Of a stretch of DNA of 64,000 nt, positions 1 to 64,000 are shown in pieces. Both the position numbers and the translations under genes were made by a program. Below the pieces are notes generated by a model, which was not told the origin of the DNA, did no database searches, and was given only the letters and a program-made list of their open reading frames with translations. The DNA is from Thermosipho sp. (in: thermotogales) (GTDB taxonomy: Bacteria; Thermotogota; Thermotogae; Thermotogales; Fervidobacteriaceae): NCBI GenBank assembly GCA_017656335.1, contig JACDOA010000002.1, positions 124,001 to 188,000 on the forward strand. The letters are read 5' to 3'. Each line of letters opens with the position of its first letter. The first letter of the stretch is position 1.

Positions 1-1911
1 GGTCAATATTATGGATGGAGAGTGTATGGGTCATATGAACCGGAAAAAGGAAAAAGATTTAATCATCACAAACTACTTTTAGATCCATATGCTAAAGCAA
101 TTTCCAGTTATTTTGATTGGGAATCTGATTCGGTATATGGTTATGATAAAAAATCTCCTTTAAAAGATTTATCATTTTCTTTAAAAGATTCTTCTGTAAA
201 TCCTGCTAAATCAATTGTCATTGATTATTCTAAATATGACTGGGATGATGATGTACACTTACATATTCCTTGGGAAAATACTATAATTTATGAAATGCAC
301 GTCAGACTTTTTACAATGAGTCCTACCTCAAAGGTAAAATATCCAGGTACATTTCTAGGTGTTTTAGAAAAATTAGATCATTTAAAAGAATTAGGCATTA
401 CAACAATAGAATTAATGCCAATTTTTGAATTTAACGTCAACGCAAACGATAAAATAAATCCTTTAACCGGTGAAAAACTTAAGGATGTTTGGGGATATAA
501 TCCTCTTGGTTTTTTTGCAGTTACTGGTAATTATTCTATTGGTCTTAAACTTGGTGAGCAGGTATTCCTTTTCAAAGATTTTGTAAAAATGCTACATAAA
601 AATGGCTTTGAAGTAATTTTAGATGTTGTATACAATCATACAGAAGAAGGAAATGAACTTGGACCAACTATTTCATTTAGAGGTATAGACAATGAAATAT
701 ATTATATGCTTGATCCAAATAATAAAAGATATTATCTAAACTATACAGGCTGTGGAAATACTTTAAATTGTAATCATCCTGTTGTGAAAGAAATGATAAT
801 TGACAGCTTGAGATATTGGGCTACTGAAATGCATGTTGATGGTTTTAGATTTGATCTTGCTGCTGTTCTTGGAAGAACTCCAGATGGTAAATGGCTTGGT
901 GATCTATCCCTATTAAAAGATATCTCAGAAGATCCAATTCTACATGATTTAAAATTAATTGCTGAAGGATGGGATGCCGCAGGCGGCTATTTTTTGGGAC
1001 AATTTCCAGAAGGTTGGGCAGAATGGAATGGACAGTACAGAGATACAGTTAGAAAATTTGTACGCGGTGATGAAGGAGTTATAGTTGAACTTGCTAAAAG
1101 AATAACCGGAAGTCCAGATTTGTATGCAAAAAAACTTCCACATGCCAGTATTAACTTTATTACCTGTCATGATGGGTTTACCCTTAGAGATCTTGTGAGC
1201 TATAACCAGAAACACAACGAAGAAAATGGTGAAAATAATAACGATGGAGTAAATGAAAATTTCAGTTTTAATTATGGTGTTGAAGGTGAAACAGATAATC
1301 CAGAAATAAATAGAATTAGAAAGCAACAAATTAAAAATTTTATAACAATCCTTATGATTTCACATGGTACTCCAATGATTTTAATGGGTGATGAAATGTA
1401 TAGAACCCAATATGGAAATAATAATGCATATTGCCACGATAATGAAAAAACCTGGTTAGATTGGACATTAAAAGAAAAACACAGTGACATATTTAGATTT
1501 TTCAAAAAAATGATTGAATTTAGAAAATCTCATCACGCATTAAGAAGAAAACACTTTTTTACAGGAAAAGATTTAACGGGGGATGGTATAGCCGATATAA
1601 GCTGGCACGGTGTAAAACCTTTCCAGCCAGATTGGGGATTTCATTCCCACTCTATTGCCTTTATGATTAGCGGAACAGATTTTTTATGCGAAAATATAGA
1701 ACCAGATAATGATATTTTTGTGATTTTAAATCAATGGAAAGAGCCTCTAGATTTCACACTTCCTGTTTTATACGGTAAAACCTGGTTTAGAGTTGTAGAT
1801 ACATCAAAAGATACTCCTATGGATTTTCTAGATGAACCCGAACAAATTGGATTTACCTATACTGCAGCTCCAAGAAGTTCGGTAATATTAATAAGTAAAG
1901 AAACTAATTAA
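1..1911 (+). CDS. glgX: Glycogen debranching enzyme GlgX/isoamylase family (GH13), 5' end missing
   Basis: This is an intracellular alpha-1,6-glucan debranching enzyme of the GlgX/TreX/isoamylase type, expected to trim branch points of glycogen or maltodextrin. The frame is open back to base 1 (first residues GQYYGWRVYG, the usual GlgX N-terminal region), so the start and most of the N-terminal beta domain lie outside the window; 636 residues are present. Counting from base 1, the GH13 catalytic residues are the nucleophile Asp285 in GFRFDLA, acid/base Glu322 in IAEGWDA and Asp391 in TCHDGFT. The signature NPLGFF-type segment and a short C-terminal beta domain are also visible. The stop lies 3 bases from the convergent SDR gene, and I see no hairpin between them. 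Isoamylase and GlgX cannot be separated by eye. Confidence 0.9.
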   Translation, partial: GQYYGWRVYGSYEPEKGKRFNHHKLLLDPYAKAISSYFDWESDSVYGYDKKSPLKDLSFSLKDSSVNPAKSIVIDYSKYDWDDDVHLHIPWENTIIYEMHVRLFTMSPTSKVKYPGTFLGVLEKLDHLKELGITTIELMPIFEFNVNANDKINPLTGEKLKDVWGYNPLGFFAVTGNYSIGLKLGEQVFLFKDFVKMLHKNGFEVILDVVYNHTEEGNELGPTISFRGIDNEIYYMLDPNNKRYYLNYTGCGNTLNCNHPVVKEMIIDSLRYWATEMHVDGFRFDLAAVLGRTPDGKWLGDLSLLKDISEDPILHDLKLIAEGWDAAGGYFLGQFPEGWAEWNGQYRDTVRKFVRGDEGVIVELAKRITGSPDLYAKKLPHASINFITCHDGFTLRDLVSYNQKHNEENGENNNDGVNENFSFNYGVEGETDNPEINRIRKQQIKNFITILMISHGTPMILMGDEMYRTQYGNNNAYCHDNEKTWLDWTLKEKHSDIFRFFKKMIEFRKSHHALRRKHFFTGKDLTGDGIADISWHGVKPFQPDWGFHSHSIAFMISGTDFLCENIEPDNDIFVILNQWKEPLDFTLPVLYGKTWFRVVDTSKDTPMDFLDEPEQIGFTYTAAPRSSVILISKETN

Positions 1912-1914
1912 TTT

Positions 1915-2586
1915 TTACCATTTTATTTCTCTTCCTTTATAATCGTAAAACTTACCTGTTTCATTAACCTTCTCTGATAAATCAATTATTCCTTTGGCTG
2001 ATTCTTCCGGTGTTAAAGGTGCTTCGCTTCCTCCCATATCAGTCCTTACCCAACCAGGATGTACTGAAAAAACTACTACTTTTTCTTTAACAAAAAAATT
2101 AGATAATAACTTTGTTGCCATATTTAAAGCAGCTTTAGAAACAGAATAACTATAACTTGTTGTACCAGAAGCATTTGAAATTGAGCCAAGAATTGAATCA
2201 ATATTAATAATTTTTCCACCTTGTTTGAGTTTTTTGTTTTTATACAATTCTTGAATTAAAAACAATGCTCCTAATGTATTAACTTTGAAAGAATTCATAA
2301 AATTTTCATATACCAATTCCGGAAAACGATCTCTATAAAGAACTCCTGCATTGTTTATCAAAATATTTACTTGATATTCTAATTTTTCTGAAAAATTTTT
2401 AATTGATTGGTAATCTGAGACATCCAGCTCCATTATTACAATATCTGCTCCATTATTTTTGAGTTCTAATAGACTCTCAGAATTAGGTTTTCTAGTTGCA
2501 GCAATAACTTTATAACTTCTTTTTAGAGCTTCTTTTGTTAATGCAAGTCCTATTCCTCTATTTGCACCTGTTATTAAATATGTCAT
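1915..2586 (-). CDS. Short-chain dehydrogenase/reductase (SDR family)
   Basis: This 223-residue protein is a classical SDR oxidoreductase using NAD(P). It has the dinucleotide-binding glycine motif TGANRGIG at residues 6-13, NNAG at 78-81, a catalytic serine near 131 and the YSVSK active site (Tyr147, Lys151). The substrate cannot be predicted. Its closest general look is to the small carbonyl-reductase-like SDRs with a VHPGWVRTDMGG segment after the active site. The start ATG has the Shine-Dalgarno GGAGGTG, which sits inside the end of the upstream L,D-transpeptidase gene. It is therefore the last gene of a leftward esterase, L,D-transpeptidase, SDR transcription unit. Confidence 0.88.
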   Translation of the reverse strand: MTYLITGANRGIGLALTKEALKRSYKVIAATRKPNSESLLELKNNGADIVIMELDVSDYQSIKNFSEKLEYQVNILINNAGVLYRDRFPELVYENFMNSFKVNTLGALFLIQELYKNKKLKQGGKIINIDSILGSISNASGTTSYSYSVSKAALNMATKLLSNFFVKEKVVVFSVHPGWVRTDMGGSEAPLTPEESAKGIIDLSEKVNETGKFYDYKGREIKW

Positions 2587-2590
2587 AAAA

Positions 2591-3844
2591 TCACCTCCGA
2601 TTGGGAATGATGTCGTCGGATTTTGATGCTAAATTTTCCTTGAATGCTAAAAACTCAGGTAAATCGGTTAAGTTTTCGGGAAAGTCTTTATCGTCTTTTA
2701 TTACTATTACAGGACTACCAAGATCAGCAAATGAATCTAATGTTTCAACATCAAAGTTAAACATCCTAATACACCCATGAGAAATTTTTCTTCCTATCTC
2801 CCATGGTTTCGTAGTTCCATGTATACCAAAGGATGGATTAGAAAACTGCAAGAATCTTGTCCCAAGACCGTTTATAGGAGATCTTGGTGGAATATATTCT
2901 CCATACCAGTATAATGCTGGATCAATCTGTTTATCAAGTATCCAGTATATCCCAGGTGGAGTTGCATCACTTCTCCCAATTGAAACTGGAAATTCTTTTA
3001 CAAGCTTTCCTGAATAATAAACTGCTAATCTTGAAGTATAAAGATTAACCACTATAGTTGTTAATCCTTCAAGAAATTGAACTGTTCCAATTTTAAGTTT
3101 CATACCTGAATAAATTTTATTAGGATCATCCAGTTTATTGATAATTTGAAGATCTGCCGTTCTAACTCCATATTTATTAGCTATTTCCCATAAAGTTTCC
3201 CCGCTTTTAACAGTATGCATTCCAATAATATTTGTAACGTAAGGTGTGAAATCACCACGAAGATATGTTGTAAAACCATTTAAAGTGAATAATTTATAGC
3301 TCACTTTCTTTTTTTTGCCATTCTTCATTGTTATCGTTATAATTAAATTGTTATTGTATTCTTTTCTTTTTTTGTCTGTAACCAACAAATATCCGTTGGA
3401 AATTTTTATAATGTCCAAAGAAATATTATCAATTTTTGCATCAAAAATTTTATAATCAGTTTCAACTTTTATTATCAAAGTAAGATTATCTGGATCAGTA
3501 AAGACCTTTAAATTTATAGATTTTTTGTATTCTTGTAAATTCAAGACAACGTCCGATACAACTCCTGTAATAGTATGATTCAAAGTGTCTCTTCCATAAA
3601 CAATAGGGATAACCCATGAATACATTCCATCTTTAAATTCATATAAATTATCTTTAATATTCTTTGCTTTGATAAAACCAGTTGGAGTATAAAGATAAAC
3701 TCTGGGTTTTTCTATAGCATTATAATAAGGCGTAACAGATAAAACAACATCTGTTGATGTTACAGTTTCTATTTCAACATAATGAGCAGTAAACCCTATA
3801 ATACAAATTAAAAGAATTAAAAATATTACCACAAATTTTCTCAA
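2591..3844 (-). CDS. Secreted or membrane-anchored LysM L,D-transpeptidase (YkuD)
   Basis: This is a peptidoglycan L,D-transpeptidase, expected to cross-link stem peptides or attach proteins to the wall in the periplasm. An N-terminal hydrophobic segment (about residues 5-20) serves as signal or anchor. A beta-rich region follows, then a LysM domain (about 209-253, with SGETLWEIANKYGV) and a YkuD domain with the catalytic pattern HG-x(12)-SHGCIR (His342, Cys358). I chose the TTG at 3844 rather than an upstream ATG at 3895: GGAGGG lies 6 bases before it, and the TTGA formed with the upstream stop gives a 4-base overlap typical of coupled translation. It follows the esterase gene in the same operon. 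Confidence 0.9.
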   Translation of the reverse strand: MRKFVVIFLILLICIIGFTAHYVEIETVTSTDVVLSVTPYYNAIEKPRVYLYTPTGFIKAKNIKDNLYEFKDGMYSWVIPIVYGRDTLNHTITGVVSDVVLNLQEYKKSINLKVFTDPDNLTLIIKVETDYKIFDAKIDNISLDIIKISNGYLLVTDKKRKEYNNNLIITITMKNGKKKKVSYKLFTLNGFTTYLRGDFTPYVTNIIGMHTVKSGETLWEIANKYGVRTADLQIINKLDDPNKIYSGMKLKIGTVQFLEGLTTIVVNLYTSRLAVYYSGKLVKEFPVSIGRSDATPPGIYWILDKQIDPALYWYGEYIPPRSPINGLGTRFLQFSNPSFGIHGTTKPWEIGRKISHGCIRMFNFDVETLDSFADLGSPVIVIKDDKDFPENLTDLPEFLAFKENLASKSDDIIPNRR

Positions 3845-4926
3845 TTTGTGCCCTCCAAAATCCATTTTATAGCTTCTGGAAATCTTTTTGCCCAAAACGT
3901 TTCATTGTGTACTCCTTCAGGATCAAAAGAATATTTTACATTAACATTCAAATTCTCTAAAAGTTCTTTCATATCAATTACTTCTTGAAGAAAAAGTTTA
4001 TTTTCTGATTCCTTCCCTCCAACATACAAATAAATTTTTGAATTTATAGGAGGGTTTTTTTCAACAAAATCGAAAATTTTATTATTTCCAAAAAACAACG
4101 ATGGACTCATAACAATTGCTCCGGAAAAAACATCAGGGTATTTTGAAATAGCATAAAGAGAAATCAAGCCACCCATTGAGGAACCACCAATATAATTTTT
4201 ATCACTAATTGTTCTGTAATTTTCATCAATAAAAGGTCTTAGAGTTTTAACAATAAATTCTAAATATTTGTCTCCTTTACCACCTTGTTTATGTTCATCA
4301 TCATACCAAGGTGAATATTCAGAAAGACGATCTGCATTGTTATATATTCCTACCACAATTAATGGTTCAATTTCGTTATTAGAAATCATCCTATCTAAAG
4401 TTTCATCTACTTCCCATTCAATTCCTACAAACGAAGTTTTTTTATCAAAAAGATTTTGTCCATCATGAAGATACAAAACAGGATAATTTTTACTGTTTTT
4501 TTCATATCCCGGTGGAAGATAAATTATTATGTTTCGTCTATTGTTAAGTTCTGGAGAATAAAAATCTTCTATTAATTCTATTTTCCCAATCAAATCTTTC
4601 CACCTCTTAACTTTAGCAATAATCTGTATATTATCCTTTGAAACTCTAGCAATTCTGTATTTTTCTATTACTTCTGTTGTATCTGTACTACCTCGCGTAA
4701 TTACAAATTTTATTATCCCACTTAAATCCGTTTCTAATATGAAATATTTTTCTTTCTTAATTAATTTAAAATTTTCATCATTTACAGACCAATTGTTGAA
4801 ATTTCCAGAAATGTAAATATTAGAATTTTCAGGCGTATTTTTGGGAACATAAACAATAAAAGTTACTTTAAAACCAAATGTAAATGATACTAAAATCAAA
4901 AGAAGAAGTAAAAACAGTTTTTTCAT
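3841..4926 (-). CDS. Secreted alpha/beta-hydrolase esterase with N-terminal CBM48-like domain
   Basis: This 361-residue exported hydrolase belongs to the putative esterase family (esterase D/Fes-like). A clear signal peptide (MKK, then a leucine-rich core ending near SFTFGF) is followed by an immunoglobulin-like domain of the CBM48/E-set type (about residues 20-105, with SGNFNNW, typical of starch- or glycogen-binding modules). The catalytic domain has LHDGQNLFD, the nucleophile elbow GSSMG (Ser250) and a histidine in EGVHNE (His340). The ATG at 4926 is preceded by GAGGAGG; the longer reading adds seven residues without a better ribosome site. The substrate is unknown. The glucan-binding-like module suggests a polysaccharide or acylated-sugar ester. 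Confidence 0.87.
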   Translation of the reverse strand: MKKLFLLLLLILVSFTFGFKVTFIVYVPKNTPENSNIYISGNFNNWSVNDENFKLIKKEKYFILETDLSGIIKFVITRGSTDTTEVIEKYRIARVSKDNIQIIAKVKRWKDLIGKIELIEDFYSPELNNRRNIIIYLPPGYEKNSKNYPVLYLHDGQNLFDKKTSFVGIEWEVDETLDRMISNNEIEPLIVVGIYNNADRLSEYSPWYDDEHKQGGKGDKYLEFIVKTLRPFIDENYRTISDKNYIGGSSMGGLISLYAISKYPDVFSGAIVMSPSLFFGNNKIFDFVEKNPPINSKIYLYVGGKESENKLFLQEVIDMKELLENLNVNVKYSFDPEGVHNETFWAKRFPEAIKWILEGTN

Positions 4927-4949
4927 TATCTTTCCTCCTCTATTCAATC

Positions 4950-4958
4950 ATTATAACA
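4950..4958 (-). promoter_or_regulatory. Extended -10 promoter for the esterase operon
   Basis: Read leftward, this is TGTTATAAT, a perfect extended -10 (TGN plus TATAAT) 24 bases before the esterase start, in the short gap after galE. No good -35 is visible, as is common for extended -10 promoters. It would give the esterase, L,D-transpeptidase and SDR genes their own transcription start apart from galE. Confidence 0.55.
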
Positions 4959-4969
4959 TAGTTGGTTTT

Positions 4970-5947
4970 TTAACTTTTTCCTCGAAGTTTAATATGCCAT
5001 TTTAAAGCTGTTTTTATTATTTCTTCGAGTGAATACTTAGGACTCCAATTTAACTTTGACCTTGCTTTTTCACTATCAGCAATCAAATAAGGAGGATCAC
5101 CAGGTCTTCTCTCTGTTTCAACAACTTTAAAGTCTTTTTTTGTTACTCTTTTTACAGTTTCAATTACTTCTCTTACTGAATAACCTTCACCACTTCCTAA
5201 ATTAAAATAATCAGTTTCACCACCATCAAGAAGGTACTCCAAACCTTTAATATGGGCATCAGCAAGATCGTTAACGTGTATAAAATCTCTTATGCATGTA
5301 CCATCTTTTGTATCATAATTTGTTCCAAATATTTTAATATCTTCTCTGATACCTAAAGCAGCATCAAGAATTAAAGGAATAAGGTGTGTTTCAGGGTTGT
5401 GTGCTTCGCCAATTTCAGCATCTTCATCTGCACCCGCAGCATTAAAATATCTAAATCTTATGCTTTTCAAACCGTATGATTTATCATAATCTTCTAAAAT
5501 TTGTTCAACCATCCACTTACTTCTACCATAAGGATTAATTGGATTTTTTGGATCATCTTCCTTTATAGGTATTCTTTCTGGCATTCCATAAACAGCTGCA
5601 GTTGAAGAAAAAATAAATTTATTCACATTATTCTTCAACATAACCTTTAAGAGTGTAATTGTATTAGATACATTGTTTATATAATATTTTTGAGGATTAA
5701 TCACTGACTCTCCTACTTCAATATATGCACAAAAATGCATTACCGCTTCTATATTGTAATATTTAAAAATGTTTTCCAAAAGTTTTTCATCGGAAATATC
5801 TCCCGGAATAAACTCTCCCCACTTAGCAAACTCTTTATATCCATGGGATAAGTTATCATACACAACAATATCGAAACCTTTTTGATTTAACATTTTACAT
5901 ACGTGAGAACCAATATATCCTGCACCACCTGCTACTAATATAGACAT
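4970..5947 (-). CDS. galE: UDP-glucose 4-epimerase
   Basis: GalE interconverts UDP-glucose and UDP-galactose with bound NAD, for galactose use and for making sugar nucleotides for surface glycans. The 325-residue length is normal for the family. The NAD-binding motif GGAGYIGSH is at residues 7-15, and the SDR active site appears as the STAAVYG serine region and YGRSK. The usual RYFNAAGA, GTNYDTKDGTCIRDFIHV and NLGSGEGYSVREV segments are all present. ATG at 5947 has GGAGGG just upstream. A conventional promoter lies in the divergent gap shared with the DNA methyltransferase gene. Confidence 0.96.
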   Translation of the reverse strand: MSILVAGGAGYIGSHVCKMLNQKGFDIVVYDNLSHGYKEFAKWGEFIPGDISDEKLLENIFKYYNIEAVMHFCAYIEVGESVINPQKYYINNVSNTITLLKVMLKNNVNKFIFSSTAAVYGMPERIPIKEDDPKNPINPYGRSKWMVEQILEDYDKSYGLKSIRFRYFNAAGADEDAEIGEAHNPETHLIPLILDAALGIREDIKIFGTNYDTKDGTCIRDFIHVNDLADAHIKGLEYLLDGGETDYFNLGSGEGYSVREVIETVKRVTKKDFKVVETERRPGDPPYLIADSEKARSKLNWSPKYSLEEIIKTALKWHIKLRGKS

Positions 5948-5977
5948 TTTTTCCCTCCTTTTCTTTTCACATTTAAT

Positions 5978-6005
5978 ATTATACTTTAAAAATCTTTTCT
6001 GATAA
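5978..6005 (-). promoter_or_regulatory. Predicted promoter of galE
   Basis: Read leftward, TTATCA (-35, at 6000-6005) and TATAAT (-10, at 5978-5983) are separated by 16 bases, about 30 bases before the galE start. The -35 matches the consensus weakly and the -10 perfectly. Confidence 0.45.
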
Positions 6006-6016
6006 AATTATAGAAA

Positions 6017-6025
6017 TGTTATAAT
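6017..6025 (+). promoter_or_regulatory. Extended -10 promoter of the methyltransferase operon
   Basis: TGTTATAAT is a perfect extended -10, 31 bases before the proposed methyltransferase start. It faces away from the galE promoter; the two -10 regions are about 35 bases apart. Confidence 0.55.
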
Positions 6026-6056
6026 AAAAATGCAAAATTAAAGGAGTGTGAAAATA

Positions 6057-6998
6057 GTGCAATTAATGTTATTCCCTGATTATCAAAAATATACGTCAAA
6101 CAATAAAAATAAAGTATTTGCAAAGCCTTTTGTGAAATGGGCTGGTGGAAAAACACAAATTATTCCTGAAATTGATAAAAGATTGCCAATAGAATTGAAA
6201 AAAGGTAAAAAAATGAGATATATTGAACCATTTGTTGGAAGTGGAGCAGTTCTTTTTCATATTTTAAATAACTACAATATTAAAGATGCCTTTATCATTG
6301 ACTTAAATAAAGACCTAATTACTTTATACAACGTAATTAAAAATAATATTTCAGAACTTATTAATTACTTAAAAAAAATTGAAAATGAATATAAAAAGTT
6401 ACCTGAATACAAAAGAAAAGAATATTATTATATTAAAAGAGAAGAATATAATAAATCAAAAGAAAACAAAATTATGAAGGCAGCTTTATTAATGTTTTTG
6501 AATAAAACTTGCTACAATGGATTGTACAGAGTCAATTCAAAGGGAGAATTTAATGTTCCGTTTGGTAGATACAAAAATCCCAAAATATTAGACGAAGAAA
6601 ATCTTAGAAATGTTTCAAAAATATTACAAAAAGTAGAAATAATACACGGTGATTTTGAAATCAGCAGGGAATTTGTTGATAATAACTCTTTAATATACTT
6701 CGACCCTCCTTATAGGCCTCTAAGTAATACTTCTAATTTTACCTCTTATTCTCAAAATTCGTTTGATGATAATGAACAAATTAGATTGAAGCACTTTTTT
6801 GATTATATAACTTCATTAGGAGCAAAAGGGATTTTAAGTAATTCCGATCCTAAAAATACTGATCCTAATGACAATTTTTTTGATGAATTGTATAAAGGGT
6901 ATATTATAGAAAGAATATATGCAAAAAGAATGATAAATTCAAAAGGTAAAAATAGAGGTTTTATTACAGAATTATTAATTAGAAATTATGAAAAATGA
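6057..6998 (+). CDS. dam: Dam-type adenine-N6 DNA methyltransferase (D12 class, probable GATC)
   Basis: This is an alpha-type adenine-N6 methyltransferase of the Dam/M.DpnII family, which transfers a methyl group from S-adenosylmethionine to adenine, most often in GATC. Near the N-terminus are FVKWAGGK and the AdoMet-binding EPFVGSGAV. The catalytic DPPY comes in the second half (IYFDPPYRP), followed by the NTSNFTSY segment of the family. Homology of the next gene to DpnII supports GATC as the target. The start is uncertain. GTG at 6057 lies 10 bases after AAGGAG; a GTG at 6048 is too close to that site, and the ATG at 6066 is another option. It is the first gene of the modification and repair island. 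Confidence 0.9.
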   Translation: MQLMLFPDYQKYTSNNKNKVFAKPFVKWAGGKTQIIPEIDKRLPIELKKGKKMRYIEPFVGSGAVLFHILNNYNIKDAFIIDLNKDLITLYNVIKNNISELINYLKKIENEYKKLPEYKRKEYYYIKREEYNKSKENKIMKAALLMFLNKTCYNGLYRVNSKGEFNVPFGRYKNPKILDEENLRNVSKILQKVEIIHGDFEISREFVDNNSLIYFDPPYRPLSNTSNFTSYSQNSFDDNEQIRLKHFFDYITSLGAKGILSNSDPKNTDPNDNFFDELYKGYIIERIYAKRMINSKGKNRGFITELLIRNYEK

Positions 6999-7010
6999 GG
7001 AGAAGAAGTT

Positions 7011-7831
7011 ATGGATTTTAATGAATTCATAAAAACTTTGTCTGATACAAATATCACTTTAGATGAATTTACTGATTTCAAAAAAGTTAAAAAAAACATA
7101 TCTAAAATAGAATTGAGACTAAATTAATTAAATTACTTATTAGGGAAAAAAGACCTAAAAATGGCAATTTACGATATCTATCATGAAAATCCCAAGGCTT
7201 TCGATGTATTAAATATCTTAATTGCCGTGAGAGACAATAAAACAAAATTCCTCGACGATTATGGAAATGGGTGCCAAATGAAAGACTTTTTAAAAGTCCT
7301 GAAAAAATATATAAATATATCAAAGATACTGGTCTAGAGGAAATCTTTAAAAATAAAGACATTAAAAATTTAGTTGATTATGTTTTTGGAATAGAGGTTG
7401 GACTTGATACACATGCTAGAAAAAACAGATATGGCAAAATTATGTCAAAAATTGTTGAAAATATTTTTGAAAAAAACGCTATAAAATATTCAAAAGAAGT
7501 TCCAATTACTTATTTTCCCGAAATTAAAAATTTCGATCATGATATTAAAAGATTTGATTATGTCATTGAAACCTCCAAAAAAATATACTTAATTGAGGTA
7601 AATTTCTATAATAGTAAAGGTTCGAAAGTAACCGAAATTCCTAGGTCGTTTGCAACAATTGCTTCAAAAATAAAGCAATATTCTAATAAATATGAATTTG
7701 TATGGATAACTGATGGGAAGGGCTGGAAGAGTGCTAAAAGTGAGCTTCAGGAAGCCTTTTCTGTTATAGACAAAATTTATAATTTAAATACTATAAAAGA
7801 ATTTATCAAAATCATAAAAATGGAGATGTGA
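7011..7831 (+). pseudogene. Broken DpnII-like type II restriction endonuclease gene
   Basis: A well-placed ATG (7011, after GAGGAG) starts a reading frame resembling the DpnII/MboI endonuclease N-terminus, but it meets TAA at 7125-7127. The same frame continues with DpnII-like sequence (LNYLLGKKDLK, then NILIAVRDNKTK) to about 7245. The homology then shifts to a second frame that runs to 7831 and holds the catalytic part (NLVDYVFGIEVGLDTHARKNR, FDYVIE, YLIEVNFY, FVWITDGKGW). At least one nonsense codon and one frameshift therefore separate the two halves, the shift lying near the A-rich run at 7231-7245. A downstream GTG at 7271 could yield a C-terminal fragment. Two sequencing errors are possible but less likely than decay. 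Confidence 0.85.
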
Positions 7832-7833
7832 AA

Positions 7834-8613
7834 ATGAGCGATTTTGAAAAGTTAGAAATTACTACAGTATGGTCTTTTCCAGAACGAGGAAAATGGAAAA
7901 CGCACAATTCAAAATATAGAGGGAATTTTGCACCACAAATACCCAGGAATATAATTTTGCGATACTCTAAAGAAGGAGATGTAATTTTGGATCCTATGGT
8001 AGGAAGTGGAACGACTTTAATCGAGACTAAGCTATTAAACCGCAGAGGAATCGGTTATGACATAAATCCTCAAACCGTTCAAATTGCTAAACAAAACCTA
8101 CAATTTGATGGAGATTATAAATATGAACCAATTGTGAAAGTCGGAGATGCAAGAAAACTTCAAGAAATTAAAGATGAAACTATAGATTTGATAATAACCC
8201 ATCCGCCGTATTTAAACATTATTAAATATTCTAATGGTAATATTCACGGAGAGCTTTCAAATTTTTCAAATGTCGAAAAATTTATTATTGAAATTGATAA
8301 AGTCGCAAAAGAATTATTCAGGGTATTAAAAGAAAACAAATTTTGCACAATATTAATAGGTGATACAAGAAAACATGGTCATTATATACCTCTTTCTTTT
8401 TATGTGATGAAAGCATTCTTGAAAAACGGCTTTGTATTGAAAGAAGATATTATTAAAGTTCAACACAATTGCCAATCAACTCCCTATTGGGAAAAACAAG
8501 TAGAAAAATATAATTTTTATCTCATTATGCACGAACATTTATTTGTCTTTAGAAAACCTAAAAAAAATGAAAAATTAAGTCCTATAAAATTTAGTACTAA
8601 TCATCTTTTATAA
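7834..8613 (+). CDS. Second DNA methyltransferase (motif I to HPPY order)
   Basis: This AdoMet-dependent DNA methyltransferase belongs to the N4-cytosine/N6-adenine group. The AdoMet site DPMVGSGTT (about residue 51) precedes the catalytic THPPY (about 126), and GYDINPQTV is motif II-like. The HPPY variant does not tell by itself whether cytosine N4 or adenine N6 is methylated. By position it stands where DpnII-type systems carry a second methyltransferase, although its motif order differs from Dam-type enzymes. The ATG at 7834 has GGAG 8 bases upstream; a GTG at 7828 overlapping the pseudogene stop is too close to that site. It reads intact, so methylation may persist without restriction. 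Confidence 0.85.
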   Translation: MSDFEKLEITTVWSFPERGKWKTHNSKYRGNFAPQIPRNIILRYSKEGDVILDPMVGSGTTLIETKLLNRRGIGYDINPQTVQIAKQNLQFDGDYKYEPIVKVGDARKLQEIKDETIDLIITHPPYLNIIKYSNGNIHGELSNFSNVEKFIIEIDKVAKELFRVLKENKFCTILIGDTRKHGHYIPLSFYVMKAFLKNGFVLKEDIIKVQHNCQSTPYWEKQVEKYNFYLIMHEHLFVFRKPKKNEKLSPIKFSTNHLL

Positions 8614-8646
8614 TTATGCAATTTCATTTTGCGCGGAGGTTTAATT

Positions 8647-11600
8647 ATGTCCATACTTGATGAAATTAAAAAAAATATAAATACAAATTATTTCATATCA
8701 GCTTCAGCTGGAACAGGAAAAACATATACAATTACAAATTATTATATTTATATTCTAGAAGAATACGAAAAAAGAGATTATCCTGATATAGTTGACCAAA
8801 TTGTTGTTGTAACATTTACAAGAAAAGCAGCCTCAGAAATGAAAGAAAGGATCATTGAAGCCGTTAAAGAAAAACTAAAAACTGCTAAAAAGACTCAAAA
8901 TAAAAAACTTATACAATATTGGGAAAACATAAATAATAACCTTCCAAGAGCAGTTATTTCAACTATTGATAGTTTTTGTCAGAGAATTTTGAAAGAGGAA
9001 AATCTAAATGTTGGAATAGATCCTAACTTTACAATAATTAGCGATATAAAAGCTGCAAAAATAATTGAGAAATCAACTTATCTTACATTAAAATATACTT
9101 TTGAGCTTTTTGATTTTGAAAAAACTAAAATTACAACAAATTTATTAACCAGAAGAAAAGAAAAAATAGAAAAATTTCTCAGTGAATTGTTAGAGTATAA
9201 AAATGGCATAAAAATACTTTTTGAAAAATTGGGTGATTTAAATAAAGTGGAAGATTTACTAAAAGAAACGTTAATCAACTGGCGAACAGAAATGAAAAAA
9301 TCCACTATTTCTGATAAATTACTGAAATTTGCAAAAGACGATTCTGAAGCATTGATCGCTTTTAAAATCATGACACTTATTGCAAAAGAAATCTATGAGG
9401 GAAACACCATTGATAATTTTGAATTTGATTTTAAAGGTGTACTTGAAAAAACTTTGGAAATCCTGGAAATTGAGGAAATCAGGAAAAAATATACAGAAAG
9501 ATTTAAATATATAATTGTTGACGAATTTCAAGACACAAATTATCTTCAAAAGGAATTATTTGATAAATTACACTGTGATAACAATTATATTTTCTATGTT
9601 GGAGATAGAAAACAATCAATTTATAGATTTAGAGGTTCAGACGTTTCTGTATTTTTGAATACTCAACAGGAATTCGAAAAAAAAGCTAGTAAAAATTATA
9701 AAGTATTAGCCCTTCAAGATAATTATCGTTCCAACAAGCATCTTGTCCACTTTTTTAATTTTATAGCAAAAGAGAAATTATTTAACAAACATCTAATCGG
9801 TGAAAATGAAAAATACGAAGTTTTTAAAACACTTGAGCCTGATATATATGAAAAACTTTGGTTTAATTCAATGGATGTTTCTAATCCTAAAATTGATATA
9901 GATGGAAATGTTCCGGGGATTGAAAAACAAAATGGTGGAAGAATTAAATATATTGTTATAAAAAGCGAAAAAAAAGACGATAAAATTGAAAAAGAAGCAC
10001 AAACCGCTGCATATATAATTTCAAAGCTTGTTGGAAAAACTTTGACTACAAAAGATGGTAAAGAACATACAATCTCATACAAAGATTTTGCAATATTAAG
10101 GTCCAGAATTTCAAATGCTGAAGAAAAATATACTTCAATATTTAAAAAATATGGTATCCCACTTTACATAGTTGGCGGGAGAAATTTTTATAAAAGGCTT
10201 GAAATCAAGGCAATTTTAAATACTTTGAATGCCATTCAAAATCCCAATAACAACTTTTATTTTACGCAATTTTTCTTCTCTCCACTTGTTTTAGGTACTT
10301 TTCAAGATTATTACAAAATCGTTGAAAAAAACAATGGAGAACCTTTGTTCCAAACATCAAAAAATCTTTCTTTTTCCAATGAAAAAATTTCACATTCAAT
10401 AAAAACACTTGAAAAATATTCTGAGCTTAAATATTATATTAAACCCACTGAAGTAATGAAAGGTATTATTGAAGAGCTTAATTATTTTGAAAATCTCACA
10501 AAATTTGAAGATTACAAAACAGCCATTTTAAATGTTAGAAAATTACTGATGGAAGCTTCAAATATGGATCAAGTTGCATCTTCATTTTCCGAACTTGTTA
10601 AACTCATTCAAAAATTATCTGAAACAAGTGAAGGAGAAGCAACTTTAGAAGACGAAGGTTCTGATAGTGTTAAATTGATGTCAATACACGCTGCTAAAGG
10701 TTTGGAATTCAAAATTGTAATTTTAGGAGATCTTCTAGATATCAAAGCAAAGAAATCTGGAAAATCAATTCAATTTACAAATTCAAGTAATAAAAGATAT
10801 TATATACTAGAAAAATTTTTAGAAGAATTCAGAAACTCAAATAAACCTGAAATAATAGAAGCTATCAAACTTTTTTATCTTAACGATGTCTACGATGAAA
10901 CCGAACTTCAAAGAAAATTGTATGTTGCAATAACAAGAGCTTCAGAAATGTTTATTCCTCTAATTTTCCCTGATGTTAATTCATTTTCTGGAAACTTTTT
11001 AAAGCTTACAGATTCTGAAATCAAACAAATAAAAAAATTAACTAGCAGTTTTGAAATAATAGAACTTGAAAATGTTCAAATAGAAAAACTTGAACCTCAA
11101 ATTGACATAAACACTGAAAAAGTACCGGATAAAAACCTTGTTGACTTGAGAAATCTTTCTTATAAATCATATATCTCTCCAACAACTATATATAACTTTG
11201 TAGAAAAACATAAAGAAAGAGAGATTGATGAAGAGGAAAAATTATACGATTTAAATAACTTATTTTTAGAAGAGACATTTGAAGGAACTGAAATTCATGA
11301 AAAACTTTCAACCATTAACTCGTTGTCACAACTTAAATACCTGGAAGAATCCGGAATTTTAAAAATAAAAATTTCTGATAAACTTGAAAATTTATTTGAA
11401 AATTCTACTATTTTTTCTGAATGGAGGCTGGTAAAACCATTTAAATTTAAAAATAGAAATTATATGCTTTTCGGTATACCTGATAAGGTTTTTAAAAAAG
11501 GTGAGAATTTTTATGTAGTTGATTTTAAGCATACCAACTTAATCAATAAGGAAAAACTTGAAAAATATAAGTTTCAAATAAAATTTTATATGTTCTTATT

Positions 11601-11739
11601 GAAAGATTTGGGGAGCGTAATTGAGGGACTAATCATTTCTACAAAAACTGGTGAAATTGTTAAAGTATCCCCTCCAGAGGAAAATTTTGAAAAAGAAATT
11701 AAAAATATGATTGAAAAATACGAAAAGGTGATATTATGA
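8647..11739 (+). CDS. addA: AddA-like UvrD helicase/RecB-family nuclease
   Basis: This is the helicase-nuclease subunit of an AddAB-type double-strand-break resection complex, 1030 residues. Superfamily 1 helicase motifs appear in order: Walker A ASAGTGKT (about 19-26), the motif Ia region VVTFTRKAA, DEFQDTN (Walker B), GDRKQSIYRFRG, HAAKGLEFK and YVAITRA. The C-terminal third carries a RecB-type PD-(D/E)XK nuclease (FGIPDK, then VVDFKH, then QIKFYMFLL). ATG at 8647 follows GGAGGT by 6 bases; an upstream TTG at 8629 has no such site. The stop overlaps the start of the next gene by 4 bases, as expected for two subunits made together. Its place after the restriction-modification genes suits a defence and repair island. 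Confidence 0.9.
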   Translation: MSILDEIKKNINTNYFISASAGTGKTYTITNYYIYILEEYEKRDYPDIVDQIVVVTFTRKAASEMKERIIEAVKEKLKTAKKTQNKKLIQYWENINNNLPRAVISTIDSFCQRILKEENLNVGIDPNFTIISDIKAAKIIEKSTYLTLKYTFELFDFEKTKITTNLLTRRKEKIEKFLSELLEYKNGIKILFEKLGDLNKVEDLLKETLINWRTEMKKSTISDKLLKFAKDDSEALIAFKIMTLIAKEIYEGNTIDNFEFDFKGVLEKTLEILEIEEIRKKYTERFKYIIVDEFQDTNYLQKELFDKLHCDNNYIFYVGDRKQSIYRFRGSDVSVFLNTQQEFEKKASKNYKVLALQDNYRSNKHLVHFFNFIAKEKLFNKHLIGENEKYEVFKTLEPDIYEKLWFNSMDVSNPKIDIDGNVPGIEKQNGGRIKYIVIKSEKKDDKIEKEAQTAAYIISKLVGKTLTTKDGKEHTISYKDFAILRSRISNAEEKYTSIFKKYGIPLYIVGGRNFYKRLEIKAILNTLNAIQNPNNNFYFTQFFFSPLVLGTFQDYYKIVEKNNGEPLFQTSKNLSFSNEKISHSIKTLEKYSELKYYIKPTEVMKGIIEELNYFENLTKFEDYKTAILNVRKLLMEASNMDQVASSFSELVKLIQKLSETSEGEATLEDEGSDSVKLMSIHAAKGLEFKIVILGDLLDIKAKKSGKSIQFTNSSNKRYYILEKFLEEFRNSNKPEIIEAIKLFYLNDVYDETELQRKLYVAITRASEMFIPLIFPDVNSFSGNFLKLTDSEIKQIKKLTSSFEIIELENVQIEKLEPQIDINTEKVPDKNLVDLRNLSYKSYISPTTIYNFVEKHKEREIDEEEKLYDLNNLFLEETFEGTEIHEKLSTINSLSQLKYLEESGILKIKISDKLENLFENSTIFSEWRLVKPFKFKNRNYMLFGIPDKVFKKGENFYVVDFKHTNLINKEKLEKYKFQIKFYMFLLKDLGSVIEGLIISTKTGEIVKVSPPEENFEKEIKNMIEKYEKVIL

Positions 11740-14700
11740 GAAAGGCCATAATTATTGCCCCAAAAAGTAATCATTTTGAATTTCTGGCAAGAGAAATCCA
11801 AAAATACTACGATCCATATTCTTTTCTATTCATAGGTCCAACAGGTTATTACGTAAGACAGGTCTCTGATAAATTTGCAAATTTATATGGAAAAACCATA
11901 AATAAGGATTCATTCATGGTTATTAATCAATATGTCACGGAAACTTTGTTAAAAAACAATATGGATGCCGTATATTTTGATAGAGATTTTTTGAAAGCTT
12001 TTATTGCCGAAAAAATTGAGGAGCTAATAAAAACACATGAAAAAAACAGAGATAGCTACTATGACTTTTTGAGAGTTGTATCCAGATCTAAAGGTATAAT
12101 AGATTACATACTCGATTTATTTGAGAAAGCCTGGGAATTAAATAACAGCAAAAATATACATATTCCAACTTATTATAGAGAAATTGAAAGTATTTTAAGC
12201 CAGGATGGGAACTTATCCAAACTTTTAAATGAACTCTTAAAAGAAATTGCACTTTTTTTCCAACAAACTGAAAATATTTTTGATCCTATTACTACATATA
12301 AATGGTATATTGAAAATGCCGATTTTATTGAAACCGAAAAAGATATATTGATGATAAGTGGATTTTTTGATCTTACTCCTCTTGTAAGAAAAAGCCTTCA
12401 AAAATTATTTGAGAAAAGTAAAGATGTTTATTTTTATGTCTGGCGAAAAATTAATGATAGAGCATTCAAGGAAGTAGATGAAATCTACAAATTTCTCAGT
12501 GAAAACAATTTTGAGATAAAAGAAGTTTCTCCTACAAAAATTAATTTAAAATCTTCAACAGAAGGCCTTTCTTTTAAAAATCCTTCAAGTGAAATAAAAC
12601 ATATCTGTGGAATGATTAAAAGACTGATCATTGATGGAGCTAATCCAGGAGACATAGCAGTTATTGCTCCTAACAATCAAATTATGTTTCAATTATCGGA
12701 AGAATTAAAAGATATGAAAATTCCTCATAATATTTCCGGTACTGTTAAATTATCAGAAAGTAAAATAGTTAAAATGCTCCTTCAACCTTTAAAAACAATA
12801 TTTTCAGGATATGAAATCGAAGATATACTTGCATTAATTGAATCGCCTTATATACCAAACAGAAAGCTTACAATGGATCAAGTAGAAGAACTATTCAAAG
12901 AATTTGGTTTTTTTACTTTAAACCTTAGACCTTCTCAAATAAATGAAAAAAGTATACAGGAGATTTTTTTAGACCCAATACTGGAAAAAATTGAAAAACT
13001 CTCTCAAATTAAAGAAGGTGATACATATCAAGAAAGAATTGATAAAATTGAAGAATATACTAATTTTGCTGAAATAATTAAAAATTCTTTTAAGCTTTTA
13101 ATTTCAATCGAAAAAAATATAAAGAAAGATTTCTTTGAATGGTATAAGGATTTCGTAAAAACAACTATTAATAACATTCCTTTATTCAAAAAAATTCCTC
13201 AATATCTTAATGATGAAAGTATAATGAAAGAAATAAATGCGCTATTTAAATTTTCGGAAATTATAACAAAGCTTCAAAAATATGAATCTGTTTTATTTAA
13301 AGGTAAAAAAACATCCTGGGAATTTATCTATAAAATTCTCAATAATATTTTAAATGTAGAAACTTATAGAACTTCACTAAGATATTCAAATTCAGTTGAA
13401 ATTCTCGATATTTCAACTGCTAGATTCGTTGAAAAGAAATACAAGTTCTTTGTCCATTTTGTTGACTCTTATTATCCTTCATTTAATATTAATCCCTTAA
13501 TCTTGCAAGCAAAAAGCGATTCTAGAACTTTTGCAAGTTATATTGAAGAAATTGAAAGAAGAAATATCATTCTTTCTTTTATCTTTTCAGAAAAAAACTT
13601 CATTTCATTTCCGATTGCTAGCATAAAAGGTGAACCAATTCTCCCATCTCAATATATGAAGGAATTTTGTAAAAATATAAAATCGGTAAATGATAATGAT
13701 ATTTTACCCAGGCCCGAAGAAATATATTCAATTCAAGACAAAGAAATATACGAATCTTTACAAAAAAGAAGAAGTTTTTTAAAAACAACAAAAAGAGAGT
13801 GGTTTGGGAATTATAAAGTTCCAACTTTGAGTCATAGCAAAATTTCTTCATATGTTGATTGTCCTTTTTACTACTTTCTAAGAGAAGTTGCAAAAGTAAA
13901 ACCCATTTCAAAAGATAAAACAGCCCTTTATAAAGGTATTTTAATTCACAGAATATTAAAAGAAGTATTTGAAAAAAATATGTTTCCTCAAGAAAATGCG
14001 GTAGATTTGGAAAAAATTAAAAAATTAGTTGAAAAAGAATATAATGATATTTTTAGAAATGAAATGGAACAATACAGTCTTCCAAAAATGATTAAAATAG
14101 TTGAATACTCAAATTTACTTGCAAATTTTTTATCCGAAAATCTTTCGGAAAAAGGATATCTTAAAATTGCAAGTAAAATTAATCTTCACAGGCGAAAAAC
14201 AAAAGAAGTTGAATCACATTACAAAACTTATTTAAAAATAAATGACAAACAATATGAATTTGAAGTAAGAATAGATAGAATCGATGAATTAGATAAAAAT
14301 TATACCAATTTTACTGGAAAAAATTCTAGGGAAATTCAAAAAAATATATCTGAAGTTCTGAAAAAATCCATTGCAATAATAGATTACAAAAGTTCGCTTA
14401 GTAAAATTTATGCTGAACAATTACTACTCTATGATCTTGTATATAGAATTTCTACAAACTCAAATGATTTTGATAGCTTTTTAATTTTCTTTAATATTTC
14501 TAACAAAACACCAAAAAATTATTTCATAAAAAGGGAAGAAAACAAATTAATTTTAAAAGGAGCTGGAAATAAAACATCTTATTTCGAAGTATCTTATGAG
14601 CTATTTACTAAATGGTTAGAAAATGTTATTGAAAAAATTTCTTCTGGAAACTTTGTACCAATAGTTGTAGAAGATGAAGAGGAAGAACTAAAGACATTTT

Positions 14701-14840
14701 TAAATTACATAAAAGATTTAACTTCATATGAAATTAAGACTTCCAAAGAAAAAACTTGTATAAATTATAAATTTTCCTGTGATTTTTCTGATATTTGCCA
14801 AAATTTCGAAATTTATTCAAATGTGAAATTGAAAAAATAA
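11736..14840 (+). CDS. addB: AddB-like subunit with iron-sulfur RecB-type nuclease
   Basis: This 1034-residue protein is the probable AddB partner of the preceding gene, starting in an ATGA overlap. The N-terminal half has the layout of an inactivated UvrD helicase (IIAPKSNHFEFLAREI; FIGPTGYYVRQV), but I see no intact Walker A. The C-terminal nuclease begins at LSHSKISSYVDCPFYYF, followed by KGILIHRILKEVF, an acidic IDRIDE and IIDYKSS. A final cluster CINYKFSCDFSDIC supplies three cysteines, which with the VDCP cysteine fits the four-cysteine iron-sulfur staple of AddB. Sequence divergence is high, so the subunit assignment rests mainly on these features and on the operon. Confidence 0.85.
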   Translation: MRKAIIIAPKSNHFEFLAREIQKYYDPYSFLFIGPTGYYVRQVSDKFANLYGKTINKDSFMVINQYVTETLLKNNMDAVYFDRDFLKAFIAEKIEELIKTHEKNRDSYYDFLRVVSRSKGIIDYILDLFEKAWELNNSKNIHIPTYYREIESILSQDGNLSKLLNELLKEIALFFQQTENIFDPITTYKWYIENADFIETEKDILMISGFFDLTPLVRKSLQKLFEKSKDVYFYVWRKINDRAFKEVDEIYKFLSENNFEIKEVSPTKINLKSSTEGLSFKNPSSEIKHICGMIKRLIIDGANPGDIAVIAPNNQIMFQLSEELKDMKIPHNISGTVKLSESKIVKMLLQPLKTIFSGYEIEDILALIESPYIPNRKLTMDQVEELFKEFGFFTLNLRPSQINEKSIQEIFLDPILEKIEKLSQIKEGDTYQERIDKIEEYTNFAEIIKNSFKLLISIEKNIKKDFFEWYKDFVKTTINNIPLFKKIPQYLNDESIMKEINALFKFSEIITKLQKYESVLFKGKKTSWEFIYKILNNILNVETYRTSLRYSNSVEILDISTARFVEKKYKFFVHFVDSYYPSFNINPLILQAKSDSRTFASYIEEIERRNIILSFIFSEKNFISFPIASIKGEPILPSQYMKEFCKNIKSVNDNDILPRPEEIYSIQDKEIYESLQKRRSFLKTTKREWFGNYKVPTLSHSKISSYVDCPFYYFLREVAKVKPISKDKTALYKGILIHRILKEVFEKNMFPQENAVDLEKIKKLVEKEYNDIFRNEMEQYSLPKMIKIVEYSNLLANFLSENLSEKGYLKIASKINLHRRKTKEVESHYKTYLKINDKQYEFEVRIDRIDELDKNYTNFTGKNSREIQKNISEVLKKSIAIIDYKSSLSKIYAEQLLLYDLVYRISTNSNDFDSFLIFFNISNKTPKNYFIKREENKLILKGAGNKTSYFEVSYELFTKWLENVIEKISSGNFVPIVVEDEEEELKTFLNYIKDLTSYEIKTSKEKTCINYKFSCDFSDICQNFEIYSNVKLKK

Positions 14841-14843
14841 AAA

Positions 14844-16208
14844 TTAGTTTCCAAACTCTTTTTCTATTTTTTTTACAGTAGCTCTTCCCCAAGTAAAGGT
14901 TATTACTGCAGATACTGCATTACCTGTAACTATACCCCACCAAACACCATTTAAGCCAGCATTAAACACAAAAATGTATAAATAAGAAAACAAAAGTTGC
15001 ATAATGATTGTTCTATTAATTGATACAATCATACTTTTTACTCCCTGGCCTATCCCTTGAAACATTGCTGAAGTAAACATACCAAAGGGAACCCCCGGAA
15101 GAAACAGAGAAAGAATTCTTAGAGAATCAACAAGAGAATCATATATTTGAATCCCTTCACTTGAATATGTAAATATTTTTGCAATAAAAGGAGCAAAAAT
15201 CATAATTGATAACATAACAAAAAATGAAATCATCAATCCAAACTTTATTGCAAACAAATGTGCAATTTTCAATTTTCTACCATTTCTTTGACCATATGAT
15301 GCTCCAGTTACAGCAGTTACTGCTGTAGAAATACCAATAAGTGGAACCGTGCCAAAATTAATTATTCTCCAGGAACTTGTAAAAACTGCTACCCCGAAAT
15401 CTCCACCAGCTTTTACGGCAAATACATTCAACACAAAAATAGCCACTGACATTGAAAGCTGAGCGATAGAAGAAGGAATTCCAACTTTTAATATATCTTT
15501 AACAATATGAAAATCAAATTTAAATCCTTTTAAATGCATAGAAACGTAGGTGTTTTTTCTCACAAACAACCAATACACTATTAAGACCGAAGAAACCAAA
15601 ATTGATACTAATGTTGCATATGCGGCACCTTTAATACCTAACTTAAAAACATATATAAAGATTGGATCTAAAAATATATTTAAAATTGAACCTGTAGCAA
15701 TTGCATACATTGCTTTTCTTGCGTCCCCTTCTCCTCTTAAAATCCCATTTGCAGTATTATTAAGAAACAAAAGAGGCATCGAAAACAATATTATATAGCC
15801 ATATTGTAGTGTTAAATTTAATGTTTTTTCAGAAGTCCCTATTATAGCAAGTATAGGTTTAATGAAAATCAAAAATATAATTAGGAAGATTATCCCAAGA
15901 GAAACAGATAAAAATATTGAATTTGAAGCAGCAATATCAGCATGAATCTTATTTTTTTCACCAATTTTTCTAGATATTACAGAACTTGCACCTACACCTA
16001 ATCCAGATGAAATGGAAATAATTATCATAAATATTGGGAAAAACACACCTATTGCTGCCAATGATTCCGGGCCCAAACCAGCAACCCAAATACCATCAAC
16101 CAGATTATATAATGTTTGTACAAGCATAGCAAAAATCATTGGAATTGAAAGTTTTATTATAGCTTTTTTTGGATCTCCTTGTAAAAGTTTTACTCCCTTT
16201 GTTTCCAT
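14844..16208 (-). CDS. MATE-family efflux transporter
   Basis: This cation-coupled multidrug or toxin exporter of the MATE/NorM-DinF family has 454 residues, about twelve predicted membrane helices and two homologous halves. The family N-terminus is clear (LSIPMIFAMLVQTLYNLVD, then GLGPESLAAIG), as is LRGEGDARKAM in the first half. The start ATG (16208) follows GGGGAG by 7 bases; a longer reading starting at 16226 lacks a ribosome site. The gene converges on addB, with only 3 bases between stops. It lies downstream of hup but is separated from it by a strong terminator. I see no specific promoter, so it may depend on readthrough. Confidence 0.92.
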   Translation of the reverse strand: METKGVKLLQGDPKKAIIKLSIPMIFAMLVQTLYNLVDGIWVAGLGPESLAAIGVFFPIFMIIISISSGLGVGASSVISRKIGEKNKIHADIAASNSIFLSVSLGIIFLIIFLIFIKPILAIIGTSEKTLNLTLQYGYIILFSMPLLFLNNTANGILRGEGDARKAMYAIATGSILNIFLDPIFIYVFKLGIKGAAYATLVSILVSSVLIVYWLFVRKNTYVSMHLKGFKFDFHIVKDILKVGIPSSIAQLSMSVAIFVLNVFAVKAGGDFGVAVFTSSWRIINFGTVPLIGISTAVTAVTGASYGQRNGRKLKIAHLFAIKFGLMISFFVMLSIMIFAPFIAKIFTYSSEGIQIYDSLVDSLRILSLFLPGVPFGMFTSAMFQGIGQGVKSMIVSINRTIIMQLLFSYLYIFVFNAGLNGVWWGIVTGNAVSAVITFTWGRATVKKIEKEFGN

Positions 16209-16253
16209 ATTTATTCTCCCCATCAAAATTGAAGATACACTTTACATTACACA

Positions 16254-16284
16254 AAAATGGCTCCGGAAAAACCGGAGCCATTTT
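16254..16284 (-). terminator. Intrinsic terminator after hup
   Basis: A perfect 13-base inverted repeat (AAAATGGCTCCGG / CCGGAGCCATTTT) with a 5-base loop, followed on the leftward strand by a T run, sits just after the hup stop and before the MATE gene. Confidence 0.85.
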
Positions 16285-16300
16285 CTAAAATACAATTAAC

Positions 16301-16579
16301 TTATTTGTTTACACACTCTTTTAAATCTTTTCCAGGCCTAAATTTAGGAACTTTTCTTGCAGGAATCTTAATTTTTTGTCTTGTTCTTGGATTTACTCCT
16401 GTTCTTGCAGCTGCCTTTCTTACTTCAAATGTACCAAAACCTACAAGCTGAACCTTTTCCCCCTTAGAAAGTGCCTCAGAAATAGATGCAAAAACAGCAT
16501 CAACAACAGCTTTTACATCCTTTTTCTTTAATCCTGGAACTTTCTCAGCAACCATGTTGACAAGTTCTTTTTTACTCAT
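16301..16579 (-). CDS. hup: HU-family histone-like DNA-binding protein
   Basis: This 92-residue HU/IHF-family protein bends and compacts DNA as a dimer. It has the N-terminal helices (MSKKELVNMVAEKV), GFGTFEVRKAAARTGVNPRT including the signature of the DNA-gripping arm, and KIPARKVPKFRPGK. The length is standard. The start has a strong GGGAGGG ribosome site. It has its own promoter and a strong terminator, so it is probably a highly expressed single-gene unit between the kinase and MATE genes. Confidence 0.97.
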   Translation of the reverse strand: MSKKELVNMVAEKVPGLKKKDVKAVVDAVFASISEALSKGEKVQLVGFGTFEVRKAAARTGVNPRTRQKIKIPARKVPKFRPGKDLKECVNK

Positions 16580-16622
16580 ACTTTTCCCTCCCTCTTAAAA
16601 AGATAACTTTAAATACGTTAAT

Positions 16623-16652
16623 AATATAGCATTTTTACTAAAACTTTTGCAA
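16623..16652 (-). promoter_or_regulatory. Predicted promoter of hup
   Basis: Read leftward, TTGCAA (-35, 16647-16652) and TATATT (-10, 16623-16628) are spaced by 18 bases and lie about 45 bases before the hup start. Confidence 0.5.
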
Positions 16653-16715
16653 ATCACGTATCTATAAGGTTTTCTGAAGATTTGTATAGATAATCAAAGA
16701 AAAAACAAGATTTTT

Positions 16716-17192
16716 TTAATTATTTCTGTTTTTTCTATAAAAATCATCTATAATCTTTGCTATTTCGAATTTTGTCTTATTTTCAGGCGAAATAACTAAA
16801 TCAGCCTTTTGAGAAAACGTGTTGTGAACAGATTCATAAACTTCTTCTGCAAATCTTAATTTTTTTGAAATTTTTCCAATACGCTGAAGATATCTTTCTT
16901 TTGGAGTCTTTATATATATGATTTTACCATTAAATAATTCTAAATTTGCCAAAGTACCAAGAGTTACTACTATTTTATCATTATACTTTCTGAACCGCTT
17001 CAAAATTTTGCCTTCGAAAGCCCTTATGGCAGAAAATCCATTGTCCCGAAGAATTCTGCTAAAACTTTTTTTAAATTCTACTTTAAGAATGTCATCTAAA
17101 TCAATTACTTCATATCCAAAATCTTCTTTCAAAATTTTGCCTACAGCAGTTTTTCCTGAACCAGGCAACCCAACAATGTAAAACAACAACAT
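16716..17192 (-). CDS. Small P-loop kinase, shikimate-kinase-like
   Basis: This 158-residue P-loop phosphotransferase starts with IVGLPGSGKTAVGK (Walker A, about residues 6-19) followed by YEVIDLDDIL. Further on it has FEGKILKRF and a YIKTPKERYLQRI segment like the lid and C-terminal region of shikimate kinases and related small-molecule kinases. The GGG loop of true shikimate kinase is replaced by LGTLAN, so I do not assign shikimate as substrate; a nucleotide or other metabolite kinase is equally possible. It is downstream of the YjbQ gene with a 7-base gap, probably in the same transcript. Confidence 0.75.
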   Translation of the reverse strand: MLLFYIVGLPGSGKTAVGKILKEDFGYEVIDLDDILKVEFKKSFSRILRDNGFSAIRAFEGKILKRFRKYNDKIVVTLGTLANLELFNGKIIYIKTPKERYLQRIGKISKKLRFAEEVYESVHNTFSQKADLVISPENKTKFEIAKIIDDFYRKNRNN

Positions 17193-17199
17193 ACCCCTC

Positions 17200-17598
17200 C
17201 TAATCCTTAATTATTTTCACATAAACTTTTCTTCTTCTCGGACCATCAAATTCACAAAAATAAATCCCTTGCCAGGTGCCAAGAATGAGTTTACCGTTAT
17301 CTATTATTAACGAAATACTCGGAGAAACTAAAGTTGATTTTATGTGAGAGTCAGAATTTCCTTCCATATGGGTGTAATCAAAATTGGGAGGAACTATTTT
17401 TGAAAGGGCATTTTCAATATCAAACTTAACAGAAGGATCAGCATTTTCATTAATAGTAACACCAGCAGTAGTATGTGGGATGTATATGATACAAACGCCT
17501 GAAACAACTCCTGATTTCTCAACAAATTGTCTAACCTTATCTGTAATATCAACTAAAACATTCCGATTCTTAGTACTAATTTCAAATGAAAATAACAT
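17200..17598 (-). CDS. YjbQ family protein (UPF0047, thiamine-phosphate-synthase-like)
   Basis: This 132-residue protein is of the widespread YjbQ/UPF0047 family, some members of which show weak secondary thiamine phosphate synthase activity; the physiological role is unsettled. The family core is plain: [17 protein letters not shown], then [18 protein letters not shown], then [19 protein letters not shown]. The conserved histidines of the putative metal site are in the HTT, THMEGN and DSH segments. It has its own promoter and is followed closely by the small kinase gene. Confidence 0.93.
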
Positions 17599-17621
17599 AA
17601 TACCCCCCCTGGTCGAAACTT

Positions 17622-17651
17622 ATTATATCATAAAAACCCATCAATATGCAA
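17622..17651 (-). promoter_or_regulatory. Predicted promoter of the YjbQ gene
   Basis: Read leftward, TTGCAT (-35, 17646-17651) and an extended -10 TGATATAAT (17622-17630) are spaced by 18 bases, ending 23 bases before the YjbQ start. It faces the regulator promoter on the other strand. Confidence 0.55.
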
Positions 17652-17656
17652 AAAGC

Positions 17657-17685
17657 TTGATTTTATATACAAAAATTGTTAAAAT
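17657..17685 (+). promoter_or_regulatory. Predicted promoter of the Fur/Zur-like regulator operon
   Basis: TTGATT (-35, 17657-17662) and TAAAAT (-10, 17680-17685) are spaced by 17 bases. The dyad operator begins 4 bases after the -10, so a bound repressor would cover the transcription start. Confidence 0.55.
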
Positions 17686-17688
17686 TGA

Positions 17689-17707
17689 AATGCAAATGAT
17701 TTGCATT
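17689..17707. promoter_or_regulatory. Palindromic operator, probable Fur/Zur-type box
   Basis: AATGCAAATGATTTGCATT is a perfect inverted repeat with 8-base arms and a 3-base centre, of the size and A/T-rich style bound by Fur-family dimers. It lies directly after the -10 of the regulator gene and 16 bases before that gene, pointing to autoregulation and control of the downstream metal importer. Confidence 0.6.
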
Positions 17708-17722
17708 CTCAAGGAGGAAAAT

Positions 17723-18091
17723 ATGGAACTTACGAAATGGAGAGAGGAAATTTTAAAAATTATAGAAAAAAGCAAAAAACCATTAACAGCTGAAGAAATC
17801 TATAAAATAAACAAATTTAAACCGAATTTTTCAACTGTATACAGGGCTTTAAAGTTTTTAGAAGAAAAAAACTTAATAAAATCCATTTCTTTTGATAAAG
17901 GACCAAAATATTTTTATTCAAGCAAAAAACATTATCACTTTCTGTATTGTACAAATTGCGGTAAAATTGAAGTTTTCAACAAATGTATCGCATCTCAACT
18001 TGAAAATTTCATCTACAAAAATTTCAAATTTCAAATTACTGACCACGTGTTTTATTTTAAAGGTTTGTGTGAAAATTGCAAGGAGGGCTAA
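17723..18091 (+). CDS. Fur-family metal-responsive regulator (Zur-like)
   Basis: This 122-residue Fur-family DNA-binding repressor has an N-terminal winged helix (PLTAEEIYKI, then FSTVYRALKFLEEKNLIKS) followed by the metal and dimer domain. That domain has HYHFLYCTNCGK and a terminal GLCENC, giving the two CXXC pairs of the structural zinc site. The ATG at 17723 follows AAGGAGG; the open frame upstream is not coding. The gene starts an operon with a periplasmic metal-binding protein, ATPase and permease, so the sensed metal is most likely zinc, with manganese or iron as alternatives. A perfect palindrome at its promoter suggests it represses its own operon when metal is plentiful. Confidence 0.9.
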   Translation: MELTKWREEILKIIEKSKKPLTAEEIYKINKFKPNFSTVYRALKFLEEKNLIKSISFDKGPKYFYSSKKHYHFLYCTNCGKIEVFNKCIASQLENFIYKNFKFQITDHVFYFKGLCENCKEG

Positions 18092-18093
18092 AT

Positions 18094-18891
18094 ATGAAAA
18101 GAATTTCAATCTTAGTTTTTTTCCTTTCACTAATTTCTACAATTTTTTCTCTTAATATTGTCACCACTATTAATCCCTACTATCTTCTTGTAAAAGATAT
18201 TGTTCAAGACAAGGCTGAAGTTAATTTATTATTAAAACCGGGTGTAAATCCGCATGTATACTCCTTAAAAGTAAGCGATGTAAAATTATTAAACTCGGCT
18301 GATCTAATTATTGCAAATGGTTATTTGGAACCATATTTGGAAAAATATAACAATGTTTTTTATATTTCATATTTTATTCCAAAAATTCTTATGGAATATG
18401 AAAACCCTCATTTTTGGCTTGATCCCTTTTTTGCCAAATACTACATCATTCCAGCAATTGTACAAAAATTATCTGAACTAGACCCATCAGATAAAGAGTT
18501 CTATGAAACCAACGCAAAAAAAATTATCAGTGAAATTAATAGTTTTATATTTGAATCATTTAGCATTCTTAAAAATATAAATGGTAAGATACTTGTTCAT
18601 CATCCAAGTTTTTACTATTATTTTAAAGAATTTGGTATTGAAATTTACTGGGTTGAAGAAGGTCATAATACCTCGACCAGTATAAAAGAACTTTTAAATA
18701 TTATAAAATCCCAGAATATTGTTGCCATTTTTTCTGAAGTTCAACAATCAAAAAGGGAAATAGAAATTATTTCTAAAGAACTAGGGAAAAATTATTTTGT
18801 TCTTGATCCGCTTGGTATTGATTCAAATACATTTATTGATCTTTACAACAAAAATTTAAATGAAATCAGAAAGGCGGTTTCAAATGAGTAA
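18094..18891 (+). CDS. znuA: ZnuA/TroA-type metal-binding protein of ABC importer
   Basis: This extracytoplasmic solute-binding protein of the cluster A-I metal family has 265 residues. A signal peptide (MKRISILVFFLSLISTIFS) without a lipobox cysteine suggests a free periplasmic protein. Metal-ligand regions are visible at NPHVYSL, HFWLDPFF, HHPSFYYYF and LDPLGI. The usual histidine-rich loop of high-affinity zinc binders is absent, so manganese or another divalent cation is not ruled out. ATG at 18094 is preceded by GGAGGG and lies 2 bases after the regulator stop; the gene end overlaps the ATPase start by 8 bases. Confidence 0.88.
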   Translation: MKRISILVFFLSLISTIFSLNIVTTINPYYLLVKDIVQDKAEVNLLLKPGVNPHVYSLKVSDVKLLNSADLIIANGYLEPYLEKYNNVFYISYFIPKILMEYENPHFWLDPFFAKYYIIPAIVQKLSELDPSDKEFYETNAKKIISEINSFIFESFSILKNINGKILVHHPSFYYYFKEFGIEIYWVEEGHNTSTSIKELLNIIKSQNIVAIFSEVQQSKREIEIISKELGKNYFVLDPLGIDSNTFIDLYNKNLNEIRKAVSNE

Positions 18892-19603
18892 ATTCATTAT
18901 TACGGTAGAAAATTTAAATTACAAAATAAATGACACAGAAATTCTTAAAAATATAAATTTTAAGATTCCCGAAGGTGACTTCGTTGGAATCATAGGGCCC
19001 AATGGTGCTGGAAAATCAACTCTTGTAAAAATATTAATTGGAAAAATAACTGACTTCGAAGGAAAAGTAAGTATTAAAGGAAAAATAGGCTATCTTCCGC
19101 AGTTTCAAACTATAAACAGAGAAGTCCCCATAAAAGCACACGAATTTGTTTTAATGGGGGCATACAAAAACAAACAGAATATTGGAAAAATTCCAGAATT
19201 ATTGAAAGAAGTAGGATTGGCTGGAAAAGAAAATAGGTTGGTTGGCAATATGTCGGGTGGAGAACTTCAAAGACTTTCTCTTGCAAGAGCTTTAATTTCT
19301 GAACCAGATGTTTTGATTTTAGATGAACCTGAAGCTGGAGTAGATCAAATGGGAAAAGCTAAATTTTATGAACTTCTAGAAAAAATTAAATCTGAAAAAA
19401 AATTAACTATAATAATGATTTCACACGATATTGGGATGGTATTTGAAAAATGTAAAACTATCATGTGTTTGAATAAAACTCTTCATTGCCACGGGCCAAG
19501 TGAAAAAATTAGGCCCGAAGAATTAAAAGTTTTATTTCCTGATTTTGATTTATGGATTAGATCAAGAGACCACTACGAAAAGGAGCATAAAAATGTTGAG
19601 TGA
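18884..19603 (+). CDS. znuC: ABC transporter ATPase for metal uptake (ZnuC-like)
   Basis: This 239-residue nucleotide-binding subunit energises the metal importer. It has Walker A GPNGAGKST, the Q-loop region YLPQFQTI, the signature MSGGELQRL, Walker B VLILDEPEAGVD and the H-loop ISHDIGMV. The ATG at 18884 overlaps the end of the binding-protein gene, and the stop lies inside the permease gene start region, an arrangement that keeps subunits in proportion. The C-terminal segment (MCLNKTLHCHGPSEKI) is characteristic of ZnuC/MntB-type ATPases. Confidence 0.92.
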   Translation: MSKFIITVENLNYKINDTEILKNINFKIPEGDFVGIIGPNGAGKSTLVKILIGKITDFEGKVSIKGKIGYLPQFQTINREVPIKAHEFVLMGAYKNKQNIGKIPELLKEVGLAGKENRLVGNMSGGELQRLSLARALISEPDVLILDEPEAGVDQMGKAKFYELLEKIKSEKKLTIIMISHDIGMVFEKCKTIMCLNKTLHCHGPSEKIRPEELKVLFPDFDLWIRSRDHYEKEHKNVE

Positions 19604-20390
19604 AATTTTCCAGTATGATTTCTTAAGAGTTGCGTTTTTTGCTAGTTTATTATCAGGAATTGCTGCAGCTATTATTTCACCAATAGTTGTTTATAAAAAA
19701 ATGGAATTTATTGGTGATGGAACGGCTCATGCTGCTTTTGCAGGACTTGCAATAGGTTTATTTTTCGATGTTGACTACAGGTTTATTGCAATTATTACAG
19801 CAGTTTTATTCTCACTGCTAATCAGTTTTTTTTCAAATAGGAACAAAATAAATGAAAACAGTGCTATTGGAATGCTGCTCCCTGTATTTATGTCTATTGG
19901 TGTAATTATTCTTTCCAAAAGCTCTACTTATGTTCAAGATATTACCAGTTACCTCTTTGGAGATATTTTATTAGTTAACCTAAATGATGTCTGGTTTTTA
20001 GTTTTCGTTATTCTTTCAATTATAAGTATTCTTTATCTATTGAGACATGAAATTTTATTTTTCTTAGCAGATGAAGAAATGGCTGAATTTTATGGTGTTA
20101 ATATTAAGTTAGTAAGAACAGTTCTTCTAATATTGATTTCAATTACAGTTGTAAGTGTCGTAAAAATATCTGGTATCATATTACTTGGGGCTTTATTAAT
20201 AATTCCAGGACTTTTTGCCAAAAAATTATCAAAATCTTTTTCTGCAGTCTTTATCTTTTCAGTTATTTATAACCTTTTTGTATCTTTCATTGGATTTTAT
20301 CTCTCCTATTACTTTGATATCTCTCCTGGACCAACCATTGTTCTCACTTCCTTTGTAGCCTTTTTGATTTTCTCATCTATTAAAAAATAA
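19593..20390 (+). CDS. znuB: ABC transporter permease for metal uptake (ZnuB-like)
   Basis: This 265-residue integral membrane subunit of the metal ABC importer (ABC-3 family) has about eight hydrophobic helices. Family landmarks are ISPIVVYKKMEFIGDGTAHAA near the N-terminus, the ADEEMAEFYGV coupling loop and GALLIIPGLFAKKL. ATG at 19593 has AAGGAG upstream and overlaps the ATPase gene. It is the last gene of the regulator, binding protein, ATPase, permease operon; a new promoter for ribF begins 7 bases after its stop. Confidence 0.92.
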   Translation: MLSEIFQYDFLRVAFFASLLSGIAAAIISPIVVYKKMEFIGDGTAHAAFAGLAIGLFFDVDYRFIAIITAVLFSLLISFFSNRNKINENSAIGMLLPVFMSIGVIILSKSSTYVQDITSYLFGDILLVNLNDVWFLVFVILSIISILYLLRHEILFFLADEEMAEFYGVNIKLVRTVLLILISITVVSVVKISGIILLGALLIIPGLFAKKLSKSFSAVFIFSVIYNLFVSFIGFYLSYYFDISPGPTIVLTSFVAFLIFSSIKK

Positions 20391-20397
20391 TTTCATA

Positions 20398-20406
20398 TGT
20401 TATAAT
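20398..20406 (+). promoter_or_regulatory. Extended -10 promoter of ribF
   Basis: TGTTATAAT, followed by a T-rich run, stands 20 bases before the ribF start. Confidence 0.5.
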
Positions 20407-20425
20407 TTTTTTGTGAGGTGATAAG

Positions 20426-21295
20426 TTGAGGGTTGTAACAATCGGTGTTTTTGATGGTGTTCACAAGGGACACGTTCAGATTCTTGAAGAACTTAAAAAT
20501 TTAGCCCAAAAATATGAATCTACTCCTGAAATTTTCACCATTATTTTTCCAATGGAGTATTATTATGGAAAATTTGATGGTCTCTTGATAACTTTAGAAG
20601 AAAGAATAACTCTTTTAGAAATGTATGGTACTGTTCATACTTTGGATCTTTTAGAAATTAAAGATATCACACCCGAACAATTTTTTTCATTTATTTCAAA
20701 AGATACCAGAGCCATTGTTGTTGGCGAAGATTTCAGATTTGGTAAAAATGCATCTGGAAACATCGAAACTTTAAGTAATTTGTGTAAAGCTAAGAATATT
20801 GAACTTAAAGTAATTAAAGACATAATGGCCAACGGTGAAAGAATAAGCAGTACACTAATTAGAAATTTGATAAAAACGGGGAATATTCAAAAGGCAAACA
20901 ACTTACTAGGAAGACCTTATTCGATACATGGAAAGGTTTATAAAGATAAGCAAATTGGGGAAAAATTAGGATTTCCAACTGCTAATATAAGACGAGATAA
21001 AAATCTTATAAAACCAAAAAATGGTGTTTACTTTTGCCGGGTTTATACTCCCGAATTGCGATATGGCTTAATTAATATTGGTTTGAGACCCACAATTGAA
21101 AAAACCAAACATGTTAAATATGAAGTTTATATTCTTGATTTCGAAGGAGACCTTTATAATAAACATATTCATGTTGAACTTCTGTCATATTTACGAGAAG
21201 AAAAGAAATTTGAAAATACAGAAAAACTAATTGAACAAATGAAAAAAGATGAAAGCATTGCAAGGAAAATTCTGGAGGAAAAATATGAATATTGA
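20426..21295 (+). CDS. ribF: Bifunctional riboflavin kinase/FAD synthetase
   Basis: RibF converts riboflavin to FMN and then FAD. The 289-residue protein has the N-terminal nucleotidyltransferase domain with IGVFDGVHKGHVQIL, EDFRFGKNASGN and RISSTLIRNLI, and the C-terminal kinase domain with GFPTANI and NGVYFCRVYTP. The start is TTG at 20426 with a GAGGTG ribosome site; no ATG fits the conserved N-terminus. The end overlaps nth by 11 bases. No FMN riboswitch is visible in the short leader. Confidence 0.95.
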   Translation: MRVVTIGVFDGVHKGHVQILEELKNLAQKYESTPEIFTIIFPMEYYYGKFDGLLITLEERITLLEMYGTVHTLDLLEIKDITPEQFFSFISKDTRAIVVGEDFRFGKNASGNIETLSNLCKAKNIELKVIKDIMANGERISSTLIRNLIKTGNIQKANNLLGRPYSIHGKVYKDKQIGEKLGFPTANIRRDKNLIKPKNGVYFCRVYTPELRYGLINIGLRPTIEKTKHVKYEVYILDFEGDLYNKHIHVELLSYLREEKKFENTEKLIEQMKKDESIARKILEEKYEY

Positions 21296-21908
21296 AAAAG
21301 TAGCAAATTTAATAATCGAAAAATTTCCTCGAGTTCATTTTAATAAGGAGCCATTTTATGTTTTAGTTTCTACCGTTTTAAGTCAAAGAAGTAAAGATGA
21401 AAATACAGAAGTTGCAGCAAAAAATCTTTTCGAAAAATTTAAAAATCCTGCCGAACTTGCAAATGCAAAACCAGAAGAACTACATGAATTGATCAAACCA
21501 GCAGGTTTATATAGACAAAAAGCTAAGCGTATTATACAAATTGCAAAAATTTTACAAGAAAACTACAACGGAAAAGTTCCAGATTCATTTGATGAACTTT
21601 TAAAATTACCCGGTGTTGGTAGAAAAACCGCCAACATTGTTTTGTATGTTTCTTTTGGAATACCTTCTCTTGCCGTTGATACACATGTTCATAGAATCTC
21701 AAATAGACTGGGGTGGGTTAAGACTAAAAATTCTGAAGAAACTGAATTTAAATTAATGAAGTTAATTCCTAAAAATCTATGGGGGCCTTTAAATGGTTCA
21801 ATGGTTGAATTTGGTAAAAAAATTTGTAAACCAGTTAAACCTGATTGCAAAAATTGTCCAATAAAAAAATATTGTAACTGGGAGGGAAAAAATGATTCCA
21901 TTATTTGA
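21285..21908 (+). CDS. nth: Endonuclease III (DNA glycosylase/AP lyase)
   Basis: This 207-residue base-excision repair enzyme removes oxidised pyrimidines and nicks the resulting abasic site. It has the helix-hairpin-helix LPGVGRKTANIVL with the catalytic lysine, the catalytic aspartate in VDTHVHRISNRLGW, and a C-terminal iron-sulfur loop with four cysteines (CKPVKPDCKNCPIKKYC). The ATG at 21285 follows GGAGG and overlaps ribF. The stop overlaps the aminotransferase start by 17 bases, so three unrelated genes are translated as a compact unit. Confidence 0.96.
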   Translation: MNIEKVANLIIEKFPRVHFNKEPFYVLVSTVLSQRSKDENTEVAAKNLFEKFKNPAELANAKPEELHELIKPAGLYRQKAKRIIQIAKILQENYNGKVPDSFDELLKLPGVGRKTANIVLYVSFGIPSLAVDTHVHRISNRLGWVKTKNSEETEFKLMKLIPKNLWGPLNGSMVEFGKKICKPVKPDCKNCPIKKYCNWEGKNDSII

Positions 21909-23031
21909 TTTAACAAGGCAATATAAAGAAATAAAAGATGAAATTTTAGATGCTTTAAACAAAGTTATTGAAAATGGAAGAGTAATTTTAGGTGAAGAAG
22001 TTGAAAAATTAGAAAATAATATAGCAAAATTTATAGGCGTAAAATATGGGATTGGTGTTGCAAGTGGCAGCGATGCTTTAGTAATTGCTTTAAGAGCTAT
22101 GGATATTAAAGAAGGAGACAAAGTAATTACAACACCGTACACTTTTTTTGCTACAGCTTCAGCTATTATTAGAAATAAAGGGATACCTATTTTCGTTGAT
22201 GTTGACAAAAACACTTATAACATTGATTTAAATCAGGTCGAAAAGATTTTAAAAAATGAAAAGATATTTGGAATTATCCCTGTTCACCTATTTGGGCAAA
22301 CAGTTGATCTTGAAGGTCTCTCTTATTTGAAAGAAAAATATGGTATAAAAATATTGGAAGACTGTGCTCAATCCATAGGTTCTGAGGGAATCATAAAAGG
22401 GCAGATTAAAAAAAGTGGAAGTGTTGGCGATGCTGCGATATTTTCCTTTTTCCCAACTAAAAATCTTGGAACATATGGAGATGGAGGAATGATAGTAACA
22501 AACGATGAAAATATTTATGAAAAATCCAAAGTGTTAAGAGTACACGGTTCAAAGAAAAAATATTACCATGAAATTGTTGGATACAATTCCAGATTGGATG
22601 AAATACATGCTGCAATACTCAATGTAAAGTTTAAATACCTTGAAGAATGGACTGAAAAAAGAATAAACATCGCCTCAACATACGCTAATTACTTTGATAA
22701 CTGGAAATTATCCCTTAAGTATCCCAAAATCCTAAAGAAATCTTTTAAATACCACGTTTTTCATCAATATGTGATAGAATTTGAAAATAATAAAATAAGA
22801 GAAAAGGTAAAAAATCATTTACAGGATAAAGGTATAGGAACGAGTATTTATTATCCTATACCTTTACATTTACAAAAATGCTTTGAAAATTTGGGATACA
22901 AAAAAGGTGATTTACCTGTTGCTGAAAATTTATCTCAAACAACACTTGCTTTACCGATCTTTCCCGAACTAACCAAAAATGAAATTGAAAAAATAGTTCT
23001 GGAAATTAAAAATGCTTTAGAGGAGGATTAG
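21892..23031 (+). CDS. DegT/DnrJ/EryC1-family sugar aminotransferase
   Basis: This PLP-dependent aminotransferase (379 residues) usually acts on nucleotide-linked keto-sugars for surface glycans. Family features are LTRQYKEIKDEI at the start, GVASGSDALVIALRA, EDCAQSIGS and the PLP lysine in FFPTKNLGTYGDGGM. The latter part contains VGYNSRLDEIHAAIL and GIGTSIYYPIPLHLQ, typical of DesV/WlbE-like members. It starts inside nth, with GGGAGG upstream. No other amino-sugar genes are adjacent, so its substrate cannot be named. Confidence 0.93.
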   Translation: MIPLFDLTRQYKEIKDEILDALNKVIENGRVILGEEVEKLENNIAKFIGVKYGIGVASGSDALVIALRAMDIKEGDKVITTPYTFFATASAIIRNKGIPIFVDVDKNTYNIDLNQVEKILKNEKIFGIIPVHLFGQTVDLEGLSYLKEKYGIKILEDCAQSIGSEGIIKGQIKKSGSVGDAAIFSFFPTKNLGTYGDGGMIVTNDENIYEKSKVLRVHGSKKKYYHEIVGYNSRLDEIHAAILNVKFKYLEEWTEKRINIASTYANYFDNWKLSLKYPKILKKSFKYHVFHQYVIEFENNKIREKVKNHLQDKGIGTSIYYPIPLHLQKCFENLGYKKGDLPVAENLSQTTLALPIFPELTKNEIEKIVLEIKNALEED

Positions 23032-23034
23032 CCT

Positions 23035-23235
23035 ATGGACGAAGGAAGAAAAACACTTGAAGAATTATTAAAAAGATATTTAAAGGTCAAAGAAACAATT
23101 AAAGAGTTAAATAAAGAAAAAAAAGAACTTGAAGAAATGATTGTGGATTTTGTTGAACACATGGATATAGACAACATTATTGTAGAGGGTGTACTAGTAG
23201 AATTTACTCGTAAAACTAAAATTCAAATTAAATAA
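23035..23235 (+). CDS. Small coiled-coil protein of unknown function
   Basis: This 66-residue protein begins at an ATG 10 bases after a GGAGG that lies in the end of the aminotransferase gene. The first 45 residues are rich in Glu, Lys and Leu and look like a coiled coil (LLKRYLKVKETIKELNKEKK). The last 20 are a short beta-like tail (IIVEGVLVEFTRKT). I recognise no family. Good ribosome site, codon use like its neighbours and tight spacing support a real gene. Confidence 0.65.
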   Translation: MDEGRKTLEELLKRYLKVKETIKELNKEKKELEEMIVDFVEHMDIDNIIVEGVLVEFTRKTKIQIK

Positions 23236-23267
23236 AAGTTCCACATTTTAAGAGGGGAGGGGTCTAG

Positions 23268-24608
23268 GTGGAGAAATTTTTCAAACTTAAAGAAAACGGT
23301 ACTAACGCTCGTACTGAGATTATTGCTGGTATTACTACTTTTCTAACCATGGCTTACATCATCTTTGTTAACCCAAATATTCTAATCAACGTCATTCCCG
23401 GTGCCACACCAGGCAGTGATCTCTATACGCAATTTTTTGGTGCATTTATGGTCGCAACTATTTTAGGTGCAGCAACAGCAACCCTTATCATGGGGCTATG
23501 GGCTAACTATCCATTTGCGCTTGCTCCAGGTATGGGACTGAATGCATATTTTGCATTTACCGTTTGTTTAAAGCTAGGTATTGATTGGAGAGTAGCATTA
23601 GCTGCAGTATTTGTTGAAGGTTTAATTTTTATATTACTCACTTTAACTGGCGTTAGAGGTTTTGTTGTTAAAGCAGTTCCATCGAGCATAAAACTAGCTA
23701 CAAGTGCAGGTATTGGATTATTCATAGCTTTTATTGGGCTTAAAAGTGCTGGAATAGTCGTTCAAGATCCTGCAACTTTCGTAACACTTGGCGATTTAAC
23801 CACACCAGCTGCTCTTGTAGCAATAATAGGGTTCTTTATAATAGCTATATTGTTTGCTTTGAAAGTTCCTGGTTCAATATTGATTGGTATTTTAGCTTCT
23901 ACTTTCATTGGTGCTCTTCCTATATTTGATGTAACCAAATATCAAGGTATTGTAGGAAAAGTACCTGATATTTCTCCAACATTTCTAAAGCTTTTTGAAA
24001 AATTCTCTTGGGCTGATCTTGCTTCTGGAACTTTTTGGATCGTAGTTTTCACTTTCTTCTTTGTTGATTTCTTCGATACTCTTGGAACTCTTACGGGACT
24101 TGCTGAGAGTGCCGGATTTATAAAAGACGGAGAATTCCCAAGGGCAAATAGAGCATATCTTGCTGATGCTGTTGGAACATCAGTCGGTTCACTTTTTGGC
24201 ACTTCAACTGTTACAACTTACATTGAAAGTAGTACAGGAATCGCAGAAGGCGGACGAACTGGTCTTACAGCTGTTACTGTTGCAATATTAATGCTTCTCA
24301 TGCTTTTCTTTGCTCCTCTTGGTTTAACAATTCCTGCAGCTGCAACTGCTCCTGCACTTGTATTTGTGGGTGCATTGATGCTCAAAGGATTAAAATTGAT
24401 TAATTGGGATGATATAACTGAAGCACTTCCTGCATTTGTTACCATGATTGTAATGCCTCTTACATATTCAATTGCTAATGGTATTGCACTTGGTTTAATT
24501 GTATATCCTATTGTAAAAACATTCAGCGGTAAAGCAAAAGATGTTCACTGGTTCAATTGGATACTTGCTATTCTTTTTGCGTTGTATTTGATTTACTTAA
24601 GAGGTTGA
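23268..24608 (+). CDS. NCS2/AzgA-type purine permease
   Basis: This membrane importer of the AzgA-like branch of the nucleobase-cation symporter 2 family has 446 residues and about 12-14 helices, and likely takes up hypoxanthine, guanine or adenine. It starts with the AzgA pattern FFKLKENGTNARTEIIAG and TTFLTMAYIIFVNP. It continues with APGMGLNAYFAF, DFFDTLGTLTGLAE, GTSTVTTYIES and EGGRTGLTAV. The start is GTG at 23268 after GGGGAGG. The leader is only 32 bases, too short for a purine riboswitch. A strong terminator follows the gene. Confidence 0.93.
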   Translation: MEKFFKLKENGTNARTEIIAGITTFLTMAYIIFVNPNILINVIPGATPGSDLYTQFFGAFMVATILGAATATLIMGLWANYPFALAPGMGLNAYFAFTVCLKLGIDWRVALAAVFVEGLIFILLTLTGVRGFVVKAVPSSIKLATSAGIGLFIAFIGLKSAGIVVQDPATFVTLGDLTTPAALVAIIGFFIIAILFALKVPGSILIGILASTFIGALPIFDVTKYQGIVGKVPDISPTFLKLFEKFSWADLASGTFWIVVFTFFFVDFFDTLGTLTGLAESAGFIKDGEFPRANRAYLADAVGTSVGSLFGTSTVTTYIESSTGIAEGGRTGLTAVTVAILMLLMLFFAPLGLTIPAAATAPALVFVGALMLKGLKLINWDDITEALPAFVTMIVMPLTYSIANGIALGLIVYPIVKTFSGKAKDVHWFNWILAILFALYLIYLRG

Positions 24609-24625
24609 TAACTGAAAAATTTTTG

Positions 24626-24653
24626 AACCCCTTCCTTTTAAGAGGAAGGGGTT
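24626..24653 (+). terminator. Intrinsic terminator after the purine permease
   Basis: An 11-base perfect stem (AACCCCTTCCT / AGGAAGGGGTT) with a 6-base loop is followed by TTT, G and TTTT, 17 bases after the permease stop. It marks the boundary before the chemosensory operon. Confidence 0.85.
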
Positions 24654-24715
24654 TTTGTTTTCTAGTAGAATATTATATAATAATAATAAATGATAGATAT
24701 AAAGAAGGTGAATTT

Positions 24716-25774
24716 ATGGAAAATAAAGAAAAAGATGTTTCTATTGTTATTGAAGAGTTATTAAAAATAGGAGAAACACAAGACGTCTCAAAAATTAATG
24801 AGGTTATAAAAATTTTAAAAAATGATAATAGACAAATAATTAGAGAAACTGCTGTAAAAGTCTTAAAAACCATTAAATTCAAAGAAACAGCCGAAGAAGT
24901 TTCGAAACTTTTGTTTGAAAAAGATGCCTTTCTTAGAAATTCTGCAGTAATGATCCTTGCAGAATTATGGGACGTTTCAAAACCGATTTTAAAAGAACTT
25001 ATAAAACATAAAAACAAACATATTAGAAAATACGCTTTGGATGCTTTATACCTTTCAAATTCACCTCAATCCACTGATTTAATTTCTCAATGTTTAGATG
25101 ATGAAGAAGTCAACAATGTCATTGCAGCAGTTGAATATATAGGATATTATTACGATACAAGATATAATGATAAAATTGTGAAAATTTTAAAAAAAACTTC
25201 TGATCCATTTCTTATTTGCACTTGTCTTGAAACTCTTGAGAAAATTGGTACTGAAAAACATCACGATGAGGTATTAAACTTTCTCTCAAATCAAAAAGAA
25301 ATTAATGATATAATCCTTCCTTCTCTTTTAAAATTTTTATCTTCAAAAATTAAATTTGATGACATCAATTTCATATTACAAGTTGCTCCATCCAAATTTG
25401 AGATTGCATATAAAGAAATAATTGATACAATAAAAGATTTCATTGAAAAATATCAAAATCAAATAGATGAAAAATTATCAAATAAAATTACTCAACTTTT
25501 ATTGTCATTCTTAGATAATGAAATCCCATCTGAAAACAAATATGAAATTATAATGTTGATTTCGATCATAAATCCCAACATTCTTTTGGACAGGATTAAT
25601 GAATTTCTTGAAACCAATGATGAGCTTATTCAATTAGGTGCTTTGGAATTAATTGGGCAGAAAAAATTAATAAAATACAAAAACAAAATAATTGAAATTT
25701 CCAAAAACTCCTCTTCTGAATTAATTATTGAAATTTGCCAGGATATATTAAATGAGTTAAATGAATTAGACTAA
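24716..25774 (+). CDS. HEAT-repeat protein at the head of the chemosensory operon
   Basis: This 352-residue alpha-solenoid protein is made of repeated helix pairs of the HEAT/PBS-lyase type (for example RQIIRETAVKVLKTIKF, AFLRNSAVMILAELWD, KHIRKYALDALYLS). It has no signal peptide or membrane segment and no catalytic motif. ATG at 24716 follows GAAGGTG. The open frame upstream crosses the permease terminator and is not coding. A perfect TATAAT at 24676 may start the operon, but its -35 is poor. The stop is 16 bases before cheR. HEAT proteins act as scaffolds or adaptors; here it probably helps assemble or localise the signalling complex, which is inference from position. Confidence 0.85.
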   Translation: MENKEKDVSIVIEELLKIGETQDVSKINEVIKILKNDNRQIIRETAVKVLKTIKFKETAEEVSKLLFEKDAFLRNSAVMILAELWDVSKPILKELIKHKNKHIRKYALDALYLSNSPQSTDLISQCLDDEEVNNVIAAVEYIGYYYDTRYNDKIVKILKKTSDPFLICTCLETLEKIGTEKHHDEVLNFLSNQKEINDIILPSLLKFLSSKIKFDDINFILQVAPSKFEIAYKEIIDTIKDFIEKYQNQIDEKLSNKITQLLLSFLDNEIPSENKYEIIMLISIINPNILLDRINEFLETNDELIQLGALELIGQKKLIKYKNKIIEISKNSSSELIIEICQDILNELNELD

Positions 25775-25790
25775 GAAAAGGGTGCAAAAT

Positions 25791-26633
25791 ATGGTTTTCG
25801 GATTTAAAGAATTTAAAGAACTCAGAAATTTCATTTATGAAAAAACAGGAATATTCATACCTGATAATAAAATTTATTTACTTCAGCGAAAAGTTGATAA
25901 AGCGCTCAAAGGTTCTAAATTTAAAAATTTTGAAGAGTATATAAAATACTTGAAATTTTATGATACAAATAAATCTGAATTTACAAAGTTGATAAATGAA
26001 ATAACCATAAATGAAACTCATTTTTTCAGAGACTTTCCACAACTACAGGCTTTTGCTGAATACTGTGTTCCGGAATTATTAGAAAGAACAAAAAAAAGAA
26101 AAATAAAACTGTTGTCTGCCGGTTGTGCTACAGGTGAAGAACCTTATACCTTATCAATAATATGTAACGAAATGTTACCAAGTAACGTAGACTATTCTAT
26201 CATTGCCCTTGATATAGATGACAATGCTCTAAAAAAAGCAAAGGAGGGAAGCTATCTTGAAAGATCAGTCAAGTTTGCTCCCAAAAAATATTTAAACAAA
26301 TACTTTATTAAATATAATGATAGCTATTATGTAAGAGAAGAAATAAAAAACAATGTTTCTTTCTATAAAGTTAATCTTTTTGACTCAAGTCATTTGCTAT
26401 CTTTTGGAAGTGATTTTGATTTTATATTCTGTAGAAATGTATTGATTTATTTTTCTGAAATTTCTAGAATTAAGGTTGTATCAACATTTTACAATATGCT
26501 GGAACCAGGAGGGTATATTTTTCTTGGAAGTTCAGAATCTCTTAGCAGAATCACAACTGCATTTGAATTAAAAAAAATGGGGGAGTTTTTGGTGTATCAA
26601 AAACCTTTATCAAAAGAGGGTCGAAATTTATGA
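25791..26633 (+). CDS. cheR: CheR chemoreceptor methyltransferase
   Basis: CheR methylates glutamates of chemoreceptors using S-adenosylmethionine, for adaptation. The 280-residue protein has the N-terminal helical domain followed by the methyltransferase domain with INETHFFRDFPQL, SAGCATGEEPYTLSI (AdoMet site), ALDIDDNALKKAKEG and FIFCRNVLIYFS. The ATG at 25791 is better placed after AAGGGTG than the GTG at 25782. It overlaps the following receiver gene by 4 bases. The target is presumably the soluble receptor encoded six genes downstream. Confidence 0.93.
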   Translation: MVFGFKEFKELRNFIYEKTGIFIPDNKIYLLQRKVDKALKGSKFKNFEEYIKYLKFYDTNKSEFTKLINEITINETHFFRDFPQLQAFAEYCVPELLERTKKRKIKLLSAGCATGEEPYTLSIICNEMLPSNVDYSIIALDIDDNALKKAKEGSYLERSVKFAPKKYLNKYFIKYNDSYYVREEIKNNVSFYKVNLFDSSHLLSFGSDFDFIFCRNVLIYFSEISRIKVVSTFYNMLEPGGYIFLGSSESLSRITTAFELKKMGEFLVYQKPLSKEGRNL

Positions 26634-26998
26634 AAAAAATCCTTATTGTAGATGATTCAAAAATGGCAAGAAATTATCATGCGTATGTATTAAAGAACGC
26701 AGGATATAGAGTCATCGAAGCAATAGATGGTGCAGATGCTCTTGAAAAATTATTCTCTAATCCTGATATTTCCTGTATTATAACTGATTTAAATATGCCA
26801 AACATGGATGGCCTTACATTTATTAAAAAAGTAAGGGAAAAAGAGGAATTTAAAAAAATTCCTATTATTATTGTAACCACTTTAGATGAAAATTATGACA
26901 AGAGTGAAGGATTTAAAGCAGGCGCAAATTATTATTTAATTAAACCAACCAAACCTTCAGCTCTTATATCCACTATCAAATTACTATTAAAAGATTAA
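26630..26998 (+). CDS. cheY: CheY-like single-domain response regulator
   Basis: This 122-residue stand-alone receiver domain has the acidic pocket VDDSKMARN, phospho-acceptor Asp53 in IITDLNMPNMDG, the conserved threonine in VTTLDEN and the lysine in LIKPTKPSAL. It starts in an ATGA overlap with cheR and is followed by cheA, the expected phosphodonor. Whether it binds a flagellar motor or another target cannot be told; no flagellar gene is in the window. Confidence 0.93.
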   Translation: MKKILIVDDSKMARNYHAYVLKNAGYRVIEAIDGADALEKLFSNPDISCIITDLNMPNMDGLTFIKKVREKEEFKKIPIIIVTTLDENYDKSEGFKAGANYYLIKPTKPSALISTIKLLLKD

Positions 26999-27010
26999 GA
27001 GGTGGGAGTT

Positions 27011-29422
27011 TTGAAATTTGCAGATGATGATATTATATTAATTAAAAATATTCTGAAAGAAATAATTATGTATATTCAAAATCTGGAAAACACAATAAAC
27101 CAAATTAAAAAAAATCCAAAAAACAATCACTTAATTGTAAAAATAATAGAGACTTTACGCTCAATCATTGATTTATCTCATTTTATAAATTTAGATTTTC
27201 TTGTCGAAATTATAAGAAAACAAAATAAACATTTGAAAAATTTACAAACTATTGACAACAAAGATATCCACATTTTAGAACAATTGTTGCAGATCATTAA
27301 AAACACCTTTGATACAATCTCAAATTATGCAAATAAAAGCGACATGTCAGAAATAGATATTCCCCTAGAAGACATTAAAGATTCAAAAGAATACAAGGAA
27401 ATTATTAACTATCTTGAAAGCAGGGCTGCTTCAAAGGAAAAAAATAAAACTTCTTCTTTTTCATCATTAAACGAACTACTAGAAGAATATGCAGTTGAAT
27501 TGGAAGACAATATAACAAAATTGGAAAACGCATTATTAGATTATGAACAAAATCACAATAGTGAACTTTTAAAAGATATAATGAGATATTTTCATAGTAT
27601 AAAAGGTGGTTCGCGATTAATACTTTCTTTTCCCGAAAATTCAGATAATATTTCTTTGTTATACATAGAAAAAATTTCTCATAAATTTGAAGATTTGGTT
27701 CAAAAATCAATTAAAGAAAATATTGACTTACCTGTAAATTTATTATTTCAAGCTGTTGATTATTTAAAAACATTGAAAAATAGTTTTTTGCAAAATATTC
27801 CTTTTGACAAAGATAAAATTGATAAATTTTTACAAAATATTAATACATCTAAAATTCAGCATCCTGTGGAGAAAATTGAAATAAATGAAATCAGTAGGCC
27901 TACAGAAACCATATCAGAAACTTTAATAAATTTGATCTCTCAATTTCTTGAATTTCTTAACGTGTTAAAAGAAAATCCCGAATTAAAAGAAAATGCTTTA
28001 TATTCTATTCTTCCCATTAAAAATGGTCTGGAATTGTTAAAAAATAAAGATTTAATAGAGATTTTAAACAGTGCTGAATCATCAATTAAACAAAATGATT
28101 TTGATCAAGCATATCAAACAATCAGCAAGTTATATAATATATTAAAACAAACTGATAAAACATCAATAGAAAAAACAGACATTGAACTAAAAGAGGCAGA
28201 AAAAAACAAAAAAGAGAGAGTTTTAGAAACTAAAGTAGATACAAAAACAAAATCTCCAATTTTAAAAGTTAATAGAAAAAAAATTGACAAATTAATAAAT
28301 CTAATTGAAGAATTAACAACTGTAAAGAATTTTTTATCCTATATTTTAAAAATGAATGTTATTCAGGATGAAAAAACAAAAAATAATGTTACAAGATTAA
28401 ATAAAATTATTTCCGAACTTTACAATGTAGCAATTTCCATAAGAATGGTTCCAGTTGGGGATTTATTTAGCATGTTTAGAAGAACTATTAGAGATTTATC
28501 AATAAAGCTAAGTAAAAAGGTCAATTTGATTATAAAAGGAAGTGAAGTAGAAATAGACAAAAATATTATTGAAATAATTGAAGATCCATTAACTCATCTT
28601 GTAAGAAATGCAATCGATCATGGAATTGAACCTCCGCAGGAAAGATTAAAACTTGGAAAAAATGAGGAAGGAGAAATTGTACTCAACGCATATTATTCTG
28701 GAAATTTTGTAAATATTGAAGTAATAGACGATGGAAAGGGAATAAATCCTGAAATGGTTAGAGCAAAAGCCCTTGAAAAAAATTTAATTTCTCCTGAAGA
28801 AGTTATGAATATTTCTGATGAACAAATAATTAATTATATATTTGAACCAGGTTTCTCAACCTCAAACAATATCAATGAAATTTCAGGAAGAGGTTTTGGT
28901 TTAGATATTGTTAAAAATACTATTGAAAAAATTGGAGGGAAAATTTATATTGAATCAAAGGTTGGAAAAGGCACAAAAATAACATTACAATTGCCTTTAA
29001 CTTTATTTATTGTAAGAGGTTTGCTTGTAGAAATAGAAAATTTCAAATTTATAATACCAATGGAATTTGTACATGAAATATTTAAATTAAATTCAAGCAA
29101 AATATATTCCCATAAAGAAATATATTTCACTAAAATAAGAAATAAAATTGTTCCTGTGATATTCGGTGATACTATAATTGAAAATTTTGAATTTAATAAA
29201 AAAGAGTATCTTGTTAACAATGATTTGATTAATTTAGTTTTAATTGATAATGTTGAATATGGAACAGTTGCTCTTGTAGTTAATAAAATAATAGAAGAAA
29301 ATGAATATTTGATTAAAAATATTCCTGAAATTAGTACTAATAATAACCTCTTATTTGGCGCAACAATAATAGAAGATGGAACAGTTGTTCCTATATTAAA
29401 CCTTATTGAGCTGGTGATATGA
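27011..29422 (+). CDS. cheA: CheA histidine kinase
   Basis: This is the kinase core of the chemosensory system, about 803 residues. The N-terminal 140 residues form a helical bundle with the look of an HPt domain but no phospho-histidine (LRSIIDLSHF where the motif would be). A true HPt domain follows, with the phosphorylatable histidine in YFHSIKGGSRL (about residue 195). Then come a long linker, the dimerisation helices (INRKKIDKLINLIEELT), the ATP-binding domain (VRNAIDHGIE, DDGKGINPE, GRGFGLDIVK) and a C-terminal CheW-like domain. The TTG at 27011, 6 bases after AGGTG, is a better start than the GTG at 27002. It is coupled to parA by overlapping codons. Confidence 0.92.
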   Translation: MKFADDDIILIKNILKEIIMYIQNLENTINQIKKNPKNNHLIVKIIETLRSIIDLSHFINLDFLVEIIRKQNKHLKNLQTIDNKDIHILEQLLQIIKNTFDTISNYANKSDMSEIDIPLEDIKDSKEYKEIINYLESRAASKEKNKTSSFSSLNELLEEYAVELEDNITKLENALLDYEQNHNSELLKDIMRYFHSIKGGSRLILSFPENSDNISLLYIEKISHKFEDLVQKSIKENIDLPVNLLFQAVDYLKTLKNSFLQNIPFDKDKIDKFLQNINTSKIQHPVEKIEINEISRPTETISETLINLISQFLEFLNVLKENPELKENALYSILPIKNGLELLKNKDLIEILNSAESSIKQNDFDQAYQTISKLYNILKQTDKTSIEKTDIELKEAEKNKKERVLETKVDTKTKSPILKVNRKKIDKLINLIEELTTVKNFLSYILKMNVIQDEKTKNNVTRLNKIISELYNVAISIRMVPVGDLFSMFRRTIRDLSIKLSKKVNLIIKGSEVEIDKNIIEIIEDPLTHLVRNAIDHGIEPPQERLKLGKNEEGEIVLNAYYSGNFVNIEVIDDGKGINPEMVRAKALEKNLISPEEVMNISDEQIINYIFEPGFSTSNNINEISGRGFGLDIVKNTIEKIGGKIYIESKVGKGTKITLQLPLTLFIVRGLLVEIENFKFIIPMEFVHEIFKLNSSKIYSHKEIYFTKIRNKIVPVIFGDTIIENFEFNKKEYLVNNDLINLVLIDNVEYGTVALVVNKIIEENEYLIKNIPEISTNNNLLFGATIIEDGTVVPILNLIELVI

Positions 29423-30204
29423 TGGCAAAAACCATTGTATTCTCTAACCGAAAAGGAGGGACTGGAAAAACTACATTATCTTTTAATATAGCAAGTTATT
29501 TGGCTAATAAGAAATATAGAACGTTGCTTATTGATCTTGATTCTCAAGCTCATAGTACTATCCATGCTGGTTTGAACGTTTTTAAATTAAAATATACCAT
29601 TTATGAAGTTCTAATAGAATTTATTAAAAACAAAAAAGTTAATAAAGATGTTATTATAAAAACAAGTAAACTTGATTTAATCCCATCAAATGAAAATATA
29701 GCTGCTTTGGAAATTGAACTTTCAAATTTTAAAAATCAAAATTCAATTTTAAAAGATTTTCTGATTGAATTTGAAAAGGATTATGATTTTATTATTATTG
29801 ATACTCCTCCTTCTTTGGGGCTAATCACAATAAATGCTTTGGTAGCATCTGATTACCTTATTATTCCAGTAAAATTAGATTTTTTCTCCTTAGTTGGAAT
29901 TGCAAATATGATGAACATTTATTATAAAATCAATTCAATGTATGCGCCAAATCTGAAATTACTTGGAATAATTCCTGTAAATCTGAATTCTAGAGCAAAA
30001 ATATCAAAGGAAGTTTTCAAAGAAATTGAAAATACTTTTGGTAAAGATAAATTATTTCCATTTTTAAAACAGGACATTAAGTTTGTTGAAGCGTCAAGCC
30101 ATGGTTTGCCAATTTTTAAATATTCCCCAAAATCTAGTGGTAGTGAAGCTATTAGAAAAATCTCAAAAGAACTGCTTAGGAGGATTAGTAACCTTGAAAA
30201 ATAA
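29419..30204 (+). CDS. parA: ParA/Soj-family ATPase in the chemosensory operon
   Basis: This 261-residue deviant-Walker ATPase of the ParA/MinD superfamily has KGGTGKTT (about 12-19) with the signature lysine, LLIDLDSQAHST and IIIDTPPSLGLITINAL. Such proteins form ATP-dependent dimers on the nucleoid and move or space a partner-bound cargo. It starts inside the cheA stop (ATGATG), so it is translationally tied to the kinase. Relatives inside chemotaxis operons (PpfA, ParC types) position chemoreceptor clusters. The next gene has a ParB-like N-terminal motif and would be the natural stimulator of this ATPase. A chromosome or plasmid partition role is less likely here. Confidence 0.92.
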   Translation: MMAKTIVFSNRKGGTGKTTLSFNIASYLANKKYRTLLIDLDSQAHSTIHAGLNVFKLKYTIYEVLIEFIKNKKVNKDVIIKTSKLDLIPSNENIAALEIELSNFKNQNSILKDFLIEFEKDYDFIIIDTPPSLGLITINALVASDYLIIPVKLDFFSLVGIANMMNIYYKINSMYAPNLKLLGIIPVNLNSRAKISKEVFKEIENTFGKDKLFPFLKQDIKFVEASSHGLPIFKYSPKSSGSEAIRKISKELLRRISNLEK

Positions 30205-30508
30205 CACTAAATTACTTGGAAGAGGACTTGATAACCTATTTGATAATACCATTGAAGATCAGTTTTTTGATAAAGCTTTAAAAGATGATGAAAATGGAAA
30301 TTATTTATTTGCTTTTCACTATTATATGAAAGTAGTTGAATTAAATGGAAAATTGAAAGCAAAAGCCTTAAACAATGCAGCGGTAATTTTAGCCGAAAAT
30401 GGTTTTTCATCAAAAGCTATTGAGTTATTGAAGGAAGCACTCAAAATAGACAGTAATAATTCAGAAATAAAATACAATTTAAATTCTCTTTTAAGTGAGG
30501 CAGAATAA
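30194..30508 (+). CDS. Small TPR protein with ParB-like N-terminal motif
   Basis: This is a protein of about 104 residues. TTG at 30194 lies 10 bases after AGGAGG and overlaps the end of parA by 11 bases; no ATG fits. Its first 20 residues contain LLGRGLDNLF, which closely matches the N-terminal ParA-stimulating motif of ParB/Spo0J (usually LGRGLDALF with basic residues before it). Instead of the ParB nuclease-like and helix-turn-helix domains, the rest is two to three TPR-like helix pairs (FAFHYYMKVVEL, ALNNAAVILAENG, AIELLKEALKI). The likely job, by inference, is to link ParA to the signalling cluster. The motif is short, so coincidence is possible. Confidence 0.8.
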   Translation: MKNNTKLLGRGLDNLFDNTIEDQFFDKALKDDENGNYLFAFHYYMKVVELNGKLKAKALNNAAVILAENGFSSKAIELLKEALKIDSNNSEIKYNLNSLLSEAE

Positions 30509-30510
30509 AA

Positions 30511-31995
30511 ATGATTGTAGGAATTGATTTTGGAACCGTTAATTCTTCTGTTTCATTCATTGATGATGATCTAAAACCCCAAATAATTGTAAACGAAAGA
30601 GGAGTAAGATTAACTCCTTCTGTTGTTTATTTTAAAAATTCTGAAGAAGTTATAGTAGGTGAGATAGCTAAATCACAAAGATTAGTTAAACCAGAGCAAA
30701 CAATTTTATTAGTAAAAAGAAAGATTGGAGAAGATTATAAATACAATATTTTTGAATGCGAATATTCTCCTCCAGAAATTGCTTCGTTTATTTTTAGAAA
30801 ATTAAAGCAATATGCTTCAGATTATTTAAATAAAGAAATTAATCAGGCTGTAATTACTGTTCCAGCATACTTTGATGACAATCAAAGACAAGGGGTACTA
30901 CTAGCCGCTAAATTAGCAGGAATGGAAGTTGTAAAATTACTTAATGAACCAACTGCAGCCGCATTAGCCTACAATCTTGACCCTACAATTGATCAAAATG
31001 TATTGGTTTTAGATTTTGGAGGAGGTACATTTGACTTAACTTTGTTAAACTCCCATAACGGTATTTACAAAGTTTTATCTACGAAAGGGAATACGAATCT
31101 TGGAGGTATTGATTTTGACAAAGTTATTGTTGATTGGATTTTAGACACTATAAAAAAGAAAGATGGAATTGATTTATCAAACGATACAGTAGCATTACAA
31201 CAAATATGGAATGCCGCAGAAAAAGCTAAAATAGATCTTTCAAGTGTTGAAGAAACCAATATTGTAATTCCATACATTGCAATAAATGAAAATGGACCAT
31301 ATCATATAAACATTACATTAACAAGAGGGAGATTTGAAAATCTTTCTATTAATTTACTATTTAAAGCAAAAAAGCTGATTTTGGAAGTATTAAAAGATGC
31401 TAATCTTACTCCTGATCAAATAGACAAAGTAATTCTTGCAGGAGGAACTTCAAGAATCCCTGCCTTTAAAAAAACAATTAAAAATATTTTCGAAAAATCT
31501 GAAATTTTGGGAACCATAAACCCTGATGAAGTTGTAGCTCTAGGTGCTGCTGTTCAAGCAGGTATAATAGAGGGAAAATTACAAAATATTGAATTAAAAG
31601 ATATTGTTTCTCATACTCTGGGAATTTTGAATGATGATGGACAATTTGTTCCAATAATAGAAAAAGGAACATTTTATCCAACTTCATCAACCAAAATGTT
31701 TACAAATACCAGAGATAATCAGAATTCTGTGATAATAAAAGTCTTACAGGAACATAATGATAATTTAATTGAACTTGGAAATTTAGAATATGTTTCAGAA
31801 TTCTACTGGAGAAAAGAAGAAGCAAATATCTCCGTGACTTTTTATATTGATATAAACGGTGTTTTAAAAGTAATTGCTGAGGATCTTGACCATGGAAACA
31901 AAAAAGAATTAAACCTTAAAAATCCTTTTTTAGAATTAAGAAACATAAATATTGAAGAAAAAAAGAAATTCCTTGAAAAAATTAATGTTTTATAA
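30511..31995 (+). CDS. Lidless Hsp70/DnaK-like ATPase in the chemosensory operon
   Basis: This 494-residue Hsp70-family protein has the full ATPase domain: phosphate-1 motif GIDFGTVNSSV, the DnaK-like NEPTAAALAYN, phosphate-2 DFGGGTFDL, and adenosine motif LAGGTSRIPA. It continues with a shortened beta domain starting near VSHTLGILND. The alpha-helical lid and disordered tail of housekeeping DnaK (about 600-640 residues) are missing. It begins 2 bases after the TPR gene, in the middle of the signalling operon, and no DnaJ or GrpE gene is near. A role in assembling, anchoring or sensing through the array is inference; a general chaperone role is less likely. Confidence 0.87.
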   Translation: MIVGIDFGTVNSSVSFIDDDLKPQIIVNERGVRLTPSVVYFKNSEEVIVGEIAKSQRLVKPEQTILLVKRKIGEDYKYNIFECEYSPPEIASFIFRKLKQYASDYLNKEINQAVITVPAYFDDNQRQGVLLAAKLAGMEVVKLLNEPTAAALAYNLDPTIDQNVLVLDFGGGTFDLTLLNSHNGIYKVLSTKGNTNLGGIDFDKVIVDWILDTIKKKDGIDLSNDTVALQQIWNAAEKAKIDLSSVEETNIVIPYIAINENGPYHINITLTRGRFENLSINLLFKAKKLILEVLKDANLTPDQIDKVILAGGTSRIPAFKKTIKNIFEKSEILGTINPDEVVALGAAVQAGIIEGKLQNIELKDIVSHTLGILNDDGQFVPIIEKGTFYPTSSTKMFTNTRDNQNSVIIKVLQEHNDNLIELGNLEYVSEFYWRKEEANISVTFYIDINGVLKVIAEDLDHGNKKELNLKNPFLELRNINIEEKKKFLEKINVL

Positions 31996-32018
31996 AAAAT
32001 CCATAAGGGGTGAAAATT

Positions 32019-33974
32019 ATGGAAAGAAAAAAATTAGAAGTTCCAGAAGAACTTAAGAAAAAAAGAACCGGAATTAAAGAAAAAGTAGGTTTAGAAGATT
32101 TAAACAAAAAGAAAGAAGAGGTAAGAAGAAAAGCACAAGAAAGAATAAATCAAAGAAATATTGCTAAAAGACAAGCTTTATCAGAAAGAATTGCTTCTGC
32201 TGCACAAGAACTGTTGGTCGGCATCGAAGAAGCATCTTCAGCTGTAGAAGAACTTTCTGGAGCAATTGAAGAGTTCTCTTCAAGTGCTGAACAAACTTCA
32301 AGTGCAGCACAAGAATCCAAGGCAGCTATTGAACAAATTTCAAAAAGTATAAATTCAATAAAAGAAAATATTAAAGAATTGGTTGAATCCTCCAAAATTT
32401 CGCAACAAAGGATTTTATTTATGATTGATAATCTCAACAATTTAATTTCTATTGTGAATGAATCTGCCGAAAAAAACAAGGAGGCTGCTAATTTATTATC
32501 CCAACTTGAAAAAGAATCAAAGAAAATTATTGAAATAGTTGAAGTTGTATCCAATATAGCAGATCAAACTAATTTACTCGCATTAAACGCTGCGATTGAA
32601 GCTGCCAAAGCTGGAGAATATGGAGCAGGATTTTCTGTAGTTGCAGATGAAATACGAAGACTTGCCGAAACTTCGCAAAATTCAGCGGGAGAAATTGCAA
32701 AATTTGTAGAACAAATTGAAAAAAGTCTTTCTTCTGTTTCAGAAATGATAAATAAAATAGTTTCTGATTCAAACTCTCAGGTTAAATTGGGGATTGATAT
32801 TTCAAATGAATTAAGTAAAATATCCGATAATTTTGATCAAATTGTTCAACATATGCTAGATACTCAATTAGATTTTGATGAAATTGTTGAATTAACTAAT
32901 AAATTGTTAGATCAATCTCTTACAGTTGAAAGTGGTGCATTGCAAATTAGTTCTGCAGCAGAACAATCTGCAACTGCCTTAAACCAACAGGTAAAAGGCT
33001 TTTCAGAAGTTAGGACTACTGCTCAAGCTTTAGTTGAACTTGCTGAAGAATTAAAAACAACTTCTGACATTTCTAAAATTGTTGATTTTTTAGCCTCTTC
33101 ATCCGATGAGTTATCATTTAACATTCAAGAATTGCTTAGTGCATCCGAAGAAATTAATTCTGGCCTTGAGCAACTTAGAAAAGGTACTCAACTTCTTTTA
33201 GAAGCGTCTAAAAATAGTTCCAAAATAATTGAAACTCTTTCTAAAAAAGCTTTCTCACTGAACAATATCATAGAAAATGATATTAAATTTTTGCAAGAAA
33301 CGGTAAATATGCTTAACAATAACAAAGATAATATTTCAAAATTAATAAATAATATCAAAACGATTTCCGAAGACTATCAAAACTCTTCTAAAAACATGTT
33401 AGAACTTTCAGAAAAAACTAGGAAAATTGAAAAGTTCATTGATCTCATTGAAAAGGTTACAATTCAAACCAATATGCTTGCAATAAGCGGTTTAATAGAA
33501 GCTGCTAGAGCTGGGGAATATGGAAAGGGCTTTGAAGTAGTTTCTACAGATATAAGGAATTTATCAGAAGACACCTCTACAAATGCTGAAAATATCAAAG
33601 AATTAATTAACAACATTTTATACTTCATCAATAATTTAACGCTTGAAATATCCAATTCTTCAAGGGAATCTATCTCCGAAGTTTCAAAAGCTCAGGAATC
33701 TTTTAAAATTGTTGAAGAATTAAATGAAAAAATCTCTCTATTTAACAATTTCTTTGAAAATATTTCTAAAGAATTTGAACAAATTTCAGTTGCAATTGAA
33801 CAAAACAGTAAATCTGTAGAACAAATCTCGTCTGCGGTGGAACAATCTAGCTCGGCAATTGAAGAATCCACAAAAGCTTCAGAGCAACAAGTCATAGCTT
33901 TAAACCAACTTTCAAAGGCCATAGAAGAAATAATTGAGATTAATGAAGAATTAAGACAAAGCTTGGAGGTGTGA
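32019..33974 (+). CDS. Soluble chemoreceptor with two signalling hairpins
   Basis: This 651-residue methyl-accepting-type receptor has no membrane segment and no recognisable ligand domain. A basic N-terminal stretch (residues 1-55, rich in Lys and Arg) is followed by long coiled coils. Two kinase-control hairpin tips are present: [20 protein letters not shown] (about 181-200) and [20 protein letters not shown] (about 481-500), exactly 300 residues apart. The Ser/Glu/Gln-rich flanks ([36 protein letters not shown]) resemble methylation-helix packing. ATG at 32019 is 8 bases after AAGGGG. Dual-hairpin soluble receptors are known in some proteobacterial systems; here it is the only receptor in the operon. 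Confidence 0.9.
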
Positions 33975-33977
33975 TTA

Positions 33978-35465
33978 ATGAACACCTCTCAACTTTTTGT
34001 TTCTTTTACCATATCAAATCAAAGATTTGCTGTGCCATTAAAATATACAAAAGAAATTGTTGATTCATTATCTATAACAAAAATCCCCATGACTTCGAGT
34101 TTTGTTGAAGGAATAGCAAACTATAGAGGCGAAATAATTCCTGTTTTGAATTTGTATGTTTTAATAAAAAAGAAAAAAATAAACACCAAACATAAATTTT
34201 TAATCCTGGAAATAAACAATAAAATTATTGGATTAACAATCTCCTCAAGCGAAGAAATTCTCGGTATTTCTCCAGAAGAAATTGAACAAAAATCAGAAAA
34301 TGAGTTAATATCAGGAATATTTCATAAAAATGAAAATGTATATTTCATTCTAAATACTGAAAAATTAATTGAAAAATTATCATCAAAAAATCTTAAGAAA
34401 AAATCAACCAAACCATTTGTAAAAAAGGAGCAAATAGAACAAATAACTGAAAAAAAAGATTATTTTAAAATTTTGACTTTTAAATTAAATAACAATTTAT
34501 ATGCATTTCAACTAAAAGACGTCGAAGAAATTATTAGCTACAGAGAAATTAATTTTGCTCCAAATCTACCTTCATATGTGGAAGGAATAATTAAAAATAG
34601 AAATTATTTGACTCCTGTCATTAATACAAAATCATTATTGGAATTTAATAACACAGAATACCTGACAAATTCAAAAATAATTTTCTTGAAATTAAATAAT
34701 TCTCTAGTAGGAACATTGGTAGACTCTGTTGAAAATATATTAAATGTTGACAAACAAGATATATTAAATACACCATTTTCTACAGAAAAAAATTCTGAAC
34801 TTAAGGGAATAATTGAAATTAATGGAAAATTAATCATGTTGATCGACATTCTTTCTTACTTAAAAGAAGATCTATTATTTTTAGAAAAAGAATTTAAAAA
34901 AGAACAAACTCTTAAAAAACCAAAAAAGCAACTTCAATATGTTATAATTAAGCTAAATAATGATATTTTTGCAATTTCTATAGAAAATATTCTTGAAATT
35001 TTCTCATCAAATAATATTACCAAAATCCCAAATTCAAAATCTTCATTTGAAGGACTTTTGAACTATCGAGGAAATATCATTCCAGTAGTAAATTTAAGAA
35101 AGAAACTTACAAATACTTCTTCCAAACAAAAAAACTACAAATTTCTAATATGTAAAATTAATGATCAACAAATTGCTTTGCTTGTAGATGAAGTAATAGA
35201 TACAAGATCATATTACGAAGAACAAATAAGAGATATTCCTGAATTAGGAAGAAAATCAAACAAAATAAAGAAAGCAATAAAAGATTCTACAAATACTATC
35301 TTGATCCTTGAAATCGACAAATTACTAACTTCAAAAGAAAAAATTAATATAGAGGAACTTTCGAAAGAGAAGGATATATCTTCTTTATCACAAGAAAGTA
35401 TAGATCCAAAAAAAACAAAAGAAAAAAAGAAAAAATCGAACATAAAATTAAAACGTTTAAAATGA
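33978..35465 (+). CDS. Triple-CheW coupling protein
   Basis: This 495-residue protein is built of three CheW-like domains in tandem, at about 5-140, 162-298 and 319-455. Each shows the CheW pattern of a start such as LFVSFTISNQRFAVPL, a VEGIANYRGEIIPVLNL-type turn and a closing beta region. A lysine-rich tail ends the protein (KKTKEKKKKS). CheW joins receptors to CheA; three fused copies could bridge several receptor or kinase units, perhaps matching the two-hairpin receptor. The second copy is the most divergent (GIIKNRNYLTPVIN). No separate cheW gene is present in the operon. Confidence 0.9.
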   Translation: MNTSQLFVSFTISNQRFAVPLKYTKEIVDSLSITKIPMTSSFVEGIANYRGEIIPVLNLYVLIKKKKINTKHKFLILEINNKIIGLTISSSEEILGISPEEIEQKSENELISGIFHKNENVYFILNTEKLIEKLSSKNLKKKSTKPFVKKEQIEQITEKKDYFKILTFKLNNNLYAFQLKDVEEIISYREINFAPNLPSYVEGIIKNRNYLTPVINTKSLLEFNNTEYLTNSKIIFLKLNNSLVGTLVDSVENILNVDKQDILNTPFSTEKNSELKGIIEINGKLIMLIDILSYLKEDLLFLEKEFKKEQTLKKPKKQLQYVIIKLNNDIFAISIENILEIFSSNNITKIPNSKSSFEGLLNYRGNIIPVVNLRKKLTNTSSKQKNYKFLICKINDQQIALLVDEVIDTRSYYEEQIRDIPELGRKSNKIKKAIKDSTNTILILEIDKLLTSKEKINIEELSKEKDISSLSQESIDPKKTKEKKKKSNIKLKRLK

Positions 35466-35475
35466 AGGTGATTTT

Positions 35476-36546
35476 ATGAAAATTAAAGTATTAGTTGTAG
35501 ATGATTCTGCATTAACAAGGAAAATTTTGGAAAAAATAATCTCGTCCGATCCCGATTTAGAAGTAATTGATTTTGCAGAAAATGGGCTCGAAGCAATTGA
35601 AAAAGCAAGAAAACTCAAACCTGATGTGATTACGCTTGATGTCTTAATGCCAAAATTAGATGGGCTTAAAACATTAGAAACCTTAGTAAAAGAAAAAATT
35701 TGTCCCGTAATTATTCTGTCAGTAATAACTCAAGAGGGTGCTTTAGAAACTATTAAAGCATTGCAAATAGGCGCATTCGATGTTATACCTAAACCAAAAG
35801 GTGGTGGACCTTTTACTGTTGAAAGTATTTCATCAATTCTTATAAAAAAGATAAAGGAAGCATATCTGTATTCTAAAGATAAAAATGTTTTAAATAAACT
35901 TTCAAAAGAAATTGATATCGAGGAAAAACAGAAATTAAGTCTTGAACCATCATCAAGAGATAAAATAGACTTTTATGGCGTAGTTATAGGAATTTCAACT
36001 GGTGGACCCAAAACCATATATGATGTTCTTCCAAAATTACCAGCAGATCTAAATGCCTCTATATTTCTTATACAACACATGCCTTCTGGATTCACCAAAC
36101 AATACGCTGAAAGATTGGATAAATATTCTGAATTGAAAGTAGTTGAAGCAGAAGATGGAATGGAAGTTAAGCCTGGATATGTTTATGTAGGTAAAGCTGG
36201 ATATCACTTAAAAATAAGACAAGGTGGAAAAAACACACTTAAAATATGGCTTTCTAAATTTCCAGAACACTTATTTAAACCATCAGTCGATATTACTATG
36301 GAAAATGTACTTCAATTTTTTAAAGAAAAAACAATTGGTGTTTTAATGACTGGCATGGGAGACGATGGAGCAGAAGGTATGGTTAAAATAAAAAACACAG
36401 GTGGACTTACAATAGCTGAATCTGGAGAAACTGCTATCGTGTTTGGAATGCCCGCTGAAGCAATAAAAAGAGGTGGAGCAAATGTAATTTTACCTTCTTA
36501 TAAAATTGCAGACAAAATTATAGAAATAGTAAATAATAACAAGTGA
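35476..36546 (+). CDS. cheB: CheB receptor methylesterase/deamidase
   Basis: This 356-residue adaptation enzyme has an N-terminal receiver (VVDDSALTRK, phospho-acceptor Asp55 in ITLDVLMPKLDG) joined to the methylesterase domain. The catalytic triad is visible as Ser174 in GISTGGP, His201 in IQHMPSGF and Asp296 in TGMGDDGAEG. It pairs with the CheR gene at the operon start to reset receptor methylation. The ATG follows GAAGGTG and lies 10 bases after the triple-CheW gene. Confidence 0.95.
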   Translation: MKIKVLVVDDSALTRKILEKIISSDPDLEVIDFAENGLEAIEKARKLKPDVITLDVLMPKLDGLKTLETLVKEKICPVIILSVITQEGALETIKALQIGAFDVIPKPKGGGPFTVESISSILIKKIKEAYLYSKDKNVLNKLSKEIDIEEKQKLSLEPSSRDKIDFYGVVIGISTGGPKTIYDVLPKLPADLNASIFLIQHMPSGFTKQYAERLDKYSELKVVEAEDGMEVKPGYVYVGKAGYHLKIRQGGKNTLKIWLSKFPEHLFKPSVDITMENVLQFFKEKTIGVLMTGMGDDGAEGMVKIKNTGGLTIAESGETAIVFGMPAEAIKRGGANVILPSYKIADKIIEIVNNNK

Positions 36547-36558
36547 GGAGTGATTATA

Positions 36559-37608
36559 TTGGAAAAAAAGCTTTCATTTAAAATCTTAATAATAGATGAT
36601 GATAATTTATTTTTAAATTATTCAAAAAACATTTTACAATCAAACGGTTACGATGTAGAAATTGCTACCAACGGTAAGGAAGCTTTGCAGATTTTTTCAA
36701 AAAATCCGGGTTTATATAGAATCATGCTCGTTGATTTATTAATGCCAGTAATGAATGGGATTGAATTTATAAAAGAAATTAGAAAAATTTCAAGAGATTT
36801 TTACCCTTATATCATCATCGTTACTATTAAAAACGAAACTGAAATTCTTTCACAGTCTCTTGATGTAGGAGGAGACGATTTTATAGTTAAACCTATTAAT
36901 GAAAAAATTCTTGTTAAACATATTGAAAGCGCTCTTAGAAAACTAACGTTTATTAATTTAGATGCCTTACTGGATATTCCTTTAAAACTTCTCGATTCAA
37001 AAGACAAATACACTACTTTACACAGTGAAAATGTAAAAATATATACTTCTATTTTAACTAAATTATGTTTTGAAGAAAATTTAATTGAAAACAAACAATT
37101 TGATACCTTTTTACTTGAAATACAGGAAGCAGCAAGGTTACATGATGTTGGCAAAATTGTCATTCCTGATTTTATATGGATGAAACCTGGAACTTACACC
37201 GAAGAAGAAAGACGAATTATGCAATTGCACACCACAAAAGGAGCTGAAGCAATAGATGCCGCATTAAAAACACATCCTGAAAATAGTATATTAAAAACTT
37301 GCTATAATGTCGTTAAATATCATCACGAAAGATGGGATGGAAAGGGATATCCTGAAGGACTTAAAGGAAAAGAGATCCCGATAGAAGCAAGAATTGTTGC
37401 TGTTGCAGATGTCTTCGATGCTTTAACTACTAGAAGAATTTATCGTTCTGAATATCCAGCTCATGAAGCTATAGAGATAATGATTAATGAAGAAGATGGT
37501 CATTTTGATCCTGATATATTTGGACTATTTTTGAAGTATAAAAATCTGTTCATTGATATTGCAAAAACAAAGCTCAAAAAACAACTTGAAGAAATTAAAA
37601 AATTATAA
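36559..37608 (+). CDS. Response regulator with HD-GYP phosphodiesterase domain
   Basis: This 349-residue output protein has an N-terminal receiver (ILIIDDDNLF, acceptor in MLVDLLMPVMNG) and a C-terminal HD-GYP domain expected to degrade cyclic di-GMP. Catalytic motifs are HDVGK, then YHHERWDGKGYPEGL, IVAVADVFDALTT and EDGHFDPDI, all intact. TTG at 36559 is 8 bases after GAGGAG; GTG at 36550 is too close to it. As last gene of the operon, followed by a terminator, it makes c-di-GMP turnover a likely output of the CheA pathway in addition to CheY. No GGDEF cyclase gene is in the window. Confidence 0.93.
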   Translation: MEKKLSFKILIIDDDNLFLNYSKNILQSNGYDVEIATNGKEALQIFSKNPGLYRIMLVDLLMPVMNGIEFIKEIRKISRDFYPYIIIVTIKNETEILSQSLDVGGDDFIVKPINEKILVKHIESALRKLTFINLDALLDIPLKLLDSKDKYTTLHSENVKIYTSILTKLCFEENLIENKQFDTFLLEIQEAARLHDVGKIVIPDFIWMKPGTYTEEERRIMQLHTTKGAEAIDAALKTHPENSILKTCYNVVKYHHERWDGKGYPEGLKGKEIPIEARIVAVADVFDALTTRRIYRSEYPAHEAIEIMINEEDGHFDPDIFGLFLKYKNLFIDIAKTKLKKQLEEIKKL

Positions 37609-37610
37609 TA

Positions 37611-37636
37611 AAAGCTCCAGGCGCACCTGGAGCTTT
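37611..37636. terminator. Bidirectional terminator of the chemosensory operon
   Basis: An 11-base perfect stem (AAAGCTCCAGG / CCTGGAGCTTT) with a 4-base loop and a T run on the right lies between two converging genes. A-rich sequence on the left lets it serve the leftward gene as well. Confidence 0.85.
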
Positions 37637-37641
37637 TTTGT

Positions 37642-40600
37642 TTATTTTTTCAAAAGTTTATCTAAATAACTCATTACTTCATCTTTTGTATTAAGGGGAG
37701 TACCATCTTCTGTTAAAACTTGACTCCAATCTTTTAGTTCACTTTCCCACATATTATCAGTAAGTTCATTATATCTATCTTTCAAATTTGATGCAATATA
37801 TTTCATATCATTTAAAATAAGTTCGTAATGCACTATGAATCTTTGATAACTTTCAAAAATATTCGCCGCAGTTGGAGGTGTGATAATTCCTTCTATTGTA
37901 TCCTTAACCTTTAGCAAGGTTTGAATACTTAAACCCATGTTTTTCAGTTGTGAAATAAAGTTATTAAGTTTTTCAACTGAAACTGATACCCAAGTATTAT
38001 TTTTTCTTTGATCATACCATTTAGAAAAATCAGTTTGTGTTAATTTTTTCATAAATGATGCTTCTAATCCCATGTAATTATATGTTTCAAATGTTTTTTC
38101 AATTTCATTTATTGTCTCATCAAATGAATTTAAAATCGCATCTATTGCAGGTTTAGGTATATTTGAGTTTTCCAAAAGTGAGCTAAGTTTCTCTTTATAT
38201 GTATTTTTTATATTTACAACCGTACTTTTTAAGTTATCGGCATATTTTGGCATTTGTTCTTTTGCATCTATATATGAATCTTTATATAATTTTGCTAGTT
38301 TTTCTAAAGTATATAGTGTTTCTTGATTTTGACCAGCCTTATAGTATTCAATTGCACTGGCGTGTAAAAAGTCTAAAACCCCATTTGGAACTCCCCATAC
38401 ACCTTTTAGAGTCATATACTTAACCGCTTTTACCTCCATGTTAGCTAACCAGTACAATAACTCTCTAACTGGAATAACAGATGGTGGTTGTAGTTTTAAC
38501 GTCATTCCTGCATAAAACCTGTAAATATCTTGCCCTGCTGTTTCTTTGGAAACATCGGGATTCTTCCAATCTGGGAATCTATTCCAGCCACCAGGCATGT
38601 TATAAATCGTAGTTTTAACATATTTAGAATAACTATCAAAATATTTTACAACCAATTCTTTTACATAACTATAGTATTCACTATCTTGTGGTAAAACAGA
38701 TAGTAGTTGTTTTGTCATGTTGTGCAATGAATGATATCTCATTGCAATGGCTTTATATGTGTTTCTTTCATTAAATGAAAGCAATGATGTTTCATAAATA
38801 CCAATTGAATCAATGAGAGCTTGCATTGTTGCAAAATCGAATTTACTAAGTATTTCTGGATGTTTTTCAATATACGGAATTAATTTTTCAAGCCATTTAT
38901 ATTTGTACTTATCGTATATAATTTTTTGAAATTCGTCAAAATTTTGAGAAAAGATTTCTTTATAATGTGTTTGAATATTATTTCTTAAATTATTCAATCT
39001 GTAATTTTGAACAGCTAAAGTTCCCAGGTAAAAATAAGATTTTCCATATGTATGATTTAAACTAACACTTTTTATAAGTTGTGTTTTTGCCTTTTCATAA
39101 TATTGCGCAGCTAATTGCGGTAATTGTGATTTTTGTGATTTTAATTGTGAAATTTGAGAAAGAATTTGATTTTTTATTTTATTGACCTCTGCAAGTCTTT
39201 GATTTTCTATGTCTAATTCGTTATAAGGTAAACCTTTTTGCATATGCTCTTTTTGTTTTTGTTCTTTCCAAGTCTGTGGATTTAAATAAGCAAATTGACC
39301 ACTGTAGTTTTCAAGGTTTTTTAATTCGTTTTCAAGTTGCTTAATATAATTATCAGCCTTTGGCAATTCTTCTAGAATTTTCACATATGTCATATATGAA
39401 CCATTACCGTTTTTAAAGTAAACTTCTGATATAAAATGATTCCATCTAAGATAAGTTGAAGTATAAACAGATAAAAGAACAAGTACGGAAACTATTAAAA
39501 CTAAACCACCTTTTACTTCTTTTAATTCTTTCTTTGTAAAATAAGGTCCAATTGCAACACTAGCAAAGAAAGTTGCAGCTAGTGCGTTGGGCAGAAGATG
39601 CCCTGGAAAACTAAACACACTTTGTATAGCAAAACCAACTACTGCAATAGATAATGATAAAAACAGGAGCAAATCATCTCTATCATCAATTTTCTTTGGG
39701 ATAGTAAAAAAGTAATATGCTAGAGTTAGTAAAAGTAGAATGATCAGTATAAATCCAACAATACCTGTTTCTCCCAATACTTGGAAATAATCGTTATGAG
39801 CTCTCTTAAAATTATTCCATCCATAGTATAATTCTGGATGCTTATCAAGATATTCACCCATTTTTGTTATAGATAACATTTGATAGGTGCCAATTCCAGT
39901 TCCAAATAATTTGTGATCTTCCCATAATTCCAGAGATGTAAACCAGGACAGGAATCTTTCATCTTTACTTGAAACAGAAGCCATTGCAGCAAATCTGTCA
40001 GTCATACTTACTTTGCCATTTCCTGTGAGGGGATTTGGAGTATTGTATATCACAATAATTAATAATGAAAGTACTAACACTACAACAAAAAGATATTGGG
40101 TTAAGCGTTTTAATTTCTTTGCAAGTTTTTCATCTGTAGTTTTAATTTGCTCAAATGCTTTGTCTTTTTTCTTTCGGCTCCAAATAAAATAAAAAACCGC
40201 ATATAATGCTGTCATTACAATAATTGCTAAATATTCGGATCTAGTTTGAGCAACAACAACAGCTACCAAGCCAACGATAAAAGAAATCGAAGAAAATAAT
40301 TTTAACGAAAATACTTTAAGAAATGTAGGTTTTTCAATTCCTAAATCGAAACTTAAGATGAAATACAGTGCAATAGGTAGAAGCATATCAATATAGTTTG
40401 CAGTAAATATAACATTTCCAACTGTGGATTTTATAGCCGCTCTAGTAAAAGGTTCTCCGACATTTCCCAAAAACAAATCAATTCCTAAATAAAAGTTTAA
40501 AAGGGCATCAATGGAAATAACTAACGAAGTGATTAAAAAAGTAAACAACAAAGTATTAATTTTTTTCTTATCTTTATAAACGGTGCTGAAATAAATTGCT

Positions 40601-40914
40601 AAAAGCACATTAAATAAAACATACAAAGCAATATCAAAAGATTGTCTAAAATAAAAGGGGTTATCCCTTAGAACATTAAAACTTGAAATTATCGAAACAA
40701 TAGCAAATAAAAACCATAAAATATGCGCACTGGATATATAGAACCGTATTTTCTTTTCTTTTAACCATTTAAAAAGTAAAACTGTAAAAAGAATTGAAAT
40801 AGCCAAAGTAAGTATGGCATACTTTGGGACGCTAAACTCATATGTTAACTTTGGGTGAGCAAACAATGCAACTAGAACTACCGTAATATGCATTAATATA
40901 TCACCAAACAACAA
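37642..40914 (-). CDS. O-antigen-ligase-like membrane protein with large soluble C-terminal region
   Basis: This 1090-residue protein has about a dozen membrane helices over its first 490 residues, including the Wzy/WaaL-type core with FKRAHNDYFQVLGETGIVG. A soluble C-terminal region of about 600 residues follows, largely helical, with coiled-coil segments (for example around KNQILSQISQLKSQ) and possible TPR-like stretches. The core fits polymerases or ligases of surface polysaccharide. The long C-terminal extension is unusual for the family and would probably face the outside. The start is TTG at 40914 with AGGAGG 8 bases upstream. It is a single gene between a shared terminator and its own promoter; no other polysaccharide genes are adjacent. 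Confidence 0.8.
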   Translation of the reverse strand: MLFGDILMHITVVLVALFAHPKLTYEFSVPKYAILTLAISILFTVLLFKWLKEKKIRFYISSAHILWFLFAIVSIISSFNVLRDNPFYFRQSFDIALYVLFNVLLAIYFSTVYKDKKKINTLLFTFLITSLVISIDALLNFYLGIDLFLGNVGEPFTRAAIKSTVGNVIFTANYIDMLLPIALYFILSFDLGIEKPTFLKVFSLKLFSSISFIVGLVAVVVAQTRSEYLAIIVMTALYAVFYFIWSRKKKDKAFEQIKTTDEKLAKKLKRLTQYLFVVVLVLSLLIIVIYNTPNPLTGNGKVSMTDRFAAMASVSSKDERFLSWFTSLELWEDHKLFGTGIGTYQMLSITKMGEYLDKHPELYYGWNNFKRAHNDYFQVLGETGIVGFILIILLLLTLAYYFFTIPKKIDDRDDLLLFLSLSIAVVGFAIQSVFSFPGHLLPNALAATFFASVAIGPYFTKKELKEVKGGLVLIVSVLVLLSVYTSTYLRWNHFISEVYFKNGNGSYMTYVKILEELPKADNYIKQLENELKNLENYSGQFAYLNPQTWKEQKQKEHMQKGLPYNELDIENQRLAEVNKIKNQILSQISQLKSQKSQLPQLAAQYYEKAKTQLIKSVSLNHTYGKSYFYLGTLAVQNYRLNNLRNNIQTHYKEIFSQNFDEFQKIIYDKYKYKWLEKLIPYIEKHPEILSKFDFATMQALIDSIGIYETSLLSFNERNTYKAIAMRYHSLHNMTKQLLSVLPQDSEYYSYVKELVVKYFDSYSKYVKTTIYNMPGGWNRFPDWKNPDVSKETAGQDIYRFYAGMTLKLQPPSVIPVRELLYWLANMEVKAVKYMTLKGVWGVPNGVLDFLHASAIEYYKAGQNQETLYTLEKLAKLYKDSYIDAKEQMPKYADNLKSTVVNIKNTYKEKLSSLLENSNIPKPAIDAILNSFDETINEIEKTFETYNYMGLEASFMKKLTQTDFSKWYDQRKNNTWVSVSVEKLNNFISQLKNMGLSIQTLLKVKDTIEGIITPPTAANIFESYQRFIVHYELILNDMKYIASNLKDRYNELTDNMWESELKDWSQVLTEDGTPLNTKDEVMSYLDKLLKK

Positions 40915-40949
40915 AATCCCCTCCTTTATTTCTGCTTATTTCAAAATAA

Positions 40950-40958
40950 ATTATATCA
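40950..40958 (-). promoter_or_regulatory. Extended -10 promoter of the O-antigen-ligase-like gene
   Basis: Read leftward, TGATATAAT is a perfect extended -10, 36 bases before the TTG start. It faces away from the ABC exporter promoter. Confidence 0.5.
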
Positions 40959-41042
40959 CTCTTTTGAATTTTTAACATTTCAGTAATAATAAAATCGAAA
41001 ATCAAACTTTATTTACAATATCTCCGTTCATATAACCAATTA

Positions 41043-41051
41043 TGTTATAAT
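41043..41051 (+). promoter_or_regulatory. Extended -10 promoter of the ABC-2 exporter operon
   Basis: TGTTATAAT stands 40 bases before the ATPase start; no good -35 is present. Confidence 0.55.
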
Positions 41052-41091
41052 CAGTTTGAAAAACTTGGAAAGAGAATGGGAGGAAATAAAG

Positions 41092-41949
41092 ATGATAAAA
41101 GTAAAAAATTTAAAAAAATATTATGGAAAAAACAGGGGAATTGAAAATGTAAATTTTGAAATAAAGGAGGGTGAAATTCTAGGACTTATAGGCCCAAATG
41201 GCGCCGGTAAAACAACAACAATCAGAATTTTAACAGGTTTTTTAAAACCCAACGATGGTAATGCATTAATTTCAAATTTTAAAATGCCATTTGAAATAGA
41301 TAAAATTAAAGAAAAAATCGGTTATATTCCTGGCGAGGTAAATTTTTATGGAGACATGAAGGTAAAGGAATTTCTAGAGTTTAATAGATCTTTTTATAAA
41401 AACATTGATAAAAAATATGAAAAAGAATTAATTGAAATTCTTGGAATTGAGTTAAATAAAAAATTTAAAGCTTTGTCTCTTGGAAATAAAAAGAAAGTTG
41501 CTATTTTACAAGCTCTCGTGCATAAACCAAAATATTTAATTTTAGATGAACCAACAAATGGCCTTGATCCATTGGTTCAACAAACATTTTATGAACTGAT
41601 TAAAAAACACAAAGAAAACGGATCTGTAATTTTATTTTCCTCCCACGTTTTATCAGAAGTCGAAAAAATATGCGACTCTTTCGCAATGATAAAAGAAGGA
41701 GTTATTGTAAAAACTGGAACAATTGAAAGTTTGAAAGATTTATCTAAAAAACTTATATATGTATATAATCTCAAATTTACAGACAGCCTTGAAAAATATA
41801 CTTATACTAAAAAAGACAATGTATATGTTTTTGAAATTAAATCAAATAGATTGAAAAACTTTTTAAGCGATTTAATAGCAACTGATTTTTATGATATAGA
41901 AATTAAAAATCCCGCACTTGAAGATATTTTTCTTGAATTATACAAATAG
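41092..41949 (+). CDS. ABC exporter ATPase (CcmA/DrrA type)
   Basis: This 285-residue nucleotide-binding subunit of an ABC-2 type exporter has Walker A GPNGAGKTTT, LSLGNKKKVAILQALVH (a divergent signature, SLGNKKK in place of LSGGQ), Walker B LILDEPTNGLD and the H-loop FSSHVLSEVE. The ATG at 41092 follows GGGAGG; a longer reading from 41056 lacks a site. It is followed within 10 bases by two permease genes. Such exporters carry antibiotics, lipids or sodium; no substrate can be inferred. Confidence 0.92.
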   Translation: MIKVKNLKKYYGKNRGIENVNFEIKEGEILGLIGPNGAGKTTTIRILTGFLKPNDGNALISNFKMPFEIDKIKEKIGYIPGEVNFYGDMKVKEFLEFNRSFYKNIDKKYEKELIEILGIELNKKFKALSLGNKKKVAILQALVHKPKYLILDEPTNGLDPLVQQTFYELIKKHKENGSVILFSSHVLSEVEKICDSFAMIKEGVIVKTGTIESLKDLSKKLIYVYNLKFTDSLEKYTYTKKDNVYVFEIKSNRLKNFLSDLIATDFYDIEIKNPALEDIFLELYK

Positions 41950-41959
41950 AGGTGAAAAT

Positions 41960-42760
41960 ATGACACTTTTAAAAAAAGAAATAAAATATACTTTCAAAAA
42001 TCTTTTTATTTGGGTTTTAGTTATAATTTTATTCAATCTAATGTTTGCATCTATTACCGATTTTATAACTAAACAAAATTCTCCTTTTACAACTTTCTTG
42101 GAAAAAATGCCGGACACTTTTTTAAAAGCATTTAATATGGATATTTCAATAATGTCCAGACCTGAAGGACTTTTCGGGTCTGAAGGGATGACTTTTATGT
42201 ATATCTTTTTTGGTATTTTTGGTTCTTTACTTGCCAGCAAATTATATGCAAGTGAATTTGACAACAAAACTATTGAATATCTACTTACAAAACCTTTTTC
42301 AAGAAAAAGAATTTTTATCCATAAACTCTTTGCAATAGTTTTTGATCTTTTAATTCTTTTTGGAGTTTTCCTGTTTAGCGAACTTTTATTTTTCAAGTTA
42401 TTTGTAAGTGGTCAGTACAGTAATAAAATACTTTTTGCTTTTAGTTTATATCTTTTTGTAACTGAAGTGTTTTTTGCTTTCCTTGGAATATTGATATCTT
42501 TATATATTAAAAGTCGTAAACTCACCAACTCCTTGCTTTTAGGAATTTTATTTTTTATGTATTTTGCTTCAACTGTTACCGAAGGGGTTAAAAACACGGA
42601 ATTTCTAAGAAAAATTAGTATTTTCCATTACATGCCTATTATTGAAACAATTAAAAATTCTAAAGTTTACTATATAAATTCTATTGTGATTTTACTAATT
42701 TCTTTAATCTTTATAGTTTTTTCTTTATATGTTTTTCAAAAACAGGATATTAAAATATAG
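41960..42760 (+). CDS. ABC-2 type permease, first copy
   Basis: This 266-residue membrane protein has about six helices of the ABC-2 permease type (MTLLKKEIKYTFKNLFIW start; KTIEYLLTKPFSRKRIF in the cytoplasmic loop). It is clearly paralogous to the next gene, suggesting the two pair with the ATPase as a heterodimer. GAGGTG precedes the ATG. Confidence 0.87.
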   Translation: MTLLKKEIKYTFKNLFIWVLVIILFNLMFASITDFITKQNSPFTTFLEKMPDTFLKAFNMDISIMSRPEGLFGSEGMTFMYIFFGIFGSLLASKLYASEFDNKTIEYLLTKPFSRKRIFIHKLFAIVFDLLILFGVFLFSELLFFKLFVSGQYSNKILFAFSLYLFVTEVFFAFLGILISLYIKSRKLTNSLLLGILFFMYFASTVTEGVKNTEFLRKISIFHYMPIIETIKNSKVYYINSIVILLISLIFIVFSLYVFQKQDIKI

Positions 42761-42770
42761 GAGGTGTTTC

Positions 42771-43565
42771 ATGCTTTTTCGAAAGGAATTAAAACATAAC
42801 ATAAAAAGTTTTTTAATCTGGTTTGCAGTTTTACTGTTTTTTTCCAGCATGATTGCTCCCTTTGTTGATGGAATTATGCAGGATGCAGATTCACTTAAAG
42901 AATTTATAAATTCACTACCAAAATTTATGCTGAAGATTTTTAATATTTCCGAAAAATTCATCACTCCGGAAGGTTTCTTCAGTGCAAAAGTAATGTTTGC
43001 AGCAGAAATCTTTGCTGGAATTTTTGCTGTTATACTTGCCTCAAATATTTTTGTTTCAGAATTTGAAACTAAAACAATTGAATATCTGCTAACAAAACCT
43101 TTAAACAGGAAAAAAATATTTTTCAAAAAATTCCTAGCCCTTTTTATCTACTATACTATTTTTGCTGCACTTTTTTGTTTAAGCGTATTGTACTTATTTA
43201 AAATATACGTACATTATGAATATAATCCATATATTCTTGCAGGTTTTTCTCTCTATTTATTTGTAATTGAAATATTCTTTGGAAGTCTTACCATATTATT
43301 CTCAGTAATCTTTCAAAAGAATTTTATTACTATTTCCACAACGATGGGTATATTCTTGTTAATGTTTACCGCTGATATGCTTGGAAGTGCTGTAAGTTCT
43401 ATTGAATGGATTAGAAACTTAACTATTTTTAAGTTCATTTCTCTCGGAGATACAGTTAAATATGACAAAGTATATATATTAAACTCCTTCATTATTATCC
43501 TTTTGGGCTTGATGATTACATTTATATCCGAAAAAATTTTCGAAAAGAAAGATATTATGATTTAA
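42771..43565 (+). CDS. ABC-2 type permease, second copy
   Basis: This 264-residue paralogue of the preceding permease shares its layout: an N-terminal amphipathic start (FRKELKHNIKSFLIW), a large loop, and KTIEYLLTKPLNRKKIF. It starts after AGGAGGTG. The pair probably arose by tandem duplication and diverged. The stop is followed by the promoter of the GH13 gene. Confidence 0.87.
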   Translation: MLFRKELKHNIKSFLIWFAVLLFFSSMIAPFVDGIMQDADSLKEFINSLPKFMLKIFNISEKFITPEGFFSAKVMFAAEIFAGIFAVILASNIFVSEFETKTIEYLLTKPLNRKKIFFKKFLALFIYYTIFAALFCLSVLYLFKIYVHYEYNPYILAGFSLYLFVIEIFFGSLTILFSVIFQKNFITISTTMGIFLLMFTADMLGSAVSSIEWIRNLTIFKFISLGDTVKYDKVYILNSFIIILLGLMITFISEKIFEKKDIMI

Positions 43566-43610
43566 TTTTACGTAAATTCAAAGAATTCTGTTTCTAAATA
43601 CTGTGTTATG

Positions 43611-43619
43611 TGATATAAT
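43611..43619 (+). promoter_or_regulatory. Extended -10 promoter of the GH13 operon
   Basis: TGATATAAT, with a weak -35 (TTTCTA at 43591-43596, 17-base spacing), lies 40 bases before the GH13 gene. Confidence 0.5.
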
Positions 43620-43631
43620 CTTTTTAAACCT

Positions 43632-43646
43632 TTGGAACCGTTTCTA
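43632..43646. promoter_or_regulatory. cre-like LacI-family operator candidate
   Basis: TTGGAACCGTTTCTA matches the LacI/CcpA-type consensus WTGNAANCGNWNNCW at all fixed positions but one, with the central CG. It lies between the -10 and the ribosome site of a glucan-degrading gene, where a repressor would block early transcription. No LacI-family regulator is in the window. Confidence 0.35.
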
Positions 43647-43659
43647 TGGAGGTGTTTAA

Positions 43660-45672
43660 ATGATTTTAAATGAAATTGAAAATTACCTTAAATCAAAAAT
43701 TACGGGGCATCGAAATTATGTAATTCCTAAACTGTGGGTTGAAAGCCACAAACAAATTTATAGGGATATTGTTGAAGAAAAAGAAGGGAAAATATTTGTT
43801 GATCCTTATGAATTTTTTTCTAAAAGTATTTCCTATATTTTAGAAAAATCGGAAAACAAAGATTACAATAAGTCCATTGGAATACTAAATGGAGAAAACA
43901 ATCCAGAATGGATTAAAAAATCAATCATATATGGTTCTCTTCCTAGAACGACAACTGCATTTAATCATAAAGGGTTTGGAACTTTTGAAGAAATAGATAT
44001 CTTGGGATTTAAGGAATCGGGGACATTTTTAAAAATGATTCCTTTGCTTTTATATTTAAAACATTTTAATATAAACGTCTTATATATGCTCCCAGTAAGT
44101 AAATCAAGTAATTTATTTAAAAAAGGGAGTATTGGATCACCTTACGCCGTCAAAAATCCTTTAATGCTTGATGAAAGCTATCATGATCCACTTTTAGATG
44201 AATTCAATGTGGAAGATGAATTTAAAGCATTAGTTGAAGCCGCCCATATTTTGGGAATAAGAGTAGTCTTGGATTTCATTCCCAGAACTGCTTCAAGAGA
44301 CTCAGATATCATCAAAGATCATCCTGACTGGTTTTATTGGATAAAAATTGATGATTTGGCTACTTATAAACCCCCAAAAATTGAAGAACTACCTTTTAAA
44401 ATTCCTGAGGAAAAAGATTTGGAAATAATTTATAGAAATTCCGAAGTTAGGAAACATTTGGAAAAATTTGCTGACTCACCTGATAAAATAAATCCTCAAA
44501 AATGGGAAAAAGTTAAAAAAATGGATGGCAATATTCTAGTAAATATTATTCGAGAATTTGGAATTGTTACACCACCAGGTTTTTCTGACTGGGTAAATGA
44601 TACACAACCAACATGGGATGATGTCACTTTCTTAAGGCTTTATCTTGATAATCCTATTGCTGCAAAAAATTTTGTATCTGAATCTCAAAAACCTTATGTA
44701 TTATTTGATGTTATTAAAGCCAGCAAATTTCCTGGTTCAAAACCCAATTTAGAATTATGGAATTACTTATCAAACATTATTCCTTCATATCAGAAAAAAT
44801 TTGGAATTGATGGAGCAAGAATAGATATGGGACATGCTCTCCCTTCAAAACTGCAAGAAATGATCATTAAAAGAGCAAAAGAAAATGATCCATCCTTTGT
44901 TTTTATTGCCGAAGAACTTGAAATGAACAATGATGAAAAAGCTAAAAATGATGGATATCATGTGATTTTAGGTAACTCATGGTATTCTGTCGCAAGAAGA
45001 GAAAAGTTTTATAAATTAGTTGAAGAAACTGCGTTAAATATGAAACTACCATTCTTGGCATCTGCTGAAACACCTGATACACCAAGAATTAAGGCTAGAG
45101 AATTTGGCGATAAACTTAAATTCCTTGTACCGTTTTTACTGTACTTTTTACCAAATGGTATACCCTATATAAATTCAGGTCAAGAAATAGGTGAACTTCA
45201 ACCAATGAATCTTGGTTTGGATAATAGCGTTTGGGGAAAAACGATTCTACCCCCTGATGATGAGTTCTATGCAAAATTAGCCTTTTTTGATCATTATGTT
45301 CTCCATTGGAATTCTTATGACAATGAATTATATTTATTCCTTAAAAACTTAATGGCTGAAAGAGAAAAATATAAAGATTTTATTTTTAATGGAGATTTTA
45401 AATACGTATTTTTTAATTATCAAGACGGTTTTTTGGCAAATTATTCATATTGGTTTGATGAAAAGGGAATTTTAATAATAGCTAATCTTGACTTATCTTG
45501 GAAAAGAGAGTTTGAGGTGTACATTGACAAAACAGTAGGAAAAGAAATAAACATTTTAACAGCAAAGGTTTGGAAAAAAGAAGGAGAAATACCAATTATA
45601 TCACCATTTAATACAATTAAATTAAATTTAAATCCAGGAGATTTTGTTTTATTGAAAGTTAATGTAGATTAA
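43660..45672 (+). CDS. GH13 alpha-amylase-family enzyme, cytoplasmic
   Basis: This 670-residue glycoside hydrolase family 13 protein has no signal peptide. The catalytic residues are the nucleophile Asp389 in DGARIDMGHA, acid/base Glu418 in IAEELEMNN and the third aspartate Asp473 in AETPDTPR. The last replaces the usual HD of amylases and resembles enzymes acting on phosphorylated or short glucans. The N-terminal 110 residues are not a standard carbohydrate-binding domain. Substrate unknown: maltodextrin hydrolase, transferase or phosphorylase-like activity are all possible. The gene precedes pulA by 20 bases, so it probably processes products of extracellular pullulan or starch cleavage. 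Confidence 0.85.
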   Translation: MILNEIENYLKSKITGHRNYVIPKLWVESHKQIYRDIVEEKEGKIFVDPYEFFSKSISYILEKSENKDYNKSIGILNGENNPEWIKKSIIYGSLPRTTTAFNHKGFGTFEEIDILGFKESGTFLKMIPLLLYLKHFNINVLYMLPVSKSSNLFKKGSIGSPYAVKNPLMLDESYHDPLLDEFNVEDEFKALVEAAHILGIRVVLDFIPRTASRDSDIIKDHPDWFYWIKIDDLATYKPPKIEELPFKIPEEKDLEIIYRNSEVRKHLEKFADSPDKINPQKWEKVKKMDGNILVNIIREFGIVTPPGFSDWVNDTQPTWDDVTFLRLYLDNPIAAKNFVSESQKPYVLFDVIKASKFPGSKPNLELWNYLSNIIPSYQKKFGIDGARIDMGHALPSKLQEMIIKRAKENDPSFVFIAEELEMNNDEKAKNDGYHVILGNSWYSVARREKFYKLVEETALNMKLPFLASAETPDTPRIKAREFGDKLKFLVPFLLYFLPNGIPYINSGQEIGELQPMNLGLDNSVWGKTILPPDDEFYAKLAFFDHYVLHWNSYDNELYLFLKNLMAEREKYKDFIFNGDFKYVFFNYQDGFLANYSYWFDEKGILIIANLDLSWKREFEVYIDKTVGKEINILTAKVWKKEGEIPIISPFNTIKLNLNPGDFVLLKVNVD

Positions 45673-45692
45673 TGAATTAAGGAGGTTTTTAT

Positions 45693-48224
45693 ATGAAAAA
45701 ATTTCTCGCAATTTTACTAATTTTACTTTCTTTTATAGTTTTTGCAGAAACAACCATTATAGTGCACTACCATCGCTTTGATAATAATTATGCTGGTTGG
45801 AACCTATGGATCTGGCCAATGAAACCAGTTGCTATGGAAGGAAAAGCATATCAATTTACTGAAAAAGATGATTTTGGTGTAGTTGCAAAAATAGTTCTTG
45901 ACATGGATCTCGAACAAGTTGGAATTATTGTAAGACTTAATGATTGGCAAATGAAGGATGTCGCAAAAGATAGATTTATTGATATAAAAAACGGGAAAGC
46001 GGAGGTGTGGATCTTGCAAGGTGTTGAAGAAATATATACAATAAAACCAGATACTAGCCCTAGAGTATTCTTTGCAGCCGCAAAATCAAAAAATATTATA
46101 GAAGCTTATTTAACCAATACAATTAATACAAAAACATTCAATGATGTAAAGGTTACAGTTGATGATGAAGAAAAAGAAGTCTTAAAAATTGAAAAAGCTG
46201 ATCCAACAGATATATCAGAAACTAATTATATAAGAATTGTGTTAAAAGATGAACTTACAGAAGATGATTTAAGCAAAAACGTCCAATTGCACATTAAAGG
46301 GTTTAATCCTGCAACCGTTTATATGCTTGATATACTCGATGAATATTATTATGATGGACAGCTTGGATACATTTACACTCCAGAATATACAATTTTTAGA
46401 ACCTGGTCTCCTGTTTCAAAAAAAGCAAGTGTTCTGTTATACAAAAATGGAGAAGACAAAACACCTTATGAAATTGTAGAAATGAAATATATGGGCAATG
46501 GAGTTTGGGAAGCAAAAGTAAATGGTAATCTAGATGGAGTGTTTTACAAATATAGATTTGAAAGCTATGGAAAGACTAGAGAAACTATAGATTATTATTC
46601 AAAAGCTGTTTATAAAAATTCATCTAAGAGTGCGGTTGTAGATCTTTCAAAAACAAATCCTCAAAATTGGGAAAAAGATGTAAGACCACCAATGGAAGCG
46701 CTTGAGGATGCAATAATTTATGAAATTCATATTGCAGATATGACTGGACTTGAAAATTCAGGAGTAAAAAATAAAGCTACATATATTGGACTTACTGAAG
46801 AAAACACAAAAGGGCCCGGTGGAGTATCAACAGGACTTTCTCATCTTGTGGAACTTGGAGTAACACACGTTCATATTCTACCAATGTTTGATTTTTACAC
46901 TGGCGATGAAGCGGATAAGGATTTTGAAAAAAGCTATAACTGGGGATATGATCCTGTTCTTTTCACGGTTCCAGAAGGAAGATATTCCACAAATCCTTAT
47001 GATCCATACGCAAGAATTAACGAAGTTAAGCAAATGATACAAAAATTTCATGAAAAAGGAATTCGTGTAATATTGGATATGGTCTTTCCTCACACCTTTG
47101 GTATTGGTGAATTATCACCCTTTGATCAAACTGTCCCATATTATTTTTATAGGCTAGATAAAACAGGAGCATACCTTAATGAAAGTGGTTGTGGAAATGT
47201 TATCGCATCAGAAAGGCCAATGATGAGAAAATATATTATTGACACTTTACTTTATTGGATTAAAGAATACCATGTTGATGGTTTTAGATTTGACCAAATG
47301 GGTTTGATAGACAAAAAAACAATGCTTTCTCTTGAAAAAGAAGTTCACAAAATTGATCCAACAATTCTTCTTTACGGTGAACCCTGGGGTAGTTTAGGTG
47401 CTCCTATCAGATTTGGAAAGAGTGAAGTTGCTGGAACACATATTGCAGCATTTAACGATGAATTTCGTGATGCGTTAAGAGGTTCTGTTTTTGATGAAAA
47501 AGTAAAAGGATTTTTAATGGGAGCAATTGGAAAAGAAACCAGAGTTAAAAGAGGCGTAGTTGGAAGTATACATTACGATAGCAGAATAAAAAGTTTTGCT
47601 TCAGATCCAGAAGAAACTATAAACTACGTTGCATGCCATGATAATCATACCCTTTGGGATAAAAATTATCTTGCAGCAAAAACAGATCAAAAACATAAAT
47701 GGACTGATGAAATGCTAAGAAATGCACAAAAACTAGCAGGAGCAATAATTCTTACGTCACAAGGAATTCCATTTATTCACGCTGGACAGGATTTTGCTAG
47801 AACAAAAAAATTCAATGAGAATTCTTATAATGCTTCTATATCTATCAATGGCTTAGATTACCAAAGAAAATATGAATATTTAGATGTGTTTGAATACTAC
47901 AAAGGACTCATAAAACTTAGAAAAGAGCATCCTGCTTTTAGATTGACAACAGCAGATGAAATAAAAAATCACTTAAAACTTTTTAATAGTAAAACTAGAC
48001 GGGTTGTTTCTTTCACGATCACCGGAAATGCTAGAAATGATAGTTGGAAAGATATATTAGTAATATATAATGGAAATTTAAAACAAGTAGAATACGAGCT
48101 TCCAGAAGGTGAATGGAACGTAGTTGTAAATGGAAAGATTGCTGGAACAGAAGTAATTGAAAAGGTTTCTGGCAAAATAGTATTGGATGAAATTTCAGCA
48201 TATGTACTATACAAGAACCAATAA
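45693..48224 (+). CDS. pulA: Secreted type I pullulanase
   Basis: This extracellular or periplasmic debranching enzyme of 843 residues hydrolyses alpha-1,6 bonds of pullulan and starch. A signal peptide ([19 protein letters not shown]) is followed by a PUD/CBM41 domain ([19 protein letters not shown]), a linker, a CBM48 region and the catalytic barrel. The pullulanase signature YNWGYDP is present, as are the catalytic residues Asp534 in DGFRFDQMG, Glu563 in LYGEPWGS and Asp650 in CHDNHT. The length matches the Thermotoga maritima pullulanase. It is the second gene of the GH13 operon; no clear terminator follows it. Confidence 0.96.
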
Positions 48225-48228
48225 ATTA

Positions 48229-48237
48229 TGTTATAAT
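48229..48237 (+). promoter_or_regulatory. Extended -10 promoter of the orphan response regulator
   Basis: TGTTATAAT begins 5 bases after the pullulanase stop and 49 bases before the regulator start. Confidence 0.5.
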
Positions 48238-48277
48238 GTTCTTAGTAAGTCCTCTTCATCGAAAGGGGTGATATTTT

Positions 48278-48637
48278 ATGACTAAAAAGAGGATACTAGT
48301 TGTTGAAGATGAAGATAATATGAGACTATTAATAAAAGAAGAACTCGAAGAGTCAGGATACGTCGTGGATGAAGCCAAAAATGGTGAAGAAGCTTTGAAG
48401 AATTTTAAAGAAAAAGAATACGATCTTGTTACCATTGATATTGAAATGCCCGGAATGAATGGCCTGGAGGTTGCAGGAAAAATAAGAGAAATAAAAAAAG
48501 ATGCAAAGATCATAATCTTAACCGCCTATTCCCATTATAAAAGTGATCTTGCATCATGGGCTGCTAATGCATATGTAGTAAAAACTTCTGATCTCACAGA
48601 ACTTAAAGATACAATTTCAAAATTAATTAACAGCTAA
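48278..48637 (+). CDS. Orphan single-domain response regulator
   Basis: This 119-residue receiver domain has no output domain: VVEDEDNMR acidic pocket, phospho-acceptor Asp54 in TIDIEMPGMNG, threonine in ILTAYSHY and lysine in VVKTSDL. It resembles Spo0F/CheY-type phosphorelay proteins. No kinase gene is adjacent, and the unit ends in a terminator, so its partner is elsewhere. The ribosome site AAAGGGGTG is strong. Confidence 0.92.
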   Translation: MTKKRILVVEDEDNMRLLIKEELEESGYVVDEAKNGEEALKNFKEKEYDLVTIDIEMPGMNGLEVAGKIREIKKDAKIIILTAYSHYKSDLASWAANAYVVKTSDLTELKDTISKLINS

Positions 48638-48643
48638 TATAAA

Positions 48644-48686
48644 CCCTCCCGCAAGGCTAATAATAAGGTGGCGGGAGGGCCACCTT
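48644..48686 (+). terminator. Terminator with an overlapping alternative hairpin, upstream of ileS
   Basis: AAGGTGGC / GCCACCTT (48665-48672 and 48679-48686) forms an 8-base stem with a 6-base loop and a run of Ts: a plain terminator. A second perfect 9-base pairing, CCCTCCCGC (48644-48652) with GCGGGAGGG (48671-48679), shares bases with both terminator arms and would exclude it. This is the layout of an attenuator. It may equally be just the terminator of the response regulator gene. Confidence 0.7.
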
Positions 48687-48704
48687 TTTTAATTTTAATA
48701 TTAA

Positions 48705-48713
48705 TGTTAAAAT
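48705..48713 (+). promoter_or_regulatory. Possible extended -10 promoter of ileS
   Basis: TGTTAAAAT, 28 bases before ileS and after the hairpin region. If real, ileS can be transcribed without passing the terminator. Confidence 0.35.
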
Positions 48714-48741
48714 AGATTTAAAGAAATTTGGAGGTGATTAA

Positions 48742-51474
48742 ATGGATTATAGAGAAACACTTAATTTACCATCTACATCTTTTTCTATGCGTGCCAATCT
48801 CGTGAAAAAAGAACCCGAAATGCTCAAAAATTGGGAAAAAATGAATGACTATAATCTTTCATTAAAAAGTCGTGAAGGAAAACCTAAATTTGTTCTTCAT
48901 GATGGCCCCCCGTACGCTAATGGAAGTATACATATTGGAACGGCAACTAACAAAATATTGAAAGATATTGTTATTAGATATAAAACAATGAAGGGATATT
49001 ACGCTCCCTATGTTCCTGGATGGGATACACATGGTTTACCAATTGAACACAGAGTTTCAATTGAACTAGGAGAAAAAATAAAAGAAATGAGTTCTGTAGA
49101 TATAAGAAAAAAATGTAAAGATTTTGCTTTACATTTTGTAGATGTTCAGAGAGAACAATTTAAAAGACTAGGTGTCAGAGGAGATTGGGATAATCCATAC
49201 CTTACTCTTGATCCAAAATACGAAGTTCACATTTTAGATATATTTAAAACACTGGTAAAAAACGGAAACGTTTATAGAGGAAATAAACCTGTTTACTGGT
49301 GTCCAACATGTAAAACAGCACTTGCTGAGGCTGAAGTTGAATATCACGATCATTCTTCACCATCAATATATGTGAAATTCAAAATGCTCGATGAAGAAAA
49401 CACATATGTAGTTATATGGACAACCACTCCTTGGACATTGCCCGCCAACGTGGCAATTGCAGTTCATCCCGACTTTGATTATGTAAAAATAAATGTCAAT
49501 GGAGAATACTGGATTGTAGCTGAAGGTCTTTTAAATAAATTTGTATCAGAAACAGAAATTGAATATTCTGTTGTAGAAAAATTTAAAGGAAAAGAACTTG
49601 AATATAAAAAAGCAAAACACCCATTTGCCGATAGGGAATCTTTGATTGTTCTTGCTGATTATGTAACTTTAGAAGATGGTACGGGATGTGTCCACACAGC
49701 TCCAGGGCATGGTGCAGAAGATTATCTAACAGGAAAAAAATACAATCTTCCAATTCTCTCCCCGGTAGATGAAAATGGTGTATTTACTGATGGGGCTGGA
49801 AAATATGCTGGCTTAAAAATTTGGGATGCAAATAAGGTAATAATTGAAGATCTTGAAAAACTTGGGGCATTAATAAAGGTTGCAAAAATAAAACATAGTT
49901 ATCCACATTGTTGGAGATGTAAAAATCCCGTAATTTTCAGAGCAACACCTCAATGGTTTATTTCTGTTGATGCTAACGATCTCAGAACAAAAGTACTGGA
50001 AGAAATTAAAAAGGTTGAATGGCATCCAAAATGGGGAGAAAACAGAATCACTGCAATGGTAAAAGATAGACCAGACTGGACTATTTCCAGACAAAGAGTT
50101 TGGGGAACTCCAATTCCTGCAATAAAATGTAAGGAATGCGGTGAGGTGTTCATAGATGAAAAAGTAATAGACAATTTCATCAAGATAGTCAGTGAAAAAG
50201 GAACAGATGCCTGGTTTGAACTATCTGAAGAAGAGATTATACCAAAAGATGTTAAATGTCCTAAATGTGGTCATAATAAATTTGAAAAAACGTATGATAC
50301 CCTTGATGTTTGGATTGATTCTGGCTGTTCTTTTGAAGCAGTAATCAGATCTAAAGGTGAAAAATTCCCAGTGGATTTATATTTAGAAGGCGATGATCAA
50401 CACAGGGGATGGTTCCAAAGTTCCATATTTATGTCAGTGGCTAAAACAGGACAAGCTCCATATAAATCTGTTGTGACACATGGTTTCATTAAAGACGAAC
50501 ATGGAAGAAAAATGAGCAAATCATTAGGTAATGTAATTGATCCAAATGAAATTGTTGATAAATTTGGTGCTGATATTTTAAGGCTTTGGGTAGCTAGTAT
50601 TGATTTCTTTGATAATATAAGAGTTGGTAAAAACATCATTCAACAACAAGTGGAAGTCTACAAAAAAATCAGAAATACCCTTAGATATTTACTTGGAAAT
50701 TTGAATGATTTTACAGAAAAAGATCTTGTACCATACGAAAAATTATTACCTCTTGATAAATGGGCACTTGCTAGACTTCAACAATTAATTAAGCAGGTTA
50801 CTGTTCACTATGAAAATTATGAATATTCAAAAGTTTACAGCTTACTCAACCGTTACTGTACTGTCGAATTAAGTGCCACTTATTTAGACATTATTAAAGA
50901 TAGATTATATGTTGAAGCAAAAGATTCTATCTATAGAAGATCTGCTCAAACAACAATGTATTATATTTTAGACGCTTTAATTAAAATGCTCGCACCTATT
51001 TTAGTTTTTACAGCTGAAGAAGCATATCAATTGAGCCCAATTAAAAAACACGAAACTGTTCACATTGATTATTGGCCAGAAGTTAATCCTGATTGGATAA
51101 ACGAACAACTCCTAGATGATTTCAATATTCTCTTAATGGTTAGAGATGACGTTTTGAAATCCTTAGAAAATGCAAGAACTAACGACATAATAGGTCATTC
51201 CCTTGACGCAAAAGTTACACTTTCTGGTCTTAACGAAGAAGTTCAAACTATTCTTGAAAAATATAAAGATATATTAGAAGAATTTTTCATTGTATCTAAA
51301 GTTGAGTTTGGAGAAGGTACAACTAAAGGGGAACTTGTTAGTGTTTTAGTTGAAAAAGCCGATGGTCAAAAATGTCAAAGATGCTGGAAATACCATGAAG
51401 ACACTGGCAAAGATAAAGAATATCCAGATGTTTGTCCAAGATGTGCTGCTGTTTTGAAAGGTGAGAGAAAATAA
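48742..51474 (+). CDS. ileS: Isoleucyl-tRNA synthetase
   Basis: This class I synthetase charges tRNA-Ile with isoleucine; its 910 residues match bacterial-type IleRS. The first signature is [13 protein letters not shown], where the fourth position of HIGH is threonine (Thr67). The second is KMSKS at 590-594. The editing domain ([27 protein letters not shown]) is present. The C-terminal zinc ribbon has CQRCWKYH and CPRC, and further CXXC pairs lie in the catalytic domain insert (CKECGE, CPKCGH). The ribosome site is GGAGGTG. A strong terminator begins at its stop codon. Confidence 0.97.
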
Positions 51475-51499
51475 AATGCGGGGATTATCCCCGCATTTT
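51473..51499 (+). terminator. Intrinsic terminator of ileS
   Basis: A 12-base perfect stem (AAAATGCGGGGA / TCCCCGCATTTT) with a 3-base loop and a T run overlaps the ileS stop codon. Confidence 0.88.
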
Positions 51500-51517
51500 T
51501 GAAAGAGGGGTTTTTAA

Positions 51518-52024
51518 ATGAAATACATTGCTGTAATTGGTTCATCTGGAAAAATCAATGAAAACTTAAAGAAGATTTGCAAAAATTTAGGAAAAGAACT
51601 GGGAAAAAGATATACTGTACTTTCCGGCGGAAGAGATGGAGTAATGGAAGAAATAGCAAAGGGAGTAAATGAGGTAGGTGGAAAAATAATAGGTATACTA
51701 CCTTTTGATGAACAAGGAAATAAATTTAATTCATTTGAAATCAAAACTGGGTTGGATTTTCAGATGAGATCATTCGTCATAATCAAAAGTGCAGATGCCG
51801 TAATCTCAATTGGTGGTGAAATAGGAACCGCAATTGAAATACTAGCAACATACGCTTACAAAAAACCTCTGATACTTTTCAATGGAACCGGAGGTTGGAC
51901 TGATAAAGTTCAAAAAATATTAATTGATGGAAAATTTTTGGATAATAGGAGATTGATAGAAATAAAAATTGGAAATAATGTCAAGGAAATTTTAGAAATT
52001 TTAAAAGATATATTGGGGGAATAG
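51518..52024 (+). CDS. SLOG/LOG-fold protein (TIGR00725-like)
   Basis: This 168-residue Rossmann-like protein belongs to the family related to the LOG/putative lysine decarboxylase fold: IAVIGSSGKINEN, LSGGRDGVMEEIAKG, ISIGGEIGTAIEI. Some LOG relatives release nucleobase from nucleotides, but this branch has no firm function. It begins after the ileS terminator, with GAGGGG before the ATG. It is followed at once (1 base between) by the DMT transporter and then mreB, so the three may share a transcript. Confidence 0.82.
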   Translation: MKYIAVIGSSGKINENLKKICKNLGKELGKRYTVLSGGRDGVMEEIAKGVNEVGGKIIGILPFDEQGNKFNSFEIKTGLDFQMRSFVIIKSADAVISIGGEIGTAIEILATYAYKKPLILFNGTGGWTDKVQKILIDGKFLDNRRLIEIKIGNNVKEILEILKDILGE

Positions 52025-52025
52025 T

Positions 52026-52889
52026 ATGAAGTATATTCCGCTTGTAATTGTTACAATACTGTGGGGTCTTTCGTTTATTGCCACAAAAATTGTAGTGAAA
52101 GATATTCCACCTTTAACAGCTGCTTTTTTTAGGTTTTTAATTGCACTTTTTGCTTTGTACTTCTTGCCAAGAAAAAGAAATATATCGTTATTTAACAAAC
52201 ACAAAATATTAGCTGGTTTTTGGGGTATTACAGCCTATTTTGCAGCGGAAAATTTTGCTTTAAAACTAACCAGCCCTACAAACGCTGCAATGATTGTTTC
52301 TACAGCGCCTATTTGGTATGTTTTATTTACTCAATTATTTCACAAAAAGAAAACCAAAATAATACAATACATTGCGTCAATCGTAGCTCTAATTGGTGTT
52401 GCTTTAGTAATTTTAAATGGTAAAATTTACTTAAAAGTAAATTCTTTGGGAGATTTTCTGGCTTTTAGTGCTGCCTTTTCTTGGGTTTTCTACACACATC
52501 ATGTAACAAAATTAAAAGATCATTCTTCATTAACTGCTATCTTTGAAATTACATTCTGGGGTATAATAACGTTAATTCCATTTTCAATCTTTGAATACAT
52601 ATTTTTTAAACCCAAATTAAATTTCAATATGTCTTCTATTTTTGGTCTTTTATATCTTGGCATATTTTGTTCGGCATTAGGATACTTTCTCTGGAATAAA
52701 TCAATTGAGGTTCTTGGAGATAGAAGTACAACCAATGCTGTTTACTTAATACCACTAGTCACTGCCGTATCAGAAGCTTTAATTTTTAAACAAATACCTA
52801 CTTTACTCTTAATTTCAGGTATAATATTAGTGGTACTAGGACTTTATGTTTTTGAGAAGTTTGAAGAAAGGGGAGAAATTCATGGGTAA
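52026..52889 (+). CDS. EamA/DMT-family transporter
   Basis: This 287-residue membrane protein has about ten helices of the drug/metabolite transporter superfamily, in two EamA halves: ILWGLSFIATKIVVKDIPPL at the start, and FCSALGYFLWNKSIEVLGDR in the second half. The substrate is unknown; relatives export amino acids or metabolites. The end overlaps the mreB start by 8 bases. Confidence 0.9.
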   Translation: MKYIPLVIVTILWGLSFIATKIVVKDIPPLTAAFFRFLIALFALYFLPRKRNISLFNKHKILAGFWGITAYFAAENFALKLTSPTNAAMIVSTAPIWYVLFTQLFHKKKTKIIQYIASIVALIGVALVILNGKIYLKVNSLGDFLAFSAAFSWVFYTHHVTKLKDHSSLTAIFEITFWGIITLIPFSIFEYIFFKPKLNFNMSSIFGLLYLGIFCSALGYFLWNKSIEVLGDRSTTNAVYLIPLVTAVSEALIFKQIPTLLLISGIILVVLGLYVFEKFEERGEIHG

Positions 52890-53889
52890 AAATGATTTAG
52901 GAATAGACCTTGGAACAGCTAACTTTATTGTATATCAAAAAGGTAAAGGAATAGTCCTTTACCAACCTTCAGTTGTGGCAATTTCAAAAAAAACTGGCAA
53001 AATTATTGCAATCGGTGATGAAGCCAAAGAAATGCTTGGAAAAACGCCTGAAGATATTGTTATAGCTGTAAGACCAATGAAAGATGGTGTAATCGCTGAT
53101 TATACAATAATTTCCGAAGTTTTGAGAATTTTCATAAAAAAAGTTACTAAAGGTTTTTTATTTAAACCAAACATGGTGATAGGTATACCGGCAAAAACCA
53201 CAACAGTTGAAAAAAGAGCCGTTTTTGATGCTGCACTAAATGCAGGTGCTAAAAAAATATATGTGGTTTCAGAACCACTTGCAGCAGCTATAGGAGCAGG
53301 AATAGATGTTACCAAACCTAGTGGAAATATGATAATTGATATAGGTGGAGGAACTACTGATATAGCAGTTATAAGTTTGGGAGGAGTCGTTGTAGGTGAT
53401 TCAATAAAAATTGCAGGAGATGCTATGGATGACATCATTGTTAAAAGTGTTAGAAAATTATTTGGTTTAATCATAGGTGAATCTACTGCAGAAGAAATAA
53501 AAATTAAAATCGGAAAAGCACATCCTGATGTGGAAGATAAAGAAATGGAAATCAAGGGAAGAGATGCAGTAACTGGTTTACCACGAGTTGACAAAATCAC
53601 TTCCCAACACGTATACGAAATGTTACGACCTACTATAGAAAATCTGGTATCAAAAATTAAGATCGTTCTTGAAAAAACACCTCCCGAATTGTCAGCAGAT
53701 ATAATGGAAAAGGGCATAGTTCTAACTGGTGGAGGTTCTCTATTAAGAGGGATTGATATGGCTATAAAAGATGAAATTGGCGTGCAATGTAAAGTTTCTG
53801 ACGATCCTATGACTTGTGTTGCAAGAGGTACAGGAATTCTTCTGGATGAAGAAGATTTACTGGAACTTGTTGCTTCAACTTATGAGTAA
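52882..53889 (+). CDS. mreB: MreB-family actin-like protein
   Basis: This 335-residue bacterial actin polymerises under the membrane and organises wall synthesis in rod-shaped cells. Nucleotide-binding motifs are LGIDLGTANFIVY, the connect-1-like VSEPLAAAIGAG, IDIGGGTTDIAVISLGG (phosphate 2) and VLTGGGSLLRGI (adenosine). ATG at 52882 follows AAAGGGGAG; the longer reading from 52846 lies in the transporter gene. No mreC or mreD follows, since a terminator ends the unit. It may be one of several MreB paralogues. Confidence 0.93.
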   Translation: MGKNDLGIDLGTANFIVYQKGKGIVLYQPSVVAISKKTGKIIAIGDEAKEMLGKTPEDIVIAVRPMKDGVIADYTIISEVLRIFIKKVTKGFLFKPNMVIGIPAKTTTVEKRAVFDAALNAGAKKIYVVSEPLAAAIGAGIDVTKPSGNMIIDIGGGTTDIAVISLGGVVVGDSIKIAGDAMDDIIVKSVRKLFGLIIGESTAEEIKIKIGKAHPDVEDKEMEIKGRDAVTGLPRVDKITSQHVYEMLRPTIENLVSKIKIVLEKTPPELSADIMEKGIVLTGGGSLLRGIDMAIKDEIGVQCKVSDDPMTCVARGTGILLDEEDLLELVASTYE

Positions 53890-53897
53890 ATTAATTA

Positions 53898-53925
53898 AAA
53901 AAAGCTCCCAATTGGGAGCTTTTTT
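53898..53925. terminator. Terminator after mreB
   Basis: A perfect 28-base palindrome (core AAGCTCCCAATTGGGAGCTT) with A runs on the left and T runs on the right. It terminates mreB and can act for the leftward mnmG unit too. The remaining gap to mnmG (about 125 bases) holds nothing I can identify. Confidence 0.85.
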
Positions 53926-54052
53926 ACTTTTAACCTTATTTATGCTTTTTTATTCATATTTTTACTTTCCTAATTGAAAGATTAATAAACTTTTATAAAA
54001 CAAAAATATCTCATAAGAAGCATCTAAAAAGATTAAAATAAGTTATTTTTAA

Positions 54053-55927
54053 TTATTTATCCAAGTAGCTTATTATATTAGCAATATCTGAAGGAGTTAC
54101 ACCAGGAATCCTCATTGCCTGACCAATAGATCTCGGTAAGATTTTTTTAAGTTTTTCCCTTGCTTCAGTTGAAAGATTGGGAACTTTATCAAAATTAATC
54201 TTTGAAATATCCAATGTTTCATATTGTTCAAAAATTTTTACCTCTTCCATCATTTTTTGAATGTATCCTTCATATTTTAGCAAAATTTCCAATTGCTCTA
54301 TTAACTCTTCATCAGAAATTGGTTCTGGATCCAAAATTCTTACATTTTTATACCTTACTTCAGGTCTTTTAAGTATATTGTAAAGCTTTGTCCCTTCTTT
54401 AATTGGCGATGAACCTAGTTTCAAAAGAATATCATTAACTGTTTCAGATGCAGGAATCTTCACTTCTTTTAATCTTTCAACTTGTCTTTTTATTTCTTTA
54501 TCAAGTTTTAAAACTTTTTCATAAAACCATTTTGGAATTAATCCCACTTGGTAACCATACTTTGCTAACCTTAGATGTGCGTTATCATGCCTTAGTAATA
54601 GCCTATATTCCGCCCTAGAAGTTAACAGCCTATAAGGTTCATCAACTCCTTTTGTAGTCAAATCATCTATCAATATACCTATGTAACTTTCTGATCTCTT
54701 GAGTATAAGCTGATTTCCACCAAAGATTTTCATAGCTGCATTTATTCCAGCAATTAGACCTTGACCTGCTGCCTCTTCATATCCGCTTGTTCCATTGATT
54801 TGTCCAGCAAAAAACAATCCTTCAACTATTTTAGATTCCAAAGTTTGATACAATTGAGTGGGATCAATAAAATCGTATTCTATAGCATATGCTGGTCTTA
54901 CAATAATTACATTTTCAAGACCAGGTACAGTTCTTAACATTTGAATTTGAGCAGCATATGGAAGACTTGTTGAAAGTCCATTTAAATAATATTCTTCTGT
55001 ATATTTTCCTTCAGGTTCAACAAAAACCTGATGTGAATCTCTACCAAATTTTATTACTTTATCTTCTATCGAAGGGCAATATCTCGGACCTACACTGTGA
55101 ATCAACTTTACTTCACCATACAATGGCGAATAAACTAAATAATCTTTAATAATTTTATGTGTTTCGGGATTTGTATGAGTTAACCAGCATGGATAATCCT
55201 TAGTTAAAATTTTTGGTTCATCAAAATAGGAAAATGCCCACGGAGTATCATCTGTATCCTGTCTTATCATTTTTGAAAAATCTATACTACTTTTCAGAAC
55301 TCTTGCTGGAGTTCCTGTTTTGAAACGTGAAATTTTAAAACCAACTTCTTGTAGAGACTTACTTAATCCTTTAGCAGGAAAATCCCCCATTCTGCCAGCT
55401 TCCATAGTGTCTCTTCCTATAAAAATCTTTCCTCTTAAAAAAGTACCAGTTGTTAAAATTACCGCCTTTGCATAATAATCTATACCAAATGAATCAACAA
55501 CACCCTTTATTTTCCCTTTTTCTACAATCAGTTTTTCCACAAGACCGAATCGCAAAATCAAATTTTTCTGAGTTTGAAGCTTTTTCTTCATCACATGTGA
55601 ATATTGATACTTATCAATTTGAGCTCTTAAAGCTCTTACAGCAGGGCCCTTTCCTGTATTTAACATTCTTACATTTATCATAGTTTCATCGGTTGTTTTG
55701 GCCATTTCACCGCCAAGCACATCTATTTCTCTCACAACTACGCCCTTTGCTGGTCCACCAATTGCAGGATTACAAGGAGCCCATCCTACATTATCTGGAT
55801 TGGTAGTTAATAAAAGAGTCTTTAAACCTAACCGGGCAGGAGCTAAAGCAGCTTCAATACCAGCATGACCACCACCAACTACGATAACATCAAAGTTTTT
55901 ATCATCATCAGGTCTTTTAAAATACAC
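54053..55927 (-). CDS. mnmG: tRNA uridine-34 5-carboxymethylaminomethyl enzyme MnmG
   Basis: MnmG (GidA), with MnmE, modifies uridine 34 of several tRNAs using FAD and a folate. The 624-residue length is normal. It has the FAD site [14 protein letters not shown], then [35 protein letters not shown] and [17 protein letters not shown], and a C-terminal helical domain ending with [11 protein letters not shown]. The start is GTG with AGGAGG 9 bases upstream. MnmE is not in the window. The gene diverges from the sulfur-operon regulator. Confidence 0.96.
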
Positions 55928-56005
55928 ACTAATTGCCTCCTTTTTATTTCACTTTTCAATATATTTTATATTAAGTATATCACACTGTTTTTTTGTGTGT
56001 CTATA

Positions 56006-56014
56006 TGATAAAAT
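56006..56014 (+). promoter_or_regulatory. Extended -10 promoter of the ArsR-TusA gene
   Basis: TGATAAAAT, 18 bases before the start codon, with no clear -35. A loose CACAC / GTGTG pair lies just upstream (55981-55999). Confidence 0.4.
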
Positions 56015-56032
56015 TGTTTTGGAGGGATTTAA

Positions 56033-56602
56033 ATGAAAAATAAGCTTACATTGCAAAACTTATTTAAAACACTTTCAAATCAAACAAGATTAGAAATATT
56101 AATTTCCATATTTGATAATAATTTAACTGCATCTGAAATTGCTGTAAGAATTAATCGAGATATTTCTACTGTATACAGACATTTGATACATTTAAAAAAT
56201 TTAGGAATTTTAAAATCTAAAAGAGTTAAAGGTATTGAATACTTCGATTTTTCATCCACTAAGATATTCCAGTTACTTGAAAAAGCCATTGAATTTATCA
56301 ATGAGATAAATGGTGAAAAATACATAGATTGTACAAAATTAAAACACTGTTATTTTGACAACAATCCACTAGAAATTTCTCCAGATTACATTCTGGATCT
56401 TCGTGGTGAAATATGCCCCACACCTGATATACAAACCAGAAAAATGATTGATAAAATGAAAAAAAAGCAAATTCTCTTAGTAATTGTTGACTATCCTTTA
56501 TCTGCTGAGAGAATACCAATTTCGGTAATTAAAAAAGGGGCAAAAATCATTGGAAGGATTAGTGAAAAACCAGGGGAAGTAAAGTTGTATATACAAAAAT
56601 AA
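56033..56602 (+). CDS. ArsR-type regulator fused to a TusA-like sulfur-carrier domain
   Basis: This 189-residue two-domain protein has residues 1-90 forming an ArsR/HTH_5 winged helix (FKTLSNQTRLEILISI, then DISTVYRHLIHLKNLGIL). Residues about 120-189 form a TusA/SirA-type domain with the active cysteine in LRGEICPTPD and the segment VDYPLSAERIP. The carrier domain is close to the stand-alone TusA at 60416-60655, which shares the CPxPD and DYPxSxERIP patterns. Two more cysteines lie between the domains (DCTKLKHC). The gene converges on the sulfur operon. A redox or persulfide switch that reads the sulfur load on the TusA cysteine and regulates this operon is a reasonable inference. Confidence 0.88.
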   Translation: MKNKLTLQNLFKTLSNQTRLEILISIFDNNLTASEIAVRINRDISTVYRHLIHLKNLGILKSKRVKGIEYFDFSSTKIFQLLEKAIEFINEINGEKYIDCTKLKHCYFDNNPLEISPDYILDLRGEICPTPDIQTRKMIDKMKKKQILLVIVDYPLSAERIPISVIKKGAKIIGRISEKPGEVKLYIQK

Positions 56603-56624
56603 TAGAGGGCTTAAGCCCTCTATT
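56601..56624. terminator. Shared terminator between the regulator and the sulfur operon
   Basis: A perfect 24-base palindrome (core AGAGGGCTTAAGCCCTCT) overlaps both stop codons and is flanked by T-rich sequence on the right, so it can end transcription from either side. Confidence 0.8.
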
Positions 56625-56985
56625 ATTTTTCATAATTTTCGTATTCTTCCTTACTCATTAAATCTTCCAATTCTTTAGAATCTTCAATTTCTATCTTTAC
56701 GATCCATCCTTCATTTTCAGAAGAATCATTAATTAACTCAGGAGATGTATCCAATTCTTTGTTAATTTCAATTACTTTTCCACTTACTGGAGCATACACT
56801 GTACTTGCTGCTTTGACAGATTCTATAGTGCATAAAGTATCACCTTTTTTTACTGCTTTTCCAACTTCTGGTAAATCCACATAAGTTATATCTCCCAAAT
56901 CTTCTGCTGCTCTTTCTGAAATACCAATTGTCGCAATACTACCTTCTAATAAAACCCATTCGTGTGTTTTAGAATATTTTTTCAT
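56623..56985 (-). CDS. gcvH: GcvH-like lipoyl carrier protein
   Basis: This 120-residue lipoyl-domain protein is of the glycine-cleavage H family: THEWVLLEGSIATIGIS, LGDITYVDLPEVGKAVKKGD, and the lipoylation lysine in CTIESVKAASTVYAPVSGK. In the standard system it carries aminomethyl groups between the P, T and L proteins. Here P and T proteins are absent, and it is the last gene of a run of TusA, DsrE-type and lipoamide dehydrogenase genes. Lipoate-binding proteins of the same fold (LbpA) take part in sulfur oxidation with TusA and DsrE proteins, so a sulfur-carrier role is a real alternative. Confidence 0.9.
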   Translation of the reverse strand: MKKYSKTHEWVLLEGSIATIGISERAAEDLGDITYVDLPEVGKAVKKGDTLCTIESVKAASTVYAPVSGKVIEINKELDTSPELINDSSENEGWIVKIEIEDSKELEDLMSKEEYENYEK

Positions 56986-57003
56986 TTTTTCACCTCTCCA
57001 ATC

Positions 57004-58344
57004 TTATATATGAATAGTCAATTTACCTTCAAAAGCACCAAGCAATGTTTCTGTAAGGGTTGGATGTGGATGAATCGCTTCTGCTACCTGATGCGAAGTC
57101 ATTTGATATTTAACTGCCAAGACTCCTTCCATAATCATATCTGTTGCATTAGGGGATACAACTGTAACTCCCAAAACTTTTCCAGTTTCCTTTTCTTCAA
57201 TAACTTTAGCAAATCCAACTCTTTCATCCATAGTTCTGGCTCTTCCGTTGGCTGAAATTGGGAATTTCCAAATATTTACTTTGTCTTTATCAATATCCTT
57301 TTCCTTTAATCCAACTGAAGCAATTTCGGGATTTGAGAAAATAATAGAAGGAACAGCAGAATAATCCATTTCTTTTGATTCACCTACGATATTATGTGCT
57401 GCAATGATTCCTTCGTACATTGCCACATGTGCTAACATTATCTCTCCTCTTACATCTCCAACTGCATAAATATTATCAATGTTGGTCTTCATATGCTTAT
57501 TTGTAACAACGCCGCGTTTTACTTCTATACCTAGATTCAAAATATCTTCGGTAATATTTGGTTTTCTACCAACTGCCAGTAAAACTTTTTCAAATTCAAA
57601 TTTTTCTCCATTTATTTCTGCAATATAATTATCTTCTTTTTCAATGTTTTCAATTTTTGTACCTTCGATAATTTTTACCTTTTTCTTTTTTAATACCTTT
57701 TTTATTTCCTCGGCTACATCTTTATCTTCAAATGGTAAAATGTGTTCCGCAAGTTCTACGATTGTTACATCCACACCAAATGTTGAAAAAAACGTTGCAA
57801 ATTCTACTCCAATTACTCCTCCACCAATAATCAACAAACTTTTAGGAAATTTTTCCATTTTAAAAACATCATCACTTATCCAAACTCCAGGAATCTTATC
57901 AAAAGGCGAAAAAACCACCGGAACAGAACCATTAGCCAAAATTATATTTTTTCCTTTTATTTCTTCGTTTGTTTCCTCAAGCAAAACCGTTTCATTGTCT
58001 TTTAGTTTTCCTGTTGCCTTAAAAACTTCTATTTTGTTTTTTTTCATCAAAAATTCTATACCTTTTCTAGACATTGTAACAGATTTTTCCATATGTTTCA
58101 TTATTTTTAAAAGATCATACTCAACATTGTCGACTAAGATGCCCATTTTTGAGGATTTTTCAACTATTTCTTGGTACAAATGTGCTGAAGTAAGTAAAGC
58201 TTTAGTCGGTATACATCCTTTATTTGTACATGTTCCCCCGAAATTTTCTTTTTCTATTATTGCAACTTTTTTACCAAGTTGGGAAAGTCTTATTGCAGCA
58301 ACATATCCTCCTGGACCTCCTCCAATAACTATTGCATCAAACAT
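57004..58344 (-). CDS. lpdA: Dihydrolipoamide dehydrogenase
   Basis: This 446-residue FAD-dependent disulfide oxidoreductase re-oxidises dihydrolipoyl groups with NAD. It has the FAD site IVIGGGPGGYVAAIRLSQLG, redox disulfide GGTCTNKGCIPTK, NAD site IIGGGVIGVEFATFF, YAVGDVRGEIMLAH and the C-terminal AIHPHPTLTE with the catalytic histidine. ATG at 58344 follows AAGGAGGG. It sits directly upstream of the lipoyl carrier, its evident substrate. A hairpin at its 5' side partly separates it from the DsrE-type genes. Confidence 0.95.
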   Translation of the reverse strand: MFDAIVIGGGPGGYVAAIRLSQLGKKVAIIEKENFGGTCTNKGCIPTKALLTSAHLYQEIVEKSSKMGILVDNVEYDLLKIMKHMEKSVTMSRKGIEFLMKKNKIEVFKATGKLKDNETVLLEETNEEIKGKNIILANGSVPVVFSPFDKIPGVWISDDVFKMEKFPKSLLIIGGGVIGVEFATFFSTFGVDVTIVELAEHILPFEDKDVAEEIKKVLKKKKVKIIEGTKIENIEKEDNYIAEINGEKFEFEKVLLAVGRKPNITEDILNLGIEVKRGVVTNKHMKTNIDNIYAVGDVRGEIMLAHVAMYEGIIAAHNIVGESKEMDYSAVPSIIFSNPEIASVGLKEKDIDKDKVNIWKFPISANGRARTMDERVGFAKVIEEKETGKVLGVTVVSPNATDMIMEGVLAVKYQMTSHQVAEAIHPHPTLTETLLGAFEGKLTIHI

Positions 58345-58367
58345 TATATTCCCTCCTTTTGTTAAAA

Positions 58368-58389
58368 GGTGAGGGGATAACCCCTCACC
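58368..58389 (-). terminator. Hairpin between the dsrH-like gene and lpdA (attenuator or weak terminator)
   Basis: A 9-base perfect stem (GGTGAGGGG / CCCCTCACC) with a 4-base loop overlaps the stop of the dsrH-like gene. It is followed leftward by only four Ts before the lpdA ribosome site. It could lower lpdA-gcvH expression relative to the upstream genes or stabilise an mRNA end. Confidence 0.6.
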
Positions 58390-58654
58390 CTATAAATTTT
58401 TCTTCTTTTTCAATAATTTCAACAAACTTTTCATAATCTATTAAATCATAATTGGCATCTTCCTCTTTATAGCCACGTGCAAGAAAATCTTCCTTTAAAA
58501 TATATATTTTTGCTTTTGTTAAATCAGATAAATTTTCTAAATTCCAATAAATCCCATCTTGTATCAAAACAATAGAATCATCTGGTTTAGAAGTTTCAAT
58601 CTTAAGTTTTTCAATTGGATGGTTTATGCCGTATTTAACTAACACTAAAGCCAT
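58385..58654 (-). CDS. DsrH/TusB-like protein
   Basis: This 89-residue protein is third of three consecutive small DsrE-superfamily genes. The pattern MALVLVKYGINHPIEKLK, DDSIVLIQDGIYW and IYILKEDFLARGY is that of DsrH/TusB. The conserved cysteine of DsrH is not evident, so it may be structural in a DsrEFH-type complex. The ATG at 58654 lies 6 bases after GAGGTG; GTG at 58663 would lie within that site. Confidence 0.78.
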   Translation of the reverse strand: MALVLVKYGINHPIEKLKIETSKPDDSIVLIQDGIYWNLENLSDLTKAKIYILKEDFLARGYKEEDANYDLIDYEKFVEIIEKEEKFIG

Positions 58655-58666
58655 TAAAATCACCTC

Positions 58667-59023
58667 TCACATAAAAATGACATAATCGAATTCGTGGAAA
58701 AAGTCAGGTAACTTTTCTTTACTTAATATTTTAGCACAGAAATTTTCATCTATATTTTTTACTTTATATTTTTCTAAATCTTCCTTAACTACATAAACTG
58801 GTGTCTCATATCTTTTTATAAATCTTTGAACTATTTTTATTGGAAGTAGTCCTAAAGATTCGGGAGATGTATCTTTGGAAAGAGCTACAGAAGCTGCATC
58901 TAAAAGCATAACCGCCGGTTCTATATCTTCTCCATACATACCAAAAGCAGTTCTAAAACCTTCATTTACCCAAATTGAACCTACTGGAGATTGATATACT
59001 ACAAATAATACCTTTTTTTCCAT
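58667..59023 (-). CDS. DsrF/TusC-like protein
   Basis: This 118-residue DsrE-superfamily protein is placed between the DsrE- and DsrH-like genes: KKVLFVVYQSPVGSIWVNEG, then EPAVMLLDAASVAL, and an ending FDYVIFM. Only one cysteine (NFCAKIL) is visible and it is not at an active-site position, as in many DsrF proteins. The ATG at 59023 follows GAGGTG by 6 bases; the ATG at 59032 is too near the site. Confidence 0.78.
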   Translation of the reverse strand: MEKKVLFVVYQSPVGSIWVNEGFRTAFGMYGEDIEPAVMLLDAASVALSKDTSPESLGLLPIKIVQRFIKRYETPVYVVKEDLEKYKVKNIDENFCAKILSKEKLPDFFHEFDYVIFM

Positions 59024-59033
59024 CTCATTCACC

Positions 59034-59387
59034 TCACGCCATAAGACTTATAAAACGATCACTTGTATAAATTAATTCAGCCAGTTCTGGTAATCCACTT
59101 GGATTAGACCCATCTATTATCATATCCGTAGTTATACCCCTGTAATCCATACAAATACCACATATTTCCACTTTAGCACCTTTTTCAACTAAACCTTTTA
59201 AAAGTTCAGAAATATTCCTATCTCCTCTAACTGGTTTTATGTTTTTATTTGAAGCAATTGCAGAATCACAGAAGAGAAATATAGTTACCTCATGACCTTT
59301 TTTTAAGGCAGCTTCTGCTATTTTAACAGCTGTATCTAAATCTTGATAAGTATATGGTTGAACCATAACCTGAATTGTGATTTTCAT
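59034..59387 (-). CDS. DsrE/TusD-like sulfurtransferase
   Basis: This 117-residue DsrE-family protein starts MKITIQVMVQPYTYQDLDTA. It has the probable active cysteines in KVEICGICMDYRGI, matching the DsrE/TusD cysteine region that accepts sulfur from TusA. It follows the thiosulfate-transporter-like gene by 12 bases with AAGGAGG before the ATG, and is followed by DsrF- and DsrH-like genes. The order dsrE, dsrF, dsrH mirrors the DsrEFH/TusDCB complexes. Confidence 0.88.
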   Translation of the reverse strand: MKITIQVMVQPYTYQDLDTAVKIAEAALKKGHEVTIFLFCDSAIASNKNIKPVRGDRNISELLKGLVEKGAKVEICGICMDYRGITTDMIIDGSNPSGLPELAELIYTSDRFISLMA

Positions 59388-59399
59388 AGTATAACCTCC

Positions 59400-60392
59400 T
59401 TAATCTCTTCCAAATAACAACCATGCCATAGTCCAATTTCCTAAAATAAAGAATATTGATGCTATTATGGACCCTATAGCCATTTGTGGAACACCCGTAA
59501 AGAAATGTCCTATATTACATCCTCCAGCTGTTACAGCACCTAATCCCATTAAAAATCCGCCAATCATAACTTGTAAATAGGTAATAGGATTTTTAGGCAT
59601 TCTTAATTTAAATTCTCCAGCTAATTTAGCTGAGATCATGGCACCTATAATAATTCCTATAATTTCCCATGCTTCCCAACTTAATGGACTACCAGCTAGA
59701 AAACTTTTAAATAATCCTATCCATCCACCTGTAATACCAAAACCATAATTTCTCCCACTTGCTGCACTAGCTATCCATGCAATAGGAGCAAGAATAGCTA
59801 AAATAACTGCAGCAGTTTTTATTCCCAATTTTGACTGTCTTTTGGTAGTTTTAGTGCCAAATGTATACCATAATAGCAATCCAGCAAATATTATTCCAAC
59901 AATCCATGGATTTAAATGTAAAACACTTGGTAATGTTGGTCCTGCTTTGGAAGAATAAATAGGAGTTGTATATTCTACTTTCATATTAAATTTAGAAACC
60001 CAGTCTAACCATGGTTTAAAAATTCCTGCCTTTGTAGCATAAGCGGTTAAACCATAAAATATTGCTGCAAACCATGCTGTGGTCATACCTTCACCTGTTC
60101 TGTATGTAACCCCCGAAGCACAGCCTCCAGCTAAAACCATTCCCAATCCAAAAATATATCCACCAATAATATTACCAACCCAGTTAAGAGGTTTAGGGTT
60201 TAAAGTAATCCAACCAAATTGTGCAAACAATAAGAATGTTAATGTTTGTAAAGCAATCACCATTGCAGCAAATTTCATTAAATAATTATCTTTAAAAAGC
60301 TTAACATCTCTAAAAGCAGAGTTAAAACAAATTCTTCCTCTTTGAAGTATTATACCAAAGATTAATCCCAGAATAATTCCTGTCCAAGCCAT
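59400..60392 (-). CDS. YeeE/YedE-family (TsuA-like) sulfur-compound transporter
   Basis: This 330-residue membrane protein has about nine to ten helices of the YeeE/YedE family, whose TsuA members import thiosulfate. The three conserved pathway cysteines are present: Cys22 in GRICFNSAF, Cys91 in AGGCASGVT and Cys292 in AGGCNIGHF. That is almost the spacing of characterised TsuA. The neighbouring TusA-like gene is the usual partner (TsuB role). ATG follows GAAGGAGG. It probably feeds thiosulfate or a related sulfur species into the cytoplasmic DsrE/TusA relay; selenium transport is a less likely alternative for YedE relatives. Confidence 0.92.
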   Translation of the reverse strand: MAWTGIILGLIFGIILQRGRICFNSAFRDVKLFKDNYLMKFAAMVIALQTLTFLLFAQFGWITLNPKPLNWVGNIIGGYIFGLGMVLAGGCASGVTYRTGEGMTTAWFAAIFYGLTAYATKAGIFKPWLDWVSKFNMKVEYTTPIYSSKAGPTLPSVLHLNPWIVGIIFAGLLLWYTFGTKTTKRQSKLGIKTAAVILAILAPIAWIASAASGRNYGFGITGGWIGLFKSFLAGSPLSWEAWEIIGIIIGAMISAKLAGEFKLRMPKNPITYLQVMIGGFLMGLGAVTAGGCNIGHFFTGVPQMAIGSIIASIFFILGNWTMAWLLFGRD

Positions 60393-60415
60393 GAGATTTA
60401 CCTCCTTCTACTCTT

Positions 60416-60655
60416 TTATTTTACTTTGATATAAATTTTCCATTCACTGCCTCCAACTTCCTCTATCTCCAGAACCTCATGACCTAACTTTTTAACTGTT
60501 TCCGGAATTCTTTCTTTTGACATTGGATAATCAATTAAAACTTCCAGTATTTCTCCAGATTTCATTTTTTTCAATGCTCTCTTTGTTTCAACATCTGGAA
60601 CAGGACAAACTTCTCCTCTAACATCAATAGTTTTTGTTACTTCATACTTAGCCAT
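60416..60655 (-). CDS. tusA: TusA-like sulfur-carrier protein
   Basis: This 79-residue TusA/SirA-family persulfide carrier has the active cysteine in VRGEVCPVPD, followed by LKKMKSGEILEV and IDYPMSKERIP. The CPxPD form and YeeE linkage place it with YeeD/TsuB-type members rather than tRNA-thiolation TusA. It is the first gene of the leftward sulfur operon, with AAGGAGGG before the ATG. Its sequence is mirrored in the C-terminal domain of the regulator at 56033. Confidence 0.93.
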   Translation of the reverse strand: MAKYEVTKTIDVRGEVCPVPDVETKRALKKMKSGEILEVLIDYPMSKERIPETVKKLGHEVLEIEEVGGSEWKIYIKVK

Positions 60656-60717
60656 ATAAATCCCTCCTTATTATAAAATGTAATGGATTTTCTCGCTTTG
60701 TTATATTTTTCACAATA

Positions 60718-60745
60718 ATTATAAATAAACACTGTTTCTTTGTAA
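60718..60745 (-). promoter_or_regulatory. Possible promoter of the sulfur operon
   Basis: Read leftward, TTACAA (-35, 60740-60745) and TATAAT (-10, 60718-60723) are spaced by 16 bases, 63 bases before tusA. The leader of about 55 bases has no clear hairpin. Confidence 0.35.
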
Positions 60746-60975
60746 TTTCAAAAATGTTTCTATTTGGTAAACTATGAAAAATTTGACGAAAATAAAGATA
60801 TATTAATCCTTTATATGTATTAAAATTTACTTCAAACAAAATATATTTAAAAGATTTTGGTTGCATATCGTATTAATTTTTACTGTGTTTTTAAATTATT
60901 ATTTCATCTATGTATTTGTGATTTTTCTATTAAAGTATTTTGTAACATCTAATTTAATTTTCTTTTTCACTTTAA
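60746..60975. other. Intergenic stretch between the sulfur operon and the MATE gene
   Basis: Very A/T-rich divergent spacer. Apart from the flanking promoter candidates I see no gene, RNA structure or repeat; a short leftward open frame here (60648-60866) has no ribosome site or recognisable product. Confidence 0.5.
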
Positions 60976-60984
60976 TGGTAAAAT
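60976..60984 (+). promoter_or_regulatory. Possible extended -10 promoter of the second MATE gene
   Basis: TGGTAAAAT lies 36 bases before the start codon, with no good -35. Confidence 0.35.
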
Positions 60985-61020
60985 AGTTTTTAAAGCTAAC
61001 TATTCTATATGAGGTGATGT

Positions 61021-62358
61021 ATGGGAGTTTATAGAAAATTATTCTCAATTGCTTTGCCTATTGCATTACAACAATTTTTATCAACAAGTGTTAATTTTAT
61101 AGATACTATAATGATAGGCAAACTTGGGGAAATTGCCTTAGCTTCTGTTGGATTATCCAACCAATTTTTCTTTTTTTATAATATTGTTCTTTTTGGCCTC
61201 GTATCTGGAGGAGCAATATTTTTTGCGCAATTTTGGGGGAAATATGATCTTGACGGAATTTCTAAATCTACTGCTTTAACTGTATTATTTGGTTTGATTA
61301 TTTCGTTACCTTTTTTTGTTTTAACACTATTTTTCCCAAATCTTGTAATGAAGTTTTTCTCTCCTGATCCTTTGGTAATAGAGGCTGGGATTAAATATCT
61401 AAGAATATTATCTTTCTCTTTTCCTATCTTTTCCTTATCCATGGTTTTTTCTTTTGTTTTACGTAGCGTTCATAAGGCACATATTCCTATGTTTGTTACG
61501 ACAATTGAACTCTCTTCCAATGTATTTTTTAATTACATACTTATTTTTGGAAAACTTGGTTTTCCAAAACTTGGTATAGTTGGTGCTGCTATAGCAACAG
61601 TCGCATCAAGAATTATTGGCCTTGTTTTTCTTCTTATTATCATGAAAACAAAGGATCTTCCAGGACGATTTACTATAAAGCATATAAAAATGTTAAATTT
61701 AACATTTATAAAACGTTTCCTTCGTTATACTTTACCCACTATTGCTAACGAATTTGCTTGGTCTCTTGGTTTTACTATGTATTCTGTTATATATGCACAC
61801 ATGAGCACCAAAGTAATAGCAGCCAGAAATATATTGGGAACAATAGAAGGTTTCGCCTGGGCTTTTACTTTTTCATTGGCAAACGCTGCTTCAGTAATTA
61901 TAGGAAACTATCTTGGAGCCAAAAAATTCGACGAAGCATTTAAACTTTCTAAAAAGATTATTATATTAACGGAAATAGTTGCAACAATTTCAGCGTTTGC
62001 AACATATTTTGGAACAACATTTGCAATAAATTTATTTAACGTTTCTGATGAAGTTAAAAATTTAGTTATCGTTGCAATGGCCATCTCTATGGGATTTTTA
62101 CCTCTGAAGGTTTATAACGGTCTTAACGTGGTTGGGTTTTTAAGGGCTGGTGGAGATACAAGATTTTCTTTTGCAGTTGAAGCTTCCACTCTATGGTTTC
62201 TAGGAGTTCCACTCGCTGCAATTGGTGGATTAATATTAAAATTGAGTTTTCCAGTAGTTTTACTTTTGACCATGGCAGATGAAATTGTAAAATCAATAAT
62301 ACTTTCATACCGTTTTAAAAGTAGAAAATGGATTAGAAATATTGTAGAAGGGCTATAG
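61021..62358 (+). CDS. MATE-family efflux transporter, second copy
   Basis: This 445-residue cation-coupled exporter has about twelve helices: GVYRKLFSIALPIALQQFLS, VNFIDTIMIGKLGEIALASVGL, and the second half ANEFAWSLGFTMYSVIYAHM. It differs enough from the MATE protein at 14844 to be another branch rather than a recent duplicate. GAGGTG precedes the ATG. The 3' end overlaps the stop of the convergent ABC-F gene by 6 bases, and no hairpin separates them. Confidence 0.92.
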   Translation: MGVYRKLFSIALPIALQQFLSTSVNFIDTIMIGKLGEIALASVGLSNQFFFFYNIVLFGLVSGGAIFFAQFWGKYDLDGISKSTALTVLFGLIISLPFFVLTLFFPNLVMKFFSPDPLVIEAGIKYLRILSFSFPIFSLSMVFSFVLRSVHKAHIPMFVTTIELSSNVFFNYILIFGKLGFPKLGIVGAAIATVASRIIGLVFLLIIMKTKDLPGRFTIKHIKMLNLTFIKRFLRYTLPTIANEFAWSLGFTMYSVIYAHMSTKVIAARNILGTIEGFAWAFTFSLANAASVIIGNYLGAKKFDEAFKLSKKIIILTEIVATISAFATYFGTTFAINLFNVSDEVKNLVIVAMAISMGFLPLKVYNGLNVVGFLRAGGDTRFSFAVEASTLWFLGVPLAAIGGLILKLSFPVVLLLTMADEIVKSIILSYRFKSRKWIRNIVEGL

Positions 62359-64000
62359 AATTTTTGATAATCTTTCCAATTGTTCATCCAAATTTTCCAT
62401 CTCCTGTAAAGTATTTAAAATTTCTTCTTCTAAAAATTCCTTTTTTCTAGTTAAATCCATAGCTTTTAAATAATCAGAACCAATGTTTAATAATTCTTTT
62501 TCAATTTTTTCCAATTCTTTTGAAAGCATTCTTTCTTTCTCTTCTAGCTCCATAATTTGATTTTTCAATTTTTTTATTTGATTCCTAATTTTCTTTCTTT
62601 CTTCAAATTCTGTAATGTCTTTTTTGGTCTGATTTCTTTTACTTTCAGGCATATCATATTCATCTACAGAAGAAATTTCCACAATTGTTTTTTCTTTAAT
62701 AGCAAAAAATCTATTACATACATTTTTTATTAATTCTTCATCATGTGAAACAAGTACAATAGAACCTTTAAATTCTTTAAGAGCATTTTCAAGAATTTCA
62801 ACAGTTTCAAGATCCATGTGATTGGTAGGTTCATCTAATATCAGTAAATTTGGTCTTTTTAATAAGACCTTTGAAAGTGCAAGTATCTGTTTTTCTCCTC
62901 CACTTAATTCTGAAACCATTTTAAAAACATCTTCACCTTTAAAGCCAAATCTTCCGGCGTAGGCTCTAACAACATAATCTGGTTCCATTTCCATTTCAGA
63001 AGACATCTCTTCAAAAACCGTATTTTCAGGATCAAGATTTTCAACAAACTGATCGAGAAAAACTGGTTTTACATTGTGCCCAAATTTTACTATTCCATCT
63101 CCTTTAAGATTTCTGTTAATTAACTTTAAAATGGTAGTTTTACCACTTCCGTTTGGACCCATTATCGCAACTTTTTCTCCATTGTAAATAGTAAATGATA
63201 CATTTTTTATTACATCTAAAAAACCCAATTTTTTTACTTCTAAAACAATATACCCAGAAGATTCCGGTTCTGGAATTTTTACAATTTTATCAACTTCATC
63301 CTCCACAAATACTGTAGTACTTTCAAGTTCTTCGAGCATTTTTTGAAGTCTTTTTTCCTTGCTTTTTGCCTGTTTAATTGATTTTTCCCGACCCCATTTT
63401 CTATATCTTTCAATTATTGTTTTCAATCTCTCTATTTCTTTTACTTTGTTTTTTAACTCCCTTTCTTGGTGTAAAAGTAAATTTTTTCTTTCTTCAATAT
63501 ATCTGTCAAAGCTCATGTTAAAATCCCAAATTTTTTCATTATTTATTTCCAGAAATCTATCACACGTGTCCCTTAAAAAACTCCTATCATGGGAAATGAT
63601 TATATAACCACCATCAAAATTTTTTAAAAAATTTTTTAAAAAATGTATCCCAGATATATCTAGAAAATTAGTGGGTTCGTCTAAAAGCACAAAATCTGGA
63701 TTTTCCAAAAAGACCCTCCCAATATGAAGTCTTGTCTTTTCCCCACCACTAAATGTTGAAATTTCACGATTCCAATCTTTTTCTTCAAACCCCAAACCTT
63801 TTAATATACTCCTAACCATTCTTTCCTTTTCGGGTGTATCGGCAACTTTCATATAATATTTAAAAGGTGTTTTTTCATCAAAATTTCTAAATTGATCAAG
63901 ATATAGAATTTTACCAGAAGTAAAAATTTTACCGGTATAATCATTAAAAATACCGGCTATTGCTTTTAAAAGTGTAGTTTTTCCTGAACCATTTTTGCCA
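62353..64000 (-). CDS. ABC-F family ATPase, 5' end missing
   Basis: This is a duplicated-ATPase protein without membrane helices, of the ABC-F group that acts on ribosomes (translation factors and antibiotic-resistance members). The frame stays open to the window edge, where GKNGSGKTT gives the first Walker A; the true start is outside. The first domain then shows STFSGGEKTRLHI and LLDEPTNFLD. A charged linker follows (about 100 residues with RKWGREKSIKQAK). The second domain has GPNGSGKTT, SELSGGEKQ and LILDEPTNHMD, and a C-terminal coiled coil ends the protein. Uup-like or drug-protection roles cannot be separated by eye. Confidence 0.92.
   Translation of the reverse strand, partial: GKNGSGKTTLLKAIAGIFNDYTGKIFTSGKILYLDQFRNFDEKTPFKYYMKVADTPEKERMVRSILKGLGFEEKDWNREISTFSGGEKTRLHIGRVFLENPDFVLLDEPTNFLDISGIHFLKNFLKNFDGGYIIISHDRSFLRDTCDRFLEINNEKIWDFNMSFDRYIEERKNLLLHQERELKNKVKEIERLKTIIERYRKWGREKSIKQAKSKEKRLQKMLEELESTTVFVEDEVDKIVKIPEPESSGYIVLEVKKLGFLDVIKNVSFTIYNGEKVAIMGPNGSGKTTILKLINRNLKGDGIVKFGHNVKPVFLDQFVENLDPENTVFEEMSSEMEMEPDYVVRAYAGRFGFKGEDVFKMVSELSGGEKQILALSKVLLKRPNLLILDEPTNHMDLETVEILENALKEFKGSIVLVSHDEELIKNVCNRFFAIKEKTIVEISSVDEYDMPESKRNQTKKDITEFEERKKIRNQIKKLKNQIMELEEKERMLSKELEKIEKELLNIGSDYLKAMDLTRKKEFLEEEILNTLQEMENLDEQLERLSKIL

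Follow-up and report, generated by a model that had tools for sequence, protein, structure and literature searches.

ParA/MinD ATPases are common in chemosensory operons and were found without a ParB in the operon in 77 of 206 species; positioning by a ParA encoded in a che operon is an already known principle (PMC2829493). The partners of these ATPases are diverse and often unidentified (PMC10241942). In the PpfA-TlpT system of Rhodobacter sphaeroides, a ParA-like ATPase places a cytoplasmic chemoreceptor cluster over the nucleoid through a ParB-like, activating N-terminus. Vibrio ParC-ParP likewise comprises a ParA-like ATPase from a che operon and a partner bridging to the array; ParP, whose AIF domain integrates into the array, works on membrane arrays at the pole. 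In PomX-PomZ and McdB-McdA, activators unrelated to ParB act on a ParA/MinD ATPase and a protein cargo is moved. With regard to chromosomal systems, the ParB motif of Myxococcus xanthus, L11-G-R13-G-L15-x-x-L18-I19, inserts into a pocket of ParA in which L150 and L152 touch the motif hydrophobics, while Y81, E82, D110 and E117 surround R13; ParB needs four hydrophobic positions, namely L11, L15, L18 and I19 (PMC12462528). Further, a change of R238 in M. xanthus ParA abolishes DNA binding, and ParB is most active when two motifs lie next to each other.

The window analyzed here, that is, the whole stretch of 64,000 nucleotides, contains a chemosensory operon in which the gene for a ParA-like deviant Walker A ATPase (29422..30204, forward strand, start possibly at 29419; AAA_31, E=7e-52) is followed by a gene for a predicted TPR adaptor with a ParB-type ParA-binding motif (30194..30508, forward strand; 104 amino acids, TTG start). 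The TPR protein is probably the ParB stand-in of a protein-cargo ParA system, coupling nucleoid-bound ParA to a cytoplasmic array. Judged by its sequence, the locus resembles PpfA-TlpT: a ParA-like gene lies in a che operon together with a soluble receptor, and there is no parB. Unlike in that system, where the activating N-terminus belongs to the chemoreceptor (TlpT being compared by description), the N-terminus in question is on a separate small TPR protein and its motif is close to the chromosomal ParB motif, whereas the receptor N-termini lack LGxGL.

A preliminary description of this locus had matched the residues LLGRGLDNLF near the N-terminus to the ParA-activating motif of ParB and had called for an alignment of homologues. 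The motif LGRGLDNLF occupies residues 8–16 of the TPR protein (30215..30241, forward strand), and the alignment upheld its assignment as ParB-type at the level of sequence. In a set of only nine orthologues, some of them closely related, the core LG[RKM]GL and both hydrophobic positions trailing it were kept in all nine, and the positions matching M. xanthus ParB L11, L15, L18 and I19 were always hydrophobic, while the flanks before and after the motif varied. The central R/K was kept in eight of the nine and is M in G047. By a composition estimate, the expected frequency of LG[RKM]GL close to an N-terminus is about 9e-5 per protein, and that of the core with its two trailing hydrophobics is about 6e-6 for a gene next to parA. 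A check of 227 ORFs from 14 stretches found LG[RKM]GL, at any position, in the TPR orthologues alone. A 16-column profile of the motif, run against the PDB, recovered no ParB chains and gave a single chance match, VP17; motif similarity is therefore no proof of homology to ParB.

A true start downstream of the motif, envisaged earlier as a way in which the match could fail, was ruled against. The start was placed at 30194, upstream of the motif, because the Shine-Dalgarno sequence AGGAGG is found at 30178..30183 (forward strand, inside the 3' end of parA) and because orthologues begin just ahead of the motif, with their first residue 3–9 residues before it. GGAGG or a similar sequence was also present upstream of most TPR orthologues. 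The overlap of parA with the start of the TPR gene, also part of the preliminary description, was confirmed and measures 11 bases, parA ending at 30204. A longer ORF from a TTG at 30083, which is the mechanical longest ORF, was rejected, since the orthologue starts and the ribosome site fit 30194.

The best PDB match of the window ParA was 8ray, the M. xanthus ParA, whose numbering fits the ParA21-274-D60A construct of PMC12462528. Counting residues from the start at 29422, the Soj-type signatures KGG[TSC]GKTT, D38/D40 (motif 2) and D127 (Walker B) are conserved. Conservation of the pocket served as an additional test of the ParB-substitute reading and was favorable: M. xanthus Y81, E82, E117, L150 and L152 align with Y61, E62, E99, L132 and L134, which are kept in 8, 9, 8, 9 and 8 of the nine ParA orthologues, respectively. 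By the same alignment, these orthologues do not preserve the pocket residues matching M. xanthus D110 and L187, and the set of five is absent from MinD, from Mrp and from a separate lineage of ParAs in the phylum. Two further ParAs of the phylum, G055b and G052, keep part of the pocket and have no TPR-type neighbor. G047, in which the central R/K of the motif is replaced, is the sole orthologue whose ParA carries E99A and L134Y; this co-change of motif and pocket is one event and suggestive only.

The same data bear on the possibility that the motif is coincidental, in which case the TPR protein would work elsewhere in the pathway and ParA would have another partner, for instance the basic N-terminus of the receptor. 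The motif is indeed short, and the receptor N-terminus is conserved among orthologues and of a kind seen in PomX and FrzCD, as basic N-termini can activate ParA/MinD ATPases (PomX) or bind DNA (FrzCD). However, a coincidence is highly improbable in view of a motif retained at every N-terminus amid variable flanks, strict adjacency to parA, and a conserved pocket with a matching change in G047.

The suggestion that TPR-like helices replace the DNA-binding parts of ParB was borne out as well. Pfam TPR_2 scored above the cut-off at residues 56–89, and AlphaFold2, run with the nine-sequence alignment, gave five helices over residues 12–103 with a pLDDT of approximately 98 through residues 21–100; the nearest PDB folds were designed and natural TPR proteins. 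No ParB/Srx CTPase domain (PF02195) was detected in the Pfam search, nor was there a helix-turn-helix DNA-binding domain, which would be the part that binds parS, or a dimerization domain in the 104 residues, which consist of TPR helices only. Lacking the CTPase and DNA-binding parts, both of which were looked for, the TPR protein is not a ParB, and its resemblance to one is functional and local. Residues 1–8 are disordered in the model (pLDDT < 50) and the helices run from residue 12, so that the motif is predicted to start in a flexible tail and to enter the first helix. The pair shares with M. xanthus ParABS the family, pocket and DNA-binding residues of its ParA, as well as the activating motif at the N-terminus of the partner. 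It differs in that this partner lacks the ParB/Srx CTPase and DNA-binding domains and in residing in a chemosensory operon, not in a segregation locus. PomX works via a short N-terminal peptide, as is proposed for the TPR protein, but motifs, folds and cargos of PomX-PomZ and McdB-McdA are all different.

The M. xanthus DNA-binding residues R209 and R238 correspond to R191 and K220 here, and both positions are basic in all nine ParAs. This argues against ParA anchoring the array to the pole or membrane in the fashion of Vibrio ParC/ParP instead of moving it over the nucleoid. ParC does offer a precedent, being a ParA-like ATPase of a che operon that acts through an array-integrated partner, and bridging to the array is also what we propose for the TPR protein. 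Nevertheless, ParP integrates via its AIF domain, whereas Pfam revealed no CheW-like or other array domain, AIF included, in the TPR protein, and we consider anchoring very unlikely.

The operon as a whole, encoded on the forward strand, has the order HEAT, CheR, CheY, CheA, ParA, TPR, Hsp70, receptor, CheW3, CheB and REC-HD-GYP. It begins with a HEAT-repeat protein (24716..25774; orthologues at related loci), a CheR methyltransferase (25782..26633; domain match), a single-domain response regulator of the CheY type (26630..26998; a sequence reading, with orthologues between CheR and CheA) and a CheA with one intact Hpt (27002..29422; domain match), whose end touches the parA start. In the first Hpt-like region of this CheA, which reads RSIID, the phosphoacceptor motif HSLKG seen in G004 and G001 is lost, while the second, FHSIKG, is intact. 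The TPR gene is followed by an Hsp70-like protein without the helical lid (30511..31995; HSP70 positions 1–500 of 599), a soluble, DosM-like receptor with two MCP signalling domains and a basic N-terminus (32019..33974), in which no membrane segment was found, and three concatenated CheW domains with a basic C-terminal tail (33978..35465; three CheW stretches). A CheB methylesterase (35476..36546; domain match) and a response regulator with an HD-GYP domain (36550..37608; domain match) complete the run. Hsp70 orthologues share the C-terminal end [VI]-[LI] as their last two residues, which is not EEVD-like. The CheW3 tail reads KLKR[LS][KR] in most orthologues and could possibly contact the TPR protein or DNA.

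Orthologous loci contain much the same gene set with some rearrangement. In G004, a ParA-TPR-Hsp70 block stands ahead of HEAT-CheR-CheY-CheA-receptor-CheW3, and in L023 the place of the HD-GYP gene is taken by a CheY-like and another small gene. After the cluster, the opposite strand encodes a 1090-residue membrane protein (37642-40914) that is O-antigen-ligase-like with a long helical C-terminal part, as judged by sequence reading only. No tRNA gene was found within the 64,000 nucleotides.

The cargo had been left unnamed in the preliminary description, which also drew no comparison with PpfA-TlpT; the gene content of the operon points to a cytoplasmic chemosensory array of the F9 type. DosM scaffolds the F9 arrays of Vibrio cholerae, which are cytoplasmic sandwiches (PMC7534058, PMC9321776). 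As in F9/DosM, the operon encodes a receptor that has two signalling domains but lacks a membrane segment, a concatenated triple CheW, CheA and CheB/CheR. On domain architecture, compared by description, the receptor and CheW3 match this array type and bear signatures of the F9 class. Unlike F9/DosM, the operon also contains ParA, the TPR adaptor and Hsp70, and ParA goes unmentioned in the F9 passages considered from these papers (PMC7534058, PMC9321776). Only 3 of 72 species are reported to have F9 as their sole class (PMC9321776). The genome to which the window belongs (G000) showed no FliG and no CheA or receptor beyond those in the operon. Two CheAs were counted in each of six other operon-bearing genomes tested, and FliG was present in seven of the eight others. 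PilB/PilT-type ATPases were found in G000, which makes a type IV pilus output possible.

Large soluble arrays are the kind of cargo that ParA systems move. The earlier proposal of a ParB substitute linking ParA to a protein cargo gains support from a motif retained in nine of nine orthologues, a start upstream of it and a preserved pocket, all of which are sequence evidence. Motif, pocket, gene order, co-occurrence and the absence of ParB are direct readings, together with the TPR fold; binding and activation of ParA by the TPR protein, docking of its TPR domain on the array and positioning of the array are put forward by analogy. ATP-bound ParA dimers would be held non-specifically on the nucleoid, where the activating tail of the TPR protein would contact and release them in the manner of PpfA-TlpT, with positioning over the nucleoid and ParB-like N-terminal activation as common elements. 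The TPR domain, in turn, would grip a component of the array encoded in the same operon (the double-signalling-domain receptor, the triple CheW or CheA). An array held in this way would follow ParA gradients across the nucleoid, become spaced and then be shared out at division. Candidate contacts for the TPR domain are the basic N-terminus of the receptor, the basic C-terminal tail of CheW3 and the C-terminus of Hsp70.

TPR domains often bind Hsp70 C-termini. The TPR protein might then be mainly a co-chaperone of the lidless Hsp70, with the motif letting ParA control the place or the timing of chaperone action on the array. The adjoining, mostly co-conserved TPR and Hsp70 genes and the common ending of the Hsp70s would fit such a role, but this ending differs from EEVD and, in G083, a one-contig genome with a completeness rating of 100%, the operon retains ParA and TPR but has lost the Hsp70 gene. 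Hsp70 is hence not the sole TPR partner in G083, and a mainly co-chaperone function seems unlikely. The ParB stand-in also has a more elaborate version, which we offer tentatively and with some doubt: a detached ParA adaptor module for F9-type arrays, in which the TPR protein with its ParB motif docks on the array and the lidless Hsp70 remodels or splits it, here serving an array in a genome without flagella, another CheA or another receptor.

With regard to distribution, the TPR protein was found in 9 of 103 genomes of the phylum and a close parA in the same nine. In these genomes, the TPR gene always lies directly behind parA, with che genes around it wherever the contig extends. A contig scan with the TPR protein yielded one Bacteroidota relative, whose match was confined to residues 40–96 and covered the TPR part but not the motif. 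No TPR homologue was found on plasmids, where the best ParA matches reached 39% identity. PF02195 matches were obtained in 7 of the 103 genomes; these proteins had no LGxGL near the N-terminus, and no parA was observed next to any of them. A segregation-type ParB was not found in the phylum. There was no PF02195 match in G000 and, with no ParB domain found, a chromosomal ParABS was rejected for this genome. Its other ParA/MinD-type ATPases are MinD, an Mrp and ArsA-like matches; a SurE-like gene that resembles SurE of Thermotoga maritima adjoins mrp, which makes an assignment to Thermotogota likely. ParAs also occur in six further genomes, all members of a single family of the phylum; the four that were aligned form the separate lineage and lie beside other small genes, outside any che operon seen. 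In L060, L061, L062 and L063, ParA adjoins a small protein whose N-terminus has a KLD[MI][DE]SL-like stretch; this may be a further orphan ParA paired with an activator of its own.

A search of open-access papers found no TPR protein serving as a detached adaptor and carrying a motif of the ParB type, and a separate adaptor of this kind appears to be undescribed. The TPR protein provides a concrete candidate partner for ParA that carries the motif of a known binding pocket, which makes ParA activation testable with a 20-residue peptide. If the proposed role is true, the ParB activation peptide can reside on a separate adaptor for protein cargo, and the locus would give a hint at how F9 arrays are placed and inherited.
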